Shown here: positions 1 through 64,000 of the stretch, piece by piece | Numbering within the stretch: the first letter of the stretch is position 1 | Layout: each line of letters opens with the position of its first letter | Notes under the pieces: generated by a model | The model's input: only the letters and a program-made list of their open reading frames with translations | Databases searched by the model: none | Told to the model about the DNA's origin: nothing | Assembly: GCF_002494345.1 (NCBI RefSeq) | Contig: NZ_NXNI01000001.1 | Coordinates: forward strand, 2,356,001 to 2,420,000 | From: Natrinema ejinorense | Lineage (GTDB): Archaea > Halobacteriota > Halobacteria > Halobacteriales > Natrialbaceae | Direction: 5' to 3' | DNA: 64,000 nt | Position numbers and translations under genes: made by a program

Positions 1-81
1 GCCGATGACGACCGCTATTGCGACCCGTTCGTAGGTCGTCCCTCCACCGTCGACGAGCCGCGTTTCGTAGGCGCCGCTCAT
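1..81 (-). CDS. pstA: Phosphate ABC transporter permease PstA, N-terminal fragment
   Basis: Only the first 27 residues lie in the window and the gene runs off the left edge. The ATG is at 79-81 on the minus strand and overlaps the pstC stop in an ATGA arrangement (78-81), the usual sign of translational coupling inside a pst operon. The visible residues begin with MSGAYETRL and end in a hydrophobic run (VAIAVVIG) that could open the first membrane segment. The assignment rests on position directly after pstC rather than on a motif, so it is good but not certain. Confidence 0.75.
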   Translation of the reverse strand, partial: MSGAYETRLVDGGGTTYERVAIAVVIG

Positions 82-1190
82 TGTCCCTCCAGTTTGCGGT
101 GCATCCGTCGTTCGATGAGCGACGAGACGATACCAAGCCCGGTGACGATGACTAACAGGAGGACGCCGGCGGCGAACAGCGTACTCCAGAACATCTCACC
201 GGGTGTCACGTGGCCGTAACTCGCGGCGATAAACGTCGTCAGCGTCTCCGTGCTGTCGAAGGCGTTGTACAGTTCGGGCCGGGGCAACCGGCGGCTGTGC
301 GAGATCATAACCGTCGCGGCCATAGTCTCGCCGATCGCGCGACCGATCCCGAGCAAGACGCCCGCGGATATCCCCGAGAACGCGGTCGGGACGGAGACGC
401 TCTTCATCGTTTGCCATTCCGTCGCACCCATCGCCAGCGAGCCGTCTTTCATCGACTCCGGGACCGCCGAGAGGGCGTCCTCGGCTACCGAGACGACCGT
501 CGGGAGTGCCATGAAGCCGATCACGAGTCCGATCACGAACAGCGCTCCGGGGTTGATCGAGAGGAGGTTCCCGACGTAAGGGTTGATGAGGGTAAAGCCG
601 ATGAACCCGTACACAATCGACGGGATACCCGCCAGCAGTTCGACTGCCGGTTTGACGATTTCCCGGAGCCAGTCGGGCGCGATGTCGCTGATGAACAACG
701 CGCCCGCGACGCCGAACGGCGCCGCCACGAGGATGGCGACGGCCGTCGTCAGCGCGGTCCCCCAGATCATCGGTACGAGCGAGTACTGCTCCGCCGAGGT
801 ACTCCACTCGTTGGAACCGAACGGCCACACGAGGTCGAGACCGGCAGTGCGAAACGCCGGTAGCGCCTCCATCACCAGAAACACCGCGATGAGTCCGAGC
901 GTCGACAGCGTCGCGACCGTCATCAGGAACGTCACGACCTTGGCGGTCAGCGCCTGCCGGGCGACCCAGCCAATACCGGCGATCATCAGGAACCCGTACA
1001 GGAACGTGATCGTCCACGCCGACTGTACGACGAAGCCGACGAACACCACGGTGGCGAACAGTATCTGTGCCAGCGCGAGAAGCAGACTCGGTCGGTCAAG
1101 CTCCGCCGCCGTCCGAATTATCGCCAGCATCTGTCCCCATACCCCCGACACCGTCTGCGATATCGTCCGTATACCAATCGTATTGAACAT
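78..1190 (-). CDS. pstC: Phosphate ABC transporter permease PstC
   Basis: A 370-residue inner-membrane permease of the high-affinity phosphate importer, working with PstS, PstA and PstB. It has several hydrophobic segments and the permease loop typical of PstC/PstA (GIGRAIGETMAATVMIS, around residues 280-297), preceded by a conserved stretch about making the pore near a VELLAGIPSIVYGFIG motif (around 190). It is longer than typical bacterial PstC (about 300 residues) because of an N-terminal extension of roughly 60-70 residues carrying extra hydrophobic helices. The start is ATG at 1188-1190. It lies 58 bp after pstS in the same direction and overlaps pstA by 4 bp, so pstS-pstC-pstA form one transcription unit. 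Confidence 0.93.
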   Translation of the reverse strand: MFNTIGIRTISQTVSGVWGQMLAIIRTAAELDRPSLLLALAQILFATVVFVGFVVQSAWTITFLYGFLMIAGIGWVARQALTAKVVTFLMTVATLSTLGLIAVFLVMEALPAFRTAGLDLVWPFGSNEWSTSAEQYSLVPMIWGTALTTAVAILVAAPFGVAGALFISDIAPDWLREIVKPAVELLAGIPSIVYGFIGFTLINPYVGNLLSINPGALFVIGLVIGFMALPTVVSVAEDALSAVPESMKDGSLAMGATEWQTMKSVSVPTAFSGISAGVLLGIGRAIGETMAATVMISHSRRLPRPELYNAFDSTETLTTFIAASYGHVTPGEMFWSTLFAAGVLLLVIVTGLGIVSSLIERRMHRKLEGQ

Positions 1191-1248
1191 GATAGCGTGA
1201 AATCAACGCGGTTCCACGACGGTCACCGACCGTCGCGGACGAGCCCGA

Positions 1249-2355
1249 CTACGCCTGATCGGCCAGCTTCCCGCGTTCCTCCTCGCGGCGCTCCTCCGGG
1301 AGCATGAAGTAGTTGTTCGGTTCGACGAAGTTCTGCTGTCCGAAGTCCGAGAGGATCATATTGAGGAACGCGCTCTCGCGTTCGTCGGTATCCTCGTAGG
1401 TGTAACAGTGGAGGTCACGGCTAAGCGGATACCCCTTGGCACCGAGGTTCTCGCCGTACTCGTAGAGGGTGCCGTCCAGCTCGAGGCCGATCGGCGGCGT
1501 CGCGCCGTCGGGGTCGACGAACGCGAGCGCGATGTAGGCGATCGCGTTGTCGTTTTGCTCGACGAGGGTCGCCACCTGCTGGTTCTGTCCGCGCCGCGTA
1601 TCGGGGCTGATCGGTTCGTCGGGGTCGCCGTAGAGGTTCGCCCGAAACGCGGTGTCAGTGCCGGAGTCCTCCGCACGACCGACGGCGTAAATCTCTTTGT
1701 CCGGGCCGCCGATCTCGTTCCAGTTCGTGATCTCCTGTTTGTAGATCGCTCGGAGCTCGTCACCGGTGACCTGCGTGACGCCGGCGTCGGCGATCTCCCT
1801 GCTCACGACGACCGGCTGGCCGTCGACGCCGACAACGTGATCGACGATGTTGTCCAGTTCGTCGCTGTCTTCGCCGAGGATGGACTGTGCCGTCGAACTC
1901 GCGTCACCGATATCGACGCGGTCGTTGATGACGGCCTCGACGCCGGTCCCGGAGTGACTCAGTGCCACCTGCGTCTGGAACGGCGGGACGCTACGCTCCT
2001 CGGTCGCTTCGAAACCGTAGCGCCCCGCCCAGTAGTCGGCGAGGTTCTGATCGGTATCGATGTCGTACTGGCCGGGACCCCAGTACTCCTGATCGTCCGC
2101 CGGCGGATTGCCGTTCCACAGCGCGGACGCGTCGTTCGTGATGGGATACACCGTCGAGGAACCGTCGGCGGTCAACGCCGAGGTCTGCCCGTTCGACGAA
2201 CCGTTACCGTTACCATTACCATTACCATTACCGTTACCCTCGTCCGAGTTCTGACTCGAGCAGCCCGCGAGTGCAGATACGCCGGCCGCCCCCGAGGCCA
2301 CCACGAATTTCCGCCGCGATACCGGATTAGACAGACGATCTGAGTCGTGCGCCAT
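1249..2355 (-). CDS. pstS: Phosphate-binding lipoprotein PstS
   Basis: The periplasmic-equivalent phosphate receptor of the Pst importer. The N-terminus has a twin-arginine signal (SRRKF) followed by a hydrophobic stretch and a lipobox-like ALAGC, so it is likely a Tat-exported lipoprotein. A Gly-Asn repeat (GNGN..., coded at about 2203-2238) links the lipidated cysteine to the binding domain. The phosphate-binding family features ADGSSTVYP and HSGTG/DIGDASS follow, in order. I chose ATG at 2353-2355; the preceding in-frame GTG at 2356-2358 would add one residue only. TATA-like elements lie just upstream at 2377-2394. It heads the leftward pst operon. Confidence 0.93.
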   Translation of the reverse strand: MAHDSDRLSNPVSRRKFVVASGAAGVSALAGCSSQNSDEGNGNGNGNGNGNGSSNGQTSALTADGSSTVYPITNDASALWNGNPPADDQEYWGPGQYDIDTDQNLADYWAGRYGFEATEERSVPPFQTQVALSHSGTGVEAVINDRVDIGDASSTAQSILGEDSDELDNIVDHVVGVDGQPVVVSREIADAGVTQVTGDELRAIYKQEITNWNEIGGPDKEIYAVGRAEDSGTDTAFRANLYGDPDEPISPDTRRGQNQQVATLVEQNDNAIAYIALAFVDPDGATPPIGLELDGTLYEYGENLGAKGYPLSRDLHCYTYEDTDERESAFLNMILSDFGQQNFVEPNNYFMLPEERREEERGKLADQA

Positions 2356-2376
2356 CACCAGAAAAGGGGCTATGAC

Positions 2377-2394
2377 TTATTAAAGCGGTTTATA
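2377..2394 (-). promoter_or_regulatory. pst operon promoter candidate (two overlapping TATA-like boxes)
   Basis: Read on the minus strand there is TTATAAA (about 2388-2394) and TTTAATAA (about 2378-2385). The second is centred about 26 bp before the pstS ATG, giving a leaderless or nearly leaderless transcript; the first would give a leader of about 10 nt. Confidence 0.5.
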
Positions 2395-2399
2395 ATAGG

Positions 2400-2442
2400 G
2401 GTACCTTCGAATATGATCGGTACGTAGCGAACTAAGCGGTAC
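2400..2442. promoter_or_regulatory. Three GGTAC elements at exact 19-bp spacing, possible operator
   Basis: GGTAC occurs at 2400-2404, 2419-2423 and 2438-2442, so start-to-start spacing is 19 bp twice. The array sits directly upstream of the pstS TATA boxes, where an archaeal activator would bind. Its core GTAC is self-complementary. The pattern is seen directly; a role in phosphate control is inference from position. Confidence 0.35.
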
Positions 2443-2587
2443 ATATCGATATCGTTCGAGCAGTACTGATATATAGAGATATATATGAGGATAGATCCGG
2501 ACGGAGGCTCGAGTACTCGCCCTGTTCGACTCGCCGGCGAGATCGGGACAGCGAACGGCTCGGCGGGAGTCTATAGACGAATACAGA

Positions 2588-2594
2588 TTTATAG
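2588..2594 (+). promoter_or_regulatory. TATA box of the phoU-like gene
   Basis: TTTATAG is centred about 28 bp before the ATG at 2619, predicting a leaderless mRNA. An AT-rich tract with repeated GATATATA at about 2468-2488 lies further upstream in the shared pst/phoU intergenic region. Confidence 0.55.
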
Positions 2595-2618
2595 TCCGCC
2601 GGTCAAAAACCGCGCCAC

Positions 2619-3614
2619 ATGGAGACGCGCAAGGTGCAGGTGACGGGTGGATCGACGTACACCGTCTCACTGCCGAAGACGTGGGCGACCGACAACGACG
2701 TCAGCGCCGGCACGACGGTCGAGTTCTATCCCGAAGACGGGACCCTCTTGCTGACGCCTCGTAGCGAGACGAAACGACAGGAGGGCACCCTCGACATTTC
2801 GAACCTCGAGGGCGAGCGGCTGACCCGAGCGGTGATGACGATGTACGTCAGCGGCTTCGACATCATCCGACTCGAGGCCGGGCGGATCACGACCGACCAG
2901 CGCCGGGCGATCCGCGATGCGACGCAGGGGCTGGTCGGCGTCGAGGTACTCGAGGAGACGACCGACAGCGTCGTCATTCAGGACCTGCTCGATTCCTCGG
3001 AGCTGTCGATCGTCAACGCGGTCACGCGCATGCGCTTGATCTCCCAGTCGATGCTCGAGGACGCCGTCCGGGCGCTGATTACGAACGACGACGACATCGC
3101 ACACGACGTGATCGAACGCGACGACGACGTCGACCGGCTCTGGCTCGTCGTCTCGCGGATCTTCCGCGCGACGCTTCGATCACCCCGGGCCGCCGAGGAA
3201 CTCGGCGTCCCCCGAGAGGACTGTTTCGACTTCCACTCCAGCGCTCGCCAGCTCGAACGCGTCGCCGACCACGCCGCCAAGATCAGCAACCTCGCGCTCA
3301 AACTCGACGACATCCCCGAGCCCGTCGCCGAGGGGCTCGAGGAACTGCAAGCCGACGCCTCGACGGTCCTCGAGAAGGCGATGGACGCGCTGTTCGCCGA
3401 GGAAACCGAGGAGGCGAACCGACTCGGCCACGAGGCCCGCGAGGCCGTCCTCGAGATCGACGAACACACCCGCCAGATCGACGATATGCTCCGCGACCTC
3501 GAGCCGGTACAGGCCCAGTCGCTGGGGTTGATCGTCGACTCGCTGTCCAGGAGCGCCGACTACGGCGGCAACATCGCCGAGACTGCACTCCAGAAGGCCG
3601 CCCCGCGGCCCTGA
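2619..3614 (+). CDS. phoU: PhoU family regulator with N-terminal AbrB/SpoVT DNA-binding domain
   Basis: 331 residues. Residues 1-48 (start METRKVQVTGGSTYTVSLPK) match the swapped-hairpin AbrB/SpoVT fold seen at the N-terminus of archaeal PhoU-like proteins. The remainder consists of two PhoU helical repeats, the second with the acidic/His stretch FHSSARQLERVADHAAKI (about 206-223) that in PhoU proteins binds metal clusters. It is divergent from the pst operon, separated by 263 bp, and so is likely its regulator, sensing Pst activity and binding DNA through its own AbrB domain. The regulatory role is inferred; the family assignment is strong. Confidence 0.88.
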   Translation: METRKVQVTGGSTYTVSLPKTWATDNDVSAGTTVEFYPEDGTLLLTPRSETKRQEGTLDISNLEGERLTRAVMTMYVSGFDIIRLEAGRITTDQRRAIRDATQGLVGVEVLEETTDSVVIQDLLDSSELSIVNAVTRMRLISQSMLEDAVRALITNDDDIAHDVIERDDDVDRLWLVVSRIFRATLRSPRAAEELGVPREDCFDFHSSARQLERVADHAAKISNLALKLDDIPEPVAEGLEELQADASTVLEKAMDALFAEETEEANRLGHEAREAVLEIDEHTRQIDDMLRDLEPVQAQSLGLIVDSLSRSADYGGNIAETALQKAAPRP

Positions 3615-3762
3615 GATCGCCGTCCGGAACCCGGTGGCAGCGTTGACCGACGAATACGATGCCGTCTCGATGGCTGTCCAGTCGTTCTACTCGGTTCGAT
3701 TCCGTGACAGTCATCGACGAGTGAAAAAACGTACTAGTATCTCACGCTGAAACCGACTATCG

Positions 3763-3813
3763 ATGGCTTCCCAGACGAATCTTCCTGCGCTCGAGGGAGT
3801 CTCGCGTGACTGA
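3763..3813 (+). CDS. Possible 16-residue leaderless mini-ORF upstream of the arylsulfotransferase-like gene
   Basis: ATG at 3763 opens a 16-codon frame (MASQTNLPALEGVSRD) that stops at 3811-3813, overlapping the downstream GTG start at 3806 in another frame. A TATA-like ACTAGTAT at 3733-3740 is about 26 bp before this ATG, so the transcript would start at or near the mini-ORF. A purine-rich GGGAG (3795-3799) inside it could serve as the ribosome-binding site of the GTG. The same layout is seen before the sugar kinase at 46766. Whether the peptide is made is unknown. Confidence 0.3.
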   Translation: MASQTNLPALEGVSRD

Positions 3814-5200
3814 CCGGTCACGTCCGTCGCTCGCTCGCGTTCGATCGGCGCTCACGCGCTGTCGGCTCCGGATCGCCTTCGCCGTCCTCGTGTTGCTCTC
3901 GGCTGCCGTCGTCGCCAGCTCGGCGTCGGGCGGGCTCTCGACGGCGTCGAAAGCGGCTGTTCCGGCGGCCCCGCCGACCGAGAACCACACTGTCGTCACC
4001 GAATCGGGACGAGCGGGGACGATCACTGCCTACGGTCCCAGCGGCGAGGTCCGCTACTACAACAACTCGCGAACGAAGTACTTCGACGTCGATCCCGTCG
4101 AGAGCGATCCACTGACCGTCGAGTACACGGCGACCGACACGATCCACACGGCGGGCCCCACCTGCTCCGAGCCCCCGTGTGCGCTGAACGTCATCGAACG
4201 GGCCGACCTCGAGACCGGCGAGGTCGAGGTACTCTACGAGCGCTACGATCACCAGGAAACCGCCGGCGAGTGGCACGACGTGGATCGTCTCAACGAGAGC
4301 CACGTCGTCGTCGCCGATATCGTGGCGGATCAGGTCTTCATCGTGAACACGGAGACGGAAATCGTCGAGTGGCTCTGGGACGCCCAGAGCGACTTCTCCC
4401 TCGAGAGCGGCCATTCGTTCCCCCACGACTGGGCCCACATTAACGACGTCGAACACATCGAGCGCGGAGCGATGGCGGGTCGAATCATGGTCAGCCTCCG
4501 CAACCAGGATCAGGTCGTCTTCCTCGACCGTCGGGAGGGCCTGCTCGAGGACTGGACGCTCGGGGCGGAAAACGAGTACGACGTGCAGTACGAACAGCAC
4601 AACCCCGATTACATCCCCGAGAGCGAGGGCGGTCCCGCCGTCGTCGTCGCCGACTCCGAGAACGGACGTATCCAGGAGTTCCAGCGCGAAGATGGGGAGT
4701 GGAATCGCACCTGGGAGTGGGAAGACGATCGGATCCAGTGGCCCAGGGATGCCGACCGACTCCCCAACGGCAACACGCTCATCACCGACACCCACGGCAA
4801 TCGCGTGATGGAAGTCAACGAATCCGGGGCCATCGTCTGGCAAGTCGGCTCCACGCTCCCCTACGACGCGGAGCGTCTCGAGACGGGTGCCGAAAGCGAG
4901 GGCGGGCAGAGCGCACAGGAACTCGGACTCGAATCACGGACCGTCACCGACGGCGGCGACACCGATGCCAGCGCGTTCAGACCGGTCGAGTTCGTGGGTC
5001 GACTTCTCGAGCGCGTTCTCCCTCACCGGCTCACCAACGCGTTGATTTTCGTTGCGCCGGTCTGGATCGGGAAGGCGGAGGCCGCCGCCATCGCTGTCGG
5101 GCTCCTGTCGGGGCTGACCTGGGCCAGCCTCGAGATCCGCTGGTGGCTCCGCGGATCGAGTATTCGGGTCCGGCTCCCGGTCACCCGCGAGCACGAGTGA
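3806..5200 (+). CDS. Arylsulfotransferase (ASST) family membrane-anchored protein
   Basis: 464 residues. A basic N-terminus and hydrophobic helix (about residues 22-40) form a signal or anchor. The middle is a beta-propeller-like series resembling ASST-family repeats, including FPHDWAHINDVEHI, a run ending VVVADSENGRIQEF, and WPRDADRLPNGNTLITDTHGN. The C-terminus has another hydrophobic helix (about 410-445) before a basic tail. Family members transfer sulfate between phenolic compounds, but many archaeal relatives have no tested function, so the activity here is uncertain. The only plausible start is GTG at 3806, preceded by GGGAG 6 bp upstream. No clear operon partner is present. Confidence 0.75.
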   Translation: MTDRSRPSLARVRSALTRCRLRIAFAVLVLLSAAVVASSASGGLSTASKAAVPAAPPTENHTVVTESGRAGTITAYGPSGEVRYYNNSRTKYFDVDPVESDPLTVEYTATDTIHTAGPTCSEPPCALNVIERADLETGEVEVLYERYDHQETAGEWHDVDRLNESHVVVADIVADQVFIVNTETEIVEWLWDAQSDFSLESGHSFPHDWAHINDVEHIERGAMAGRIMVSLRNQDQVVFLDRREGLLEDWTLGAENEYDVQYEQHNPDYIPESEGGPAVVVADSENGRIQEFQREDGEWNRTWEWEDDRIQWPRDADRLPNGNTLITDTHGNRVMEVNESGAIVWQVGSTLPYDAERLETGAESEGGQSAQELGLESRTVTDGGDTDASAFRPVEFVGRLLERVLPHRLTNALIFVAPVWIGKAEAAAIAVGLLSGLTWASLEIRWWLRGSSIRVRLPVTREHE

Positions 5201-5203
5201 GCG

Positions 5204-5542
5204 TTACAGATCGCCGTGTCCGACGTCCAGCGAGCGGGGCTGACTCGAGGGGGAGACTCGCGTCCAGACGATACGCGCGCTAATCGCGCCGAGCGAGGTG
5301 ATAATGAGGAGCGAGCAAAAGTACCACGGCTTGGATTGAACCACTGCCATGCCCCTGGTGGAGGCAGGTACGAGACCGAGTGCCAGCAGATAGAACGCGG
5401 TGAGGAGGACGAGCGACGACCGGCGGTAGCCGTGCCAGTAGAGAATACCGATGAGGATCCCCGAGAGGAGTCCGAGCTGACCCGAATGGAGTTCGAGGAC
5501 AGTACTGAAGATCGACGAAAGGATGGTCTCGACGGTAGCCAT
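5204..5542 (-). CDS. Small three-helix membrane protein, function unknown
   Basis: 112 residues beginning MATVETILSS at ATG 5540-5542. Hydrophobic segments are visible at about residues 20-37, 43-58 and 76-92, followed by a short polar tail. It converges with the arylsulfotransferase-like gene, with only 3 bp between the stop codons. It is divergent from rpa1. A much longer frame continues upstream on this strand but is the shadow of the rpa operon. I recognise no family. Confidence 0.55.
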   Translation of the reverse strand: MATVETILSSIFSTVLELHSGQLGLLSGILIGILYWHGYRRSSLVLLTAFYLLALGLVPASTRGMAVVQSKPWYFCSLLIITSLGAISARIVWTRVSPSSQPRSLDVGHGDL

Positions 5543-5660
5543 ACGCCCGATAATTTCTCCGGGACCCGTTCTATGATTTGACCTGCAATCCGACAGGGTA
5601 TATGACGAGCGGCGCTCCGCGAGCGCCGACCGGATCACGGTCACCGCCCTGCGGGAACGC

Positions 5661-5668
5661 TTTTTATG
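5661..5668 (+). promoter_or_regulatory. TATA box of the rpa1 operon
   Basis: TTTTTATG is centred about 26 bp before the ATG at 5690. It supports that ATG over an in-frame ATG at 5666, which lies within the box itself. Confidence 0.6.
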
Positions 5669-5689
5669 CCCCAACTCGAAAGGCAAACG

Positions 5690-6976
5690 ATGGAACTCGA
5701 CGATCATGCCGAGGATCTCGCCTCCGACCTCGGTGTTGACAAAGAGGAGGTCAAAGCCGACCTGCAGAATTTGGTGGAGTACAGCGTCCCGGTCGACGAG
5801 GCCAAACAGAGCCTCCGGCGGAAGTACGGCGACGGATCCAGCGGCGGTGGCGGGACCCCGTCCGCGAAGGACATCGCCGAGATCACGCCCGACGAGAGCA
5901 ACGTCACCGTGACGGGCGTCGTCCTGACGGCAGGCGAGCGATCGATCCGCTATCAGGGCGCCGATCACGTCATCGTCGAAGGCCGACTGGCCGACGAGAC
6001 CGGCGTCATCGACTACACCGCCTGGGAGGACTTCGGCCTCGAGCCCGGCGATACGATCACCGCGGGCAACGCCGGCGTCCGCGAGTGGGACGGCGAACCC
6101 GAACTCAACCTCGGCGAGAGCACCTCGCTGTCGTTTCAGGACGGCTCGCTCGAAATCTCTGACGGGATTTCCTACGAGATCGGCGGCGAGGCACAGCTGG
6201 CCGACCTCCGGACCGGCGATCGCGCGGTCACGATCGAGGTCACGGTCGTCGACTGCGAGCGCAAGACGATCGACGGACGGGACGGCGAGACGGACATCCT
6301 GAGCGGCGTCTTCGGCGACGAGAGCGGTCGCCTGCCGTTTACGAACTGGGATCCCGCACCCGAAATCGAGGACGGCGGCTCGGTCCGCATCGAGAACGCG
6401 TACGTCCAGGAGTTCCGTGGCGTGCCCGAAGTCAACGTCTCGGCGTTCTCGACGGTCACCGAACTCGACCGGGAGATCGACGTCGGCAGCGACACGTCGA
6501 CGATGGATGTCGGCGACGCCGTCGGCACGGGCGGCATCTACGACGTCGAGGTCGTGGGCAACCTGCTCGCGGTCCGTGACGGCTCGGGGCTGATCCAGCG
6601 CTGCCCCGAGTGTTACCGGGTCATCCAGAAGGGACAGTGCAGAACGCACGGCGACGTCGAGGGCATCGACGACCTCCGCGTCAAGGCGATCCTCGACGAC
6701 GGCACCGGCACCGTCACCGTCGTCCTCGACGACGAACTCACCGAGCGGGTCTACGACGGCACCTTGGACGACGCCCTCGAACAGGCCCGGGAAGCCATGG
6801 ACCAGGAAGTCGTCGCGGACACGATCCGCGAGCGAATCGTCGGTCGTGAATACCGCGTGCGCGGCCACCTCTCCGTCGACGAGTACGGCGCGAACCTCGA
6901 CGCCGAGACCTTCGAGGAGAGCGACGACGATCCGGCCGACCGTGCGACGGCCTTCCTCGAGGAGGTGGACGCATGA
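5690..6976 (+). CDS. rpa1: Replication protein A, RPA1-type single-stranded DNA-binding protein
   Basis: 428 residues from ATG 5690. It binds single-stranded DNA in replication, repair and recombination. Three OB-fold regions are visible: about 60-150, about 160-265, and a C-terminal one that carries a zinc finger with CPEC at about 305 and a second Cys/His pair (CRTHG). The zinc finger identifies the haloarchaeal RPA1 type rather than the shorter RPA3. The first two OB regions share the motif G-V/I-D-Y/F-T-x-W found in archaeal RPAs. It overlaps the next gene by ATGA (6973-6976) and is followed by a phosphoesterase, matching the known rpa1-rpap1-rpe operon layout of Haloferax. Confidence 0.93.
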   Translation: MELDDHAEDLASDLGVDKEEVKADLQNLVEYSVPVDEAKQSLRRKYGDGSSGGGGTPSAKDIAEITPDESNVTVTGVVLTAGERSIRYQGADHVIVEGRLADETGVIDYTAWEDFGLEPGDTITAGNAGVREWDGEPELNLGESTSLSFQDGSLEISDGISYEIGGEAQLADLRTGDRAVTIEVTVVDCERKTIDGRDGETDILSGVFGDESGRLPFTNWDPAPEIEDGGSVRIENAYVQEFRGVPEVNVSAFSTVTELDREIDVGSDTSTMDVGDAVGTGGIYDVEVVGNLLAVRDGSGLIQRCPECYRVIQKGQCRTHGDVEGIDDLRVKAILDDGTGTVTVVLDDELTERVYDGTLDDALEQAREAMDQEVVADTIRERIVGREYRVRGHLSVDEYGANLDAETFEESDDDPADRATAFLEEVDA

Positions 6977-8754
6977 GCGCGAACGGCGACGGCAACGGCG
7001 ACGACGAGGTTCCGGGACGAGAACTCGCCTACCGACTCTTCGCGGCCGAGTACGACGACGCGACGCTGTCCTACGCCGAGAGCGACGAGGAACGGGCACC
7101 CAACTACGTGATCACGCCGACCGGTGCCCGACTCAACCGCGTCTTCGTCGTCGGGACCCTCACCGAAGTCACGTCGGTCAACGACGAGATGGTCCGTGCC
7201 CGCGTCGTCGACCCGACCGGCGCGTTCGTCGTCTACGCCGGCCAGTACCAGCCCGACGAACTGGCCTTCCTCGAGGGAACGGAACCCCCCGAATTCGTCG
7301 CAGTGACGGGCAAGGCCAGAACCTTCCAGCCCGACGATTCGAACCAGGTGTACACTTCGATCCGCCCGGAAAGCATCGCGACGGTCGACGCCGACACCCG
7401 GGACCGCTGGGTCGTCAGCGCGGCCGAACAGACGATCGATCGGATCGGCACCTACGCCGGAGCCGCCGAGCTAGACGCGAGCGGCGAGGCCCTGACCGAC
7501 GCCCTGCTCGAGGCCGGCGTCGAATCCGGCCTCGCGGCGGGCGTTCCGCTCGCACAGGACCACTACGGGACGACGCCGTCGTACCTGGCAGCCCTGCGAG
7601 CGTGTGCGCTCGAGGCGGTCGAGGTCGTCGCGGGCGACCGCGATCAGGTGAGCGGACTCGACATCGCACCCGACGCGACCAGCCCCGACTTCGAGACGAC
7701 GGTCGCATCGCTGGCCGATCTCGACGGCGTCGATCTCGAGCACCTCGAAGCCAGCGCCGACTCGACACCCGAGTCCGAACCACAGTCGACGGAGCCTGCG
7801 GTGGCGACGGCCGGCGGGAGCCCACAAGCGGCCGACCCAGCGGACACACAGCACGGCTCCGCCGCCGGGACGGCGACGAGCGACGGGACGGATACCGCTG
7901 CCACGACTGACGTCGATGCCGACCTCGAGACCGAGACGGCTGGGGCCGACCCCGAGACGGAGACGACTACGGCAGAACCCGAGACTGACACAGCCGAGGG
8001 CGACGGTGCGACGGCAGCCGGCGACGAGGCTGCCGACGCGTCGACGGACGAGTCTGCCGTGGCCAACGACGACGCCGACGGGGACGACGAACTCGGCGAC
8101 TTCGATGTCAGCGACGGAGACGACGGCATGTACGAGATGGACGAGGAGGAACGCGAACAGCTCGAGGCGGAGTTCGGCGCGGAGTTCACGACCGGCAGCG
8201 AGGTCGACGAGCCCGGCGCGGCCGACATCGACGTGCCCGAGCCCGAAGCGGGCGAGGTCGGCGAGACGGAGCGCGATTCGGGGCTGGGCGAAGACGAGCC
8301 TGCGGCCGACGACGGCGCGGGCGAGACGGACGCTGCCGACCCGGACACCGATCTCGGCTCCCCGCCGGAATCGGGACTCGAGGCCGCGGACGACAGCCGA
8401 GCGGACGATTCCCTCGAGCCGGAGCCGGAAGACGAGGACGAGTCGGGGCCGGAATCGGATGCGGACGAGTCGGAGCCGGAGTCGAATGCGGACGAGTCGC
8501 CGGCCGAGGAGGGCTCGGAAGCCGATGGGGCCGAGGGCGAGGGCGAATTGGCCGACGACGTCGATCTGGCTGACTACGTCGTCGAGACCATGGCCGACCT
8601 CGACGACGGTGACGGTGCCGATCGAACGGCGCTGATCGAGCGGGTCGCCGCCGACACCGGGGCATCCACCGACGAGGTCGAGGACGCGATCCAGGATGCC
8701 CTGATGGGCGGCCAGTGTTACGAACCCGACGACGAGACGCTGAAGGCGATCTGA
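6973..8754 (+). CDS. rpap1: RPA-associated protein (Rpap, COG3390 family) with very long acidic linker
   Basis: 593 residues. Residues 1 to about 245 form the conserved OB-like and helical domain of RPA-associated proteins, which act with RPA in haloarchaea. From about 255 to 520 the sequence is low in complexity and dominated by Asp, Glu, Ser, Ala, Gly and Thr. The last 65 residues return to an ordered, probably winged-helix, domain ending in GGQCYEPDDETLKAI. The start overlaps the rpa1 stop, so translation is coupled. The acidic region is much longer than needed as a hinge and may bind basic partners or compete for the RPA DNA site; that is inference. Confidence 0.88.
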   Translation: MSANGDGNGDDEVPGRELAYRLFAAEYDDATLSYAESDEERAPNYVITPTGARLNRVFVVGTLTEVTSVNDEMVRARVVDPTGAFVVYAGQYQPDELAFLEGTEPPEFVAVTGKARTFQPDDSNQVYTSIRPESIATVDADTRDRWVVSAAEQTIDRIGTYAGAAELDASGEALTDALLEAGVESGLAAGVPLAQDHYGTTPSYLAALRACALEAVEVVAGDRDQVSGLDIAPDATSPDFETTVASLADLDGVDLEHLEASADSTPESEPQSTEPAVATAGGSPQAADPADTQHGSAAGTATSDGTDTAATTDVDADLETETAGADPETETTTAEPETDTAEGDGATAAGDEAADASTDESAVANDDADGDDELGDFDVSDGDDGMYEMDEEEREQLEAEFGAEFTTGSEVDEPGAADIDVPEPEAGEVGETERDSGLGEDEPAADDGAGETDAADPDTDLGSPPESGLEAADDSRADDSLEPEPEDEDESGPESDADESEPESNADESPAEEGSEADGAEGEGELADDVDLADYVVETMADLDDGDGADRTALIERVAADTGASTDEVEDAIQDALMGGQCYEPDDETLKAI

Positions 8755-8764
8755 TCGGCCGACG

Positions 8765-9604
8765 ATGGGAGACGGTCACCGTCGCTCCGCGTCCGGACCC
8801 GCGTCGACGCCGCCGCGAGTCGAGCCTCTCCCCGGCGAACCGGCCGCGACGGCCACGGTCGGGAGCCAACGCGTCTTGTTCGTCGCCGACTATCACGCCG
8901 GTTACGAGGCCGGCCTGCGATACGAGCGCGGCGTCGACGTTCCCAGTCGAGCGCCGGACCGGCGCGAGCAGTTGCTGGCACTCCTCGAGCGAGTCCGTCC
9001 GGATCGGCTGGTCGTCCTCGGCGATCTCATGCACTCGATCGGCGAGCCGGGCGGGGCCGAACGCGGCGAACTCGAGGTGCTGTTCGAGTCGTTTCCGGCG
9101 GCGTTCGCGGTCACCGTCGTCAAAGGGAACCACGACGGTCGAATCGAAACCTGGCTCGCGGACAGTGACGATATCGGTGCGGACGTCACCGTCGTTTCCG
9201 GCGACGGCATCGCGCTCGGCGACGTCGGCGTCTGTCACGGCCACACGTGGCCCACACCGGCGGTCCTCGAAAGCGACGTGATCTGCCTGGGCCACGAACA
9301 TCCCTGCGTGCGACTCGAGGACGAGGTCGGCGGCAGTCGCGTCGAGCGTGCGTGGCTGCGGGGGCGGCTCGATCCCGACCCGTTTCGCGACCGTCCCGAG
9401 TACGAGGGGGTGTCGTGGCTCGAGGGGGCGGACGGATCGCCGCCCGGAGTAGTCGTGTTCCCGGCGTTCAACGACCTCGTCGGCGGAACCTGGATCAACG
9501 TCTCCGGGCAGTCGTTTCTCTCGCCGTTCATCCCGGCGGGGCTGGCGGAGGGCGACGCCTACTTGCTGGACGGAACGCGACTCGGACCCTACGAGTCGGT
9601 TTGA
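8765..9604 (+). CDS. rpe: Calcineurin-like metallophosphoesterase of the rpa operon
   Basis: 279 residues with all the metal-binding blocks of the family in order: VADYHAG (about 39-45), LGDLMH (about 82-87), KGNHDG (about 120-125), CHGHTW and LGHEHP (about 157-180). It starts 10 bp after the rpap stop. The trio rpa1-rpap-rpe is a known haloarchaeal operon and the phosphoesterase is presumed to act in DNA repair or nucleotide turnover with RPA, but its substrate is not known from sequence. Confidence 0.88.
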   Translation: MGDGHRRSASGPASTPPRVEPLPGEPAATATVGSQRVLFVADYHAGYEAGLRYERGVDVPSRAPDRREQLLALLERVRPDRLVVLGDLMHSIGEPGGAERGELEVLFESFPAAFAVTVVKGNHDGRIETWLADSDDIGADVTVVSGDGIALGDVGVCHGHTWPTPAVLESDVICLGHEHPCVRLEDEVGGSRVERAWLRGRLDPDPFRDRPEYEGVSWLEGADGSPPGVVVFPAFNDLVGGTWINVSGQSFLSPFIPAGLAEGDAYLLDGTRLGPYESV

Positions 9605-9669
9605 GCCACCCACAACCCGAGACGATGCAGCGTGGCCTCGGTTTAAGCGGGGAGATGCGTCGCGTCCGG

Positions 9670-9981
9670 CTACCGCTGTTCGGTCCGCGATCTGATCTCG
9701 TCGTCCTCGCGCCACTGATAGTAGTAGTACTCGGTGCCGCCGATCTCGGTCACCGAGACGCTCGCTCGGTCCGGGACATCGTCGGGGTACGCGTCGGGAT
9801 CGGCCGTCGCCGACGTCGCTTCCCCGTCGTCGGTTCGTCGTGCTTTCCACGTCGCCACGTCCTCGAGATAGGAACTCATCGCCCGGAGGGTGGCGACGTC
9901 TCGCCCGGCGAGTTCCTCGAGTACGTCGCGGCTCACCTGGTCCAACTCCCGCGGGGGAGTCGGTCGCTCGTCGGCGGTCAT
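9670..9981 (-). CDS. Conserved small acidic protein, function unknown
   Basis: 103 residues, start ATG 9979-9981. The N-terminal half is helical with Leu and acidic residues (SRDVLEELAGRDVATLRAMSS), and the C-terminal half has an unusual four-tyrosine run (EYYYYQWRED). It converges with rpe. The codon use and acidic composition look like a true haloarchaeal gene. I recognise no domain. Confidence 0.6.
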   Translation of the reverse strand: MTADERPTPPRELDQVSRDVLEELAGRDVATLRAMSSYLEDVATWKARRTDDGEATSATADPDAYPDDVPDRASVSVTEIGGTEYYYYQWREDDEIRSRTEQR

Positions 9982-10115
9982 ATACGCCGATGGGACGAGG
10001 ATGCCCGTAAACCATGGTTTTTCGAGACGGGCTCCCCCCGATGGAGGATATTGGTGCGTGATACCACGCAGTATATGGAGTCCTAATATTCATTGATACT
10101 CCAAATACGTGTAGA

Positions 10116-10123
10116 TTTATATA
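10116..10123 (+). promoter_or_regulatory. TATA box of the small winged-helix gene
   Basis: TTTATATA lies about 30 bp before the ATG at 10150, which argues for that start and against upstream in-frame codons that would overlap the box. Confidence 0.6.
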
Positions 10124-10149
10124 CCAGAACGAGGTCCGTACGGCTGACT

Positions 10150-10380
10150 ATGGCCTCGCAAACGCGCCACAGAGCACGCATCGATCCGGTTCCCGACGAT
10201 CTCGAGTCAGCCCGCGCGAAACTCGTCTACATCTACCTGGAGGTCGCCGACGGGGCGACGATCGAAGAACTGGGGGAGATACTGGCGATGAAGAAGATCA
10301 ACATCCTGAGCGTGCTGAACTCGCTGTCGAGTGCCGGCTACGTCGAGCAAGCCGAATCGGAATACGTTCTCGCGAACTGA
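10150..10380 (+). CDS. Small winged-helix (MarR-like) DNA-binding protein
   Basis: 76 residues. The helix-turn-helix is clear: ARAKLVYIYLEVADGATIEELGEILAMKKINILSVLNSLSSAGYVEQ reads as helix, turn, recognition helix and wing, ending in a short tail. No ligand-binding domain is attached, so it would bind DNA as a dimer. It converges with glnA (132 bp apart) and may regulate it or a nearby gene, but nothing in the sequence proves a target. The promoter is strong (TTTATATA). Confidence 0.7.
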   Translation: MASQTRHRARIDPVPDDLESARAKLVYIYLEVADGATIEELGEILAMKKINILSVLNSLSSAGYVEQAESEYVLAN

Positions 10381-10512
10381 TCCCGACGGCGTCGTCATGA
10401 AGCGACGGCTGCGTCGCCGTTCTCGCGACAGCTGATACAAACGGGATCGGATCCGAACGGACGACCCCCGTGCCCGAGCGAGCCGACCGCGAGCGACCGT
10501 TTCGACGGCAGC

Positions 10513-11865
10513 TCAGAACGTTTCGAGGTAGCGCTCGAGTTCCCAATCGGAGACGTCGACGAGGTAGTCTTCGAACTCCTGTTCTTTGGCTTCGACGAAC
10601 TTCGGCCCGACGTGCTCGCCGAGTGCGCTGTAGATGACCTCGTCGTCCTCGAGTGCCTCGACGGCTTCGCCGAGGTTCGTCGGCAGCGTCTCGATGCCGT
10701 ACTCGTCGCGTTTCGCTTCGTCGAACTCGTAGATGTTCTCCCGAACCGGGTCGGGACACTCGAGGTCGCGTTCGATCCCGTCGAGACCGGCGTGGATGAG
10801 CACCGCCAGCGCGAGGTAGGGATTACACGACGGATCGGGGAAGCGAGCCTCGATGCGCGAGGCGGCCGGGACGCGCGCGGCCGGCTTGCGGATCAGCGCC
10901 GAGCGGTTGCGATCGGACCAGGCGACGTACACCGGCGCTTCGTAGCCCGGCACGAGCCGCTTGTAGCTGTTGACCGTCGGGTTCGAGACCGCCGTGATCG
11001 CCGGCGCGTGCTCGAGGATGCCGGCGATAAAGGAGTGAGCGGTCTCCGAGAGGTCGAACTCGTCGTCCTCGTCGTGGAAGGCGTTCTCGCCGTCCTCGAA
11101 CAAGGAGAGGTGGGTGTGCATCCCCGAGCCGTTGATACGCGGAATCGGCTTGGGCATGAAGGTCGCGTGCTGGTCGTGCTGGGCGGCGATCGCGCGGACG
11201 ACGGTGCGGAAGGTCGCGACGTTGTCGGCCGTCGAGAGCGCGTCGTCGTACTCGAAGTTGATCTCGTGTTGGCCGCGAGCGACCTCGTGGTGGCTCGCTT
11301 CGATCTCGAAGCCCATGTCCTCGAGGCCGTAGATGATGTCGCGGCGAACGTCGCTGGCGAGGTCTTTCGGCGCGAGGTCGAAGTAGCCGCCGTGATCGCC
11401 CGTCTCCGTCGTGGCGCGGCCCTCCTCGTCCTCCTCGAAGAGGAAGAACTCCGGCTCGGGCGCGGCGTTGACGGTGTAGCCCAGATCGTCGGCGCGCTCG
11501 AGTGCGTTCTTGAGGACGCGTCGCGGGTCGCCCTCGAAGGGTTCGCCCGTCGAGGTGTCGATGACGTCGCAGATCATCCGGGCCGATGCACCGTCCTCGC
11601 GGTTTTGCCACGGGAGGATCGCGAACGTGTCGGGGTCGGGCTTGAGCCGCATGTCCGACTCCTGAATGCGAACGAACCCCTCGATCGAGGAGCCGTCGAA
11701 GTAGATCCCTTCGGTGAAGGCCTTCTCGGCCTGCCGTGCGGGCACGGAGACGTTCTTGACCGTCCCCAGAATGTCGGTAAACTGCAGCCGAAGGAAGTCG
11801 ATGTCTTCGTCTTCGATCTCGTCCAGTACGTCCTCTTCCGCGGCGGTCAGATTTCCGTTCGTCAT
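10513..11865 (-). CDS. glnA: Glutamine synthetase, type I
   Basis: 450 residues from ATG 11863-11865. It makes glutamine from glutamate, ammonia and ATP in the cytosol. Family signatures are present: FDGSSIEGF near residue 55, the glutamate-binding ExE region, the ATP-binding motif [16 protein letters not shown], and the [16 protein letters not shown] block. The bacterial adenylylation tyrosine is not evident, consistent with the GSI-alpha type. The longer upstream frame adds 22 residues and would include the TATA box, so the ATG at 11865 is preferred. Confidence 0.96.
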
Positions 11866-11896
11866 CTTCTGCTCGCCTAAGCAAACGGATTCTACT

Positions 11897-11904
11897 ATTA
11901 AAGT
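11897..11904 (-). promoter_or_regulatory. glnA TATA box candidate
   Basis: On the minus strand CTTTAATA is centred about 35 bp before the glnA ATG, giving a short leader of about 8-10 nt. Confidence 0.45.
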
Positions 11905-11953
11905 TCTATTGTTGTTGGCGAATATCCGCAAATAGAGGTAAAACTGGTCAAAC

Positions 11954-11969
11954 GCATATTATAATATGC
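11954..11969. promoter_or_regulatory. Perfect 16-bp palindrome between glnA and the FAH-family gene
   Basis: GCATATTATAATATGC is perfectly self-complementary. It lies about 90-105 bp upstream of the glnA ATG and about 150 bp upstream of the divergent gene at 12116. It could be an operator for a dimeric regulator; being AT-rich it could also contain a TATA element. The function is not shown. Confidence 0.4.
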
Positions 11970-12115
11970 CGTATTCGGAACGAGGATGACATCGACCGGA
12001 AAACGGGCACCACAATTGGATACGCGTGTACCGTCGTCTCGAGCGACCCGGTCGAACCGGACCGATTCGGCCGCGAACCGGTACCACTAATCTCCCGGCC
12101 TCGAGACCGCCGACA

Positions 12116-12877
12116 ATGAAACTCGCGCGGATCGCGACCGACGATGGCCCGGTATCCGGACGATACGAGGACGGCGTCGTTCACGCCGACGACGGCCTCT
12201 ACGAGGTCGGGGCGGACGACGGATTCCTGCCACCCTGTGAACCTTCGGCGCTGTACTGTATCGGCCGGAACTTCGCGGCGACGATCGACCAGATGTCCTA
12301 CGAACGCCCCGACGAGCCCGACTTCTTCATCAAGCCGCCGGCGTCGCTCGTCGGCCACGGCGATCCGATTCCGTATCCGACGGTCACGAACGAACTGACC
12401 TACGCCGGCGAGCTTGCGGCCGTCATCGACGAGCCCTGTCGGAACCTCTCGGAAGCGGAGGTGTCCGAGGTCGTCCGTGGCTACACGATCCTGAACGACA
12501 TGGACGCGCTCGATCAGGGCGAGCGGACGCCCCGGAAGGCATTCGACGCGTCCGGCCCGCTCGGGCCGTGGATCGAGACCGCCGTCGAGCCGACCGACAT
12601 CGACATGTACACCGACGTCGCCGGTGAGCGCCGCCAGGAGGCCAACACCGAACTGATGTTGTTCGACCCCGACGAGATCATCGCGCACCTCTCCCGCCGG
12701 GTCACGTTCCGTCCCGGCGACGTCGTCTCCTTCGGCAGCCCAGCCAACCCCGGTCTCGTCGAACCCGGCGACACCGTCGAAATTACCTACGAAGGCGTCG
12801 GCACGCTCCGCAATACCGTGGTCGATGCGAGCGAACGCGAGACCCTGCCGCTCGAGCGGGAGACGGTCCGCACGTAG
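12116..12877 (+). CDS. Fumarylacetoacetate hydrolase (FAH) family protein
   Basis: 253 residues from ATG 12116. The core resembles 2-hydroxyhepta-2,4-diene-1,7-dioate isomerase/FAH enzymes that cleave or isomerise beta-diketo acids using a divalent metal. Visible signatures are YCIGRNFAA, FFIKPPASLVGHGDPI, YAGELAAVI with a metal-binding Glu, YTILNDMDA, FGSPANPG and GDTVEITYEGVGTLRN. Its neighbours give no catabolic pathway, so the substrate is unknown. A longer in-frame start exists 90 bp upstream but lacks acidic haloarchaeal composition. Confidence 0.85.
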   Translation: MKLARIATDDGPVSGRYEDGVVHADDGLYEVGADDGFLPPCEPSALYCIGRNFAATIDQMSYERPDEPDFFIKPPASLVGHGDPIPYPTVTNELTYAGELAAVIDEPCRNLSEAEVSEVVRGYTILNDMDALDQGERTPRKAFDASGPLGPWIETAVEPTDIDMYTDVAGERRQEANTELMLFDPDEIIAHLSRRVTFRPGDVVSFGSPANPGLVEPGDTVEITYEGVGTLRNTVVDASERETLPLERETVRT

Positions 12878-13043
12878 CGCGTCGCGAATCGACGGATTCG
12901 AGGGCGTGAGACGGCGTCCCGACCGATCCGCCGCCGGGCGGGACAACGGGCAGGGGTGTTCGAGGAAGCGGCGACAGTTCGGAGACGACCGTTCGAAACG
13001 ACGGGTAGAAAGGCACTTCACGGCGACCGCCCACCGACGACAC

Positions 13044-13553
13044 GTGAGCGCCGACCACCGACGCGTCGAGGTGTATCCCGACCGCGAAGTCGTCGTCGAG
13101 TTCGATCCCGAGCTTACCTTCGAGTGCGTCGACGACTGCACGTGGTGTTGTCATCACGGCGTGCTCCTCTACGACAGGGACCTCCTCGAGTTGGCCCAGC
13201 GGGCGAACCTCGCCGAGACCACGACGGAGTTTCGCGGCGAGAAGTTCGTCACGCGCGAGGGCAAAGACCGCGAGGACCACGTCGGCGAGGACGGCTCGGC
13301 CTGTGCGTTCCTCCGGGAGGACGGCCTCTGTTCGCTCCACCTCGAGGAGGACTGGAAACCCACCCGCTGTTCGGTCTTTCCCCTCGGGGTCTGGCTCGAG
13401 GACGGTGACCTCCACGTCGACATTCGTGACTCGGCCTACGAGCACTGCGAGGGACTGAACGTCAGCGAGCGCAGCGTTATCGACAACCTCGAGGCGTTCC
13501 TGCCGGAACTCCTGTGGGAACTCGAGAATCCGGATTCGGACCGCGAGTTGTAG
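13044..13553 (+). CDS. YkgJ-type cysteine-cluster protein
   Basis: 169 residues from GTG 13044. Conserved cysteines occur as CVDDCTWCC near residue 30 and, further on, CAFLREDGLCSLH and KPTRCSVFPL, the pattern of the zinc- or iron-chelating YkgJ family. No enzyme activity is established for the family. An upstream in-frame extension of 73 codons is rich in Arg, unlike real proteins here, so I placed the start at the GTG just before RRVEVYPDRE. Confidence 0.75.
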   Translation: MSADHRRVEVYPDREVVVEFDPELTFECVDDCTWCCHHGVLLYDRDLLELAQRANLAETTTEFRGEKFVTREGKDREDHVGEDGSACAFLREDGLCSLHLEEDWKPTRCSVFPLGVWLEDGDLHVDIRDSAYEHCEGLNVSERSVIDNLEAFLPELLWELENPDSDREL

Positions 13554-13666
13554 CCGCCGAATCGACAGTGATCCGTCCGACGAACGGTCACGATCGGAGG
13601 GCCGTTCGGATGAGCGGTGCACGGATTTGTAGCAGTACGGCCCACGCTACCACGACTCCCCAACCA

Positions 13667-13672
13667 TTTAAA
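13667..13672 (+). promoter_or_regulatory. TATA box of the aIF-1A gene
   Basis: TTTAAA is centred about 27 bp before the GTG at 13696, predicting a leaderless transcript that starts at GTG. Confidence 0.55.
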
Positions 13673-13695
13673 CGTCTACCGCACGTAGTTAAACT

Positions 13696-13980
13696 GTGAC
13701 AGAAGACTCCGGGCGACGGAACCTCCGTATGCCCAACAGCGATGAAGTATTCGCCGTCGTAACCGAACACCTCGGAGGCAACCACGTTCGCCTCCGCTGT
13801 GAGGACGGCGAGGAGCGACTCGGCCGCATTCCGGGTCGCATGAAATACCGAACCTGGATCGAGCAAGACGACATCGTCGTCGCCGAACCCTGGGACTGGC
13901 AAGACGAGAAAGCCACCATCGAATGGCGCTACACCGGCCAGGACGCAGATCAACTGCGTCGTGAAGGCCACATCGATTGA
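13696..13980 (+). CDS. eif1A: Translation initiation factor aIF-1A
   Basis: 94 residues, GTG start. The S1-type OB-fold of eIF1A is clear: [39 protein letters not shown], followed by the conserved [21 protein letters not shown] strand region. The factor binds the 30S A site with aIF-1 to support start selection. It stands alone, with its own TATA box. Confidence 0.96.
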
Positions 13981-14107
13981 TCCCCGGTATCGGTTCCGCT
14001 AACTACTAGATTTCTCCCACCGACAGATCGCCCGCAGCGGCCGCGCTGGCGCTTGTACTCGATGACTCGCCGGTACTCCGGTGATAGGACCGCCAAAACG
14101 AGGCGTG

Positions 14108-14281
14108 TTAACAGAAGTATACCCAGTAGGTATGGCCCCGTGAGCACGTGACCGTGGTGTGCTCGCCGAACGCCGCGATCGATTTCCGCACTTTCACTTC
14201 CGTCTCCCCGCCGGGGAGCGGGACGCTCGCGTTCTCCCCACAGTGCGGACAGGTGACCGCTTTCGTTGCAACTTCGTTCAT
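14108..14281 (-). CDS. Small zinc-ribbon protein
   Basis: 57 residues from ATG 14279-14281. CPHCG sits near residue 11 and a second Cys/His group (CSRGH near residue 47) follows, with a final Cys. This looks like a single zinc ribbon. Haloarchaea encode many such microproteins, most of unknown function. The ATG start was chosen because the upstream extension is basic and uninformative. Confidence 0.55.
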   Translation of the reverse strand: MNEVATKAVTCPHCGENASVPLPGGETEVKVRKSIAAFGEHTTVTCSRGHTYWVYFC

Positions 14282-14427
14282 CTTCGTTCGCCACGATACC
14301 ACACAACACGGGACCGTATAATCGTTGCCGTCAGCCGGACGACGCGAGACGGTGCTCACGCGAGCGTTCGCTCCGTCGCGTGTCCGAAGAACCAGTCGAG
14401 TCGACCGTAGCGAACCACGAGAAGTCG

Positions 14428-14619
14428 TTACTCCCGACGGTCGGTCCGCGCACTGACGCGCATCTCGACGTAGCGGTCCGCCCAGGTCCGGGAATGCAAC
14501 CGGAGCGACTCGAGGACGGTCGCGACGAGTCCGTCCGTCGGGGCACGATCGGTCGCGTCACCGCTGTCGTCTACTGCGGGCTGTTCACCCGGGTTGTGGG
14601 GCCCCTCTGGAAAACTCAT
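14428..14619 (-). CDS. Small hypothetical protein
   Basis: 63 residues from ATG 14617-14619, starting MSFPEGPHNPGEQPAVDD with an acidic Pro/Gly-rich head and a helical basic tail ending ARTDRRE. A TATA-like GATAAATA (14647-14654) lies about 31 bp upstream on this strand, which supports it as a gene. No family recognised. Confidence 0.4.
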   Translation of the reverse strand: MSFPEGPHNPGEQPAVDDSGDATDRAPTDGLVATVLESLRLHSRTWADRYVEMRVSARTDRRE

Positions 14620-14792
14620 TGTGGTAGCATGTAGCACATCTAGTGTGATAAATAGTGGGGAAATTCCGAGCGCGTGGGACGAAACGGGTGCCGGCCGGTT
14701 CCCACGACACCCCCCCATACGAACGGTTCACAGGGCCGCGATAGACGACAATATTCTTATTTTGGACCTCACAAAGCAGCGCTCACGGCTCA

Positions 14793-15884
14793 ATGACACC
14801 TTCGGCATCGACTTCCAGCATCCAGAAGACCTTTCTCAAGTATCAACACCTCGTCGTATTTCTCGCACCACTCGTGTTCATCGTCGGTGTGTACTTCTTC
14901 GCACCGACGGAGCCTGCCAACCCAGGGACCACCTACTGGCTCGAGTACTGGTGGCTATTTATCGCGTTCGTCATCGGCGCGATGATCGTCAATACCGTCG
15001 GGATCAGCGGCTCCGCGCTGTTCGTCCCCTTCCTCATCTTCGTCTTCCCGCTTTTGGCGTATCCGTTAGAACCCAATACGCTGGTGAAAATCGGCCTCAT
15101 CAGCGAGTCCTTTGGCCTCTCGAGTTCCGCGCTCGCCTTTATTCAGTACGGACTGGTCGATCGCCGACTCGGCGCGACGCTCGTTCTCGGCGGTATTCCG
15201 TTCGTCGTCGGGGGAGCACTGCTCTCGTTCGTCATTCCGGAGCCGCTGTTCCACGCGCTACTCGGGATCGCACTCCTCGCGGCGTCGTACCTCCTCTTCC
15301 GGGCGAACCTCGGCCACGAGGAACCCGGCGGTGGCTCCGGCGGCGAGACGGCCGCAGCCGACGGGGGCACCGCGAGCGAACTCCCCAACGACGCGAACAA
15401 ACTCGGTCCGGCCGGGGTCGAAACGGACGATGCCGGCACGGTAACCCGCGTCGACCGTGATGGCAACGACTACAGGTACTCTCGCGCGGGGTATCTCGAG
15501 CGCTTCGCCAACTACAGCGTCGGCGGCGTCTTTCAGGGGCTGGCCGGCTTCGGAATCGGCGAACTCGGCATCATCTCGATGCTCCGAACCGAGGTCCCCG
15601 TCCGGGTCGCGATCGGCACGAATCACATCGTCGTCGCGACGACGGCCGTGTTAGCCTCGATGGTCCACGTCTTTGGCGGCGGTCTGGTCCCCGGTGGCCA
15701 TACGATGGACCTCGCCTCGACGCCGTGGAACATGGTCGTCTGGACGGTTCCCGCGACGACACTCGGCGGACAGATCGCGCCATACGTCTCGGCCACACTG
15801 GACACGGGAACGATCAAGAAAGGCGTTGGCGGGCTGTTCGCGATCATCGCAGTCGCGCTGTTCCTGATGGCCGTCGGCTTCTGA
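14793..15884 (+). CDS. TSUP (TauE/SafE) family membrane transporter
   Basis: 363 residues with about eight hydrophobic segments. The two TSUP repeats each contain a Gly-rich loop: one near residues 65-85 (NTVGISGSALFVPFL) and one near 245-260 (VFQGLAGFGIGELGI). Between them is a hydrophilic insert of about 55 residues rich in Gly, Ala and Asp (around 172-230). Family members move sulfite, sulfoacetate, or other organic anions across the membrane. A TATA-like TTCTTATTTT (about 14755-14764) precedes the start. Confidence 0.85.
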   Translation: MTPSASTSSIQKTFLKYQHLVVFLAPLVFIVGVYFFAPTEPANPGTTYWLEYWWLFIAFVIGAMIVNTVGISGSALFVPFLIFVFPLLAYPLEPNTLVKIGLISESFGLSSSALAFIQYGLVDRRLGATLVLGGIPFVVGGALLSFVIPEPLFHALLGIALLAASYLLFRANLGHEEPGGGSGGETAAADGGTASELPNDANKLGPAGVETDDAGTVTRVDRDGNDYRYSRAGYLERFANYSVGGVFQGLAGFGIGELGIISMLRTEVPVRVAIGTNHIVVATTAVLASMVHVFGGGLVPGGHTMDLASTPWNMVVWTVPATTLGGQIAPYVSATLDTGTIKKGVGGLFAIIAVALFLMAVGF

Positions 15885-15936
15885 GCGCCGACGACACCCA
15901 TTCGGGATCGACTCGAGGCACTCGTGTCCTCGACCG

Positions 15937-16635
15937 TTACCGCGTCGCTTGCTTCCACTCGCGCAGTCCGACGACCGCCCCGTCGACGGCCGTCGGCTCC
16001 GCCTCGGTCGCCGCCCAGACGAACATCGGAGCGACGGCGTCCGGATCGCGGCCGTTCCCTCCCGACAGCCCCGTCGCGACGATCCCGGGGTCCAGACAGC
16101 CCACGACGTGATCGGTGTCAGCGGCGAAGCCGCGAGTAACGGCCTCCGCCGTCGCCTTCGAGATCGCGTAGGAGCCGTATCCTGCCTCCCCGTCTCGAGC
16201 GACCGAGCCCGTCGGCACGAGCACCCGTGCCCCGTCGTTCAGGTGCGGCAGCGACTCGCGGATCGTCGCGTAGACGCCGCGGCCGTTCGTCCGCCAGTGA
16301 TCGTCGAACGCGGCATACGACTCGTCGTCCGTCGGCGTCTGCCCCGCCTCGCCGTGGTAGACGCCCGCCGCGGGGACGACGACGTCGATACCCGTTTCCC
16401 CGCCCGTCCGCGAGGCGGTCTCGGTCAACCGCTCGAGGTCGTACTCGTCGCGAACGTCGGTCCTGTGGCCGTCTGCGGTCGCACCCGTCGCCTCGAGCGC
16501 GTCGACGGTCGCGTCGACGTCCGTGCCGTCTCGAGCGCCGACGACGACGGCGGCTCCCTCGACTGCGAACGCCTCGGCGACGGCGCGTCCGATACCGCGA
16601 GTGCCGCCAGTCACGACGGCTGTCGTTCCGTCCAT
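15937..16635 (-). CDS. Short-chain dehydrogenase/reductase (SDR)
   Basis: 232 residues from ATG 16633-16635. It has the Rossmann nucleotide motif TGGTRGIGR, the acidic D-V-R loop after beta-3, and the catalytic pair YGSYAISK (Tyr and Lys). The upper N-A-G is replaced by PAAG, an unusual feature. The substrate cannot be told. It is divergent from crtD, 120 bp apart, so a carotenoid role is possible but unsupported. Confidence 0.83.
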   Translation of the reverse strand: MDGTTAVVTGGTRGIGRAVAEAFAVEGAAVVVGARDGTDVDATVDALEATGATADGHRTDVRDEYDLERLTETASRTGGETGIDVVVPAAGVYHGEAGQTPTDDESYAAFDDHWRTNGRGVYATIRESLPHLNDGARVLVPTGSVARDGEAGYGSYAISKATAEAVTRGFAADTDHVVGCLDPGIVATGLSGGNGRDPDAVAPMFVWAATEAEPTAVDGAVVGLREWKQATR

Positions 16636-16755
16636 ACGCACCCTACGGCTCCAACCCACAGGAACCCACCGGGCCGGTCGGCTCGGACGGTATCATCCGA
16701 TTCCCTACCTATGTATGACACACGTTTAACATCCGTCCGATACTCACGTTCGACC

Positions 16756-18255
16756 ATGCAATCGCTGGCCGGTGAGTCGGTCGTCGTGATCGGGAGCGGG
16801 ATCGGTGGGCTCTCGACGGCCTGTTACCTCGCCGATGCGGGTGCCGACGTCCGCGTCATCGAGAAGAACGAACAGCTGGGTGGCCGGGCGAGTCGCCTCG
16901 AGAAAGACGGCTTCACGTTCGACATGGGTCCCTCGTGGTATCTGATGCCCGACGTCTTCGAGCGGTTCTTCGCCGACTTCGATCGGACGCCGAGCGACTA
17001 CTACGAGCTCTCGCATCTCGATCCCCATTACCGAATCTTCTTCAAAGACGGTGACCAGGTCGATATCACGCCGGACCTCGAGCGGACGAAAGCCGTCTTC
17101 GAGGAGTACGAGCCGGGTGCCAGCGACACACTCGAGCGCTACCTCGAGAAGTCACGGGAGAACTATGAGGTCGGGATGAAACACTTCGTCTACGAGGATC
17201 GGGAACGCCTTCGCGATTATCTGGATCTCGACGTGGCTCGCCAGGCGCGGGGACTCTCGCTGCTGGGCTCGATGCAGGGCCACGTCGAGGGCTACTTCGA
17301 CCATCCGAAACTCCAGCAGATAATGCAGTACACGCTGGTATTCCTGGGCGGTTCGCCGACGAACACGCCGGCGCTGTACAACCTGATGAGCCACGTCGAT
17401 TTCAACCTCGGCGTCTGGTACCCCGACGGCGGGATCGGCGCGGTCATCGATGGAGTCGCGGAACTGGGTTCGGAACTGGGCGTCGAGTACGACACCGATC
17501 GTCCCGCGACGGAGATCAAGGGTCGCACGGGCGGATTCGAGGTCGAAACGCCCGCCGGGCCGGTCCGATCGGATCTGGTCGTGAGCAACGCCGATTACGC
17601 ACACACCGAACAGGAACTGCTGACTCCCGAACGGCGCGGCCACGACGCCGACTACTGGGACGAACGGACCTACGCGCCCTCCGCGTTCCTCCTCTATCTC
17701 GGCGTCGAGGGCGACGTCGAGGAACTCGCTCACCACACGCTCGTGTTGCCGACCGACTGGGAGGAGCACTTCGATCAGATCTTCGAGGACCCCCAGTGGC
17801 CCGACGACCCCGCCTACTACCTGTGTGTGTCCTCCGAAACCGACGACGACGTCGCGCCCGATGGCCACAGCGCCCTGTTCGTCCTCGTGCCGATCGCACC
17901 CGGACTCGAGGACACCCCCGAACGCCGCGAGGAGTATCGCGACCTCGTCCTCGAGGACATCGCCGCGAATACGGGAACCGACTTCCGGGATCGGATCGTC
18001 CTCGAGGAGCGGTTCTCGGTCGAAGACTTCGCCGGCCGGTACAACAGCTACGGCGGGACGGCGCTGGGACTGGCCCACACGCTTCGGCAGACCGCGCTCT
18101 TCCGACCCCCACACCGGTCGAAAGAGGTCGACGGACTCTACTTCGTGGGCGGTGACACCACACCCGGCATCGGCGTCCCGATGTGTCTCATCAGCGGCGA
18201 CCTGACGGCCGAGAAGGTACTCGAGGATCACGGCACCCCGAAGCGGCCGTCGTGA
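16756..18255 (+). CDS. crtD: Carotenoid 3,4-desaturase (CrtD), CrtI-type FAD enzyme
   Basis: 499 residues. The FAD-binding GSGIGG motif starts at about residue 11, followed by EKNEQLGGRAS, and the C-terminus has the CrtI signature VGGDTTPGIGVPMCLISG. CrtI and CrtD are close relatives; I call CrtD because lyeJ and cruF follow directly, the same order as the characterised Haloarcula bacterioruberin cluster. The start at ATG 16756 is placed about 30 bp after TTTAAC (16721-16726). The gene desaturates the C3,4 bond of dihydro-bisanhydrobacterioruberin-type intermediates in that pathway (established for homologues, inferred here). Confidence 0.85.
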   Translation: MQSLAGESVVVIGSGIGGLSTACYLADAGADVRVIEKNEQLGGRASRLEKDGFTFDMGPSWYLMPDVFERFFADFDRTPSDYYELSHLDPHYRIFFKDGDQVDITPDLERTKAVFEEYEPGASDTLERYLEKSRENYEVGMKHFVYEDRERLRDYLDLDVARQARGLSLLGSMQGHVEGYFDHPKLQQIMQYTLVFLGGSPTNTPALYNLMSHVDFNLGVWYPDGGIGAVIDGVAELGSELGVEYDTDRPATEIKGRTGGFEVETPAGPVRSDLVVSNADYAHTEQELLTPERRGHDADYWDERTYAPSAFLLYLGVEGDVEELAHHTLVLPTDWEEHFDQIFEDPQWPDDPAYYLCVSSETDDDVAPDGHSALFVLVPIAPGLEDTPERREEYRDLVLEDIAANTGTDFRDRIVLEERFSVEDFAGRYNSYGGTALGLAHTLRQTALFRPPHRSKEVDGLYFVGGDTTPGIGVPMCLISGDLTAEKVLEDHGTPKRPS

Positions 18256-18328
18256 GCCACGGAATGAGTCGTCGGGACGAACGGAGCCCGATCCGAACCC
18301 ACGATCGCACACGCTCGAGACTCCAACG

Positions 18329-19201
18329 ATGACTTCGAAATCCGCGGCAGCGAGTGAAGCCAGCGTCGGCGACCAGCTGTCGTACCTGTTGACCCTCTCG
18401 CGGCCGCGCTTCTGGCTGTATCTGGCCGGGCCCGTCGTCGTCGGAGTCGCCTACGCCGCGGCGTCCGTCGACGACCTGTTTACCCCGGCCACGATCGCCC
18501 TGTTCGCGTACTTCCTCCTGCCGGCGAACGTCTTCCTCTACGGGATCAACGACGTCTACGACCGGGAGATCGACGCGGCGAACCCGAAGAAGGACGACCG
18601 GGAGACGCGGTACCGGGGACAGCAGTACGTTCCCCTCGCCGTCGGGCTCTGTGGAGCCCTGCCGCTGCTGTTCGCGCCGCTGCTGGCGAGGGCCGCGATA
18701 CCGTGGCTCGTCGCCTTTCTCCTCCTCGGTGCGGCCTACAGCGCGCCGCCGGCCAGGTTCAAGACGACGCCGCTGCTCGATTCGCTCTCGAACGGGCTCT
18801 ACATCACGCCGGGCGCAGCCGCATACGCCGCCGTTTCGGGCACACAGCCGCCCCTCCTCGCGATCGCGGGCGGCTGGCTCTGGGCGATGGGGATGCACAC
18901 CTTCTCGGCGATCCCCGACATCGAGCCCGACCGCGAGACCGGTATCCGAACGACCGCGACGGTACTCGGCGAACATCGGACTTACGGCTACTGTGCCGGC
19001 TGTTGGCTCGCGAGCGCCGCCGCGTTCGGAACGTTCGACGTCCGGCTGGGGGCGCTCATGCTGGTCTATCCGGGACTCGTCGCCGCGATCGCCACCGCGA
19101 GCGTCGCCGTCGACCGAGCGTACTGGTGGTTCCCGGCGATCAACACCGTCGTCGGCGCGCTCCTGACGATGGGCGGCCTCTGGAGGCTCCTCTATGGATA
19201 G
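18329..19201 (+). CDS. lyeJ: Lycopene elongase / UbiA-type prenyltransferase (LyeJ)
   Basis: 290 residues with about eight membrane helices. The two UbiA aspartate-rich motifs are clear: NDVYDREID (about residues 72-80) and DIEPDRETG (about 198-206). In bacterioruberin synthesis this enzyme adds C5 isoprene units to lycopene ends. It starts 73 bp after crtD and overlaps cruF by 8 bp, so these three are cotranscribed. Confidence 0.88.
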   Translation: MTSKSAAASEASVGDQLSYLLTLSRPRFWLYLAGPVVVGVAYAAASVDDLFTPATIALFAYFLLPANVFLYGINDVYDREIDAANPKKDDRETRYRGQQYVPLAVGLCGALPLLFAPLLARAAIPWLVAFLLLGAAYSAPPARFKTTPLLDSLSNGLYITPGAAAYAAVSGTQPPLLAIAGGWLWAMGMHTFSAIPDIEPDRETGIRTTATVLGEHRTYGYCAGCWLASAAAFGTFDVRLGALMLVYPGLVAAIATASVAVDRAYWWFPAINTVVGALLTMGGLWRLLYG

Positions 19202-20174
19202 CAGCGACTCGAATCGACCTCGCTCGAGTCCGGGTTCGGACCCCGCCTCGAGGTCGGGGACGGACGCTCCTTCGGGACCGTCCTCTCACGAGCGGGACAG
19301 CAGGGGCGGGTCCCACGGCGAGCGCGCTCACACCGAACGTGACGCGACACGAGCGGCGGTCCAGCGCCGTCTGGAGGCGCTCGTCCGCGCGAATCGGTTC
19401 ACGATCGCGGTGGTCTTCCCGGTGATCGGGGCAGTGACGCTGGTCGCAAGCGCCGAGGAACTGTTGCCGCCGCCGCTCGCGTACAATCCCCTGTTGATCC
19501 TGTTTGGAACGCTGGTGATGCGCTCGCCGCTGGTCGTCGCCCTGTTGCCCCGCATCGATCGGCGGGCGATCGCCTCTCTCGGCCTCCTGACCGCGTACAC
19601 GTACGCGATCGAACTCGTTGGCGTGCGGACGGACTGGCCCTACGGCGCCTTCGAGTACGGGATTCGGCTCGGACCGATGGTGGGTGGCGAGATCCCCCTC
19701 GCCCTCCCGCTGTTTTTCGTGCCCCTGGTACTCAACGCCTACCTGCTGACGCTGCTGGTCTTCGGCGAACGGGCCGAGAACGTGTTCGTGCGAGTGCCCG
19801 GGGCGATCGCCACCGTCGTCGCGATCGACCTCGTACTCGACCCCGCAGCCGTCGCGATCGGCTTCTGGGAATACGTGCCGCCCGGGGGCTACTACGGCGT
19901 CCCCGCCTCGAATTACCGGGGGTGGCTCCTCTCCGGGACCGTCGCCGTCCTCCTCGTCGAGCTAGCCTTCGATCGCGCGGCGCTGCTCGAGCGGGTCCGA
20001 ACCTGTGCGTTCGCACTCGACGATCTGGTGAGCTTCGTGTTGCTCTGGGGGACGATCAACGCGCTGTACGGCAACTGGCTGGCCGCTGGAGTCGCGGGCC
20101 TGTTCTGTCTCGGGCTGTTGAGGACCGACCGTTACGACCTCGCGACGATGGCGAACAGGTGGCTCGGAACCTAA
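19194..20174 (+). CDS. cruF: Bisanhydrobacterioruberin hydratase (CruF)
   Basis: 326 residues. Residues 1 to about 62 are a hydrophilic Ser/Arg/Gly-rich extension, then about seven hydrophobic helices typical of CruF (DUF422-type), with the charged loop motif TDWPYGAFEYG (about 143-153) and WEYVPPGGYYGVPASNYRGW (about 224-243). CruF hydrates terminal double bonds to yield bacterioruberin. Its ATG lies inside the end of lyeJ. The long soluble N-terminus is an oddity and a later internal start, near the hydrophobic region, is possible. Confidence 0.85.
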   Translation: MDSSDSNRPRSSPGSDPASRSGTDAPSGPSSHERDSRGGSHGERAHTERDATRAAVQRRLEALVRANRFTIAVVFPVIGAVTLVASAEELLPPPLAYNPLLILFGTLVMRSPLVVALLPRIDRRAIASLGLLTAYTYAIELVGVRTDWPYGAFEYGIRLGPMVGGEIPLALPLFFVPLVLNAYLLTLLVFGERAENVFVRVPGAIATVVAIDLVLDPAAVAIGFWEYVPPGGYYGVPASNYRGWLLSGTVAVLLVELAFDRAALLERVRTCAFALDDLVSFVLLWGTINALYGNWLAAGVAGLFCLGLLRTDRYDLATMANRWLGT

Positions 20175-20265
20175 CACGGCGGAGGCGTGGACCGATTCGG
20201 AACGGATCGCGCCGGGACGAGTATGCCAGGGAGTCACTTTTGCGTGTGAGACTGTTGTCACCACT

Positions 20266-20427
20266 ATGGTGACTCGTGAACCGATCGAGTGTCCGGTCTG
20301 TCGGGAACCGCCGGCCGCCGGTCAACAACTCGAGGAGCATCTGGTCGACGAACATCCAAAACGCAAGCTCGCGAAGTTCATCGTCGCCGAAACGACCGCG
20401 CTCGCGAGCGACGATATTTCGGAGTAG
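20266..20427 (+). CDS. Micro zinc-finger protein (53 residues)
   Basis: ATG 20266, stop TAG 20425-20427. The frame reads CPVC (residues 9-12) followed after about 12 residues by HLVDEH, giving a C-x2-C ... H-x4-H zinc finger, then a helical tail (KRKLAKFIVAETT). It lies 91 bp downstream of cruF on the same strand. Composition and codon use match its neighbours. Possible role in nucleic-acid or protein binding; unknown. Confidence 0.55.
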   Translation: MVTREPIECPVCREPPAAGQQLEEHLVDEHPKRKLAKFIVAETTALASDDISE

Positions 20428-20544
20428 CGCCAGCACGACCGCGGTCGCACCGACTCGGGGGCTCGTACGGTTTGCTATAACGATTCACCGATGGGACCGT
20501 AGACCGGTCGCGGTCCCACCGGCGATAACTTACAGTAGACCGTC

Positions 20545-20697
20545 TCACACGAACAGGCTCGAGATGGCGTCGCCGAACAGGAGCAACAACACGACGGCGG
20601 CGATCGTCAGGGCGAGCCAGATACCGAGCCCGATCGCCGTCGTGCGTGCCATCTGTCGTTCTTCGTCACCGATCCCGGAACTGGTTTCCGTGGACAT
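20545..20697 (-). CDS. Single-pass micro membrane protein (50 residues)
   Basis: Minus-strand ATG at 20695-20697, stop at 20545-20547. The frame is a polar head (STETSSGIGDEERQMART) followed by one strongly hydrophobic helix (about residues 22-41) and a short FGDAISSLFV tail. It lies directly upstream of nothing on its own strand and between cruF and crtB. Such single-helix proteins often sit beside membrane enzymes. No family known to me. Confidence 0.5.
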   Translation of the reverse strand: MSTETSSGIGDEERQMARTTAIGLGIWLALTIAAVVLLLLFGDAISSLFV

Positions 20698-20766
20698 ACG
20701 CAGCCGTTTGGCCGTGAAGACAACGAACGGTGAGCCACTATATCGAGGGGCTTGATAATGCGACGG

Positions 20767-21720
20767 TTACGACCGGGTGGGAACGCCGTCCCCGTGTTCG
20801 GGGCTGTGCCGATCTCGGTCGGCCGTCGGCACCGCCGAGACCCGCTGGAACACTGCTTCGGGATCTCGATTCCAGTGCCAGTGCCAGCGCGTCTTCGCGA
20901 GACACCACAGCTTTCGTACCGTCGACAGCGATGGCTCCGCCGAAAGCACGTCGTACTCCTGATTGCGGATGACGGTGTGGTGTTCCGCGTAGAGAACCGC
21001 CGCCAGCAAGACCGGGAGCTGACAGTCCTCGGGCAAGTATCGGATCCCGGCGACGCCCTCTCGATAGAGCTCTTCGGTCCGCTGGAGCTCGGCGGCCATC
21101 GCCGCGCCGAACGACTCGGAGTACTCGAGCCGTTCGATCTGCTCGGTGTCGACCCCGTGGTCCCGAAGCGTCTCCTGTGGAACGTAGATCCGATCGCGCT
21201 CGAGGATGTCCTCGCGGACGTCCCGCAGGAAGTTCGTCATCTGGAACGCCTCGCCGAGCGTGACGGCGTGGGGAATCGCCGTCTCCTCGGCCTCCGGCTC
21301 CATGATCGCGGTCATCATGACACCGACCGACGCGGCCGACCCTCGCATGTAGGACTCGAGGTCGCTGTAGGTTTCGTACCGGCTGGTCTCGATATCGGTC
21401 GCCATCGCGTCGATGAACGTATTGATTTCCGCATCGTCGATCCCGTATCGCTCCGTGAGTTCCCGGAACGCCTCGAGCACCGGATCGTCGGGTGGTTGCT
21501 CGCCCAGCGCCTGAGCCCGAATGTCCTCGAGTTGCGCGCGCTGTGTCTCCGGATCGACGTCCGCCGCATCGTCGACGACCTCGTCCGCGATCCGGAAGAA
21601 CGCATAGAGGACGTGCGTGGCGTGGCGCACTCGTTCGGGAAGGAACCGCGTCGCGAGATAGAACGTCTTCCCGGTTCGCTTCTGTATCGTCTTGCCTGCG
21701 TCGATGTGTTCCTGTTGCAT
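20767..21720 (-). CDS. crtB: Phytoene synthase
   Basis: 317 residues from ATG 21718-21720. It joins two geranylgeranyl diphosphates into phytoene, the first committed carotenoid step. Both aspartate-rich motifs are intact: RIADEVVDDA (D46 to D50) and RDVREDILERDRIYVP (D167 to D171). The start is favoured over an upstream codon because a TATA-like tract lies at 21775-21785. It is divergent in direction from crtD-lyeJ-cruF and followed upstream on the same strand by the Bat-like regulator (118 bp away). Confidence 0.95.
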   Translation of the reverse strand: MQQEHIDAGKTIQKRTGKTFYLATRFLPERVRHATHVLYAFFRIADEVVDDAADVDPETQRAQLEDIRAQALGEQPPDDPVLEAFRELTERYGIDDAEINTFIDAMATDIETSRYETYSDLESYMRGSAASVGVMMTAIMEPEAEETAIPHAVTLGEAFQMTNFLRDVREDILERDRIYVPQETLRDHGVDTEQIERLEYSESFGAAMAAELQRTEELYREGVAGIRYLPEDCQLPVLLAAVLYAEHHTVIRNQEYDVLSAEPSLSTVRKLWCLAKTRWHWHWNRDPEAVFQRVSAVPTADRDRHSPEHGDGVPTRS

Positions 21721-21774
21721 TCTCTGCCCCGTTGACCCTCCGACAGTGAACGGATGTATACGATACGACAGATG

Positions 21775-21785
21775 TATATAAAATA
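21775..21785 (-). promoter_or_regulatory. crtB promoter candidate
   Basis: On the minus strand TATTTTATATA lies about 55-65 bp before the crtB ATG, predicting a leader of roughly 30 nt. The box sits between crtB and the Bat-like gene. Confidence 0.4.
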
Positions 21786-21838
21786 CCACCCCCTCACTAT
21801 GTTCGGACGACCGCTGTACGCAGTGTCAGTACGGCGGA

Positions 21839-23434
21839 TCACTCGAGGAGTTCGTCGAGGAGTTTTCGCTGGGCAGTCCGTAGATGCTGGTGGTACGTCG
21901 ACCGCGAGATGTCCATCGACGCGGCCAACTCCTCGCCGGAGATGTCTCGGGGCCACTCGAAGTAGTTCGCGTAGTAGGCCTTTCGAAGCGCCATGAGCTG
22001 TCGGTCGGTCAGCGACGACTCGAGTCGCGTCACGATGTCCTTCCGGGTCCGGGCGGGTTCTTCCGTTTCGTGATAACTATCGAGTTCGACACGGTCGTAT
22101 CGGCGCTCGAGCAGGTCGTACGCCGACCGTGCGGATCGCCCGTCCGGGAGTTCGAGGACGAGATCGGCGACACCGTCGGTGACTGTCAGCTCCTGGATCA
22201 CCCCACCGTACTCGCTCAGCACCGTCACGAGTCCGTCTTCGGCCTCGACCTCGAGGACGGTGTCGCTCTCGGTCTCGGAGAGGATTTCTACGTCGCGTCC
22301 GTTCTCGAACGCGTCCTGCACGCTGGCAGCGTCGAGTTCGCGATCGGCATGGAGGAAGACGAGCGGCGTCCCGTTAGCGTCGTAGGTCACGCCGCGGTAG
22401 GTAATCGTAGCGTCGACGGCAGTCGACAACGCCGTGACGAACAGCGACGGATCCTCGAGGGAAACCGCCATGGAGACGACGGTCTCGGTCGTGAGCATCC
22501 GCCTGACTTCGAGCGCGTTCATCGCGGTCGCGATCGTCTCCGCCAGCGACTCGAGAACGAAGCGTTCCCGTTCGTCGAAGGCCTCGGGGTCGGCGGCGAA
22601 CACGACGAGGACGCCGTAGGTGATCTCACCGTAGGTCAACGGCAAGGCGATGAGCGATTGGACGTGTTCGCCGGCCCCCTCTGGCCACCATCGGTCGGCA
22701 GCGTCGAACGCGTCGAGATCCTGGATAACGCGTGGCTGGCCGTCCTCGAACGCCCGAATCGCGGGATGGCTTTCGTCAGTCCCGATGACGAGTTCGTCGT
22801 CCTCGAGGGAAACGTCCCCCTCGCTGGCCCACTCCTGGGGGGACAGCCGCCGGTTCGTGACGTCGGCCCGGCCGATCCACGCGAGCACGTAGGGATCGGT
22901 TTCGGTGAGTCGCGCACAGACTTCGCGTTCGATCTCTCCCCGCGTCTCCGCACCGACGGCGGCGTCGGTGACATCACGGACGAGTCCGTCGACGCGCTCG
23001 AGGACGTGTTCGAGCGCCTGCCGTTCGTCGCGGACCTGTTGGGCGTTTTCCTCGGCGGCGATCTCGGCGAGTTTCCGCTCGGTGATCTCGACGTGGACGA
23101 TCGACACCAGTCGCTCGTCGCCGTCGCGAAACCGGCTGGCCCGCATCATGAACCAGCGCTTTGCCGCCGGTGAGTGACAGGGATACTCCATCTCGAAGGA
23201 CTCCTGGTCACCGTCGAGCACGCGCTCGATCCCTGCAACCGCTCGAGTGGCGTGTTCGTCGTCCGCAGTGGTGGCAGTCGCAATGTAGTCGACACCGAGG
23301 TGGTCCTCGCTCTCGGGAGCGAACTCGCGCCAGGATCGGTTCGTCAGCCTGATCTCGCCGTCGTCGTCGATGACGGCGATGGTGATCGGGAGCGTCTCGA
23401 GCGTCGCCGCAGCGAGGTCCTGCCGGGAAGCCAT
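21839..23434 (-). CDS. Bat-like regulator: PAS, GAF and HTH-10 domains
   Basis: 531 residues. Order: PAS (about 10-120), GAF-like (about 150-310), a Bat-coupled region (about 315-460), then the HTH-10 domain with SLTDRQLMALRKAYYANYFEWPRD and a Bat-type recognition helix (SGEELAASMDISRSTYHQHL). Bat of Halobacterium activates bop and crtB1 under low oxygen and light; this protein sits next to crtB, which suggests an equivalent job. Its PAS lacks the flavin-binding Cys of a LOV domain, so it is probably not a blue-light sensor. The start is ATG 23432-23434. Confidence 0.85.
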   Translation of the reverse strand: MASRQDLAAATLETLPITIAVIDDDGEIRLTNRSWREFAPESEDHLGVDYIATATTADDEHATRAVAGIERVLDGDQESFEMEYPCHSPAAKRWFMMRASRFRDGDERLVSIVHVEITERKLAEIAAEENAQQVRDERQALEHVLERVDGLVRDVTDAAVGAETRGEIEREVCARLTETDPYVLAWIGRADVTNRRLSPQEWASEGDVSLEDDELVIGTDESHPAIRAFEDGQPRVIQDLDAFDAADRWWPEGAGEHVQSLIALPLTYGEITYGVLVVFAADPEAFDERERFVLESLAETIATAMNALEVRRMLTTETVVSMAVSLEDPSLFVTALSTAVDATITYRGVTYDANGTPLVFLHADRELDAASVQDAFENGRDVEILSETESDTVLEVEAEDGLVTVLSEYGGVIQELTVTDGVADLVLELPDGRSARSAYDLLERRYDRVELDSYHETEEPARTRKDIVTRLESSLTDRQLMALRKAYYANYFEWPRDISGEELAASMDISRSTYHQHLRTAQRKLLDELLE

Positions 23435-24113
23435 CGCCTGCGAATACGTCCTGCCCTGGCTTAACGCTTAACAGGAGTGGTACGCACACGGGGTCAGAAT
23501 CGACAGTTCGGCGACCGTTCCGGTGCGCTACGCCGATCGAGTCTCCTGAGCCGAGCGGCCGGTTTGCAAGAAAGGCGACTGCTCCCGTCCGGTCCTGCCA
23601 GTCGCCGAATGGGGTGGCTCCGATCGTCCGGTTCGAGACCGAGCGGTCGCGTTGGGCAGTCAATATTTATATAGGTGTTCGTTGACAACCACCACGGAGA
23701 TCCGGTGTGCTGGACTCCTCATCCACGCGAGCGACGATTCGAGCGCTGATACGGTCTGGTGTACCGTTCGACCGGTGCGACCCCAGGATAGTCCCGGTTG
23801 CACCGGCTTACAGTAGTCCGTCCGACACCGGATGGGGAACGACGACACCGATTCACTCGAAGTCGGGCCCTCGAGGGCACAGCGACACCGACGAGCCGGT
23901 CTCCGATCGAACCCAATGCGGCTCGACGGGCCTGACGGCACGCGTCGGCGTGGTCGGCCCGGACGAGCAACGCGATCCACGCTCACCCCTGTCAATCGTG
24001 GCGTAGCGGTGACCGGTCGCCGCTCGACGACCGGTCACAGCTCCCGTTGGAACCCCTGACGTTCGCAGCTGCCTGCATAAACGCCTATGTGACCCTATGA
24101 CATATCACGGACT
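23435..24113. other. Gene-poor 0.68-kb region with an orphan TATA-like box and a perfect inverted repeat
   Basis: No open frame here has convincing composition. A strong TATA-like AATATTTATATAGG lies at about 23661-23675, and no convincing gene starts 25-30 bp after it. Two copies of the self-complementary GACCGGTC occur at 24011-24018 and 24029-24036, giving a 10-bp perfect stem (GTGACCGGTC at 24009-24018 with GACCGGTCAC at 24029-24038) and a 10-nt loop. A non-coding RNA starting near 23695 is a possibility. Confidence 0.4.
24009..24038. repeat. Perfect inverted repeat, 10-bp stem, 10-nt loop
   Basis: The arms are GTGACCGGTC and GACCGGTCAC. Each arm holds the palindrome GACCGGTC, so the site could work as a hairpin in RNA or as two dyad binding sites 18 bp apart in DNA. 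No T-rich tail follows, so it is not a typical terminator. Confidence 0.55.
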
Positions 24114-24275
24114 ATGGCAAGCGACCACCGCACGCGCGAACGGTCACGCTGTCGGAACTGTGGGTTCGAAGCACCCGGCGGAGACGACGAATGGCAGCGG
24201 ATCGAGGTTCCGAAACTCGGCCGGATGACCCAGTGTCCCGACTGTGAGAGTACGGACGTCATCACCAGCCGGTGA
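24114..24275 (+). CDS. Micro zinc-ribbon protein with two CxxC pairs (53 residues)
   Basis: ATG 24114, TGA 24273-24275. Residues show CRNCG (13-17) and CPDCE (41-45), a standard four-cysteine zinc ribbon, between a basic head (SDHRTRERSR) and a short tail. It resembles the haloarchaeal class of one-ribbon microproteins. It is followed 124 bp later by msrB on the same strand. Function unknown. Confidence 0.6.
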   Translation: MASDHRTRERSRCRNCGFEAPGGDDEWQRIEVPKLGRMTQCPDCESTDVITSR

Positions 24276-24399
24276 GTCGGCCCGCTCGAGCCGACGCTCC
24301 GTCTCGATGGATTGTGGACACCGCTCCCGATGGGCGATCGGGCCGCGACCGGCAACCGGGGCAGACAGACTCTTGAGTGTCTCCCACTAACGGCCACCC

Positions 24400-24801
24400 A
24401 TGAGCAACGAGCCGAATGCCGTCCCGACGAGCGACGAGGAATGGCGCGAGGAACTGAGCGACGCGGAGTACCGGATCCTCCGCGAGGCCGGCACTGAGAC
24501 CCCGTTTAGCGGAGAGTACGTCGATCACAAGGCGGACGGTTCCTACGCCTGTGCCGGTTGCGGGGCCGAACTGTTCGACTCCGAGACGAAGTTCGACTCC
24601 GGCTGCGGGTGGCCCAGTTTCTACGACGTCGACGACGACCTGGTCGACACCCGAACCGACACCAGCCACGGCATGCGCCGTACCGAGGTCCTGTGTGCCG
24701 ACTGCGGCGGCCACCTGGGCCACGTCTTCGAAGACGGCCCCGACCCGACGGGCAAACGCTACTGTATCAATTCCCTCGCCCTCGAGTTCGACGAGGAGTG
24801 A
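24400..24801 (+). CDS. msrB: Peptide methionine (R)-S-oxide reductase
   Basis: 133 residues. It reduces the R form of methionine sulfoxide in proteins. Zinc-binding pairs CAGC and CADC, the block [10 protein letters not shown], and the catalytic RYCINSLAL (Cys near residue 123) are all in place. The length is normal for a stand-alone MsrB. The start is ATG 24400. Confidence 0.97.
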
Positions 24802-24918
24802 TCGCCGTTCCCGACGGACCAGCCGCGCGAAAACCGTGGTCTCCTTCTCTCGGCTATCACGCTTCGGGCTGCTCTGATCCGGCGGACGCGAGACGGCCGA
24901 CCGATCGGCCGGTCGTCG

Positions 24919-25818
24919 CTACCTCGAGTCGTCGTCGGAATGGGCTCGCACCCACAACTCGCCGATACGGGAGAGCCGCGTCCGGTAGGACTTGCCGTGT
25001 TCCTCGCGTTCGATGTAGCCCTTGCCGCCGGGACCGAGCCGGTCGACGTTGTAGATGACCTTCGACCGGAAGCTATCGGTGTACTCCTCGTTGAGTTCGC
25101 GGGCCAGCGACTCCGCGAGCTCCGAGACGGAGTCGAACTCGCCGTCCTCGCCGAGCTTGTAGAGGATGAGTTCCTCGAAGGGCTTGACGTTCGAGAAGGA
25201 GGCAACCGGCAACTCGACGATGTGTTTGCCGTCGATCTCCTTCGCGCCGATCGTCGTCCCGCGCTCGTCGAACTCGTCTAACAGATCGCACGCGCTCTCG
25301 AGGCGGCTCGTGATCCGGTCGTCCGCGATGTCGTCGGCCTCGCCGAGGTCTTCGAGCAGCGCGATCTGCTCGCGCAGTTCCTCGGCGAGTTCGGTCTCGA
25401 GGTACTTCTCGGGGGCGGTGTAGTAGGTGTGGATCCCCTCGCGGTCCTCCTGGCGTTCGACCATCAGCGAGTGGGCGGCGTTGGCGAAGGCGAAACTCAC
25501 GGTCCGGGGCATCGCGGCGACGTTGACCCAGACCTCGTTGCCCCGGTCGAGCTCCGCGGTGATGAGCTCGTAGGCCTGCTCGAAGGCGTCGTCGTAGTCG
25601 TAGACGTCCTCTAAGACGAACCGCTCGGTCTCGGCCCCCAGCAGGTTCTTGAAGTCCGTCTCGAGTTTCTTCGAGAGATGTCGCGAGTACTCGACGTTGG
25701 CCTCGCTCCCGACGGCCCCCTCGAGGAGAATGACGCTGTCGACGTCGATCTGATCGCGCACGAGGGGCGCGATCAGCCGGTCGTAGTCGAAGCCGACCGG
25801 AACGATGTGCGTTTGCAT
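24919..25818 (-). CDS. CARF-like Rossmann plus winged-helix protein (HFX_2341/DUF6293 type)
   Basis: 299 residues from ATG 25816-25818. The first 150 residues look like a Rossmann-like domain with a loop VNVAAMPRT (98-106), comparable in position to the N-x-T/S-G-G-T loop of CARF domains. After a helical middle, residues about 205-290 form a winged helix (FEELILYKLGEDGEFDSVSELAESL and a wing VDRLGPGGKGYIERE). Related haloarchaeal proteins are annotated as transcriptional regulators. A TATA box at 25841-25850 supports the start. No CRISPR is nearby. The link to CARF is my inference. Confidence 0.7.
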   Translation of the reverse strand: MQTHIVPVGFDYDRLIAPLVRDQIDVDSVILLEGAVGSEANVEYSRHLSKKLETDFKNLLGAETERFVLEDVYDYDDAFEQAYELITAELDRGNEVWVNVAAMPRTVSFAFANAAHSLMVERQEDREGIHTYYTAPEKYLETELAEELREQIALLEDLGEADDIADDRITSRLESACDLLDEFDERGTTIGAKEIDGKHIVELPVASFSNVKPFEELILYKLGEDGEFDSVSELAESLARELNEEYTDSFRSKVIYNVDRLGPGGKGYIEREEHGKSYRTRLSRIGELWVRAHSDDDSR

Positions 25819-25840
25819 ACCCGATACGTTGCGGTGCCGT

Positions 25841-25850
25841 TTATAAAAAG
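25841..25850 (-). promoter_or_regulatory. TATA box of the CARF-like gene
   Basis: On the minus strand CTTTTTATAA is centred about 27 bp before the ATG at 25818, predicting a leaderless transcript. Confidence 0.55.
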
Positions 25851-25975
25851 CACCAGTTCTCGTACCGTTGGTGTGGGGATCGTCGGTGTCCGTCGATGCG
25901 TCGTCCGTGGCCATCCTCCCGGACGGAGAAGAGACGTGACGATTTAGTATCCTTTTTAATGATTCGAACGGTACA

Positions 25976-26353
25976 TTATGGCTCGTATGGCTGCCCACCG
26001 TCGTTCGTCGGGGCGCCCATCGCGAGGACGCGGACGGTGTCGGTCGATTCATCCGAGTTGAACGCGCGGTGTGGGTTGCCCGGTTCCACGAGGAACACGT
26101 TCTCCGCCTCGACGTCGTAGGTTCGCTCGGGGGTTTCGACGTTGAGCGTCCCCGAGAGGACGTAGAACGCCTCCTCTTGCGTTTCGTGATAGTGATACTG
26201 GAGCGGAAGCTGTTCGCCGGGTTCGGCGACGTACAGCCGAACGCCGAGCTGGTCGAACGTCATCCCGTCGTCGGCGCCAGTGATCGAATGGGTCCGGCAT
26301 GGCCGATCCGACAGTCGACCGTGCGTCTCTGGATCCACGACTTGGTAATCCAT
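25976..26353 (-). CDS. Cupin-domain protein
   Basis: 125 residues with a single cupin barrel. Metal-binding-type His/Glu residues are present in YHYHETQEEAFYVLSGTLNVE (about 53-73) and NPHRAFN (about 93-99). A TATA-like ATAAATTA at 26377-26384 lies about 27 bp upstream of the ATG at 26351-26353. Substrate or ligand cannot be read from sequence. Confidence 0.8.
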   Translation of the reverse strand: MDYQVVDPETHGRLSDRPCRTHSITGADDGMTFDQLGVRLYVAEPGEQLPLQYHYHETQEEAFYVLSGTLNVETPERTYDVEAENVFLVEPGNPHRAFNSDESTDTVRVLAMGAPTNDGGQPYEP

Positions 26354-26512
26354 ACCATCCGGTTGTCTCCCCGGGGATAAATTAGTACGGATTTTGATAA
26401 TCGTCGTGTAATATTATGTATAACTTCGCGGCCGTGATCGGACGGGGTGATGTGGCTGGCCGGGCTGGCGACGAGGAGCCGACGAAAGATCGAGCCCGTT
26501 TGCGAACCCGAA

Positions 26513-27181
26513 TCAACCGTCGGACGCGGGCTCGAGGTCGAGTCCCCGGAACAGATCGACGATCGCCTCGCGGTCGCGGGTCGGATCGACGTCGAGGGCG
26601 GCCGCGAGCAGGTCCGCGTCGTCGGGGGCCTCCAGCGGGACGATCCCGCCGGCCATCACGTACGCGTCGGCGGCGGGCCAGACGGCGACGTGGGCTTCGG
26701 CGTCGATCGTCGCGGTTTCGTCACCGCTGTCGGCGCTCGTACCGCTGTCGGCGCTCGTACCGCTGTCGGTCGCCGTCGCTCCGTCGGTCGGATACGACGC
26801 CTCGAGGACGGTGAGATGGCCGACGGCTCCATCGGGCCGGTCGATGAATTCGCTCGCGCGTTCCCCGCCGACGGCGATGCCATCGTCCTCGACGGTCTCG
26901 ACGAACACCTCGCGGGCTTTGGGGGCGGCCAGCTCGAGCGCGTCGGCCGGTGAGAGTCCGATGGCCGACAGGGAGGGACTGACGTGGAGGTCGACGGTGA
27001 ACAGCGATCGGGCCGGGACATCACCGTCCGATCGGAGCCGCTCGAGGGCGTCGGCGGTCGGTCGGTGTTCGAAGACGGTCGTTTCGGCGGTCACCGTCGC
27101 CAGCGAGAGGCTGCGTTCGTCGGTTCGGCCGCCGAGACGACGCCAGTCGTCGGCGACTGCGGGCGGCAGGTCGATAGCCAT
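26513..27181 (-). CDS. Haloarchaeal hypothetical protein with internal short tandem repeat
   Basis: 222 residues from ATG 27179-27181. It has an acidic, beta-rich composition and no recognised motif. Residues around 142-155 are the repeat DSGTSA, encoded by an 18-bp tandem repeat at 26723-26758, so this short region could vary in length among strains. The gene is followed upstream on the same strand by the symporter gene (133 bp). Confidence 0.55.
   Translation of the reverse strand: MAIDLPPAVADDWRRLGGRTDERSLSLATVTAETTVFEHRPTADALERLRSDGDVPARSLFTVDLHVSPSLSAIGLSPADALELAAPKAREVFVETVEDDGIAVGGERASEFIDRPDGAVGHLTVLEASYPTDGATATDSGTSADSGTSADSGDETATIDAEAHVAVWPAADAYVMAGGIVPLEAPDDADLLAAALDVDPTRDREAIVDLFRGLDLEPASDG
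26723..26758. repeat. 18-bp tandem repeat, two full copies plus part of a third
   Basis: ACCGCTGTCGGCGCTCGT is repeated at 26723-26740 and 26741-26758 and a partial copy begins at 26759. It lies in the coding region of the 222-residue hypothetical protein and keeps frame. Confidence 0.8.
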
Positions 27182-27314
27182 CGTCGTCGCGTACACGGGC
27201 GGGGCCGTTCAGGGTGGCGGTTCCGAGTCGCTCGGACGGACTACCGTACGTCAGTGCCGGCCCAGCCACGACCCGTCCTGCGGGTGCGCCGGTCGATCGG
27301 TACGGCAAACCCCC

Positions 27315-28793
27315 TCAGTCCGCGCCCAGTCGGTCGAAGTAGATCGCGCGCCGTTCGGCGGCCGCCGGCGACGTGACGAGCGACACGACGACGGTGACGA
27401 CGAGTCCGAGTCCCATGCCGACGATGCCGGCCGACCAGCCGGCGTAGGAGTTCGGAACGACAGCGAGGAAGAGACTCAGGATGTAGAAGAGCTGGCTCAC
27501 TACCACTCCGGCAGTGATGCCCGCTCGCGTGGTTCCGCGCCAGTAGAGGGCGAGGAGGATCGGCAGTGCGAGTTGGGCGAAGCCGCTAAAGGCTGCGTTA
27601 CCGATCTCGAACAGCGTTGCGGGCTGGACGAGACTGACGACGAACGCAGCGGTCGCGAAGATCACGACCCCGGAGCGGGCGATCAAATCCTCCCGGCGAT
27701 CGGAGAGGTCCTGCTCGATGAACGGCCGGTAGAGATCTCGCGTGAAGTACGACGACCCCGACAGCAGCATCGAGTCCGAGGAGGACATCATCGCGGCCAT
27801 CGCGCCGGCGATGACGAGCGCGGCGAACCAGGTCGGCGTGAATTCCGCGAGGACCAGCGGCAGGACGTTCGCACCCTCCGGAACCGCCACCTCGAGGCCG
27901 GCGGCCCACGCACCGAGCATGAACGAGGGGACGAAGAGGAGGACACAGAGGATCGGCCAGAGGACGAAGGACCGTTTGAGGACCGTTTTGGATCCCGCGG
28001 CGAAGAAGCGCTGGTTGACCTGCGGGAACATCGCGACGCCGAAGCCGATCGTGATCGCCGTCGAAAGCATCCACGGGACCGTGTAGTAGTCGCTGCCAAG
28101 CGAGAGGAAGCCGCCGGTGTCGGGGTTGGATGCGAGCGCGTCCGTCGCAGCGCCGGGGCCGCCGACGGCCGCGAGCACCCACAGCACGGCGACCCAGGTG
28201 GTGACGAGCATGAACGCACCCTGCAGCGTGTCGGTCCAGGCGATGCCGCGCATCCCCGCGACCACGACGTAGAGGATCATGAACGCGGTGATCAGGCCGG
28301 CCCCGGCGGCGTAGGAGACCGCGCCCTCGGTGAGCGCCTCGAGTGCGGTCCCAGCCCCGACCTGCTGGAGCATGACGTACGGAAAGAGCCACATGAGGCT
28401 AACGCCGGCGACGAGCCCACGGAGCCACCGCGAGCCAAAGCGGTCGCCGAGCATCTCCCCGAGGGTGACGTACCCGTATCGCTGGCCGAGCAGCCACTGC
28501 TTGTAACCGACGACGTACCAGAGTATCGCGAAGATGATGCCGTCCATCAACCCCATGACGAGGATCCACTCGGGGCCCTGCGCGTAGGCGATGTTCGGGC
28601 CGGCGAAGAATGTAAACGCCGACAGCAGCGTCGCGAAGGTCGTAAACAGCAGGACGACCGTCCCGAGCGTTCGGCTCGCCAGATAGAAATCCTCGGCCGT
28701 GCGGTCGGTCAGTCGGTAGGCGACCAGCCCGACCGCGAGCGCGATCATGAGGTAGCCGACGATGATAGCCAGCTGCAGCGTGACCGGTCTCAC
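27315..28793 (-). CDS. Sodium:solute symporter (SSS family)
   Basis: 492 residues with about 13 hydrophobic helices. Family marks include the R-T/S-x-G-x region near residue 40 (ASRTLGTVVLLFTTFATLLSAFTFF), the conserved GxxxxG and a loop GAMAAMMSSSDSMLLSGSSYFTRDLY (about 345-370). It starts at GTG 28791-28793, which overlaps the DUF3311 stop (GTGA), so the two are translated together. In other organisms SSS with a DUF3311 partner imports small organic acids or related solutes; the substrate here is unknown. Confidence 0.88.
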   Translation of the reverse strand: MRPVTLQLAIIVGYLMIALAVGLVAYRLTDRTAEDFYLASRTLGTVVLLFTTFATLLSAFTFFAGPNIAYAQGPEWILVMGLMDGIIFAILWYVVGYKQWLLGQRYGYVTLGEMLGDRFGSRWLRGLVAGVSLMWLFPYVMLQQVGAGTALEALTEGAVSYAAGAGLITAFMILYVVVAGMRGIAWTDTLQGAFMLVTTWVAVLWVLAAVGGPGAATDALASNPDTGGFLSLGSDYYTVPWMLSTAITIGFGVAMFPQVNQRFFAAGSKTVLKRSFVLWPILCVLLFVPSFMLGAWAAGLEVAVPEGANVLPLVLAEFTPTWFAALVIAGAMAAMMSSSDSMLLSGSSYFTRDLYRPFIEQDLSDRREDLIARSGVVIFATAAFVVSLVQPATLFEIGNAAFSGFAQLALPILLALYWRGTTRAGITAGVVVSQLFYILSLFLAVVPNSYAGWSAGIVGMGLGLVVTVVVSLVTSPAAAERRAIYFDRLGAD

Positions 28794-29077
28794 GGCGGAT
28801 CACCACCGGGTTGCCGGTCTCGAGCACGATCGGGATCGGTCAGCCCCGTGCCCCGTGAGCCCCGACCGCCTCCGTCGGTTTCGACGCCGATTCCCCATGC
28901 TCGCTGTGTGAAGACCCAGAAGACGGCCGACGCCAGCACCATCCAGCCGACGTGCCACCAGAGCCAGACCGGAAGCCCGGCGACGATGGTCGCCGACCCC
29001 CACAGGAACCACGGGATCGCGAGTCCCGCAAGAACGACTCCGAGTACGAGCCAGCGCCCCAGTTCGTTCCGACGCAT
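28790..29077 (-). CDS. DUF3311 small membrane protein, partner of the symporter
   Basis: 95 residues from ATG 29075-29077. Two hydrophobic helices (about 9-30 and 37-57) hold the DUF3311-like motif IPWFLWGSATIVAGLPVWLWWH, then a polar Gly/Arg-rich tail. The stop overlaps the symporter GTG in the GTGA arrangement, a usual sign of an obligate small-subunit partner. DUF3311 proteins are often found next to SSS carriers. Confidence 0.85.
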   Translation of the reverse strand: MRRNELGRWLVLGVVLAGLAIPWFLWGSATIVAGLPVWLWWHVGWMVLASAVFWVFTQRAWGIGVETDGGGRGSRGTGLTDPDRARDRQPGGDPP

Positions 29078-29253
29078 GTGCGACCCTTTGTCGCGATATG
29101 GGTAACTCTTACTATTCGATCCAGGATATCGAAGAGATTTATTCATCGGTCGGGCCACCCGATCGCGTGCCGTGGTTTTCGGTAGCTAAAATCGCGCTTT
29201 CACCGAGGAAAAAGAGTATGTGTGTCTGACAGCGATTAGGAATCGACACCCGT

Positions 29254-30141
29254 ATGGCCCGTTTGTTCCCCTTTCGCTCCGAGACGGCTACCGAAGAGGG
29301 CCAGCCCCGCGTCGTCGACCTCGAGGGCGAGGACGCCGACGCGGTGTTCGGCGCGCTCTCCTCGACGACGGCACGGGAGATCTATTCGCATCTCGACGAC
29401 GAACCCGGCGCCCCCAGCGACGTCGCCGACGCGATCGACTCCTCGATCCAGAACGTCCGCTACCACCTCGAGAAGCTCGAGGACGCCGGACTCGTCGAGG
29501 TAGTCGACACCTGGTACTCCTCGCGTGGCAACGAGATGAGCGTCTACGCGACGACCGACGGGCCGTTGATCGTTACCAGCGACAAATCGCGGGCGACGCA
29601 ACTGAAGGAGGCGCTCTCGCGCTTGGTCGGCGGTATCGGTGTGCTGGCGGGCGGGAGCTTGCTGGTCCAGTATGGGGTGACCCGATGGCTCGGGCAAACC
29701 AGCACGGGCACCACGCCGGGCGGGACCGAACAGCCGGCAGCGGGAGGCGACGGGGGGCAACCGGACGGAGCGGCCACCGAGTCGACCGACGAACGCTCGC
29801 GGGACGATCGGGCTGTCGATTCGGCCGACGATGGCATGGATGCCGAGACGACCGACGGCGGAGACGACGTCGGCATCGCGGACGTGGAGAACCAAGACGG
29901 CGGCGCCGCCGAAAACGCCGGGGGCGGGGACGCCGGGGCGGGGGATTCGGGGTCGGTAGACCCGAGGTTCGATGCCGACAACGAGACGCTGCAAAACGCC
30001 ACCGACGGGGCCACGGACGCGGCGGAACCGGTCCTCGAAACCGTCCCACCGGGACTGCTCTTCTTCCTCGGCGGACTGGCCGTCCTGCTCGTGATCGTGG
30101 TGTACTGGTACTGGTATCGGCCGCGGTATCGCATCAACTGA
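29254..30141 (+). CDS. Winged-helix DNA-binding protein with two membrane segments
   Basis: 295 residues. Residues about 30-95 are an ArsR-like winged helix (ALSSTTAREIYSHLDDEPGAPSDVADAID, then IQNVRYHLEKLEDAGLVEVVD). A hydrophobic helix follows at about 125-145, then an Asp/Gly/Glu/Ala-rich low-complexity segment of about 120 residues, and a second hydrophobic helix at about 265-285 with a basic end (WYRPRYRIN). This topology would put the low-complexity part outside the cell. It is divergent from the DUF3311/SSS pair and just upstream of an APC transporter, so it may sense conditions for one of them. Confidence 0.75.
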   Translation: MARLFPFRSETATEEGQPRVVDLEGEDADAVFGALSSTTAREIYSHLDDEPGAPSDVADAIDSSIQNVRYHLEKLEDAGLVEVVDTWYSSRGNEMSVYATTDGPLIVTSDKSRATQLKEALSRLVGGIGVLAGGSLLVQYGVTRWLGQTSTGTTPGGTEQPAAGGDGGQPDGAATESTDERSRDDRAVDSADDGMDAETTDGGDDVGIADVENQDGGAAENAGGGDAGAGDSGSVDPRFDADNETLQNATDGATDAAEPVLETVPPGLLFFLGGLAVLLVIVVYWYWYRPRYRIN

Positions 30142-30253
30142 ACCGGCGTGTGAGCGGGGACAACGACGACTCGAACGGAGTCGACTCGGCTAGATAGGGC
30201 CCGATCGCTCGATGCCGGCGGCGGTCCCAGCGACGTGCAGCCAGCAGTAGAGA

Positions 30254-30260
30254 TTTATGG
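30254..30260 (+). promoter_or_regulatory. TATA box of the APC permease gene
   Basis: TTTATGG lies about 25 bp before the ATG at 30282, so the mRNA is probably leaderless. Confidence 0.5.
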
Positions 30261-30281
30261 ACCGCACGAATCATTGTCATC

Positions 30282-31700
30282 ATGGGCGACACGTCGTCGA
30301 CCGGTGGGACCAACATCGAAGGGGAGTCCCCACAGGTCGAGCCGACAGTCGAGACCGACGAAGCCACGATCACGGACGACGCCGAACTCGAGCGGACGCT
30401 CGGGCTCTCCGGTGGATTAGCGATCGGGATCGGGACGATGATCGGCGCCGGCATCTTCGTCTTTCCGGGGCTGGCAGCCGGGGAGGCCGGCCCCGCTGCG
30501 GCGGCGTCGTTCGCCATCGGCGCGCTCGTCGCCCTCCTGGTCGCGCTGCCGACCTCCGAACTCGCGACGGCGATGCCGAAAAGCGGGGGCGGCTACTACT
30601 ATATTTCCCGCGGGCTGGGCACGCTCGCCGGGACCGTCGTCGGGCTGTCGCTGTGGTTCGGACTGGTGTTCGCGACGGCGTTTTACCTCGTCGGCTTCGG
30701 CTACTACGCCGTCGATACGCTCGCGGAACTCGGCGTCACGGTCGGTGACGGCTTCGTCATTCCGCTGGCGCTGTTGTTCGGCGCGGGCTTTACCGTTTTG
30801 AACGTCACGGGGACGGAAAACGCGGCGAAACTCCAAAACGGAATCGTCGCGTTGTTGCTGTCGATTCTCGTGGTTTTCCTCGGATACGGCGGACTCGATG
30901 CAGTCGGACTCGTCGGCGAACCGACCGCACCCGAGCAGTTCGCACCGTTCGGGACGCTCCCCATCCTGACGACCGCGGCGCTCGTGTTCACCTCGTATCT
31001 CGGGTTTGCACAGGTGGCGACCGTCGCCGGGGAGATGAAAAATCCCGGTCGAAACCTGCCGCTGGCGATGGTCGGCTCCGTGGTCATCGTCGGCGTTCTC
31101 TACGTCGTGACGGTCTTCGTCGCGACGAGTGCGTTCGGGAGCGAGCAACTCTCGGAATTCGGCGAGACGGCGATGGTCGAGGTCGGCCGCCACTATCTCG
31201 GCGCGGCCGGGGCGTTCGCGATCGTCTTCGGCGGACTGCTCGCGACGATGTCGAGTGCCAACGCGTCGGTCCTCAGCACGTCTCGAGCCATCTACGCCGT
31301 CTCGAAGGACGCCCTGTTACCACGACGCGCGAGTCACATCAATCTCCGCTATGGCACGCCACACGTCGCGCTTGGGATGGCCGGTGGGCCGATACTCCTG
31401 TTGGTCGCGACCGGCCGCGTTGAACTGCTCGCGGAAGTCGCCTCGTTTCTGCACCTCGTCATGTACGGGCTGATCTGCGTGGCGCTGCTCGCGGTGCGTC
31501 GCGACGAACCGGAGTGGTACGATCCCGACTTCCGCGTTCCCGGCTATCCAGCCGTCCCGATACTCGGCGCGCTCGCCAGTTTCGCCCTGATCGGGTTCAT
31601 GCAACGCACGTCACAGTTCATCGGTATCGGTATCATGATCGCGACTGCCGGGTGGCACGCCTACTACGCCCGAGACGTGACGCTGAAGGGGGTATTATAA
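30282..31700 (+). CDS. APC-family amino acid permease
   Basis: 472 residues with 12-13 hydrophobic helices after a hydrophilic head of about 45 residues. The APC motif [20 protein letters not shown] opens the first helix. Cationic or other amino acids are typical cargo, but the specific one is unknown. The stop overlaps the start of the Usp gene (TAATG at 31698-31702), so the Usp protein is probably a regulator of this carrier, a pairing common in haloarchaea. Confidence 0.88.
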
Positions 31701-32407
31701 TGACACACGTACTCGTTCCGCTGGCGATACTCGAGGGTGAATCGATTTCGGCCGGATTGACGACGCTGCTCGAGCCGATGGACGTGACCGTGCTGGGCTA
31801 CCACGTCCTGCCCGAGCAGACGCCGCCGGACCAGGCCCGACTCCAGTACGAGGACCAAGCGACCGATGCGCTGACCGATCTCGTGGCGGAGTTCGAGGCG
31901 GCCGGCGGGCGGGCCGACCACCGGCTCGTGTTCACGCACGACCGGGAGCAAACGATCGATCGAATCGCGTCGGAGACGGGGGCGGACGCTTACGCGATCA
32001 CGGGCGTGACCGGGCCGATCGATCGACTTCTCGTGACGGTGACGGGCACCGTCGCCGTCGAACGGATCTGTGCGTTCGTCGCCGAACTGGTCGACGAGCG
32101 CGAAATCGACGTCACGCTCTTCCTCGCGACCGACGACGGGGCCGGCGGGCGGGAGTCGCTCGAGTCCGCCGCCGCGCTCTTCTCGGAGCACGGCATCGAC
32201 GTGGCGACCGAACTCGCCGTCGACGAGCCTCCCGTCGAGGCGCTCGTCGACGCCGCGGCCGGCCACGACGCCGTCGTCATGGGCGACCAGGCACCCTCGC
32301 TCCGGTCGTTTCTCTTCGGTGAGGAGGCCGAACGCGTCGCTGCCGAATCGGTCGGGCCCGTACTCGTCGTCCGAAATCCCGAGGAACCCGACGATATGAG
32401 CCGTTAA
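31700..32407 (+). CDS. Universal stress protein, tandem Usp-like domains
   Basis: 235 residues. Two Usp-like halves (about 1-130 and 130-235) are visible, with the second ending in GDQAPSLRSFLFGEEAERVAAESVGPVLVVRNP, the Usp C-terminal pattern. It starts at ATG 31700 overlapping the permease stop. It is clearly paralogous to the protein coded at 33722-34480: both share LGY-x-VLP/VPD/EQT-x-PDQAR-x-QY near the start. Its role beside the APC carrier is inferred from location. Confidence 0.82.
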   Translation: MTHVLVPLAILEGESISAGLTTLLEPMDVTVLGYHVLPEQTPPDQARLQYEDQATDALTDLVAEFEAAGGRADHRLVFTHDREQTIDRIASETGADAYAITGVTGPIDRLLVTVTGTVAVERICAFVAELVDEREIDVTLFLATDDGAGGRESLESAAALFSEHGIDVATELAVDEPPVEALVDAAAGHDAVVMGDQAPSLRSFLFGEEAERVAAESVGPVLVVRNPEEPDDMSR

Positions 32408-32422
32408 AACAGAGGCGGCGGA

Positions 32423-33586
32423 CTACGCGACGCTCCGATTCGGCCGGAACCACAGCATCGTGACGAGCATCGCGACGTTGAGTCCCAGGAGCACGATGAA
32501 CGACGGGTCGTAACTGCCGAGTAAATCACGCGCCCCGCCGATGGCGACGGGGCCGACCGCGCCGACGACGTAGCCCACGCCGATCATCATCGCGGTGAGC
32601 CGGCCGGCGGCGTCCGCGTTCGGGGCCAGATCGCTCGGAAGCGTCAGACCGAGCGCGAACAGCCCTCCCATCCCGATGCCGGTGAGGATGCCCCATCCCC
32701 ACGGACTCACGAACGGGAACCAGACGAACCCCACGAGACCGATCGCGTTCAGGACGCCCGCCAGCACGAGCCACGGTCGGCGATCCGTCCAGCGGTCGGC
32801 CAGCGCCGGAATGCCGAGGGAACCACCCAGCTGTGCGATCACGAACAGGGTCAGGACGAACCCCGCTCGTTCCGTCTCCCATCCCAGATCGACGTACAGC
32901 GGTGCGATCCACGTCAGCTCCGAGTAGTACAGAAGCGTCTGCGCGCTGAAAAACAGCGTCGTGATCCACGCCCCGGTGTGCTGCCACGGAAGCTGGTTCT
33001 GCGTCGACTGCGCCCCACGCGACCCGGAGTCGTCGGACCGACTGATCGGGGCCCAGACGGCGGCGGCGATACCGGCTAACACCGCCCAGACGGCGAGTGC
33101 CCTGGGCCACGATCCGAGAACGCCGGTCAGTGGGGCGGTTCCGCCGGCTGCCACGGCCGCACCGATGCCCAGGCTCGTGGTGTAGAGCCCGGTCACGAGT
33201 GCTGCCCGCTCGGGAAAGTAATCGTTGACGATCGACGGCAGGAGCGTCTGACTGATCGCGATCCCGATGCCGATCAAGACGGTGGTCCCGAACAGGACGA
33301 CCGCGGTTGCCCCCCAAACCCGCAGTGCTGTCCCCACACCGACGAGGACGGTCGCCCACAGGATCGCACGTTCCCGCCCGAGCAGCCGCGAAACGGGTGC
33401 TGCGGAAAACGCGAAGAGCCCGATCAGAAGCGTTGGAACCGTCGTAAGCAGGCTCACCGCAGTGTAACTGAGTCCCAGATCGGCGCGGATCGCCTCGAGC
33501 ACCGGCGGTATCGACGTGATCGCCGGTCGGAAGTTCAGTGCGACCAGCAGTAGTCCGATCAGCAGTACCGTTCGGTTCCGTTTCAC
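32423..33586 (-). CDS. MFS transporter, CynX/NimT-like
   Basis: 387 residues with 12 hydrophobic helices. The head MKRNRTVLLIGLLLVALNFRPAITSIPP is typical of the CynX/NimT branch, and two MFS cytosolic loop motifs are present around DYFPERAALVTGLYTTSLGIG and LADRWTDRRPW. The start is GTG at 33584-33586, with a purine-rich GGTG before it. It converges with the Usp gene at 31700 by 15 bp. The substrate is unknown. Confidence 0.82.
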   Translation of the reverse strand: MKRNRTVLLIGLLLVALNFRPAITSIPPVLEAIRADLGLSYTAVSLLTTVPTLLIGLFAFSAAPVSRLLGRERAILWATVLVGVGTALRVWGATAVVLFGTTVLIGIGIAISQTLLPSIVNDYFPERAALVTGLYTTSLGIGAAVAAGGTAPLTGVLGSWPRALAVWAVLAGIAAAVWAPISRSDDSGSRGAQSTQNQLPWQHTGAWITTLFFSAQTLLYYSELTWIAPLYVDLGWETERAGFVLTLFVIAQLGGSLGIPALADRWTDRRPWLVLAGVLNAIGLVGFVWFPFVSPWGWGILTGIGMGGLFALGLTLPSDLAPNADAAGRLTAMMIGVGYVVGAVGPVAIGGARDLLGSYDPSFIVLLGLNVAMLVTMLWFRPNRSVA

Positions 33587-33721
33587 CTGCTCGGTCTATC
33601 AATCCAACTCCAGTAAATAAGTCTTGTATCTTCACTCCGCGTTGTGTTCGCCGCGAGTCAGACAGAACGTGGCGAGTCCAGCCGCGGACGGATCGATCGA
33701 ACGGGGACGACAGTTCGTCCG

Positions 33722-34480
33722 TTATCCGTCGCCGTCGATCGCGTCCTCTTTGTCCGACTCGAGATACTCGCCGCGAATCACGAGCACCGGATCGACCGTC
33801 CGACGGGCCAGCCGTTCGGCCCGGTCGCGAAAGACGAACCGACGGATCGACGGTCGGCTTTCGCCCGCGACGAGGAGGTCGTGGTCGGTCGCTGCCTCGA
33901 GAATGGCGGCCGTGGGCGAGTCGTCGACGACGACCGAGCTGTCGATTCGACTCGCATCGACGCCCGCAGCGACCAGTTCCGACCGTGCCGTCTCGAGGAG
34001 TTCGACTCCCCCGTCACGCTCTGCCTCGTCCGAGACGACGTGAAACAGCGTGAGCTCGAGGGCCGTGTCGGTGAGGATCGTTCCGAGCAGTCCCGCGATG
34101 TGTTCGACGTTGACGTCGCTACGTATCGCGACGAGTACCGTCTCGAGGACGGGTGCCGGATTGAGCACCAGGACGGCGTCACAGGATTCGTCGACGGCGA
34201 CGCGTTCGAACGTCTTCAGCCGGTCGTGGGTGAACGCCGATCGCGACGTGACGTCACAGCCGGCGTCTTCGAACACCGTCCGGAGTTCCGCGAGTTCCGC
34301 TTGCACGCGGTCGCCGTACTGTTCGCGTGCCTGATCGGGCCCGGTCTGGTCGGGCACCTCGCGATAGCCGAGCAAGACGACCGGAATCGATGCGAACGCG
34401 TCGACGATCGTTCGTGGCACGCTCTGGCCCTCGAGAACGTCGACTGGAACCAAGACGCGGTGGTCTCGATGTGCTGACAT
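33722..34480 (-). CDS. Universal stress protein, tandem Usp-like domains (paralogue)
   Basis: 252 residues, ATG 34478-34480. It aligns along its whole length with the Usp at 31700-32407, including RVLVPVDVLEGQS at the start and DHDLLVAGESRPSIRRFVFRDRAERLARRTVDPVLVIRGE at the end. The duplicated pair flank an MFS carrier, and each may partner a nearby membrane protein. Direction is the same as the MFS gene, 135 bp upstream of it. Confidence 0.8.
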   Translation of the reverse strand: MSAHRDHRVLVPVDVLEGQSVPRTIVDAFASIPVVLLGYREVPDQTGPDQAREQYGDRVQAELAELRTVFEDAGCDVTSRSAFTHDRLKTFERVAVDESCDAVLVLNPAPVLETVLVAIRSDVNVEHIAGLLGTILTDTALELTLFHVVSDEAERDGGVELLETARSELVAAGVDASRIDSSVVVDDSPTAAILEAATDHDLLVAGESRPSIRRFVFRDRAERLARRTVDPVLVIRGEYLESDKEDAIDGDG

Positions 34481-34587
34481 CGTTCGGGTTCCATCCCTCT
34501 ACCACGGTGAGCATAATAGATCCCGTGCCGGCGACACCGTCTCGAGAACCGGGAGCTATAGTAGTTGCCGGCAGGATATCCCGGGAC

Positions 34588-34911
34588 ATGGTCGAGAGCC
34601 CGTTCGACGTAACGATCGAGGTCGGCGACGTGATCGACGCCGAACCGTTCCCCGAAGCGGAGAAACCCGAGATGACCAAACTGTGGATCGACCTCGGCGA
34701 CGAGGAGATCCAGTCCGCCGGCCAACTGGCCCACCACTACGACGCCGACGACCTCGTCGGTCGCCAGGTGCTGTGTGCGACGAACCTCGGTTCGGTGCGG
34801 ATCGCTGGCTTCAAATCCGAGGCGCTGACCGTCGGCGTCCCCAGCGAGGAGGGGTATCCGGTGTTAGTGTCGCCGGACGAAGACGTGCCCCTCGGCGCGC
34901 TGTTGTACTGA
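34588..34911 (+). CDS. tRNA-binding-domain protein (CsaA/EMAPII type)
   Basis: 107 residues. The OB-fold of the tRNA-binding family is clear: FDVTIEVGDVIDAEPFPEAEKPEMTKLWIDLGDEEIQSAGQL, then CATNLGSVRIAGFKSEALTVG, ending VPLGALLY. Members bind tRNA or act as export chaperones in bacteria. The start is ATG 34588, about 29 bp after GCTATAGT (34555-34562). Confidence 0.9.
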   Translation: MVESPFDVTIEVGDVIDAEPFPEAEKPEMTKLWIDLGDEEIQSAGQLAHHYDADDLVGRQVLCATNLGSVRIAGFKSEALTVGVPSEEGYPVLVSPDEDVPLGALLY

Positions 34912-35028
34912 CCGGGACTCCCCTTCGGGCGTACCGGGAACTGAACCTGATGGGGTCGCCGGTCGCCGACCGACCACTTTCACCGCGGATCCCGCAGGGT
35001 TTTTGCAGTGGAAGCAGAGTCTCCGACT

Positions 35029-37710
35029 ATGACCGAGGCGACGGGTATCGTCGGAGAGTTCTTCTCCCTGAAAGAGGGAACCGACGCCGACTTATTGGCG
35101 ATGCAGTGTGGCGATTTCTACGAGTTCTTCGGCGACGATGCCGAAACCGTCAGCGACGAGCTCGATCTCAAAGTCTCCCAGAAGTCCTCGCACGGGTCGT
35201 CCTACCCCATGGCTGGCGTGCCGATCGACGATCTCACGCCGTATCTCAAGGCCTTAGTCGAGCGCGGCTATCGCGTCGCCGTCGCCGACCAGTACGAGAC
35301 CGATTCCGGGCATGCACGGGAGATCGTCCGCGTCGTGACGCCGGGCACCCTGCTCGAGACGACCGACGCCGACGCCCAGTACCTCGCGGCGATCGTCGAC
35401 GGCGGCTCGAGCGAGACCGAGGACGCGTACGGGCTCGCGTTCGCCGACGTGACGACTGGGCGATTCCTCGTCGCGGACGCGACGGACGCCGACGACGCGC
35501 TAACGGAACTGTACCGGTTCGATCCGGTCGAAATCCTGCCGGGACCGGACGTCCGAACCGACGACGAACTGCTGGGGACGATCCGGGAGCGGGTCGACGC
35601 GGCGCTCACCCTTCACGAGACGGAATCGTTCGCGCCCAAGCGCGCCGATCACGCCGTTCGCGAGCAGTTCGGCACCGAGACCGTCGACCGGCTAACGGTC
35701 GGGGAGCCCACGGTCGCAGCGGCCGGCGCGATCCTCTCCTACGTCGACGAGACCGGTGCGGGCGTGCTCGCCTCGATGACCCGGATTCAGGCCCATCACG
35801 GCGACGACCACGTCACGCTGGACGCGACCACCCAGCGCAACCTCGAACTCACCGAGACCATGCAGGGCAAGCGCGAGGGATCGTTGTTCGCGACGATCGA
35901 TCACACCGAAACCAGCGCCGGTGGCCGCCTGCTGAAGGAGTGGCTCCAGCGGCCGCGGCGCTCGCTCGAGCGCCTCGAGGACCGTCAGGAGAGCGTCGCC
36001 GCGCTCTCGACGGCAGCGCTCGCCCGCGACGAGATACAGGACACGCTCGACGAGGCATACGACCTCGCGCGGCTCGCCTCGAAGGCGACCCACGGCAGCG
36101 CGGACGCGCGGAACTTGCTCGCCGTTCAGGAGACGCTGGCGGTCCTGCCCGCGGTGGCCGATATCGTCGCATCGAACCCGGAGCTTGCCGACTCACCCCT
36201 CTCGGAGATCGTCGATCGGCCGGATCGGGATCTCGCACGGGAGTTGCGGGAAACCCTCGAGGAGGCGATCGCCGACGAGCCGCCATCGACGGTGACGCAG
36301 GGGGAACTCCTCCAGTACGGCTACGACGACGAACTCGACGAGGTGATCGACCGTCACGAGGAAGTCAAAGAGTGGCTCGGTAGCCTCGCCGAGCGCGAGA
36401 AAGCGCAGTACGGGCTCTCCCACGTCACCGTCGACCGGAACAAAACTGACGGGTACTACATCCAGGTCGGCAAGTCCGCCGCCGACGGCGTTCCCGACCA
36501 CTACGAGGAGATCAAGACGCTCAAAAACTCCAAGCGGTTTACCACCGACGAACTCGAGGAGAAAGAACGGGAGATCCTCCGGCTCGAGGAACGCCGCGGC
36601 GAACTCGAGTACGAACTCTTCGTGGAGCTTCGCGAGGCGGTCGCCGCGCGAGCCGAACTGCTCCAGGACGTCGGGCGGGCGCTGGCAACGGTCGACGCAC
36701 TGGCCAGTCTGGCGACCCACGCGGCCGAAAACCGCTGGGTTCAGCCCGCCCTGCATCGGGGTGATCGACTCGAGATCGAGCAGGGTCGGCATCCGGTCGT
36801 CGAGCAGACGACGGAGTTCGTTCCCAACGACGTGCGACTGGACGAGGATCGGGGCTTTCTGGTCGTCACTGGGCCCAACATGTCCGGGAAGTCGACGTAC
36901 ATGCGACAGGTCGCTTGCATCGTGTTACTCGCCCAGATCGGGAGCTTCGTCCCGGCGGAGGCGGCCGAAATCTCCCTCGTCGACGGCATCTTCACGCGGG
37001 TCGGCGCGCTGGACGAACTCGCACAGGGCCGGTCGACGTTCATGGTCGAGATGAGCGAACTCTCGAACATCCTCCACACCGCGACCGAGGAGTCGCTGGT
37101 CATCCTCGACGAGGTCGGCCGCGGAACTGCGACGTACGATGGGATCTCGATCGCGTGGGCGGCGACCGAGTACCTTCACAACGAGGTCCAGGCGAAAACG
37201 CTCTTCGCGACACACTACCACGAACTGACGGGGCTCGCCGAGACGCTCCCTCGCGTCGCCAACGTCCACATCGCGGCCGACGAGCGGGACGGTGAGGTGA
37301 CGTTCCTCCGTACCGTCCGGGATGGGCCGACGGATCGAAGTTACGGGATCCACGTGGCCGACCTCGCCGGCGTTCCGGCTCCCGTCGTCGACCGCTCGCG
37401 GGACGTCCTGGAGCGCCTGCGCGAGGAAAAGGCCATCGAGGCCAAAGGCGGGGGCTCGAGCGAGCCCGTTCAGGCGGTCTTCGATCTGGGGAGCGGGACG
37501 ATGCAGACCCAGGGGCAAGCCGAGGGGCAGTCACAGAGGCAGGCGGCATCGACCGACGGCGGTCCCACGGAGGCCGGATCCGAGGGACAGCCGATCGATC
37601 CCGCCACCGAGGCGGTCCTCGAGGAGTTCGAGTCGATCGACGTCAACGCGACGCCACCCATCGAACTCGTCTCGAAGGTCCAGGAGCTACAGAACCGACT
37701 CGAGGAGTAG
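35029..37710 (+). CDS. mutS: DNA mismatch repair protein MutS
   Basis: 893 residues from ATG 35029 (a GTG at 35008 would add 7 residues). It recognises mispairs and starts mismatch repair with MutL. The N-terminal domain has MQCGDFYEFFGDDA with the mismatch-binding Phe-x-Glu motif. Walker A TGPNMSGKST starts at about residue 614 and the Walker B/signature VILDEVGRGTATYDG and FATHYHELTGL follow. A Gln/Ser/Gly-rich hinge precedes the C-terminal helices. MutL lies two genes downstream on the same strand, with a kinase and an SDR between. Confidence 0.97.
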   Translation: MTEATGIVGEFFSLKEGTDADLLAMQCGDFYEFFGDDAETVSDELDLKVSQKSSHGSSYPMAGVPIDDLTPYLKALVERGYRVAVADQYETDSGHAREIVRVVTPGTLLETTDADAQYLAAIVDGGSSETEDAYGLAFADVTTGRFLVADATDADDALTELYRFDPVEILPGPDVRTDDELLGTIRERVDAALTLHETESFAPKRADHAVREQFGTETVDRLTVGEPTVAAAGAILSYVDETGAGVLASMTRIQAHHGDDHVTLDATTQRNLELTETMQGKREGSLFATIDHTETSAGGRLLKEWLQRPRRSLERLEDRQESVAALSTAALARDEIQDTLDEAYDLARLASKATHGSADARNLLAVQETLAVLPAVADIVASNPELADSPLSEIVDRPDRDLARELRETLEEAIADEPPSTVTQGELLQYGYDDELDEVIDRHEEVKEWLGSLAEREKAQYGLSHVTVDRNKTDGYYIQVGKSAADGVPDHYEEIKTLKNSKRFTTDELEEKEREILRLEERRGELEYELFVELREAVAARAELLQDVGRALATVDALASLATHAAENRWVQPALHRGDRLEIEQGRHPVVEQTTEFVPNDVRLDEDRGFLVVTGPNMSGKSTYMRQVACIVLLAQIGSFVPAEAAEISLVDGIFTRVGALDELAQGRSTFMVEMSELSNILHTATEESLVILDEVGRGTATYDGISIAWAATEYLHNEVQAKTLFATHYHELTGLAETLPRVANVHIAADERDGEVTFLRTVRDGPTDRSYGIHVADLAGVPAPVVDRSRDVLERLREEKAIEAKGGGSSEPVQAVFDLGSGTMQTQGQAEGQSQRQAASTDGGPTEAGSEGQPIDPATEAVLEEFESIDVNATPPIELVSKVQELQNRLEE

Positions 37711-37801
37711 CGCCCTCGAAGCGTCGCGTTCGGGGACGCGAAACCCGATCCGGACCGACCCGAAGTTTCTTTCGATCCGATACGAAACATGGTATGACTC
37801 G

Positions 37802-39370
37802 ATGACAGTCGAGAACGAGGGCGGCGACCGGCAGCGGGACCGCCGCCACCACGAGGCGGTCCTCGAACTCATGCGAGAGGAGACTGTCGTCGACGGCGAC
37901 TTCGACGATGCAGTGCGCTCGATTACGGAAACGGCCGTCCGAACCGTCGACTGCACGCGCGCCAGTATCTGGCTCTTCGACGGCGATCACGTCCGCTGTG
38001 TCGATCGGTACGACGGACGCACGGACGAGCACGCTGCCGGGACCGAACTAACCGCAGCCGACTATCCCGCGTACTTCGAGGCGCTCCGAACGCATCGGTC
38101 CATCAGTGCCGTCGACGCCCGGTCGGATCCGCGAACGCGGGAACTGACGGCGGCGTATCTCGAGCCAGCGGGGATCGACTCGCTGCTAGACGCGACGGTC
38201 CGGGCCGACGGCGACGTGATCGGCATGGTCTGTCACGAACAGGTGGGACGGACTCGCGAGTGGAGCGACGCCGAAATCCGGTTCGCCGGTGACGTGGCAG
38301 ACGTCGTGCACCGCGCCCTTCGGAACCACCGCCGCGCCGAACGGCGACGGGAACTCGAGTTGAAGAACCGAGCGATCGACGAGGCCCCGATCGGGATCAC
38401 CCTCAGTGCGCCCGACGACGATAATCCCCTCATTTACGCGAACGAACAGTTCGAACAGCTCACCGGCTACGCGCGCGAAGACGCTTTCGGGCGAAACTGC
38501 CGGTTCCTGCAGGGGCCTCGAACCGAACCCGAACCGCTCGCGGAGATGCGGGCGGCCATCGACGCCGAGCGGCCGTGTACGGTCGAACTCCGCAACTACC
38601 GCAAGGACGGGAGCGAATTCTGGAACCGGGTTACCATCGCCCCGGTTGCGAACGACGACGGCGACGTGATGAATTACGTCGGCTTCCAGCAGGACGTCAC
38701 CGACCGCAAGGAAGCGACCCGGCAACTCCGGGTGTTGCACCGGGTCTTACGTCACAACCTCTCCAATCAACTGAACATCGTCCGGGGCACTGCCGAACAG
38801 CTCCTCGAGGGGGCGACCGACGCCGAGACCGCCGCGGAAACGATCATCGAGGAGACGGACCACTTGCTGGGAATCACGGACAAGCATCGATCGATCGTTC
38901 GCCTCTTGAGCGACCGTCCGTCCCCGGGCCCGATCGAGATCGAGTCGCTGTGCCGTCGAGTGATTCGAACCGTCGCGACGGAGTATCCCGACGCCGAGAT
39001 CACGCTCGAGGGAGAGTCCGCCGTGACCGTCTCAGCGATCCCGGCCCTCGAAACGGCGATTCGAGAACTCGTCGAGAACGGACTCGCCCACGGCGAGCGA
39101 TCGCAACCGGTCGTCGTGCTTCGCGTCGACCGTCGGCCCGAGACCGTCCGGATACGAATCACCGACGACGGCCCCGGCCTTCCCGCGGAGGAAGCGCGGA
39201 TTCTTACCGGCGATCAGGCTGTCGAACCCCTCTACCACGGCCTCGGAATGGGGCTCTGGCTCGTGTACTGGATCGCGACGCTCTCACGGGGCACGATCAC
39301 CGTCGAGGAGACCGGTTCGAACGGAACGACGATCTGCCTCGAAGTACCGCGCGCCGACGCCAGCGGCTAA
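37802..39370 (+). CDS. LOV-domain histidine kinase
   Basis: 522 residues from ATG 37802. A GAF-like domain occupies about 30-175 and a PAS/LOV domain about 185-300, containing GRNCRFLQG with the flavin-attacking Cys at residue 233. The kinase core follows: H-box VLRHNLSNQL (His about 318), N-box ELVENGLAHG, G1 DDGPGLP and G2 GLGMGLWLV. The LOV Cys makes blue-light sensing likely. It lies 91 bp after mutS and upstream of an SDR and mutL, all on the same strand. No receiver domain or response regulator is adjacent. Confidence 0.88.
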   Translation: MTVENEGGDRQRDRRHHEAVLELMREETVVDGDFDDAVRSITETAVRTVDCTRASIWLFDGDHVRCVDRYDGRTDEHAAGTELTAADYPAYFEALRTHRSISAVDARSDPRTRELTAAYLEPAGIDSLLDATVRADGDVIGMVCHEQVGRTREWSDAEIRFAGDVADVVHRALRNHRRAERRRELELKNRAIDEAPIGITLSAPDDDNPLIYANEQFEQLTGYAREDAFGRNCRFLQGPRTEPEPLAEMRAAIDAERPCTVELRNYRKDGSEFWNRVTIAPVANDDGDVMNYVGFQQDVTDRKEATRQLRVLHRVLRHNLSNQLNIVRGTAEQLLEGATDAETAAETIIEETDHLLGITDKHRSIVRLLSDRPSPGPIEIESLCRRVIRTVATEYPDAEITLEGESAVTVSAIPALETAIRELVENGLAHGERSQPVVVLRVDRRPETVRIRITDDGPGLPAEEARILTGDQAVEPLYHGLGMGLWLVYWIATLSRGTITVEETGSNGTTICLEVPRADASG

Positions 39371-39538
39371 CCGAGATGGCGGACGGTCCCCGAGCCACCG
39401 AACCGCTACGGAGCGACGCAGTGTGAGTCAGTCATTATATTTCGAACCGCGACGGTACTCGATCGGGTCGCGTGATCGGCCGACGGCTGACGTGTTGGAT
39501 CGATACAACTATGGGCTGGTAGGGGACCAGTTAGCACG

Positions 39539-40339
39539 ATGCACGAAGCAACGTTCGACGTGGCAGGGAAGACCGCCATCGTCACCGGTGCGAGCCAGGG
39601 AATCGGCCAATCGATCGCGGAAACACTCGCGGCAAGCGGGGCGAACGTCGCGATCTGCTCGCGATCGATGGATCGCGTGGGACCGGTCGCCGAGGGGATC
39701 AACGAGGCCGCGGACGCTGGCGACGCGCTCGCCGTCGAGTGCAACGTCCGCGAGCGCGAGCAGGTCCAGACCCTCGTCGACGAGACGGTCGAGGAGTTCG
39801 GCGACGTCGACATCCTCGTGAACAACGCCGGCGGGGAGTTCGTCGCGCCCTTCGAGGACATCTCCGCGAACGGCTGGAAGACCATCGTCGACCTCAACCT
39901 CAACAGCACCGTCCACTGTACGCAACTCGCCGGCGAGGTCATGCGCGAGGGCGACGGCGGGGTCATCATCAACCTCTCGTCGGTCAACGGACAACACGCC
40001 GCGCCCGGCGAGAGCCACTACGGCGCGTCCAAGGCCGCGATCATCCGACTGACCGAGACGCTCGCCACGGAATGGGCCGAAGACGGCATCCGCGTCAACT
40101 GTATCGCGCCCGGTCTCATCCAGACGCCCGGCGTCGCCGAGACGCTCGGCATCGACAGCGAGGACATGCCGCCCCGCGAGGAGACCGACCGCCGTATCGG
40201 CCACGGCGAGGAGATCGCCGACGTCGCACAGTTCCTCGCCAGCCCCGCCGCCTCCTTCATGAACGGCGAGACCGTGACGGTGAAAGGCGTGCCCCGCGCC
40301 GGCAACTCGATGTCGCAGGATCTGGGGCTGCAGGACTGA
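39539..40339 (+). CDS. Short-chain dehydrogenase/reductase (SDR)
   Basis: 266 residues with all standard motifs: TGASQGIGQ, NNAGGEF, Ser in NLSSVNG, and YGASK. It resembles the gluconate/3-oxoacyl reductase groups but the substrate is not set by sequence. The start is ATG 39539. It sits between the LOV kinase and mutL, and there is no clear link to either. Confidence 0.88.
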   Translation: MHEATFDVAGKTAIVTGASQGIGQSIAETLAASGANVAICSRSMDRVGPVAEGINEAADAGDALAVECNVREREQVQTLVDETVEEFGDVDILVNNAGGEFVAPFEDISANGWKTIVDLNLNSTVHCTQLAGEVMREGDGGVIINLSSVNGQHAAPGESHYGASKAAIIRLTETLATEWAEDGIRVNCIAPGLIQTPGVAETLGIDSEDMPPREETDRRIGHGEEIADVAQFLASPAASFMNGETVTVKGVPRAGNSMSQDLGLQD

Positions 40340-40530
40340 GACGGTCTGCCGTCACTGGCTCCCGGCACACCCCTCGGCGGGTCGCGGCTGGGCCGGCACT
40401 GACAGGAGTCCGTCTGCCGACGGCTCGAGTCGAACCGACCGGGACGTAAGACCTAACCACCCGCCTTCTGTACGAGTAGGCACCACGTTCGGCGCGTCGG
40501 ACCCACCGCGTTACCGACGCCACCTCCACT

Positions 40531-42753
40531 ATGAGCGACGAGAGTACCCCATCCAAGCACGACACCGACATCCACCAGTTAGACGAAGCCACCGTCGCCC
40601 GCATCGCCGCCGGCGAGGTCGTCGAGCGACCCGCCAGCGCGGTGAAGGAACTCGTCGAGAACAGCCTCGATGCCGACGCCGATAGCGTCGACGTCACCGT
40701 CGAGGAAGGCGGTACCGAGCTGATTCGCGTCGCCGACGACGGGGAGGGCATGTCCGAGGCGGACCTCCGGGCAGCCGTCCGCGAGCACACGACCAGCAAG
40801 ATCGAAGGGCTCGAGGACCTCGAGTCGGGCGTCGCGACGCTGGGATTCCGCGGTGAGGCGTTGCACACCATCGGCTCGGTCTCGCGGCTGACCATCCGCT
40901 CGCGACCCCGCGAGAGCGAGGGCGCGGGGACGGAACTCGTCTACGAGGGCGGCGACGTGACGAGCGTCGAGCCGACGGGCTGTCCCGAGGGAACGACGGT
41001 CGAGATCGAGGAGCTGTTCTACAATACCCCCGCTCGCCGGAAGTTCCTCAAGACGACCGCGACGGAGTTTTCCCACGTCAACCGCGTCGTCACGCGTTAC
41101 GCGCTCGCGAACCCGGACGTGGCGGTCACGCTGACCCACGACGGCCGCGAGGTGTTTTCGACGACGGGCCAAGGCGACCTGCAGGCCGCCGTCCTGGCCG
41201 TCTACGGCCGCGAAGTGGCCTCGGCGATGATCCCCGTCGACGCCGACGGCGACGACCTCCCGCCGGGACCCCTCGAGTCCGTCTCCGGCCTCGTTTCCCA
41301 CCCGGAGACGAACCGCTCGAGTCGGGACTACCTCGCGACCTACGTCAACGGCCGTGCCGTCACGGCCGACGCCGTCCGCGAGGGAATCATGGGGGCTTAC
41401 GGGACGCAACTGGGCGGCGACCGCTACCCCTTCGTGTCGCTCTTCCTCGAGGTCCCCGGCGACGCGGTCGACGTGAACGTCCACCCGCGCAAGCGGGAGG
41501 TCCGCTTCGACGACGACGACGCGGTCCGCCGGCAGGTCGACGCCGCGGTCGAGAGCGCCCTGCTCGAGCACGGCCTCCTCCGGTCTCGCGCCCCCCGCGG
41601 TCGATCGGCACCGGGCGAGGCGCGAGTCGAACCCGGAACTCGCGGGGCCGATTCACCCGACTCGGAGCCGACCACGCTCGAGCGCAGCGCCGGCCCCACA
41701 TCGCCCGCCGACGGATCGGCCGACGGCGACCGCGAGACCGGATCCGGGACCTCGGCGTCGACCGCCGGAGCGGACGCCGAACCGCCGACAACCGACCCCG
41801 CGAGCGGGGGTGGAAACGGCGACTCGAGCGGGGAGACGGAACCCGACCCAAGCAGCTCGGACACCGCCGTGGCTGATCGGTCCGCGGATCAACGCCCGCG
41901 CTCGACTAGCCAGAACGAGGGATCGACGACCGCGACGGAACCGAATGCAGCGACGGGCTCCGAGACGAGTGGCCGTTCCGCGGCCGGGTCGCCGGGGACG
42001 GGTTCGGCTCCACCGGCATCGGGTCGGGACCACGACTCGACGGCGGAGCCAAATCGCGATCTCGACCCCGGACGCAAGTTCGACGCGGCCACCGAACAGC
42101 GGACGCTGACCGGCGAGGCCGCGACGGGCGAGCGATCCGAGTTCGAGTCGCTGCCCTCGCTTCGGGTGCTGGGCCAGCTCCGCGACACCTATCTGGTCTG
42201 TGAGACACCCGACGGACTCGTCCTGATCGACCAGCACGCCGCCGACGAGCGGGTCAACTACGAGCGCTTGCAGGATGCTTTCGCGGACGATCCGAGCGCG
42301 CAGGCGCTCGCAGCGCCCGTCGAACTCGAGTTGACGGCGGCCGAAGCCGAAGCGTTCGAACAGTACAGCGAGGCGCTCTCGCGACTGGGGTTCTACGCCG
42401 ATCGGGTCGACGACCGCACGGTCGCCGTGACGACCGTCCCCGCGGTGCTCGAGGCGACCCTCGAGCCCGACCGGCTGCGGGACGTGCTGGCCTCGTTCGT
42501 CGCCGGCGACCGCGAGGCGGGGGCCGAAACGGTCGACGCGCTGGCCGACGAGTTCCTCGGCGATCTGGCCTGCTACCCGTCGATCACCGGAAACACGTCG
42601 CTGACGGAGGGATCGGTCGTCGACCTGCTGGCGGCGCTAGACGACTGTGAGAATCCCTATTCCTGTCCACACGGCCGGCCGGTGATCGTCCAGTTCGACG
42701 AGAGCGAAATCGAAGATCGATTCGAGCGCGACTACCCTGGTCACGGCGGCTAG
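40531..42753 (+). CDS. mutL: DNA mismatch repair protein MutL
   Basis: 740 residues. The GHKL ATPase head is intact: IAAGEVVERPASAVKELVENSLDA, ADDGEGM, and LGFRGEAL. A low-complexity linker of about 190 residues spans roughly 345-535. The C-terminal dimer domain has the endonuclease motif DQHAADERVNYERL (D567) and CPHGRPV (Cys 712), as in endonuclease-type MutL proteins of organisms without MutH. Therefore it probably nicks the strand itself. Confidence 0.97.
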   Translation: MSDESTPSKHDTDIHQLDEATVARIAAGEVVERPASAVKELVENSLDADADSVDVTVEEGGTELIRVADDGEGMSEADLRAAVREHTTSKIEGLEDLESGVATLGFRGEALHTIGSVSRLTIRSRPRESEGAGTELVYEGGDVTSVEPTGCPEGTTVEIEELFYNTPARRKFLKTTATEFSHVNRVVTRYALANPDVAVTLTHDGREVFSTTGQGDLQAAVLAVYGREVASAMIPVDADGDDLPPGPLESVSGLVSHPETNRSSRDYLATYVNGRAVTADAVREGIMGAYGTQLGGDRYPFVSLFLEVPGDAVDVNVHPRKREVRFDDDDAVRRQVDAAVESALLEHGLLRSRAPRGRSAPGEARVEPGTRGADSPDSEPTTLERSAGPTSPADGSADGDRETGSGTSASTAGADAEPPTTDPASGGGNGDSSGETEPDPSSSDTAVADRSADQRPRSTSQNEGSTTATEPNAATGSETSGRSAAGSPGTGSAPPASGRDHDSTAEPNRDLDPGRKFDAATEQRTLTGEAATGERSEFESLPSLRVLGQLRDTYLVCETPDGLVLIDQHAADERVNYERLQDAFADDPSAQALAAPVELELTAAEAEAFEQYSEALSRLGFYADRVDDRTVAVTTVPAVLEATLEPDRLRDVLASFVAGDREAGAETVDALADEFLGDLACYPSITGNTSLTEGSVVDLLAALDDCENPYSCPHGRPVIVQFDESEIEDRFERDYPGHGG

Positions 42754-42779
42754 ACCTCACGACCGCTCCCGTCTGCTCC

Positions 42780-44102
42780 TCACTCGCCGCTTGCTCCCTC
42801 GAGGGCCGGATCGTCGGCCTCGGCGGTCGTTCGGCGGCGGTGTCTGTACAGCCAGACGGTACAACAGAAGGCGATTGCGCCGGCGACGGTGGCGATTCCG
42901 AACGCGATCCGGTAGCCGGTCTCCGTGTAGACCCGGACGCCGCCGACGAGGTCGCCGGTCCAGTAGGCGTCGAGCACCCGCCCCATCAAGGTCGGGAAGA
43001 TCGCCGCACCGGTAAAGGCCGCGGCGTTTGCCGCCCCCGTCGAAATACCGCTCGCGCTGCTGGGGTGGCGTTCCTGTACGACCGAGTACCCCAGCACGAA
43101 CGTGCCGAGCATGATCCCCGCGATCAGAAACACCGCGCCGACGACCGGCAGCGGCGGGTTCCCGACCACCGCGAGCAGGGCGAGACAGGCGGTGTAACAG
43201 ACCCCGCCGACGACCATCAGTTCGATCCGGCGCTCGAGGCGGTCGGCCAGCCAGCCGATGGCCGGCGGGCCGATCATCAGCCCGAGGCCGCCCAACAGGG
43301 TCAGCGTGGAGGCCCTGGTCACCGTCACGTCGTAGGTCTGGACGACGTAGGGCACGCCCCACAGCCCGAACAGGGTGATGTTCACCCCAGTCGCACAGAA
43401 CAGCATGGCGCTGACGACCCAGAGCCAGCGGTCCCGGAGGACGGTGGCGAGAGAGGATTTGAGCTGGGCGTTCGTCAGGACCTCCTGTCCGGGGACGCCC
43501 TCGAGCGGCTCGAAGCCGGCGGCGCTCGGGGAGTTCCGGACGAGTGCGAACGCGACGACGGTCACCGCGAGGCCGAGGACACCGAGTCCGGCGACCGTCG
43601 ATCGCCAGCCGAACCGCCCGACTGCGAGCGCGAGCGGCGTCGTCGCGAAGACGCCGCCGAAGCCGGCGACGGCGAAGGTCGCGCCGCTCATCGTCGCAAA
43701 CTCGTCGGTCCGATACCAGTTCGCACAGAACCGGAGGACGCAGACGAAGATCACGCTCCCGCCGAGGCCGATCAGCCCGCGGGCCAGCGTCGCCGCGAGA
43801 TACCCCTCCGCGAACGAGAACCAGACGACGCCGACGTTCATCACGACCGCCCCGGCGGTGGCCGTCAGCCGGGGGCCGATCCGGTCGGCCAGCAGGCCGG
43901 ACGGGATCTGCATCGCCGCGTAGACCCAGAAGAAGACGGCGTGGAGCGTGCCCAGTTGTGTCCCGGTCGTGCCGAATGCGGCCATCAGATCCTCCGAGAG
44001 GACCGCCGTCGAGAGTCGACTGACGTTGACCAACAGGAAGAGAACCCCCAGTATCGCCCACAGGAGCCACCGACGCCGGAGCGGATCGTGCCAGAGTCGC
44101 AT
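42780..44102 (-). CDS. MFS transporter
   Basis: 440 residues from ATG 44100-44102 with 12 hydrophobic helices. MFS loop motifs GLLADRIGPRLTA (about 65-77) and GWLADRLERRIELM are present. It ends in a basic and acidic tail. It converges with mutL (26 bp between stop codons). The substrate cannot be told. A longer frame continues upstream but has a low-quality composition. Confidence 0.85.
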   Translation of the reverse strand: MRLWHDPLRRRWLLWAILGVLFLLVNVSRLSTAVLSEDLMAAFGTTGTQLGTLHAVFFWVYAAMQIPSGLLADRIGPRLTATAGAVVMNVGVVWFSFAEGYLAATLARGLIGLGGSVIFVCVLRFCANWYRTDEFATMSGATFAVAGFGGVFATTPLALAVGRFGWRSTVAGLGVLGLAVTVVAFALVRNSPSAAGFEPLEGVPGQEVLTNAQLKSSLATVLRDRWLWVVSAMLFCATGVNITLFGLWGVPYVVQTYDVTVTRASTLTLLGGLGLMIGPPAIGWLADRLERRIELMVVGGVCYTACLALLAVVGNPPLPVVGAVFLIAGIMLGTFVLGYSVVQERHPSSASGISTGAANAAAFTGAAIFPTLMGRVLDAYWTGDLVGGVRVYTETGYRIAFGIATVAGAIAFCCTVWLYRHRRRTTAEADDPALEGASGE

Positions 44103-44301
44103 GTCGCTCCAATTCCCCGGCCGAGCACCGAAAAACTTCACCAACCGGAAACGAGGGTGGCTCGATCGATTCTCCGTCGGTAGTGGGACCGACGATGGGT
44201 GACGGCGGTGCGGGAACGAGTCCTCGAACCCGCCGCATTCGACCGAGCTGAACGCGCCGAATGGTTGGAAGAGTGACGGAAATTGCCGTTTCCAGTAGGC
44301 G

Positions 44302-44307
44302 TTTATC
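44302..44307 (+). promoter_or_regulatory. TATA box of the VOC gene
   Basis: TTTATC lies about 27 bp before the ATG at 44332. Confidence 0.4.
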
Positions 44308-44331
44308 GGGCCCGAGATATGCTTGTGACGC

Positions 44332-44691
44332 ATGGTTAAGATCAAAACTATTACTTTCGCTTGTAACGATCCGGAGCGACTGGCGTCGTTCTGGGAGGCG
44401 GCGCTCGACGGCGAACGGCGGGACCTCCCGCCGTCGATCGATCCCGAGGTCGTCGATCGACCCGGCGACGGGCCGGATCTGCTGTTCAAGGAGTTACCGA
44501 AAGGCACAGAGCAGGACCTGCCGATCCACCTCGATCTGGCGACGGACGATCGCGAGGCGACCGTCGACCGACTCCGCGACCTCGGAGCGTCCGTCCGCGA
44601 GACCAAGACCGAGACGGTCGCGTCCCGGACGTCGACCTGGACGATACTGGAAGATCCCGAGGGCAACGGGTTCTGCGTGACCGAGCCGTAG
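44332..44691 (+). CDS. VOC (glyoxalase/bleomycin-resistance) family protein
   Basis: 119 residues with two beta-alpha-beta-beta-beta units: FACNDPERLASFWEAALDGE in the first and HLDLATDDREATVDRLRDLGA then WTILEDPEGNGFCVTEP in the second. Members bind a metal and act on thiol conjugates, catechols or as binding proteins. It precedes rtcA by 56 bp on the same strand. Confidence 0.8.
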   Translation: MVKIKTITFACNDPERLASFWEAALDGERRDLPPSIDPEVVDRPGDGPDLLFKELPKGTEQDLPIHLDLATDDREATVDRLRDLGASVRETKTETVASRTSTWTILEDPEGNGFCVTEP

Positions 44692-44747
44692 GCGGTCGGT
44701 GACCGGCGAGCGCCACTGGTAGGTGACTCGAGGCCGAACCACCACCG

Positions 44748-45803
44748 ATGACGACCCCACGCGAACTCGACGGTGCGAGCGCCGGCGGCCAGTTCCTCCG
44801 GACCGCGCTCGCGCTATCGGTCCTCGCGAACGAGCCCGTTCGCCTCGAGAACGTCCGCGGCGACCGGCCGACGCCCGGGCTTCGCCACCAGCATCTGGCG
44901 GTCCTCGAAACGATGGCCGAGGCCTGTGACGCCGACGTCTCGGGCGCGGAACTCGGCTCGGAGACCGTCGCGTTCGACCCCGGACTCGAGGGCGACGGCG
45001 GGCTCGAGGGGGGCGAGTACGCCGCCGACATCGGGACCGCCGGCAGCGCGACGCTGCTTTGCAATGCGCTCCTCCCGCTGGTGACGGTCCTCGAGTCGCC
45101 GCTGTCGGTGACGATCACCGGCGGGACGGACGTGGCGTGGTCCCCGCCGTTCGATTACCTACGGGCGGTGAAACTGCCGCTGGTCCGACGGTTCGGCCTC
45201 GAGGCCGCGTGCGAGGCCGGTCGTCGCGGGTTCTACCCCGACGGCGGCGGCGAGGTCATGCTCCGGCTCGAGCCGTCCGCTCTCGAGCCGATCGACCTCG
45301 TCGAGCGAGGGTCACTCGAAGCCCTGCACCTCTACTCGACCGAGTCGGAATCGCTGGCCGACCGCGACGTCGCCCACCGGCAGGCGGAAGGGGCGCTCGA
45401 GCGGCTCGATTCGGACGCCCCCGAACTCGCAACGCAGTGTGAAACTGCCGCGGCCAGTCCCTCGCCGGGCTCCGCGATCGTGATTCGCATCGATCACGGG
45501 ACCGGGATCGCCGGCGTCTCCGCCCTCGGCGAACGCGGGAAACCGGCCGAGCGGGTCGGCGAAGACGCGGCCGACGCCGCGAACCGCTTTCTCGCGGGGG
45601 CGGCCCCGGTCGATCGGCACATGGCCGATCAGCTGCTCGTCTTCCTCGCTGTCGCCGGCGGACGGGTCCGGGTGCCGGCCGTGACCGACCACATCGAAGC
45701 GGGACGTGACTTGCTCGAGGCGTTCGGGGTCGAAGTGATCCTCGAGTGCGACGGCGAGACGACGATGGTGTCGGTCGCGTCGCCGCTGGGCGGACTTGGG
45801 TAG
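44748..45803 (+). CDS. rtcA: RNA 3'-terminal phosphate cyclase
   Basis: 351 residues. It converts RNA 3'-phosphate to 2',3'-cyclic phosphate. The family blocks RGDRPTPGLRHQHLA, IGTAGSATLLCNALLP, GGTDVAWSPPFDYL, GFYPDGGGEV and the C-terminal DRHMADQL containing the adenylated His are present. No RtcB or archease gene is in the window. Confidence 0.93.
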   Translation: MTTPRELDGASAGGQFLRTALALSVLANEPVRLENVRGDRPTPGLRHQHLAVLETMAEACDADVSGAELGSETVAFDPGLEGDGGLEGGEYAADIGTAGSATLLCNALLPLVTVLESPLSVTITGGTDVAWSPPFDYLRAVKLPLVRRFGLEAACEAGRRGFYPDGGGEVMLRLEPSALEPIDLVERGSLEALHLYSTESESLADRDVAHRQAEGALERLDSDAPELATQCETAAASPSPGSAIVIRIDHGTGIAGVSALGERGKPAERVGEDAADAANRFLAGAAPVDRHMADQLLVFLAVAGGRVRVPAVTDHIEAGRDLLEAFGVEVILECDGETTMVSVASPLGGLG

Positions 45804-46201
45804 TTGCCCAATACCCTTCTGTGACGGAACTGAGGGCGCGCCGCGAAACGCGGCGTGGAACGCCTGCACCGAACAGTCGTTTCGAAATACGGAGGGAGAC
45901 TGCTGGTAGATATCCCTCGACGCAGCGGCTAGCGGGACTATGCTGTTCGAGGGAAGACACCGTCAATCCGAGTCGTTGAAGCGGTGCGGAGGCACTTGGG
46001 AAGATACGACCGAACTTCTACCGATCCAACACACGACCAGCGCCGACGGGCTCGACATGCCCTTCTCCGATGGGACGCCGCCCGCCGGTGTGTCACTGGG
46101 TATGCATACAGAGAGGCCTGCGGCGCAGTATTATCGAAGGTCTTTCGCTTCTCGGTCGCTGTAGGAAGTAACTCCTTCCAACTTGAACGCTGAGTACTCG
46201 G

Positions 46202-46366
46202 TCAGCTATACGCGTCTATATCGGAGTAAGGTGCGCCGACGAGCCAATCAAGGCCTAACAGCGCTAGTGAGAAACACCCCAGTCCAACCATGCTGAGAAC
46301 GAAGACACTGCTGAAATCAGGATAGTCAGCCAAAACCAACGAGATGGCGTATATGACTCTCTTCAT
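46202..46366 (-). CDS. Possible micro membrane protein (54 residues) in the AT-rich island
   Basis: Minus-strand ATG at 46364-46366, TGA at 46202-46204. It reads a basic start (MKRVIYAISLVLADYP) with one strong hydrophobic helix (about residues 21-44) and an acidic tail. A TATA-like TTCTATATC lies about 45-52 bp upstream on this strand. The AT-rich bases match neither flanking genes nor typical haloarchaeal coding, so it may be foreign or spurious. Confidence 0.3.
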   Translation of the reverse strand: MKRVIYAISLVLADYPDFSSVFVLSMVGLGCFSLALLGLDWLVGAPYSDIDAYS

Positions 46367-46735
46367 ATGATTCTACTTTCGTCGAAGTACGATCCCTTCT
46401 TCTCGGAAGTTGATATAGAAGAGAATCCACGCTGTAGGCTATGTGTAGTTTGATGAATGTTCGATTTTTGATCCCATACGGTGTCTCTGTGGATTGCTTC
46501 CCTCTGGAACGTACGATCTCACGAGTACGTGAGGGGACAGTGACTACTTGGACTTATCGGCGGAAGTCGACTGCAGTCGGTACGAGCGAAACCGCTCCGC
46601 CGTCGGCGTAATCCAGCGACGGGAGTTGCTCCCGACAGTACCGGTCCGAAACTGCACCTCGTCACCTCCCTCGGCGGATCGGTGACCACCTTCCGTTCGG
46701 CGTACTGATCGGCCGGTCGTCAACAATCGCCACAA

Positions 46736-46742
46736 CTTATAG
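46736..46742 (+). promoter_or_regulatory. TATA box of the mini-ORF/sugar kinase transcript
   Basis: CTTATAG is centred about 27 bp before the ATG at 46766, so the transcript probably begins exactly at the mini-ORF. Confidence 0.55.
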
Positions 46743-46765
46743 CATCGCCGACCGTTGTCCCGCGT

Positions 46766-46822
46766 ATGACCGACGGAGAGACTGCCGTTCGCTGTCGATC
46801 GATCCGGAGGGTCGAGCCGTGA
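46766..46822 (+). CDS. Possible 18-residue leaderless mini-ORF coupled to the sugar kinase
   Basis: ATG 46766 opens MTDGETAVRCRSIRRVEP, stop TGA at 46820-46822. The kinase GTG at 46819-46821 overlaps this stop (GTGA). A perfect Shine-Dalgarno core GGAGG lies inside the mini-ORF at 46806-46810, 8 nt before the GTG. So ribosomes could begin on the leaderless ATG and re-start at the kinase. Whether the peptide itself does anything is unknown. Confidence 0.45.
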   Translation: MTDGETAVRCRSIRRVEP

Positions 46823-47778
46823 GCCAGACCGACATCGTCACGTTCGGTGAGACGATGCTCCGGCTATCGCCACCCGATCACGAACGCCTCGAGAACGCAG
46901 CCGAGTTCGAGGTGCGTGCCGCCGGAGCCGAGAGCAACGTCGCCATCGCGGCGAGTCGACTGGGTGCGTCCGCGACCTGGATATCGAAAGTCCCTGAAAG
47001 CGCGCTCGGGCGGCGCGTCACCGGCGAACTCCGGAGCCACGGTATCGAGACGGACGTCGTCTGGAGCCACCGCGGCCGCCAGGGGACCTACTACCTCGAG
47101 CAAGCGGGCAAACCCCGCGGGACGAACGTGATCTACGATCGGGAGAACACCGCGATCTCGACGGCCGAGGCCCGCGAGTTCGACATCGACCGGATTCAGG
47201 ACGCGAAGGTCTTCTTTACGACCGGTATCACGCCTGCCCTCTCCACGACGCTTCGGGACACGACGCTCAACCTGCTCAAAGCGGCCCGGAAGGGCGGGAC
47301 GACGACCGCCTTCGACTTCAACTACCGGCGCAAGCTCTGGTCGCCCGACGAGGCCAGAGAGACCATGACGAAGCTGTTCCCGGGAATCGACGTGCTCGTG
47401 ATCGCCGCTCGCGACGCGCGGACGGTCCTCGGGTTCGAGGGCGATCCCAGACAGCTCGCACACAAACTCGGCTCCCAGTACGACTTCACGACCGTCGTCG
47501 TGACCCGCGGCTCCGAGGGCGCGGTCGGCTGGCACGACAGCGTCGTCCACGACCACGACGCCTACGAGACCGACACCGTCGATCCGATCGGGACCGGCGA
47601 CGCCTTCACCGGCGCGTTCATCGCCCGCCGGCTCGCCGGCGACGACGTCTCGACCGCCCTCGAGTACGCCGCCGCGACCGCGTCGCTCAAGCGAACGATC
47701 CCCGGCGACGTCGCGCTCGTCACGGCCGACGAGGTCGAGACCGTCGTCAACGAGCAGGACGAAGCGATTTCGCGATAG
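46819..47778 (+). CDS. kdgK: PfkB-family sugar kinase, likely 2-keto-3-deoxygluconate (KDG) kinase
   Basis: 319 residues from GTG 46819. PfkB marks are AAGAESNVAIAASRLG near residue 35-50 and DPIGTGDAFTGAF (catalytic Asp near 257). The overall start (TFGETMLRLSPPDHERLENA) matches archaeal and bacterial KDG kinases, which phosphorylate KDG in the semi-phosphorylative Entner-Doudoroff pathway of haloarchaea. No aldolase or dehydratase gene is adjacent, so specificity is inferred. Ribosome binding site GGAGG at 46806-46810. Confidence 0.83.
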   Translation: MSQTDIVTFGETMLRLSPPDHERLENAAEFEVRAAGAESNVAIAASRLGASATWISKVPESALGRRVTGELRSHGIETDVVWSHRGRQGTYYLEQAGKPRGTNVIYDRENTAISTAEAREFDIDRIQDAKVFFTTGITPALSTTLRDTTLNLLKAARKGGTTTAFDFNYRRKLWSPDEARETMTKLFPGIDVLVIAARDARTVLGFEGDPRQLAHKLGSQYDFTTVVVTRGSEGAVGWHDSVVHDHDAYETDTVDPIGTGDAFTGAFIARRLAGDDVSTALEYAAATASLKRTIPGDVALVTADEVETVVNEQDEAISR

Positions 47779-47971
47779 TCTCTCGAACGGTGCCGTCGCC
47801 TCCCACTCTGTCGTGATCAGGTCCACCGGACCGTTCGAATCCGCAATCACAGCCGGCTCTCGTACGATGCGAGGGAAACGCGACCCTCCCCGATTCGTCG
47901 CCGCTGGCGAACGTAACGGATCGAAGGCGATCGGGCGTCGCTTTTTGCCGGCCGCTGTGATACCGTTCAGT

Positions 47972-48502
47972 GTGTCTCGAGCTGTCCGGCACGCGACGGT
48001 CGACGACGCCTGGGTCATCCACGAGATCGCGCGCCAAAGCTGGCACGCCGCCTACGACGACCTTCTCGGCCCCGAGACGGTCGACGACGTCGTCGACGAG
48101 TGGTACGCGATCGGGGACCTCGAGTCTTCGATTACGGAGGCGAACGGCCGTCGCGACGCCGCGTTTCTCGTCGCTTCGGACCCGCCGGCGGCCGGCACCG
48201 AGGGCGAAACCGACTCCCGTGGATTCGCACACGCCGTTCCCTGGCCGGAAGATCGGTCGGTCGCGTTTCTCGCGCGCCTGTACGTTCGACCCGACAAGTG
48301 GAACGACGGGACCGGGACGGCGTTACTCGACGCCCTCGTGACCGAACTCCCGGCGGCGTTCGACCGGCTCCGGCTGGCGGTCCTCGCTGCGAACGAGATC
48401 GGGATCTCCTTTTACGAGTCGACGGGCTTCGAGCACGTCGAGACGCGACCGTCGGATCTGGGGACGGACCTCGAGGAGCGGGTGTACGAGAAATCGATCT
48501 GA
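47972..48502 (+). CDS. GNAT-family acetyltransferase
   Basis: 176 residues from GTG 47972. The acetyl-CoA binding motif is LARLYVRPDKWNDGTGTALLDALV, with R/Q-x-x-G-x-G/A degenerated to NDGTGTA, and the closing AANEIGISFYESTGFEHVE is typical of GNAT motif B. Substrate unknown. An upstream GTG at 47957 is in frame. It converges with the RNase R gene (25 bp). Confidence 0.8.
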   Translation: MSRAVRHATVDDAWVIHEIARQSWHAAYDDLLGPETVDDVVDEWYAIGDLESSITEANGRRDAAFLVASDPPAAGTEGETDSRGFAHAVPWPEDRSVAFLARLYVRPDKWNDGTGTALLDALVTELPAAFDRLRLAVLAANEIGISFYESTGFEHVETRPSDLGTDLEERVYEKSI

Positions 48503-48527
48503 TCGCGCCGGGATCGGTAGGACGGCT

Positions 48528-49826
48528 CTATAACGTCTTCTCCGCTTCCGCCTCGTCGACGACTTCGATCCCGCGGTTGTTGACCGCCATCGGATCGAGA
48601 CCGACCTCCTGCAGGAAGGTCTTGTACTCGCGTTCGCACTGTTCTGCGTCTTTTTGTTTGTCGCTCGCGCGATCGCAGAGTTCGATGAGGTTCTCGGGGA
48701 CGTCGTTCTGGTAGACGATCCAGTGGTTGATCAGGTCGCTGAGTCGTCGGATCGGGCTCGTGAAGTGGCCGTAGATCTCGAAGTTCAGCGCGTGGTGGCC
48801 GCCGAAGGGGTCGTTCATGTACCGCGCTCGAGGCATCACCTTCATCACCGCCCACTGGATCTTGTCCAGTTGGCGACCGGGTGCCTCCTCGAGCGTCGCG
48901 TTGACGGCCTTTCGCGGGTCGTCCCAGGTACTGCCGGGGATCGAGACGCCGTCCAGATCTTGGATCTCCCGAAGGGCCTCGGACCACTCGTCCGGACTGG
49001 GCTGGGGGTGAACCCGGTACATCGCCTCGACGCCGCGATTCCACATGAGTTCGTGCGTGACGGCCTTGTTAGCCTTGAGCATGCACTCCTCGATGATGGT
49101 GTGGGCCCGATCGCGGCTCGGGTTGAGAACGAGCGAGCCGTCCTCCTTGCGCTGTTCGTGCATCTGCTCGGCGAGGTCGTAGACCAGCGCGTTCTCCTCG
49201 TGGAGCGGCGCGTCGGGGTCCTCGAGCCGGCTCTCGGCCTGGGCGTAGGTGAGCCGCTCGTCGGACTCGATGACCGACTTGTAGATCTCGATGTTCTCGT
49301 AGCTCAGGGTCTCCTTGTCGAGGTGCATCTCGACGGTGTGTGCCAGTCGGTCCTCGTTGGGGACCAGCGAGCAGACCGTCTCGGCAAGCACCGGCGGCAG
49401 CATATGGACCGTGTAGCCGGGCAGGTAAACCGTGTTACCCCGTTCGACGGCCTCGTCCCACATCGCCGTCTCGGGGTTGACGTAGTGGGTTACGTCAGCG
49501 ATGTGCACCCAGAGGACGTACTCGTCGTCGTGTTCCTCGATCGAGAGGGCGTCGTCGAAGTCCTGGGCGTCGATCGGGTCCGTCGTCCAGGTCGTCAGGT
49601 CACGGAGATCCTGTCGGTCCTCGATCTCGTCGCTGATCTCCGCCGTCACGCCCTCCGTTCGGGCCTCGGCTTCCTCCAAGACCTCGGGCGGGAACTCGTC
49701 GCGGAGTTCGAACTTCTCGAATAGCTCCTCGCGCTTGTTCTCGAGATGGCGCGCGAGATCCTCGGAGATCTCGACTGGGCCCTGGCCTTCCACCGTTCCG
49801 GCGTCGGCCTGTGCGTCGTCACTCAT
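48528..49826 (-). CDS. rnr: RNase R-like 3'-5' exoribonuclease (RNB domain)
   Basis: 432 residues from ATG at 49824-49826. The RNB catalytic motif TDPIDAQDFDDALS (about residues 81-94) holds the four metal-binding aspartates; other blocks are YLPGYTVHMLPPVLAETVCSL, HTIIEECMLKANKAV and HFTSPIRRLSDLINHW. There are no visible cold-shock or S1 domains, so this is the short haloarchaeal type. It degrades structured RNA. Confidence 0.93.
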   Translation of the reverse strand: MSDDAQADAGTVEGQGPVEISEDLARHLENKREELFEKFELRDEFPPEVLEEAEARTEGVTAEISDEIEDRQDLRDLTTWTTDPIDAQDFDDALSIEEHDDEYVLWVHIADVTHYVNPETAMWDEAVERGNTVYLPGYTVHMLPPVLAETVCSLVPNEDRLAHTVEMHLDKETLSYENIEIYKSVIESDERLTYAQAESRLEDPDAPLHEENALVYDLAEQMHEQRKEDGSLVLNPSRDRAHTIIEECMLKANKAVTHELMWNRGVEAMYRVHPQPSPDEWSEALREIQDLDGVSIPGSTWDDPRKAVNATLEEAPGRQLDKIQWAVMKVMPRARYMNDPFGGHHALNFEIYGHFTSPIRRLSDLINHWIVYQNDVPENLIELCDRASDKQKDAEQCEREYKTFLQEVGLDPMAVNNRGIEVVDEAEAEKTL

Positions 49827-50036
49827 GGCGATGGCTACGGACGTGAGGGTGAAAGTCGTGTCGGGATCCGAATCGAATCAGTTCGAGCGGCCGGTAGCTT
49901 ATTGGGGGCTGGTAAATCCGACTATGGGCCGGATTTATTGTATTTATATCATTTTATATAATCGATTTTCGAGTGATTTGGTGGCCAAAATAGGTATATG
50001 TCCGGGGTAGAATCATTAAGTGACACTTATCCAGAC

Positions 50037-52112
50037 ATGACCTGGCAGTACACTCCAGAAATCCTTCCGTACGTCGGTGTGCTCTTCCTCTCGGTGCTCC
50101 TCGCGGGAGGGTTAACCGTCTACACTGTCGTCGTGTGGACGGATGCGATGCACCAGCCGACTGTTCGGGCGTTCGTCGGCCTGAACGTCGGCTGTGCGCT
50201 CTGGGCCGGAGCGTACGCGATGCAGTTACTGAGTGTGACCGTCTCGACCAAACGGGGGTGGCTGACGGTGGCGTTTCTCGGCGCTGTACTGGTCTCCGTG
50301 TCCTGTTTTACCTTTGCCGTCGCCTACTCCGGGAACGAGCGGTTGCTGTCCCGACGAACCGCCCTCGTGCTCGCGATCGAACCGATCGTCGCGTTCGTCC
50401 TGTTCACGACGCAGTATCGGAACCTGTACACCCAACGGGTCGATACTGCGGTCGTTTCCGACCTCGTCATGATCGATCGGACGTTCGGTCCGATGGGAAT
50501 CGTTCACGTCCTGTATCTGTACGGCCTTCTCGTCCTCAGCGCCGGCTTCTTGCTCAGGACCATCTACAGAGCGAACCACGTCTACAGAATGCAAGCCAGC
50601 GCAGTGTTGCTCAGCATCTTCGTTCCGCTGTTAGCGAACGTCGTCTGGTTCCTCGAGCTGGGGCCGATGGGGAACCTCGATTTCACCCCGGTCGCGTTCG
50701 TCGTCTCCGGGCTCGTGTATGCCGTCGCGATCTCTCAGCACCAGCTCCTCGATGTCGTCCCGGTCGCCCGCACTGCGGTCGTCGAAAACATGCGCGATGG
50801 ATTCCTCGTGATCGACGAAACGAATCGCGTTCGAGACGTCAACGCGGCCGTTCGATCGCAGATCGCTGACGACGACAACGAGTCGATCATCGGCCGCGAC
50901 ATCGCCGCCGTGTTTCCCGAGGTGATGCGGATCGTTCGCGACGGCCCCTCGACCGACCACGCCCAAATCGCCGTCGATAGCAGCGATCGTCGTCGGTTGT
51001 TCGAAGTCCAGGTCCAGCGACTCTCGAACGATGAGCGGTTTCGACTCCTCCTCCTCCGGGACGTGACGGACCAACACGCCGTCGAACAGCGATATCAGGC
51101 GCTCATCGAGAACGCGTCCGACCTGATTACGGTCATCGACGACAACGGTGTCATCCGCTATCAGAGCCCGTCGAGCACGAACGTGCTCGGGTACGATCCG
51201 TCGGCGCTCGAGGACCGAAACTACACCGAGTTCGTCCATCCGGACGACCGGGAGCGGATCGCTGGCGCGTTTTCCCAGGGCATCGAGGAACCGTCCTCGA
51301 GCGAGCGAGAGGAGTACCGGATCCGGGACGCCGACGGCGAGTGGCGGGACGTCGAGACGGTCGGTCGAAACCTGCTCGACGACCCGTTCGTCGACGGCGT
51401 CGTCCTGAACACCCGCGACGTCACCGAACGCAAGAAGCGCGAGCGCGAGATTCGGCGAAAGAACGACCAACTGGAGGAGTTCGCCGGCGTCGTGAGCCAC
51501 GACCTCCGAAACCCGCTCACGATCGCACAGGGCTACCTCGAGGCGGCCAGGGACGCCGTCGACTGCGAGTACCACGACGATATCGAGTTCGCACACGACC
51601 GCATCGAAACGATCATCGGGGACGTCCTCGTTCTGGCCCGCGAGGGCCAGGCGATCGGCGAAACCGAGCGGGTTGACGTCGAACAGGCCGTCGAACAGGC
51701 CTGGACGCACGTCGATACCGGCGAGGCGTCGCTGACGGTGGTAAGCGACCGACCGATCGTCGCCGACGAGGACCGGTTCCTCCAGTTGCTCGAGAACCTC
51801 TTTCGAAATGCCATCGAGCACGGTGGGTCGGACGTCAACGTGCGGGTCGAAACGGTCGCGGACGGGTTTTTCGTCGAAGACGACGGTCCCGGAATTCCCG
51901 CCGACGACCGCCGGGACGTCCTCAAATACGGCTATACCAAGACCGAGGCAGGAACCGGATTCGGGCTGGCGATCGTCAGTCGGATCGCCGAGGGCCACGG
52001 CTGGTCGATTCGGGTCACCGAGGGCACCGACGGCGGAGCCCGTTTCGAATTCGTGACCGACTCACAGCCCATAACGGAGTCGCTGGAGGAAGACGCACTC
52101 TCCAACGGGTAG
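50037..52112 (+). CDS. Histidine kinase with 7TM sensor and two PAS domains
   Basis: 691 residues from ATG 50037 (an in-frame ATG at 49998 adds 13). The first 230 residues hold seven hydrophobic helices of the HisKA_7TM type, starting MTWQYTPEILPY, the usual first residues of this family. A PAS-like region spans about 240-340, a second (QALIENASDLITVIDDNGVIRYQSPS) about 345-470, then HisKA VVSHDLRNPLTIAQGYLEA with the phosphorylatable His and HATPase motifs LFRNAIEHG, EDDGPGIP and GTGFGLAIV. TATA-like tracts lie at 49953-49960 and 49990-49997. No response regulator is adjacent. Confidence 0.86.
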   Translation: MTWQYTPEILPYVGVLFLSVLLAGGLTVYTVVVWTDAMHQPTVRAFVGLNVGCALWAGAYAMQLLSVTVSTKRGWLTVAFLGAVLVSVSCFTFAVAYSGNERLLSRRTALVLAIEPIVAFVLFTTQYRNLYTQRVDTAVVSDLVMIDRTFGPMGIVHVLYLYGLLVLSAGFLLRTIYRANHVYRMQASAVLLSIFVPLLANVVWFLELGPMGNLDFTPVAFVVSGLVYAVAISQHQLLDVVPVARTAVVENMRDGFLVIDETNRVRDVNAAVRSQIADDDNESIIGRDIAAVFPEVMRIVRDGPSTDHAQIAVDSSDRRRLFEVQVQRLSNDERFRLLLLRDVTDQHAVEQRYQALIENASDLITVIDDNGVIRYQSPSSTNVLGYDPSALEDRNYTEFVHPDDRERIAGAFSQGIEEPSSSEREEYRIRDADGEWRDVETVGRNLLDDPFVDGVVLNTRDVTERKKREREIRRKNDQLEEFAGVVSHDLRNPLTIAQGYLEAARDAVDCEYHDDIEFAHDRIETIIGDVLVLAREGQAIGETERVDVEQAVEQAWTHVDTGEASLTVVSDRPIVADEDRFLQLLENLFRNAIEHGGSDVNVRVETVADGFFVEDDGPGIPADDRRDVLKYGYTKTEAGTGFGLAIVSRIAEGHGWSIRVTEGTDGGARFEFVTDSQPITESLEEDALSNG

Positions 52113-52188
52113 TCGAGTTCGGTGTCGAAAGTCGTCGGAGACGGCCGATATCGGTCACCCTCCGTCACGTGTTGTCGGTGTGCGATGG

Positions 52189-52482
52189 TCAGGACTCCTC
52201 CTCGAGCGTTCCGTACCGCTCCTCGACAGCCGAGAGATAGCTCGCGAGAAAGGCGTCTCGGTCCCGTTCGCCGGCCTCGAGTTCGACTAGGAGCCCCTCG
52301 AGTTCGGCCCGCGGGTGATGGCACAGCTCGCGGTGACAGGACTTACAGAGGTGTTCGAACGTCTTGTCCGCGCGATCCCAGCGGTCACCGTGCTTGTCGT
52401 ACTCGCGGGCCTCGTCGCGCGGGCACTCGATACCACAGGCGAGACACGTCACGGTCTCGGTACGGGTCCGAGAGGGCCACAT
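52189..52482 (-). CDS. Small zinc-finger protein
   Basis: 97 residues from ATG 52480-52482. Cys pairs CLACG and CKSCHREL(C)HH, with another single Cys (EC) between them, indicate a zinc-binding domain resembling an HNH-like or treble-clef scaffold without the catalytic block. The C-terminal 40 residues are acidic helix. It converges with the histidine kinase. Function unknown. Confidence 0.65.
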   Translation of the reverse strand: MWPSRTRTETVTCLACGIECPRDEAREYDKHGDRWDRADKTFEHLCKSCHRELCHHPRAELEGLLVELEAGERDRDAFLASYLSAVEERYGTLEEES

Positions 52483-52563
52483 ACGCGGTCCGACGGCGTG
52501 AATACACTTAGCAATTGGCACGCAAGCGGTGCCGACTGATGACCCGCAGGGCCGGGAACGGGC

Positions 52564-52572
52564 CTTTTATTT
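52564..52572 (+). promoter_or_regulatory. TATA box of the PUA-protein gene
   Basis: CTTTTATTT is centred about 28 bp before the ATG at 52596 and fixes that start over upstream in-frame codons. Confidence 0.5.
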
Positions 52573-52595
52573 CCGGACCACGCGTTGCTCCGACC

Positions 52596-53075
52596 ATGCA
52601 GGTCAAATCTCGACACCACCTCCGCAGCGACGCCGTCTCGGATCTCGAGGACACCCTCGAGGAGCAACTCGGCGTCTCGCCTGCGGGTGAGGCCTACGAG
52701 CGCGTCGAGTTCGAGGACACCGACTGGGAAGTCATCCTCATCGACGGCGAACCACAGGTCGCCTACTTCGACGATGACCCGTTCCTGACGGTTCGCGGAG
52801 CGAACGCTTACGATCCCGAGAAACGGCTGGTCACCGTCGACGCGGGGGCCGTCTCCTTCGTCAGCGACGGGGCCGACGTGATGCGACCGGGAATCACCGA
52901 GGCGACCGACGACGTCTCGCCGGACGATCTGGTCGTCATCGCCGAGGAATCCCACGGGAAGGTCCTCGCGATCGGTCGCGCCCGCGTCGACGGCGCGGAC
53001 ATGGTCGGCGACGAGGGCAAGGTCGTCGATTCGCTCCACCACGTCGGTGACGAACTCTACGAGTTTACCGGGTAG
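52596..53075 (+). CDS. PUA-domain RNA-binding protein with pre-PUA module
   Basis: 159 residues from ATG 52596. Residues 1 to about 70 match the archaeal pre-PUA (DUF1947-like) region, and about 75-155 form the PUA barrel: VTVDAGAVSFVSDGADVMRPGI, with VLAIGRARV and EGKVVDSLHHVGD. PUA domains bind RNA, usually tRNA or rRNA. No catalytic domain is attached. Confidence 0.88.
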   Translation: MQVKSRHHLRSDAVSDLEDTLEEQLGVSPAGEAYERVEFEDTDWEVILIDGEPQVAYFDDDPFLTVRGANAYDPEKRLVTVDAGAVSFVSDGADVMRPGITEATDDVSPDDLVVIAEESHGKVLAIGRARVDGADMVGDEGKVVDSLHHVGDELYEFTG

Positions 53076-53472
53076 TCCGCTCGGCGACGACGAACGGTCG
53101 TCTTCCCACCTCCCGGCTGCGTGGACACGTTCCGTGGTCTCCAGGAGGCACTAAAACGATTCACACACTGCTCACAACGCTTGTACGGTTCGGTGTGCAG
53201 TGGCCGCCAGTGGCTCCGATAGCCTGCTGATCGCCAGTACACACGTCCCATCTGCTCCGCGTCCGTCCGCCGATCATGGCTCCCGGATTCGTCGCTGGAC
53301 GCTTCTGAGCGACGGCGCTCTCGATCGACCCCCTTCGAGTCGGACGTTGCCTCGCCCCGAACGCAGACCACGATTCCCTCGAACCGCCCCGTTGCTGTCA
53401 CAGTCACTCATATTAGTACATCAAGAAAATACTGCAAAATTCTTTATGGATGGCGAAGTGTTGAATGTCCCC
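53076..53472. other. 397-bp intergenic region without a convincing gene
   Basis: A 116-codon minus-strand frame (53057-53407) crosses it, but its composition is basic and Arg-rich, unlike the genes around it. The right end carries TATA-like TTTATGG (53443-53449) before the UPF0058 gene. Nothing else was recognised. Confidence 0.5.
53443..53449 (+). promoter_or_regulatory. TATA box of the UPF0058 gene
   Basis: TTTATGG is centred about 27 bp before ATG 53473; it overlaps an in-frame ATG at 53446 that is therefore probably not used. Confidence 0.5.
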
Positions 53473-53709
53473 ATGAAGAGCCAAGAACACATCCACCTTC
53501 ATGCATTGCTGTTCGAGGTGCGTCGAGAACTCGAGCAGGAGGGGGCCGTTCCGCCTGGCGCGTTCGACACCTACGATGAACAACCGGTTCGCCCCACTCA
53601 CATTCACAAGGGAAAGGAAGCACACAAGAGCGGAATCAAGCTACTGTTGAAGGGGATTAGGCGATCCATTCAAAAACACCCACCACCGGAAAACGCACCG
53701 CCGACGTAA
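53473..53709 (+). CDS. UPF0058 family protein
   Basis: 78 residues beginning MKSQEHIHLHALLFEVRREL, the signature start of the archaeal UPF0058 family, followed by PTHIHKGKEAHKSGIKLLLKGIRRSI. Function of the family is unknown. It is a stand-alone gene with its own TATA box. Confidence 0.9.
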   Translation: MKSQEHIHLHALLFEVRRELEQEGAVPPGAFDTYDEQPVRPTHIHKGKEAHKSGIKLLLKGIRRSIQKHPPPENAPPT

Positions 53710-54021
53710 CGAGCCGGACGCCTCCGACACCGACCCCTGGTTTCGACGGAACTCGCGGAGGAGTGCTGTCGCTGCTGTTTTGATAGCGAACCCAACGCGG
53801 CGACCGAGTGGGATCCCCTCCAACGGACGCCGTTGTACGGCGGTTCGATGGCGTGAGATTCGGTCGTCTCGACGACCACTGCCGCGCTCTGGACCGAGGC
53901 GTCGTCGCTGACGTGTCCCCGTGACCCGAGGCAGCCGTTCGGGTCGGATTTCCGGACGGTTCCGGAGACGGGACCGTGTCTGACGTAAGAACTATACTCG
54001 CGGCGGCGGTGGGTATCGCCA
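53710..54021. other. 312-bp intergenic region without a convincing gene
   Basis: No frame with haloarchaeal composition was found. The right end carries a TATA-like CTATACT (53992-53998) about 27 bp before the sepF ATG. Confidence 0.5.
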
Positions 54022-54384
54022 ATGGGACTCATGAGCAAAATTCTCGGTGGCGACCAGTCCAGAACCGTCGAGGACTACGCCGAACTGGATCTCGACGACG
54101 CCTCGACGAGCCCGGCCGAAGCGACGATGCAAGTACACATCGCGGAGGTCGGAGGTCAGGCCGATGCGATCGACATCAAGGACGCCGTCTACGACGGCGA
54201 TATCGTCGTCGCTGACATCACGCGCCTGCGGACCGAGGACAGCACCGTCGAACACATCGTCGACGAACTGCGCCAGGTCGCACAGGAAGTCGACGGCGAT
54301 ATCGTCCGGAAAGGCGACGATCAGATGATCATCACGCCGACGGGGGTTCGGATCAGCCGCGAAAAACTGGGCCAGAAGCTGTAG
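54022..54384 (+). CDS. sepF: Cell division protein SepF
   Basis: 120 residues. It anchors FtsZ to the membrane in archaea that have FtsZ but no FtsA. The N-terminal MGLMSKILGG is the membrane-binding amphipathic helix, followed by an acidic linker and the SepF core (about 38-115: MQVHIAEVGGQADAIDIKDAVYDGDIVVADITRLRTEDSTVEHIV). The length is typical. A second in-frame ATG at 54031 could also start it. The role in division is established for Haloferax SepF. Confidence 0.93.
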   Translation: MGLMSKILGGDQSRTVEDYAELDLDDASTSPAEATMQVHIAEVGGQADAIDIKDAVYDGDIVVADITRLRTEDSTVEHIVDELRQVAQEVDGDIVRKGDDQMIITPTGVRISREKLGQKL

Positions 54385-54583
54385 TCACGCCTCGAGGTCG
54401 CGTCGACGCTCCGGACAGGACACAGTTCCGTTACCGGACCGGTACCTTGTTTTCCGGTGGTTCCGCTCATCCTCCTATCGAGGTGCGGACGGCCTGACGA
54501 TACAGTCACGCCGCTATGGGGGACTGGGAGCGGTGCGATAAACAGTAGTAAAGTGTCGTCAGAGACGACTACCTAGTTCGAAC

Positions 54584-54778
54584 TTACGTTCGGACGACGT
54601 TCGTCGCGCGTGGGCCCTTGGGAGCCTGTTCGATGTCGAATTCGATCTCTGTGCCTTCTTCGAGGTCCGGACCGCCAACATCTTCCATGTGGAAGAAAAC
54701 GTCGTCGTCCGCGTCGTCCGTCGAAATGAAACCGTAGCCGCCTGTGTCGTTGAAGAAATCAACGTTACCTTTCGCCAT
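54584..54778 (-). CDS. cspA: Cold-shock domain protein
   Basis: 64 residues from ATG 54776-54778. The RNP1-type stretch GGYGFIS and RNP2-type DVFFHMED are clear, ending APKGPRATNVV. It is a nucleic-acid chaperone. A TATA-like GATAAGA (54806-54812) lies about 31 bp upstream on this strand. A much longer upstream extension exists but is not credible. Confidence 0.95.
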   Translation of the reverse strand: MAKGNVDFFNDTGGYGFISTDDADDDVFFHMEDVGGPDLEEGTEIEFDIEQAPKGPRATNVVRT

Positions 54779-55239
54779 TACAAACAAACGTAGGGCCGAT
54801 TCGGGGATAAGAGTTCCGAGAGTCGTGGTACCACGACCTCCCCGCGGGAGTCGATTTCGGATCGTTCCAGATCGAGGGCTCGGTTCGGTCCTCCCCGTTC
54901 GCTCGGACCAGGAGTTTGTTGCCGCATTCGGCGACGGACCGGGCGAGGGGCCACCCGGGACGGACGGACGCCGAGGAGTCCGTTTCGTCTCGAGCGACGA
55001 ATAAAAGCAGTCCATACCACGGGTAACGAAGTTGTCACGAACGACGACGGCTCGCTGCCGTCGTCCGGGAGCGACGGTACTGCTTACCCGTACGCGTAGC
55101 TGAAAGGGGTCTCGGATGCTACCGCCAGCCACAGCATGATTGAGACAGTATCGAAGATCCGATATGACGCCATAACCGGGAGCCCGATCGAGTCACGATC
55201 GGACGAGGACGCCGACCGCCACGACGCGGGTGACCGTCG
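54779..55239. other. 461-bp intergenic region with cspA promoter and a dyad before the sulfite/nitrite reductase
   Basis: Apart from the cspA TATA box (54806-54812) and a 7-bp dyad (55184-55202), no convincing gene is present. A 29-codon frame on the minus strand (55084-55173) has a membrane-like stretch but nothing to support it as a gene. Confidence 0.5.
55184..55202. promoter_or_regulatory. 7-bp perfect dyad, possible operator of the reductase operon
   Basis: CCGATCG (55184-55190), spacer AGTCA, CGATCGG (55196-55202). It is about 40-55 bp before the GTG at 55240 and near the likely transcription start if CGATATGAC (55160-55168) acts as the TATA element. It could bind a dimeric repressor. 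This is inference. Confidence 0.35.
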
Positions 55240-57645
55240 GTGAGCTCCGCCCTCGGAATCGTCTCGCCGGTGTGGCTCGAGGCCCACCGCGACGCGGATT
55301 CGGTGGTCGTCGTCGACGTCCGGGAGACCCGCGACTACGAGGAACTGGGGCACGTCCCGGACGCGGTCACCGTCCCGGCCGATCGGTTCCGGGATCCGAG
55401 CAGCGTCGCTGACGGGAAGCTCCCGGCCGCCGACGACTTCGCGGCGCTCCTGTCCGCGGTCGGAATCGATCGCGAGGATACCATCGTCGCCTACGGTGAC
55501 GACGGCGGCCCGCTCGCGGCGCGGTTTCTGCTGACCGCCACCGTCTACGGCCACGAAGGGGATTGCTATCTACTCGACGGCGGCCTCGAGGCGTGGCTCG
55601 AGGAGGGTGATCGATCCCTCTCGACCGACGCCCCCGATCCCGAACCGACTGCCTACGAGGCTCGGCTCCAGGACGACGCGCCGATCGTCGACCGCGAGGA
55701 CGTCGACGCTGCCGTCGAAGGCGACGCCGTCGTGGTCGACACCCGCACCGCCGCCGAGTACGAGCAGTCGCGGGTTCCCGGAGCCGTCCACCTCGACTGG
55801 GAGGACCTGCTCGAGGACGGCCGGCTCAGAGACGAGGGGGTGCTCGAGGACCTGCTCGCCGAGAACGGACTCACGCCCGACGAACGGATCGTCCTCTACT
55901 GCAACACGGCTCGGCGACTCAGTCACACCTTCGTCACGCTCCGACACCTGGGCTACGGGGACGTCTCGTTCTACGAGGGGAGCCTGACGGACTGGGTGCG
56001 CGCCGAAGCGCCGGAGTGGGACCCCCTCGAGTTGCAGGCGCAGGTCCGCTACTACGCCGACAACGGCGGCTTCGAGGCGATGGTCGACGAGTTGGGCGAG
56101 GACGTGCTCGGCCGCCTGAAGCTGATCGGGCTCTACCACCAGAAACAGCGGGGCTACTTCATGCTCCGGACGCGGGCCCCCGGCGGCGTCCTCACCGCCG
56201 AGCAGACCCGCACCGTCGGCGAAGTCGCCGACGAGTTCGCGAGGGCTCCCGAGGCGTACGGCGGCCCCGATCAGAATCCCGTCTTCGGCGACGGCTACCT
56301 CGACGTGACGACGCGTCAGGACGTCCAGATGCACTGGATCGAGATCGAGGACATCGCCGAGATCTGGGACCGCTACGACGCGGTCGGGCTCTCGACGATG
56401 CAGGCCTGCGGGAACTCGGTTCGCAACGTCGTCGGCTGTCCGGCGGCCGGACTCGACCCCGACGAGACCGTCGATATCCGGCCCGTCGTCGAGCGGGTGA
56501 GCCAGCGGTTCCTCGGCGATCACCACTACGCCAACCTCCCGCGGAAGTTCAAGGTCAGCGTCACCGGCTGTCACGAGGACTGCGCCCGATCGGGCATTCA
56601 GGACCTCGGGCTGACGCCTGCCCGCAAGGACGGCCGCGATGGGTTCGTCGCGCGGGTCGGTGGGGGCCTCTCGGACGGCCCGCGGGTCGCCAGCGACATC
56701 GATCTGTTCGTCGAACCCGACCGGGTCGAGGACCTCGTCGCCGCGATGGCCGACCTGTTCATGGACCACGGGAGCTACCTCGACACTGCGGTCAACCGGC
56801 TGCGATTCCTCGTCGCCGAATTCGGACCCGAGGCGTTCCGCGAGGAACTCGCAACCTACGCCGACTTCGAGTTCGTCGAGCCCGACGAGACGCTGACGAT
56901 GGACTACCGCGGGGACCACGTCGGCGTCCACGAACAGGGTGACGGCCGCTCGTACGTCGGGTTGAACGTCCCGACTGGCCGTCTGGCCGGCGAGGAGTTC
57001 GCCGACCTCGCTCGTCTGGCCGCGGATCTCGGCGACGACGAGTTCCGCCTGACGCCCAACCAGAACGTCCTCGTCCCGCATCTGGACGACGACGCACTCG
57101 AGGACTTGCTCGCGGACCCGCTACTCGAGCGTTACAGCCCGGATCCGGGGCCGTTCACGCGCGGGATCGTCACCTGCACCGGCCGGGAGTTCTGTAACTA
57201 CGGGATCATCGAGACGAAGAATCGGGCGATCAGGTGGGCCCGCGAGTTGGACGACTGGGCCGAGGAGGCCGGAATCGCCGACGATCACGAGGCGATCCGA
57301 ATCCACATGTCCGGCTGCTCGGCCTCCTGTGCCCAGCCCCAGCTGGGTGACTTCGGGCTGCGCGGCGAGGTCTACCGCGACGACTACGAGTCCGGGCGGG
57401 CGGCCGACTTCGGACTCGGCGGCGACCTCGGGAACGACGAGTTCATCGACTGGCTCGTCGGGAAAATCCCGATCGACGACGTGCCCGGCGTCGTCAAGGC
57501 GACGATGCGCGCCTACGACGCCGACAGCGAGCCCGGCGAGTCCTTTACCGAGTGGACCCGCCGGACCTCGAACGCGGCGCTTCGGGAGATCGTCACGGAC
57601 GAGCCGGCGCGCGACCCGCCCGCCATCGGGACGGAGGTGAGCTAG
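55240..57645 (+). CDS. Tandem rhodanese fused to a siroheme-type sulfite/nitrite reductase
   Basis: 801 residues from GTG 55240. Two rhodanese domains come first: residues about 8-125 (no Cys at the active-site position, YGDDGGPLAAR) and about 135-265 with the active-site loop CNTARRLSH (Cys 221). Residues about 270-790 form the ferredoxin-dependent sulfite/nitrite reductase fold, with the siroheme-[4Fe-4S] motif C-x5-C ... C-x3-C at Cys 646, 652, 693 and 697 and a TGCHEDC stretch (about 444-450) in the first half. The partner gene follows immediately (57646), probably in one transcript. Reduction of sulfite or nitrite by six electrons is expected; the rhodanese module hints at sulfane sulfur, so sulfite or thiosulfate metabolism is favoured. 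Confidence 0.86.
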   Translation: MSSALGIVSPVWLEAHRDADSVVVVDVRETRDYEELGHVPDAVTVPADRFRDPSSVADGKLPAADDFAALLSAVGIDREDTIVAYGDDGGPLAARFLLTATVYGHEGDCYLLDGGLEAWLEEGDRSLSTDAPDPEPTAYEARLQDDAPIVDREDVDAAVEGDAVVVDTRTAAEYEQSRVPGAVHLDWEDLLEDGRLRDEGVLEDLLAENGLTPDERIVLYCNTARRLSHTFVTLRHLGYGDVSFYEGSLTDWVRAEAPEWDPLELQAQVRYYADNGGFEAMVDELGEDVLGRLKLIGLYHQKQRGYFMLRTRAPGGVLTAEQTRTVGEVADEFARAPEAYGGPDQNPVFGDGYLDVTTRQDVQMHWIEIEDIAEIWDRYDAVGLSTMQACGNSVRNVVGCPAAGLDPDETVDIRPVVERVSQRFLGDHHYANLPRKFKVSVTGCHEDCARSGIQDLGLTPARKDGRDGFVARVGGGLSDGPRVASDIDLFVEPDRVEDLVAAMADLFMDHGSYLDTAVNRLRFLVAEFGPEAFREELATYADFEFVEPDETLTMDYRGDHVGVHEQGDGRSYVGLNVPTGRLAGEEFADLARLAADLGDDEFRLTPNQNVLVPHLDDDALEDLLADPLLERYSPDPGPFTRGIVTCTGREFCNYGIIETKNRAIRWARELDDWAEEAGIADDHEAIRIHMSGCSASCAQPQLGDFGLRGEVYRDDYESGRAADFGLGGDLGNDEFIDWLVGKIPIDDVPGVVKATMRAYDADSEPGESFTEWTRRTSNAALREIVTDEPARDPPAIGTEVS

Positions 57646-58917
57646 ATGTCGGGCACGAACCCGTCGGACGCGGCGAGCGGTCCCCGTCCGGGCATCCCGC
57701 AAGCGGGCGTCAAGGGCGTCGGCGCGGATCCGCGCGAACAGGACCGCGACGTCGCCGAGGCCCCCGGTAAGATCTGGTTCCGGGACTTAGACGAGGCCGT
57801 CATCGAGGCCGACCGCTGTATCCAGTGTGCCTCGTGTGTCGCCGCCTGCCCCTCCGACTCCATCGGCATCGACGAGGACGAGGGCCGTCCCACCCTCGTC
57901 AAGATGTGTACCGGCTGCTCGCGCTGCTGGGATTTCTGTCCCCGCAGCGGGCTGCGCTACGAGCGTCACCTCGAGCTCGCGCGCGAGGAACGCGGGCTCG
58001 CCCAGCCCGCCACGTACGCTGCTCGAGCGACCGGTGACGCCGCCGAGGCGGGACAGGACGGCGGCGTCGTAACGGCGCTGCTCGCGGCGCTGATCGAGGG
58101 CGGCGAACTGGACGGCGCGGTCGTCGCCCGGGAGCGCGACGACGACCCGCTCCGTGGCGAGGCGTTCCTCGCGACCTCCCGCGAGGACCTGCTCGAGGCG
58201 GGCGGCAGCATCTACAACCAGACGATGGGGCTGGGACAGATCGAGACGCTGCTCGCCGATGCAGCCATCGGAACCGACGACCCGGACCTCGCGCTCGTCG
58301 GCACGCCCTGTATGATACAGGGGGCGACCGCGCTCGATCGCTACGACCACGCGCCGGCCGATCCCATCGCGCTCACGGTCGCGCTGATGTGTACCCGTAG
58401 TTTCGAGCATCGCCGTCTGGTCTCGCGTCTCGAGTCGTTCGGCGTCGATCCCGATGCGGTCGACACGCTCGACATCAGTGACGGGCGGCTTCGTGCGGTC
58501 GACGGGAACGGCGAGACCCTCCTCGAATCGGACGTCGACGCGTTCGACGCGGCGGGACTGCGCGGCTGCGACGAGTGTGCCGATTTCGTCGGCGGCGCGG
58601 CCGACATCAGCGTCGGCAACGTCGGCAGCGAAGACGGCTATACGACCGCCATCGTCCGGACCGAAACGGGAGAAGCCGCCTGGAATCGGGCCGTCGCGGG
58701 CGGCCTCGAGACGACGGCGATCGACCGGCCGGCGGCGCTCGAGAAATTGGCGGACTGGAACCGGCGGCGTGCGGAATCGATCCTCCCGCGGGAGTACGAC
58801 CCGGACGACAGCATCGGCATCAGCTACGAGCACCATCGGGCAGCCTACGACGGGACGGATCGCGAGCCGAAGCCACTGAATCCTGCTCGTGTCCATCAGT
58901 ACGAGGAGTGGTGTTGA
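57646..58917 (+). CDS. FrhB/FpoF-like F420-type iron-sulfur flavoprotein, electron donor to the reductase
   Basis: 423 residues from ATG 57646, which starts right after the reductase stop. Two [4Fe-4S] ferredoxin motifs are in place: CIQCASCVAACP (Cys 58, 61, 64, 68) and CTGCSRCWDFCP (Cys 88, 91, 94, 98). The rest is the FrhB/FpoF/FdhB beta-subunit region, with QDGGVVTALLAALIEGG and TPCMIQGATAL and a Cys-rich end (RGCDECADFV). Such subunits oxidise reduced F420 through FAD and pass electrons to iron-sulfur clusters. Haloarchaea make F420, so this probably feeds the siroheme reductase. Confidence 0.84.
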   Translation: MSGTNPSDAASGPRPGIPQAGVKGVGADPREQDRDVAEAPGKIWFRDLDEAVIEADRCIQCASCVAACPSDSIGIDEDEGRPTLVKMCTGCSRCWDFCPRSGLRYERHLELAREERGLAQPATYAARATGDAAEAGQDGGVVTALLAALIEGGELDGAVVARERDDDPLRGEAFLATSREDLLEAGGSIYNQTMGLGQIETLLADAAIGTDDPDLALVGTPCMIQGATALDRYDHAPADPIALTVALMCTRSFEHRRLVSRLESFGVDPDAVDTLDISDGRLRAVDGNGETLLESDVDAFDAAGLRGCDECADFVGGAADISVGNVGSEDGYTTAIVRTETGEAAWNRAVAGGLETTAIDRPAALEKLADWNRRRAESILPREYDPDDSIGISYEHHRAAYDGTDREPKPLNPARVHQYEEWC

Positions 58918-59003
58918 CCGGGTCGCGCGGTCCGTGTGAGGTATTTTCATCCGGCGGGAATTCCCGGGGCCGGTTATGGCGCGTGCGGCCGTACCAACTC
59001 GGT

Positions 59004-59666
59004 ATGACGGGCTTTCGTGCAACGGTCGTTATCGACGAACCGGGTGACTGTCCGGTCGCCGACATCTCCGGGGATACCGGCGAACCGGTCGACTCCGTCT
59101 CCCGATCGGCCCAGTCGACGGCCGACGGAACGGTCGTCGAGGAGTTCGGCATCGCCGCGGATGCCTCGATCGACGGCGATTCCGACGTGGAGCTGACGCC
59201 CGTTCAGTCTACCGACCGAGAGTCGATCTATCGGTTCGAGCGCGACAGTGACGTCGACTGTGCCTGTGAAATCATCGAGCGAACGGGAACCCCGGTATCG
59301 TCGATCCGCGGTCAGGACGGTGCCTTGCTCCTTTCCTTTCGGACGCTCGAGTTGGCCGAAATCGCCGAGATCGTCGACGACCTGCGGATGTATTTCGACG
59401 GGGTACTCGTCGAAGAACTCACGCAAGATCACGACGACGCCACCGCGGATCCCGTCGTCGTCAACCGCGACGCGCTCACGACCAGACAGCGGGAAATCCT
59501 CGAGACGGCCCACGAGATGGGCTACTTCGATTACCCGAAGGGGGCGAACGCGACGGACGTCGCCGAGGAACTCGACGTCGCCCGATCGACGTTCACCGAA
59601 CACCTCGCAGCAGCCCAGACGAAACTCATGGACGCGATCCTCGAAGACGAACGTCGGCAGTCCTAA
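59004..59666 (+). CDS. Bat-like HTH-10 transcription regulator
   Basis: 220 residues from ATG 59004. An N-terminal beta-rich sensor-like part (about 1-150) is followed by the HTH-10 domain: ALTTRQREILETAHEMGYFDYPKGANATDVAEELDVARSTFTEHLAAAQTKLMDAIL. It lies 86 bp after the F420-type protein on the same strand, so it may control the reductase operon. The ligand-binding region is not of a recognised type. Confidence 0.8.
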   Translation: MTGFRATVVIDEPGDCPVADISGDTGEPVDSVSRSAQSTADGTVVEEFGIAADASIDGDSDVELTPVQSTDRESIYRFERDSDVDCACEIIERTGTPVSSIRGQDGALLLSFRTLELAEIAEIVDDLRMYFDGVLVEELTQDHDDATADPVVVNRDALTTRQREILETAHEMGYFDYPKGANATDVAEELDVARSTFTEHLAAAQTKLMDAILEDERRQS

Positions 59667-59757
59667 GGTCACCGCTACCGTGACGACAGTGGACGGGACC
59701 TCTCAGTTCGAGCGCTCCGCCAGTAACGCTTTCACGGACGACGCTCTCCAGAGGGAC

Positions 59758-60132
59758 ATGGACGTCATTCACACTGCGCTGTGGGTATCGGACCTCGAGC
59801 GAACGCGGGAGTTCTACGTCGACGCGCTCGGACTCGAGGAGAACTGGTCGTTCTCGACCGATGACGGCGTCGAAAACGTCTACATCGGCGGCGAGAACGG
59901 CGAGTTCCAGTTCAAATACGATCCCGAGGACGGACCGGAGATCGACTCGGGGACGATGGCCCACGTCGCCGTCAGTGTCGACAGCACCGACGAGACCTTC
60001 GAGCGACTGGTCGATCGAGAGGATCCGCCGGTTCACACGGAGCCGACGACGATGGCCGACATCGGCGTCCGCGTCGCGTTCGTCGAGGATCCGAACGGCT
60101 ACGTCGTCGAACTGGTCGAAGCACTCGATTGA
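59758..60132 (+). CDS. VOC (glyoxalase-like) family protein
   Basis: 124 residues from ATG 59758. The two-half VOC fold is seen in IHTALWVSDLERTREFYVDALGLEENW and MAHVAVSVDSTDETFERLV with metal-site residues His and Glu (FVEDPNGYVVELVE). It resembles glyoxalase I-type enzymes. It precedes citrate synthase by 253 bp. Confidence 0.83.
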   Translation: MDVIHTALWVSDLERTREFYVDALGLEENWSFSTDDGVENVYIGGENGEFQFKYDPEDGPEIDSGTMAHVAVSVDSTDETFERLVDREDPPVHTEPTTMADIGVRVAFVEDPNGYVVELVEALD

Positions 60133-60385
60133 GGTCGGTCCTTACAGTCCGGAGCGTTCTCACGTGGTTCGAGACGCGACGACGAACGCGGGACCGTAGT
60201 CGCGATTCCCAATGAAAGACGATTACAGTACCCGGTCGGGAATCGACTGACTGTGTGTTCGTTCGATCATCGAAATACCACCCGTACGTGTTCGTAAAAG
60301 CGGCAAAATACACACATCCAATGTGCCGACCGCCGCCACCGGCCAAACGATAATACTTTTCCATTGGCGTCCGAAATCCCTGACT

Positions 60386-61534
60386 ATGTCTGACGACCTC
60401 AAGAAAGGGCTCGAGGGCGTGTTGGTTGCCGAATCGGAGCTCAGTTCGATCGACGGTGACGCCGGTCGGCTGATCTACCGCGGCTACACGATCGAGGATC
60501 TGGCGCGTGGCGCGAGCTACGAGGAGGTGCTGTACCTGCTCTGGCACGGTCACCTCCCGACAGAAGACGAGCTCGAGCCGTTTACCGACGCGCTCCTGGC
60601 GGAACGCGAGGTCGACGACGACGTGCTCGCGACGATGGAGCGACTCGCGGACGCGGACGAACAGCCGATGGCCGCCTTGCGGACCGCCGTCTCGATGTTC
60701 TCGGCCTCCGAACCGGAAGACGACGCCGACCCCGGCGACCTCGAGGCGACGCTCCGGAAGGGGCGTCGCATCACGGCCAAGATCCCGACCGCGCTCGCGG
60801 CCTTCGAGCGCTACCGGCTGGGCGAGGAGCCGGTCGATCCCAATCCCGATCTGGGACTGGCCGCCAACTTCCTCTACATGCTGACCGGCGAGGAGCCCGA
60901 CGAGATCGCCGCCGAGACGTTCGATCAGGCGCTCATTCTCCACGCCGACCACGGGCTGAACGCCTCGACGTTTACCTCGATGGTCATCGGGTCGACGATG
61001 GCCGACATTTACAGCGCCGTGACCGGCGGCATCAGCGCCCTCTCGGGGCCGCTCCACGGCGGCGCGAACCAGGACGTCATGGAGGTCCTCATCGAGATCG
61101 ACGAGAGCGACCTCGACCACCGCGAGTGGGTCGAGCAGGCGACCGAAGAGGGCCGTCGGATCCCCGGCTTCGGCCACCGGGTCTACAACGTCAAGGACCC
61201 CCGCGCGAAGATCCTCCAGGAACGTAGCAAGGAACTCGCCGAAAACGGCGAGGACAAGTGGTACAACTACACCACGACGATCGAACAGTACCTCTCCGAG
61301 GAGAAGGGTCTCACCGAGAAGGGGATCGCCCCGAACGTCGACTTCTACTCCGGCTCCGTCTACTACCAGCTCGGCATCCCGATCGACATGTACACGCCCA
61401 TCTTCGCCATGAGCCGCGCCGGCGGCTGGATCGCCCACGTCCTCGAGTACCAGGAGGACAACCGCCTCATCCGCCCGCGCGCCCGCTACACCGGGCCTCA
61501 GGATCAGGAGTTCGTCCCGCTCGAGGATCGGTAA
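60386..61534 (+). CDS. citZ: Citrate synthase
   Basis: 382 residues from ATG 60386. It condenses acetyl-CoA and oxaloacetate, opening the citric acid cycle. The catalytic His residues are in HADHGLNAST and GPLHGGANQDVM, and PGFGHRVYNVKDPRAK holds the third block, with the closing RPRARYTGP. A TATA-like GATAATA (60349-60355) precedes it. The size fits the single-domain archaeal type. Confidence 0.97.
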   Translation: MSDDLKKGLEGVLVAESELSSIDGDAGRLIYRGYTIEDLARGASYEEVLYLLWHGHLPTEDELEPFTDALLAEREVDDDVLATMERLADADEQPMAALRTAVSMFSASEPEDDADPGDLEATLRKGRRITAKIPTALAAFERYRLGEEPVDPNPDLGLAANFLYMLTGEEPDEIAAETFDQALILHADHGLNASTFTSMVIGSTMADIYSAVTGGISALSGPLHGGANQDVMEVLIEIDESDLDHREWVEQATEEGRRIPGFGHRVYNVKDPRAKILQERSKELAENGEDKWYNYTTTIEQYLSEEKGLTEKGIAPNVDFYSGSVYYQLGIPIDMYTPIFAMSRAGGWIAHVLEYQEDNRLIRPRARYTGPQDQEFVPLEDR

Positions 61535-61647
61535 CCGCCTCGAGTCCAGCGATCTCCTCTCTCGTTCTCCGCGCCGTTCGATAGCGACCGGATCGGCTAT
61601 CGTACCCGTGCTTGGCTGCAGGTTCGCAAGCGAGTGGTCGCTGGCTC

Positions 61648-62013
61648 TTATCGGCGGCTATCGGTCAGCTCGCGGACCAGCAGCGACACCCCGATCAGGG
61701 AGGTCAGCAGGACGGTGAGGTTGAACGCGGCGTGTATCAGGGGCTGGTACTTGGGATCGACCCAGAGATCGATCGCGGCCGTCACGCTGCCGTAGAACCG
61801 GATCAGTGCGACGACGGCGAGCAACGAACAGATGCCGAGCCCGCCCCAGGCGATGTAACGTCGGATCGTACCGGAGTCGCCATCGAACCCAGTCGTCGGA
61901 TTCGAGCCGGCCGGCTGCGGTGTCTCCGTCCACTCGTCCGGTCGGTCGGCCGTCTCTTCGGCCTCGTCGTCGATCGATGCCTCCGTTTGCGTTCGTGTCG
62001 GTGTGTCAGTCAT
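61648..62013 (-). CDS. Two-helix membrane protein, partner of the PGF-CTERM protein
   Basis: 121 residues from ATG 62011-62013. About 50 polar, acidic residues precede two hydrophobic helices (about 53-75 and 92-113). The start overlaps the stop of the upstream PGF-CTERM gene (ATGA at 62010-62013), so the two are translated together. Function unknown. Confidence 0.65.
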   Translation of the reverse strand: MTDTPTRTQTEASIDDEAEETADRPDEWTETPQPAGSNPTTGFDGDSGTIRRYIAWGGLGICSLLAVVALIRFYGSVTAAIDLWVDPKYQPLIHAAFNLTVLLTSLIGVSLLVRELTDSRR

Positions 62014-63065
62014 TGGTGGGCCCTCCGTGCGAGTGCGGCCGTCGCGAGCAGTGCAACAGCGGCGGCGACGATCCCGAAGCCGGGCGTCCCGTCGACGGTC
62101 GAGTCCTCGGCGTCGCCTCCTTCGTCGGCGGCCCGCCCGTCGCCCGCCGCCGTCCCGGAGTCGCTGGAAAAGTCGCTCACTTCGATCCCCTCGGACCCGT
62201 TCGGTTCGTCGACGGACAGCGATCCGGGACCGAGATTCGCGACCGCGCGGTTCGTGGCGACGATGGTGTCGTCCCGCCAGAGAACCGCATCGAGGTAGTA
62301 GTCGTACTCCTGGGGAACCGTGAGGTCGACGCTCGGCGAGGCGGTTTTCCCGGGCTCGATCGCCGACAGCTCGGCGGTCGCCGAATCGGCGACGACGTTC
62401 GAATCCGACTGTCGCGCGATCACCTGGAGCACGAGGTCGGACTCGGTATCGTCGCCGGTATTCGTGAGATAGCTATCGACTTCCAGGGTCGCCGTCTCGT
62501 CGGCCGTCGACGCGACCGAGTAGCTGATCGCGGGAACGTCCGCGAGGCTCCCACCGGACTCCCCGCCAAAGCGGTGGAACTCGACGTCGGTATCGGCGTA
62601 GGCGGGTGTCAGCGAACCGACTCCCTCGACGGTGTGGCTGGCCGATTCGGTCCGCGTTCCGTTGCGGTAGACGAAGGTTTCGATTTCGTAACCACTTTGC
62701 CGTGGAACTGCGACCGTCCCGGAGACGACGACTTCGGATTCGTCGTCGACCGTCCCGACCTCCCGCTCGGTGGTGTCCTCGACGAGCCCGGTCTGCATAT
62801 CGGTCGCCCGGTGGACGACGGTAACGTTCCTGACGGGGTTGCCCCGGTGCTCGAGATACGTGTCGACGGCGAGCGTGGCGGTGCCGCCGCTGATCTCGTC
62901 GGCGCTGATCGTGAGTTCCGTCAGCGACACGTGGCCGGGAGTCTCGACGTCGGCCGCGGTCTCGGACTCGTCGGGATCGGACACCGCGCCGGCGAGAGCG
63001 AGGGTCGTGATTGCCCCGACCACGACGATGACCGTCGCGACGGCCAGGAGGGACTCGCGGTTCAT
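62010..63065 (-). CDS. PGF-CTERM surface protein with repeated beta-sandwich-like domains
   Basis: 351 residues from ATG 63063-63065. A signal-like hydrophobic helix (about 7-30) opens the protein. Two related beta-rich regions follow (about 45-150 and 160-270), each with a pattern VD-x-YL-x-x-x-G-x-x. The C-terminus has low-complexity acidic Gly/Asp sequence then GTPGFGIVAAAVALLATAALARRAHQ, a PGF-CTERM signal: motif, hydrophobic helix, basic end. Such proteins are cut by archaeosortase A and lipid-anchored on the cell surface. The first ATG 15 bp upstream is less likely. Confidence 0.8.
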   Translation of the reverse strand: MNRESLLAVATVIVVVGAITTLALAGAVSDPDESETAADVETPGHVSLTELTISADEISGGTATLAVDTYLEHRGNPVRNVTVVHRATDMQTGLVEDTTEREVGTVDDESEVVVSGTVAVPRQSGYEIETFVYRNGTRTESASHTVEGVGSLTPAYADTDVEFHRFGGESGGSLADVPAISYSVASTADETATLEVDSYLTNTGDDTESDLVLQVIARQSDSNVVADSATAELSAIEPGKTASPSVDLTVPQEYDYYLDAVLWRDDTIVATNRAVANLGPGSLSVDEPNGSEGIEVSDFSSDSGTAAGDGRAADEGGDAEDSTVDGTPGFGIVAAAVALLATAALARRAHQ

Positions 63066-63131
63066 GTCAGAGACCACCAATCAGTTCTATAAGTGTTTTG
63101 TGTAGTACGACGAGCACGACCGTCCGAGACT

Positions 63132-63617
63132 GTGAACCGAAGCAGTACGAGCAAGGGGTCGGAGACGGAACGATCCGGCGTGCTCGTCTTCGTCTACGGA
63201 ACCCTGACTGATCCCGCTCGAGTCACAGCCGTCCTCGAGTTGGAACCGCCGGCGGCGGCCGATCGCTTCGTCGGCAACGCGACGCTCGAGGGACTCCACC
63301 GGGTCGATGGCCGCTATCCGACACTCGCACCCGGCGGCAGCGTCGACGGACGTTTGCTCGCGGTCGACGAGACCGAACTCGCCGCACTCGATCGGTACGA
63401 GGGGGTCGAAAACGGGCTGTACGTCCGGGTCGCAGTGCCAGTGGCGGCCGTAGACGACGGGGGAGAGGGGGTGGCCGAGGGCGATCAGTGTTGGGCATAC
63501 GTCGGGAAACCGGATCGACTCGACGTCGACGCGACCTGGCCCGGCGGCGGGTCGTTTCGAGAGCGCGTTCGATCGGTCGTGTCACGGACTGGGATCGCCG
63601 TCCGAACCCGCGAATGA
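63132..63617 (+). CDS. Gamma-glutamylcyclotransferase-fold (GGCT/AIG2-like) protein
   Basis: 161 residues from GTG 63132. The family start VFVYGTLTDPARV (about 20-32) and a catalytic-type Glu (LAALDRYEGVENGLYVRV, in the D-x-x-E-G region) are present. Members act on gamma-glutamyl compounds or are uncharacterised. A TATA-like TCTATAAG lies at 63085-63092, so a short leader is likely. It is divergent from the PGF-CTERM gene by 66 bp. Confidence 0.83.
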   Translation: MNRSSTSKGSETERSGVLVFVYGTLTDPARVTAVLELEPPAAADRFVGNATLEGLHRVDGRYPTLAPGGSVDGRLLAVDETELAALDRYEGVENGLYVRVAVPVAAVDDGGEGVAEGDQCWAYVGKPDRLDVDATWPGGGSFRERVRSVVSRTGIAVRTRE

Positions 63618-63876
63618 CACGCGTCTGTCTTGCGTCTGACGCCGCCAAAATCCCGCCGCAGTAGTGCGCTTTCACTTTCACCGCGGGTGCATGAGATTTA
63701 TATGGACGGGGTTCCCTTCCTCATTCGCACGTCACACGCCGTGCATTCCCTGTATTCCCTGTCGTGTTGCCCAGATCTGGCGGCACATCACTGTCAGCGG
63801 ACGACGGTGCGAGCCCGAAACGGCTCTCACGGTCTCCGACAGTAATCCTTACACCACACGCCGAGTAGACGGGGAT
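63618..63876. other. Intergenic region before the threonine dehydratase, with a TATA-like box
   Basis: GATTTATATGG lies at about 63693-63703, with an in-frame ATG inside it, but the downstream 47-codon frame is not convincing. A pair of CCTGTATTCC/CCTGTCGTG-like repeats lies at 63745-63765. Nothing else was recognised. Confidence 0.35.
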
Positions 63877-64000
63877 ATGCTCGAACTCTCCGATATCCTC
63901 GAGGCACGCGAGCGGGTCCGAGAGACGTCTCGGCACACGCCACTCGAGCACTCGCACACGTACTCCGCGATGACCGGCGCAGACATCCGCCTGAAACTGG
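63877..64000 (+). CDS. ilvA: Threonine dehydratase, N-terminal fragment
   Basis: The first 41 residues (beginning MLELSDILEARERVRETSRHTP) run off the right edge. The pattern ARERV...TPL followed by S-x-TYSAMTGADIRLKLE fits the start of PLP-dependent threonine/serine dehydratases (the SKTG-like binding block is beyond the window). It would make 2-oxobutanoate for isoleucine synthesis or degrade threonine. Confidence 0.7.
   Translation, partial: MLELSDILEARERVRETSRHTPLEHSHTYSAMTGADIRLKL

Follow-up and report, generated by a model that had tools for sequence, protein, structure and literature searches.

A haloarchaeal siroheme reductase with fused rhodanese domains and an adjoining F420H2-oxidase-like flavoprotein: a candidate two-subunit F420H2-dependent sulfite reductase

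Architecture of the gene pair

The window analyzed, a 64,000-nucleotide stretch of the Natrinema ejinorense genome, contains two directly adjoining genes, here called alpha and beta (Table 1). Alpha matched the Pfam families Rhodanese (PF00581, 3.6e-35, two stretches), NIR_SIR (PF01077, 4.4e-47, two stretches) and NIR_SIR_ferr (PF03460, 8.9e-33), in agreement with an earlier note on this DNA that had described two rhodanese domains N-terminal to a siroheme-type reductase; the reductase cysteines listed there (646, 652, 693 and 697) are likewise present and conserved. The best PDB matches of alpha in phmmer searches were plant nitrite reductases (NiR) and Mycobacterium tuberculosis NirA/SirA (1e-80 to 1e-68), with Fsr reaching only 4e-5. 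A structure model of alpha (pLDDT 71, with the linker and many loops at low confidence) had M. tuberculosis NirA (1zj8) as its top Foldseek match, followed by tobacco NiR, the plant and E. coli sulfite reductases (SiR), and rhodaneses. Thus, Pfam, phmmer and Foldseek all assign alpha to the aSir/NirA type of two-repeat siroheme reductases. The M. tuberculosis protein is the closest fold (TMt = 0.83) and shares with alpha the Lys at the sulfite site and a Tyr-Cys pair (Y299 and C390 in alpha, although C390 is kept in only 18 of 33 fused copies); it differs in being about 30% identical, in depending on ferredoxin and in having neither a rhodanese nor an FrhB partner. The solved structures nearest to the fused rhodanese are thiosulfate sulfurtransferases. 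That only one of the two rhodaneses has an active Cys, as previously proposed, held across the homologues: the catalytic Cys is missing from rhodanese 1 in 32 of 33 fused copies, and rhodanese 2 retains LYCNTARRLS in every one. The fused module was probably derived from a free-standing rhodanese such as the one in the host genome, whose loop is nearly the same.

Table 1. Positions of the gene pair, its domains and motifs, and a neighboring regulator gene in the window.
Feature	Position	Strand	Remarks
Alpha chain	55240..57645	+	GTG start, TAG stop, 801 aa; tandem rhodanese and siroheme/[4Fe-4S] sulfite/nitrite reductase
Rhodanese domain 1	55258..55614	+	about aa 7-125; catalytic Cys absent (alignment)
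Rhodanese domain 2	55687..56004	+	about aa 150-255; catalytic Cys221
Rhodanese active-site loop C221-N-T-A-R-R226	55900..55917	+	six residues, Cys first; invariant in 33/33 fused homologues
Siroheme reductase region of alpha	56098..57498	+	about aa 287-753; both NIR_SIR repeats
R310, sulfite site	56167..56169	+	equivalent of E. coli SiR R83; invariant
R395, sulfite site	56422..56424	+	equivalent of E. coli SiR R153; invariant
K436-F437-K438	56545..56553	+	K438 at position of tobacco NiR N226 (N226K mutant 3vlx aligned)
C646-x5-C652	57175..57195	+	one half of [4Fe-4S]-siroheme motif; conserved (alignment)
C693-x3-C697	57316..57330	+	second half of [4Fe-4S]-siroheme motif; conserved (alignment)
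Beta chain	57646..58917	+	ATG start, 423 aa; FpoF/FrhB-type F420H2-oxidase-like flavoprotein; PF04422, PF04432
Two ferredoxin-type [4Fe-4S] motifs, C58/61/64/68 and C88/91/94/98	57817..57939	+	invariant
Third [4Fe-4S] ligand set of beta, C222, C249, C308, C311	58309..58578	+	invariant; aligned to Fsr Cys
DmsR_N/HTH_10 regulator	59005..59666	+	neighbor of pair in 18/19 Natrialbaceae loci, not elsewhere

The beta start codon abuts the alpha stop codon with zero gap (TAGATG), so the FrhB/FpoF-type flavoprotein does follow the reductase gene directly, as the earlier note had it. Beta carries the FrhB_FdhB_N and FrhB_FdhB_C domains behind an N-terminal 4Fe-4S dicluster domain, and its PDB matches were 8riu_B (1.3e-41), Fsr 7np8 (1.3e-37) and FrhB (6.8e-29), with the FAD/F420 region aligning with Fsr-N and FrhB. 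Both of the [4Fe-4S] motifs reported earlier are present, but a third invariant ligand set (C222, C249, C308 and C311) had been overlooked. F420 binding is not obligatory among FrhB-family proteins. The structure model of beta was poor (pLDDT 47, shallow alignment) and was left out of the evidence. A search for viral relatives of beta returned none.

Distribution, pairing and paralogues

Fused alphas were found as 33 copies in 32 genomes of at least 14 genera, all within Halobacteria. They were present in 19 of 125 Natrialbaceae genomes and in 30 of the 391 genomes sampled from the class (14/86 genera, several families), and in a phylum sample of 295 genomes they were again restricted to Halobacteria. 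The earlier note had counted a lack of coinheritance of the two genes across haloarchaea among the outcomes that would refute its proposal. This outcome did not occur: beta adjoined alpha on the same strand in all of the fused loci fetched (33/33), as well as in all 36 loci of a related unfused pair described below; beside the other haloarchaeal NirA-type reductases of the family, no FrhB-type beta gene was detected (0/30 loci). The alpha and beta reading frames touch or overlap in most fused loci and have a short, near-constant overlap in the unfused ones, a comparison in which start-codon choice is unreliable for some loci. Within the fused clade, alpha and beta distances were correlated (r = 0.942), and none of 2000 permutations gave a value as high. 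The pairing of alpha with beta is not due to chance.

Flanking genes other than the pair itself were common to close relatives only and otherwise differed by lineage. Outside Natrialbaceae the neighbors were unrelated housekeeping genes or genes of unknown function, so that only the pair is conserved and operon partners were rejected as a functional clue. The DmsR_N/HTH_10 gene is possibly a regulator of the pair, outside the enzyme itself.

The host genome (haloarchaeal, 4.48 Mb) holds two further reductases of the family, in an unfused reductase-FrhB pair and as a NasA-linked NirA, both overlooked by the earlier note. The unfused reductase (C1:3066943-3068742) is 53% identical to the fused alpha, has no rhodanese and is followed by its own FrhB-type gene, which is 45% identical to the window beta. 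The third reductase adjoins nasA without an FrhB gene. In a tree of 101 reductase domains, the fused proteins formed one group (SH-aLRT 98), as did the unfused-pair alphas (100), and the two were joined together (95) and placed next to the NasA-type NirA (100) and a PRKWK type (96). This topology fits a single joining event of rhodanese to reductase, with the fused proteins having been chosen by a strong full-length match that distant unfused members of the clade could escape.

The unfused sister pair is of the kind described in 2012 by Susanti and Mukhopadhyay as aFsr, a putative haloarchaeal sulfite reductase of the assimilatory type that would depend on F420H2 (PMC3448663), for which our literature search found no experimental test. 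The window pair resembles aFsr in that, in halobacteria, an aSir-type alpha is encoded next to a separate beta similar to Fsr-N, an FrhB-type protein that has two [4Fe-4S] motifs at its N-terminus. It differs in forming a distinct clade with tandem rhodaneses, which the aFsr description does not mention, and in that some genomes have no aFsr besides the fused pair. Eight of 24 fused-bearing genomes checked had no intact unfused pair; in one of these eight (G222) the fused alpha is the sole NIR/SIR-family reductase. Genome G362 has two fused pairs together with broken remains of both unfused genes beside ftsY. These losses suggest that the fused pair can stand in for the plain pair, and this in turn suggests that both carry out the same core reaction.

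Sulfite-site residues, F420 and sulfur supply

Four residues of alpha (R310, R395, K436 and K438), which we take to be the counterparts of the E. coli SiR anion-site residues R83, R153, K215 and K217, were invariant in the 33 fused and 36 unfused alphas (69/69). An R/R/K/K set of anion-binding residues is conserved across sulfite reductases, including Fsr (PMC10229431). At the K438 position all of these alphas carry Lys, whereas NasA-type haloarchaeal NirA proteins carry a plant-like Asn (16/16, with nasA inside the fetched stretch in 15 of them). The same Lys was also present in all 14 sampled reductases of the PRKWK type, a third paralogue group without beta; Lys438 therefore makes a NasA-like nitrite reductase less likely without proving sulfite as substrate. 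Assignment of the window alpha as a NasA-type assimilatory nitrite reductase was rejected on this residue and on the linkage of nasA to another gene (L113) of the host genome.

Group I Fsr of M. jannaschii and M. thermolithotrophicus (PDB 7np8, 7npa) likewise combines an F420H2-oxidase half, three 4Fe-4S clusters (two N-terminal, one in the domain) and the R/R/K/K sulfite site, but it is a single chain in which the reductase half is of the Dsr type with an inserted ferredoxin domain, and it has no rhodanese. The earlier note had presented the pair as a split, two-chain counterpart of Fsr. As a functional analogy this stands, given the strict pairing, the F420-making hosts, the sulfite-type site and one active-looking rhodanese; as descent it does not, because the pair comprises two genes whose alpha is of the two-repeat NirA/aSir type (4e-5 to Fsr versus 1e-80 to NiR), whereas Fsr-C is Dsr-type. 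Rhodanese-fused NirA proteins have also been grouped as cluster 195.2 (19 of 529 halobacterial NirA) in a 2024 survey (PMC11237513); as described in the available text of that survey, their architecture is identical to that of the window alpha, and that text makes no link to F420 or to beta and does not separate sulfite-type from nitrite-type proteins.

Organisms bearing the fused pair make F420: cofE scored over the cut-off in all 22 fused-bearing genomes examined; of 14 controls, two methanogens and Haloferax volcanii were the only ones in which it did so. Based on the family of beta, F420H2 would be the electron donor of the pair. In the same 22 genomes there was no ATP sulfurylase of the Sat type (PF01747, 0/22) and no CysD match over the cut-off. 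APS-kinase matches were mostly P-loop matches of about 50 residues, the one in the host genome falling inside the frame that adjoins the unfused pair at the site of ftsY; a strong PAPS-reductase match was found in only one genome. These results agree with a previous report that Natrinema sp. J7-2 and other haloarchaea lack the sulfate route; a thiosulfate to sulfite to sulfide route by separate enzymes was proposed for them (PMC3402447). In alpha the same two activities would occur in series, but in one fused chain rather than in separate proteins.

Proposed reaction and its alternatives

We propose, with a probability of about 0.5, that alpha and beta form a two-subunit sulfite reductase driven by F420H2, a rhodanese-fused aFsr, in which the rhodanese would free sulfite from thiosulfate; the electron donor, the substrate, the direction of the rhodanese step and complex formation by the two proteins are all points that we infer from their sequences. 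F420H2 would reduce the flavin of beta, and electrons would travel by way of the three [4Fe-4S] clusters of beta to reach the siroheme-[4Fe-4S] center of alpha, where sulfite bound by R310, R395, K436 and K438 would accept six electrons to give the sulfide from which cysteine is made. Rhodanese 2 (Cys221, CNTARR) would remove the sulfane sulfur of thiosulfate, releasing sulfite beside the reductase, and its persulfide sulfur would be passed to an acceptor thiol, so that one protein would unite both steps from thiosulfate through sulfite to sulfide. Yeast RDL2 requires the terminal Arg of its active-site loop to split thiosulfate into persulfide and sulfite (PMC8533005), and the CNTARR loop also ends in Arg. 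The stronger form of this proposal, put forward tentatively, is a self-contained F420H2-driven thiosulfate reductase that would pass sulfite directly from the rhodanese to the siroheme within one chain, yielding sulfide and persulfide, with F420H2 electrons supplied via the separate flavoprotein. Fsr does not accept thiosulfate (PMC10229431).

It is also conceivable, although we think it unlikely, that the pair is an F420H2-dependent sulfite reductase whose rhodanese has a different donor (polysulfide or persulfide) or acceptor (cyanide), or serves solely for docking or to carry sulfur, the sulfite coming from elsewhere. The CNTARR loop differs from the usual TST (CRxGxR) and from the MST type and recalls CQTHHR of Azotobacter RhdA, and the host genome encodes a free-standing rhodanese with a nearly identical loop. 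Moreover, sulfate suffices as the sole sulfur source of Natrinema sp. J7-2 despite the missing known pathway (PMC3402447), so sulfite could arise in another way. However, the retention of Cys221 and its loop in 33/33 copies argues for catalysis coupled to the reductase, and splitting of thiosulfate yields the likely substrate of that reductase.

A detoxifying reductase of nitrite (or hydroxylamine) that depends on F420H2, with the rhodanese as an accessory that supplies persulfide or has a regulatory part, is improbable as well. There is a precedent in FsrII of ANME, which proved to reduce nitrite although it belongs to the sulfite reductase family (PMC9295563); the best NCBIfam name of alpha is ferredoxin-nitrite reductase, albeit with a score far under the cut-off; a DmsR-type regulator adjoins the pair; and contexts pointing to nitrogen oxides occur in a few lineages (nosZ adjoining in Natronococcus occultus, a DUF2249 gene some 4 kb upstream within a gene row common to six loci, and NirA at a distance of a few kb in two genomes). 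These contexts are lineage-bound, however, with unrelated neighbors at most loci. The host has a separate NasA-linked NirA with the plant-type Asn, the fused and unfused alphas uniformly keep Lys, and nitrite reduction offers no obvious role for a rhodanese. That ferredoxin feeds the reductase, with beta reducing ferredoxin or something else and merely being co-regulated, is very improbable: alpha does belong to the ferredoxin-dependent NirA/aSir superfamily, but beta is strictly adjacent and co-diverges with it, and the two-cluster ferredoxin domain of beta could replace ferredoxin.

The two-chain idea has already been published as aFsr (PMC3448663). What appears new is the union of the rhodanese fusion with the beta pairing, its distribution and the substitution of the fused for the plain pair in some genomes; the comparison of the paralogues and the Lys/Asn split between them are further additions. 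What F420 does in haloarchaea has been called enigmatic, only one F420-dependent reaction having been reported there (PMC8305020), and haloarchaeal sulfide formation without the sulfate-activation pathway is unexplained (PMC3402447); a strictly conserved pair of reductase and F420H2-oxidase with a fused thiosulfate-type sulfurtransferase would bear on both. Such a pair would also imply that siroheme reductases acquired an F420H2-oxidase partner on at least two occasions in archaea, the reductase being of the Dsr type in one case and of the aSir type in the other. If the pair is a thiosulfate reductase, its reaction would be the second known F420-dependent one in haloarchaea and part of the missing sulfide route.

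Neighbors of the fused pair on chromosomes and plasmids

Loci of the rhodanese-fused alpha gene (siroheme reductase) and its FpoF/FrhB-type beta partner were compared across haloarchaea. The DmsR_N/HTH_10 regulator adjoined the fused pair in 18 of the 19 Natrialbaceae loci, lying on the opposite strand in two of these 18, and the upstream SepF gene was kept in 16 of the 19 and was not conserved in loci outside this family. Large plasmids carried the fused pair in two species, and in Natronococcus occultus a nosZ-nosD cluster lay immediately downstream of it.

Neighboring genes (window positions) and plasmid-borne copies of the fused pair
Feature	Position	Relation
DmsR_N/HTH_10 regulator	59005-59666	beside fused pair
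SepF gene	54022-54384	upstream of fused pair
Fused pair L166	Natronococcus occultus plasmid 2	
Fused pair L167	Halomontanus rarus plasmid	

Junction and remnants of the unfused pair

In the paralogous pair lacking rhodanese (putative aFsr), at L093, L094-L108 and further loci of this type, an acidic, low-complexity stretch of about 50-280 residues lengthened the beta frame upstream as far as the stop codon of alpha; most of these stretches bore a C-x(2-5)-C-x-C motif (e.g., CSPTTCTCGE). This extension was missing from 3 of the 25 unfused loci inspected and was not present in the fused pair. Genome G362, with two intact fused pairs, retained remnants of both unfused genes, alpha and beta, adjoining ftsY, the alpha remnant having three stops (L169, G362:C1:1612500-1620500).

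Other haloarchaeal reductases

A third reductase type, defined by a PRKWK motif (L109, L115-L122, L150, L154-L157), often occurred in genomes without the unfused pair; its loci had neither nasA nor an FrhB partner, and it is possibly a ferredoxin-dependent sulfite reductase. The numbering of Natrinema J7-2 genes NJ7G_0304 and NJ7G_0294 would presumably fit the NasA-linked NirA, which lacks an FrhB gene, and a rhodanese 20 kb off (C1:3694148 and C1:3713814 in N. ejinorense). These J7-2 genes were given as sulfite reductase and thiosulfate sulfurtransferase, respectively (PMC3402447); if the gene-number correspondence holds, the sulfite reductase label may belong to a nitrite reductase.
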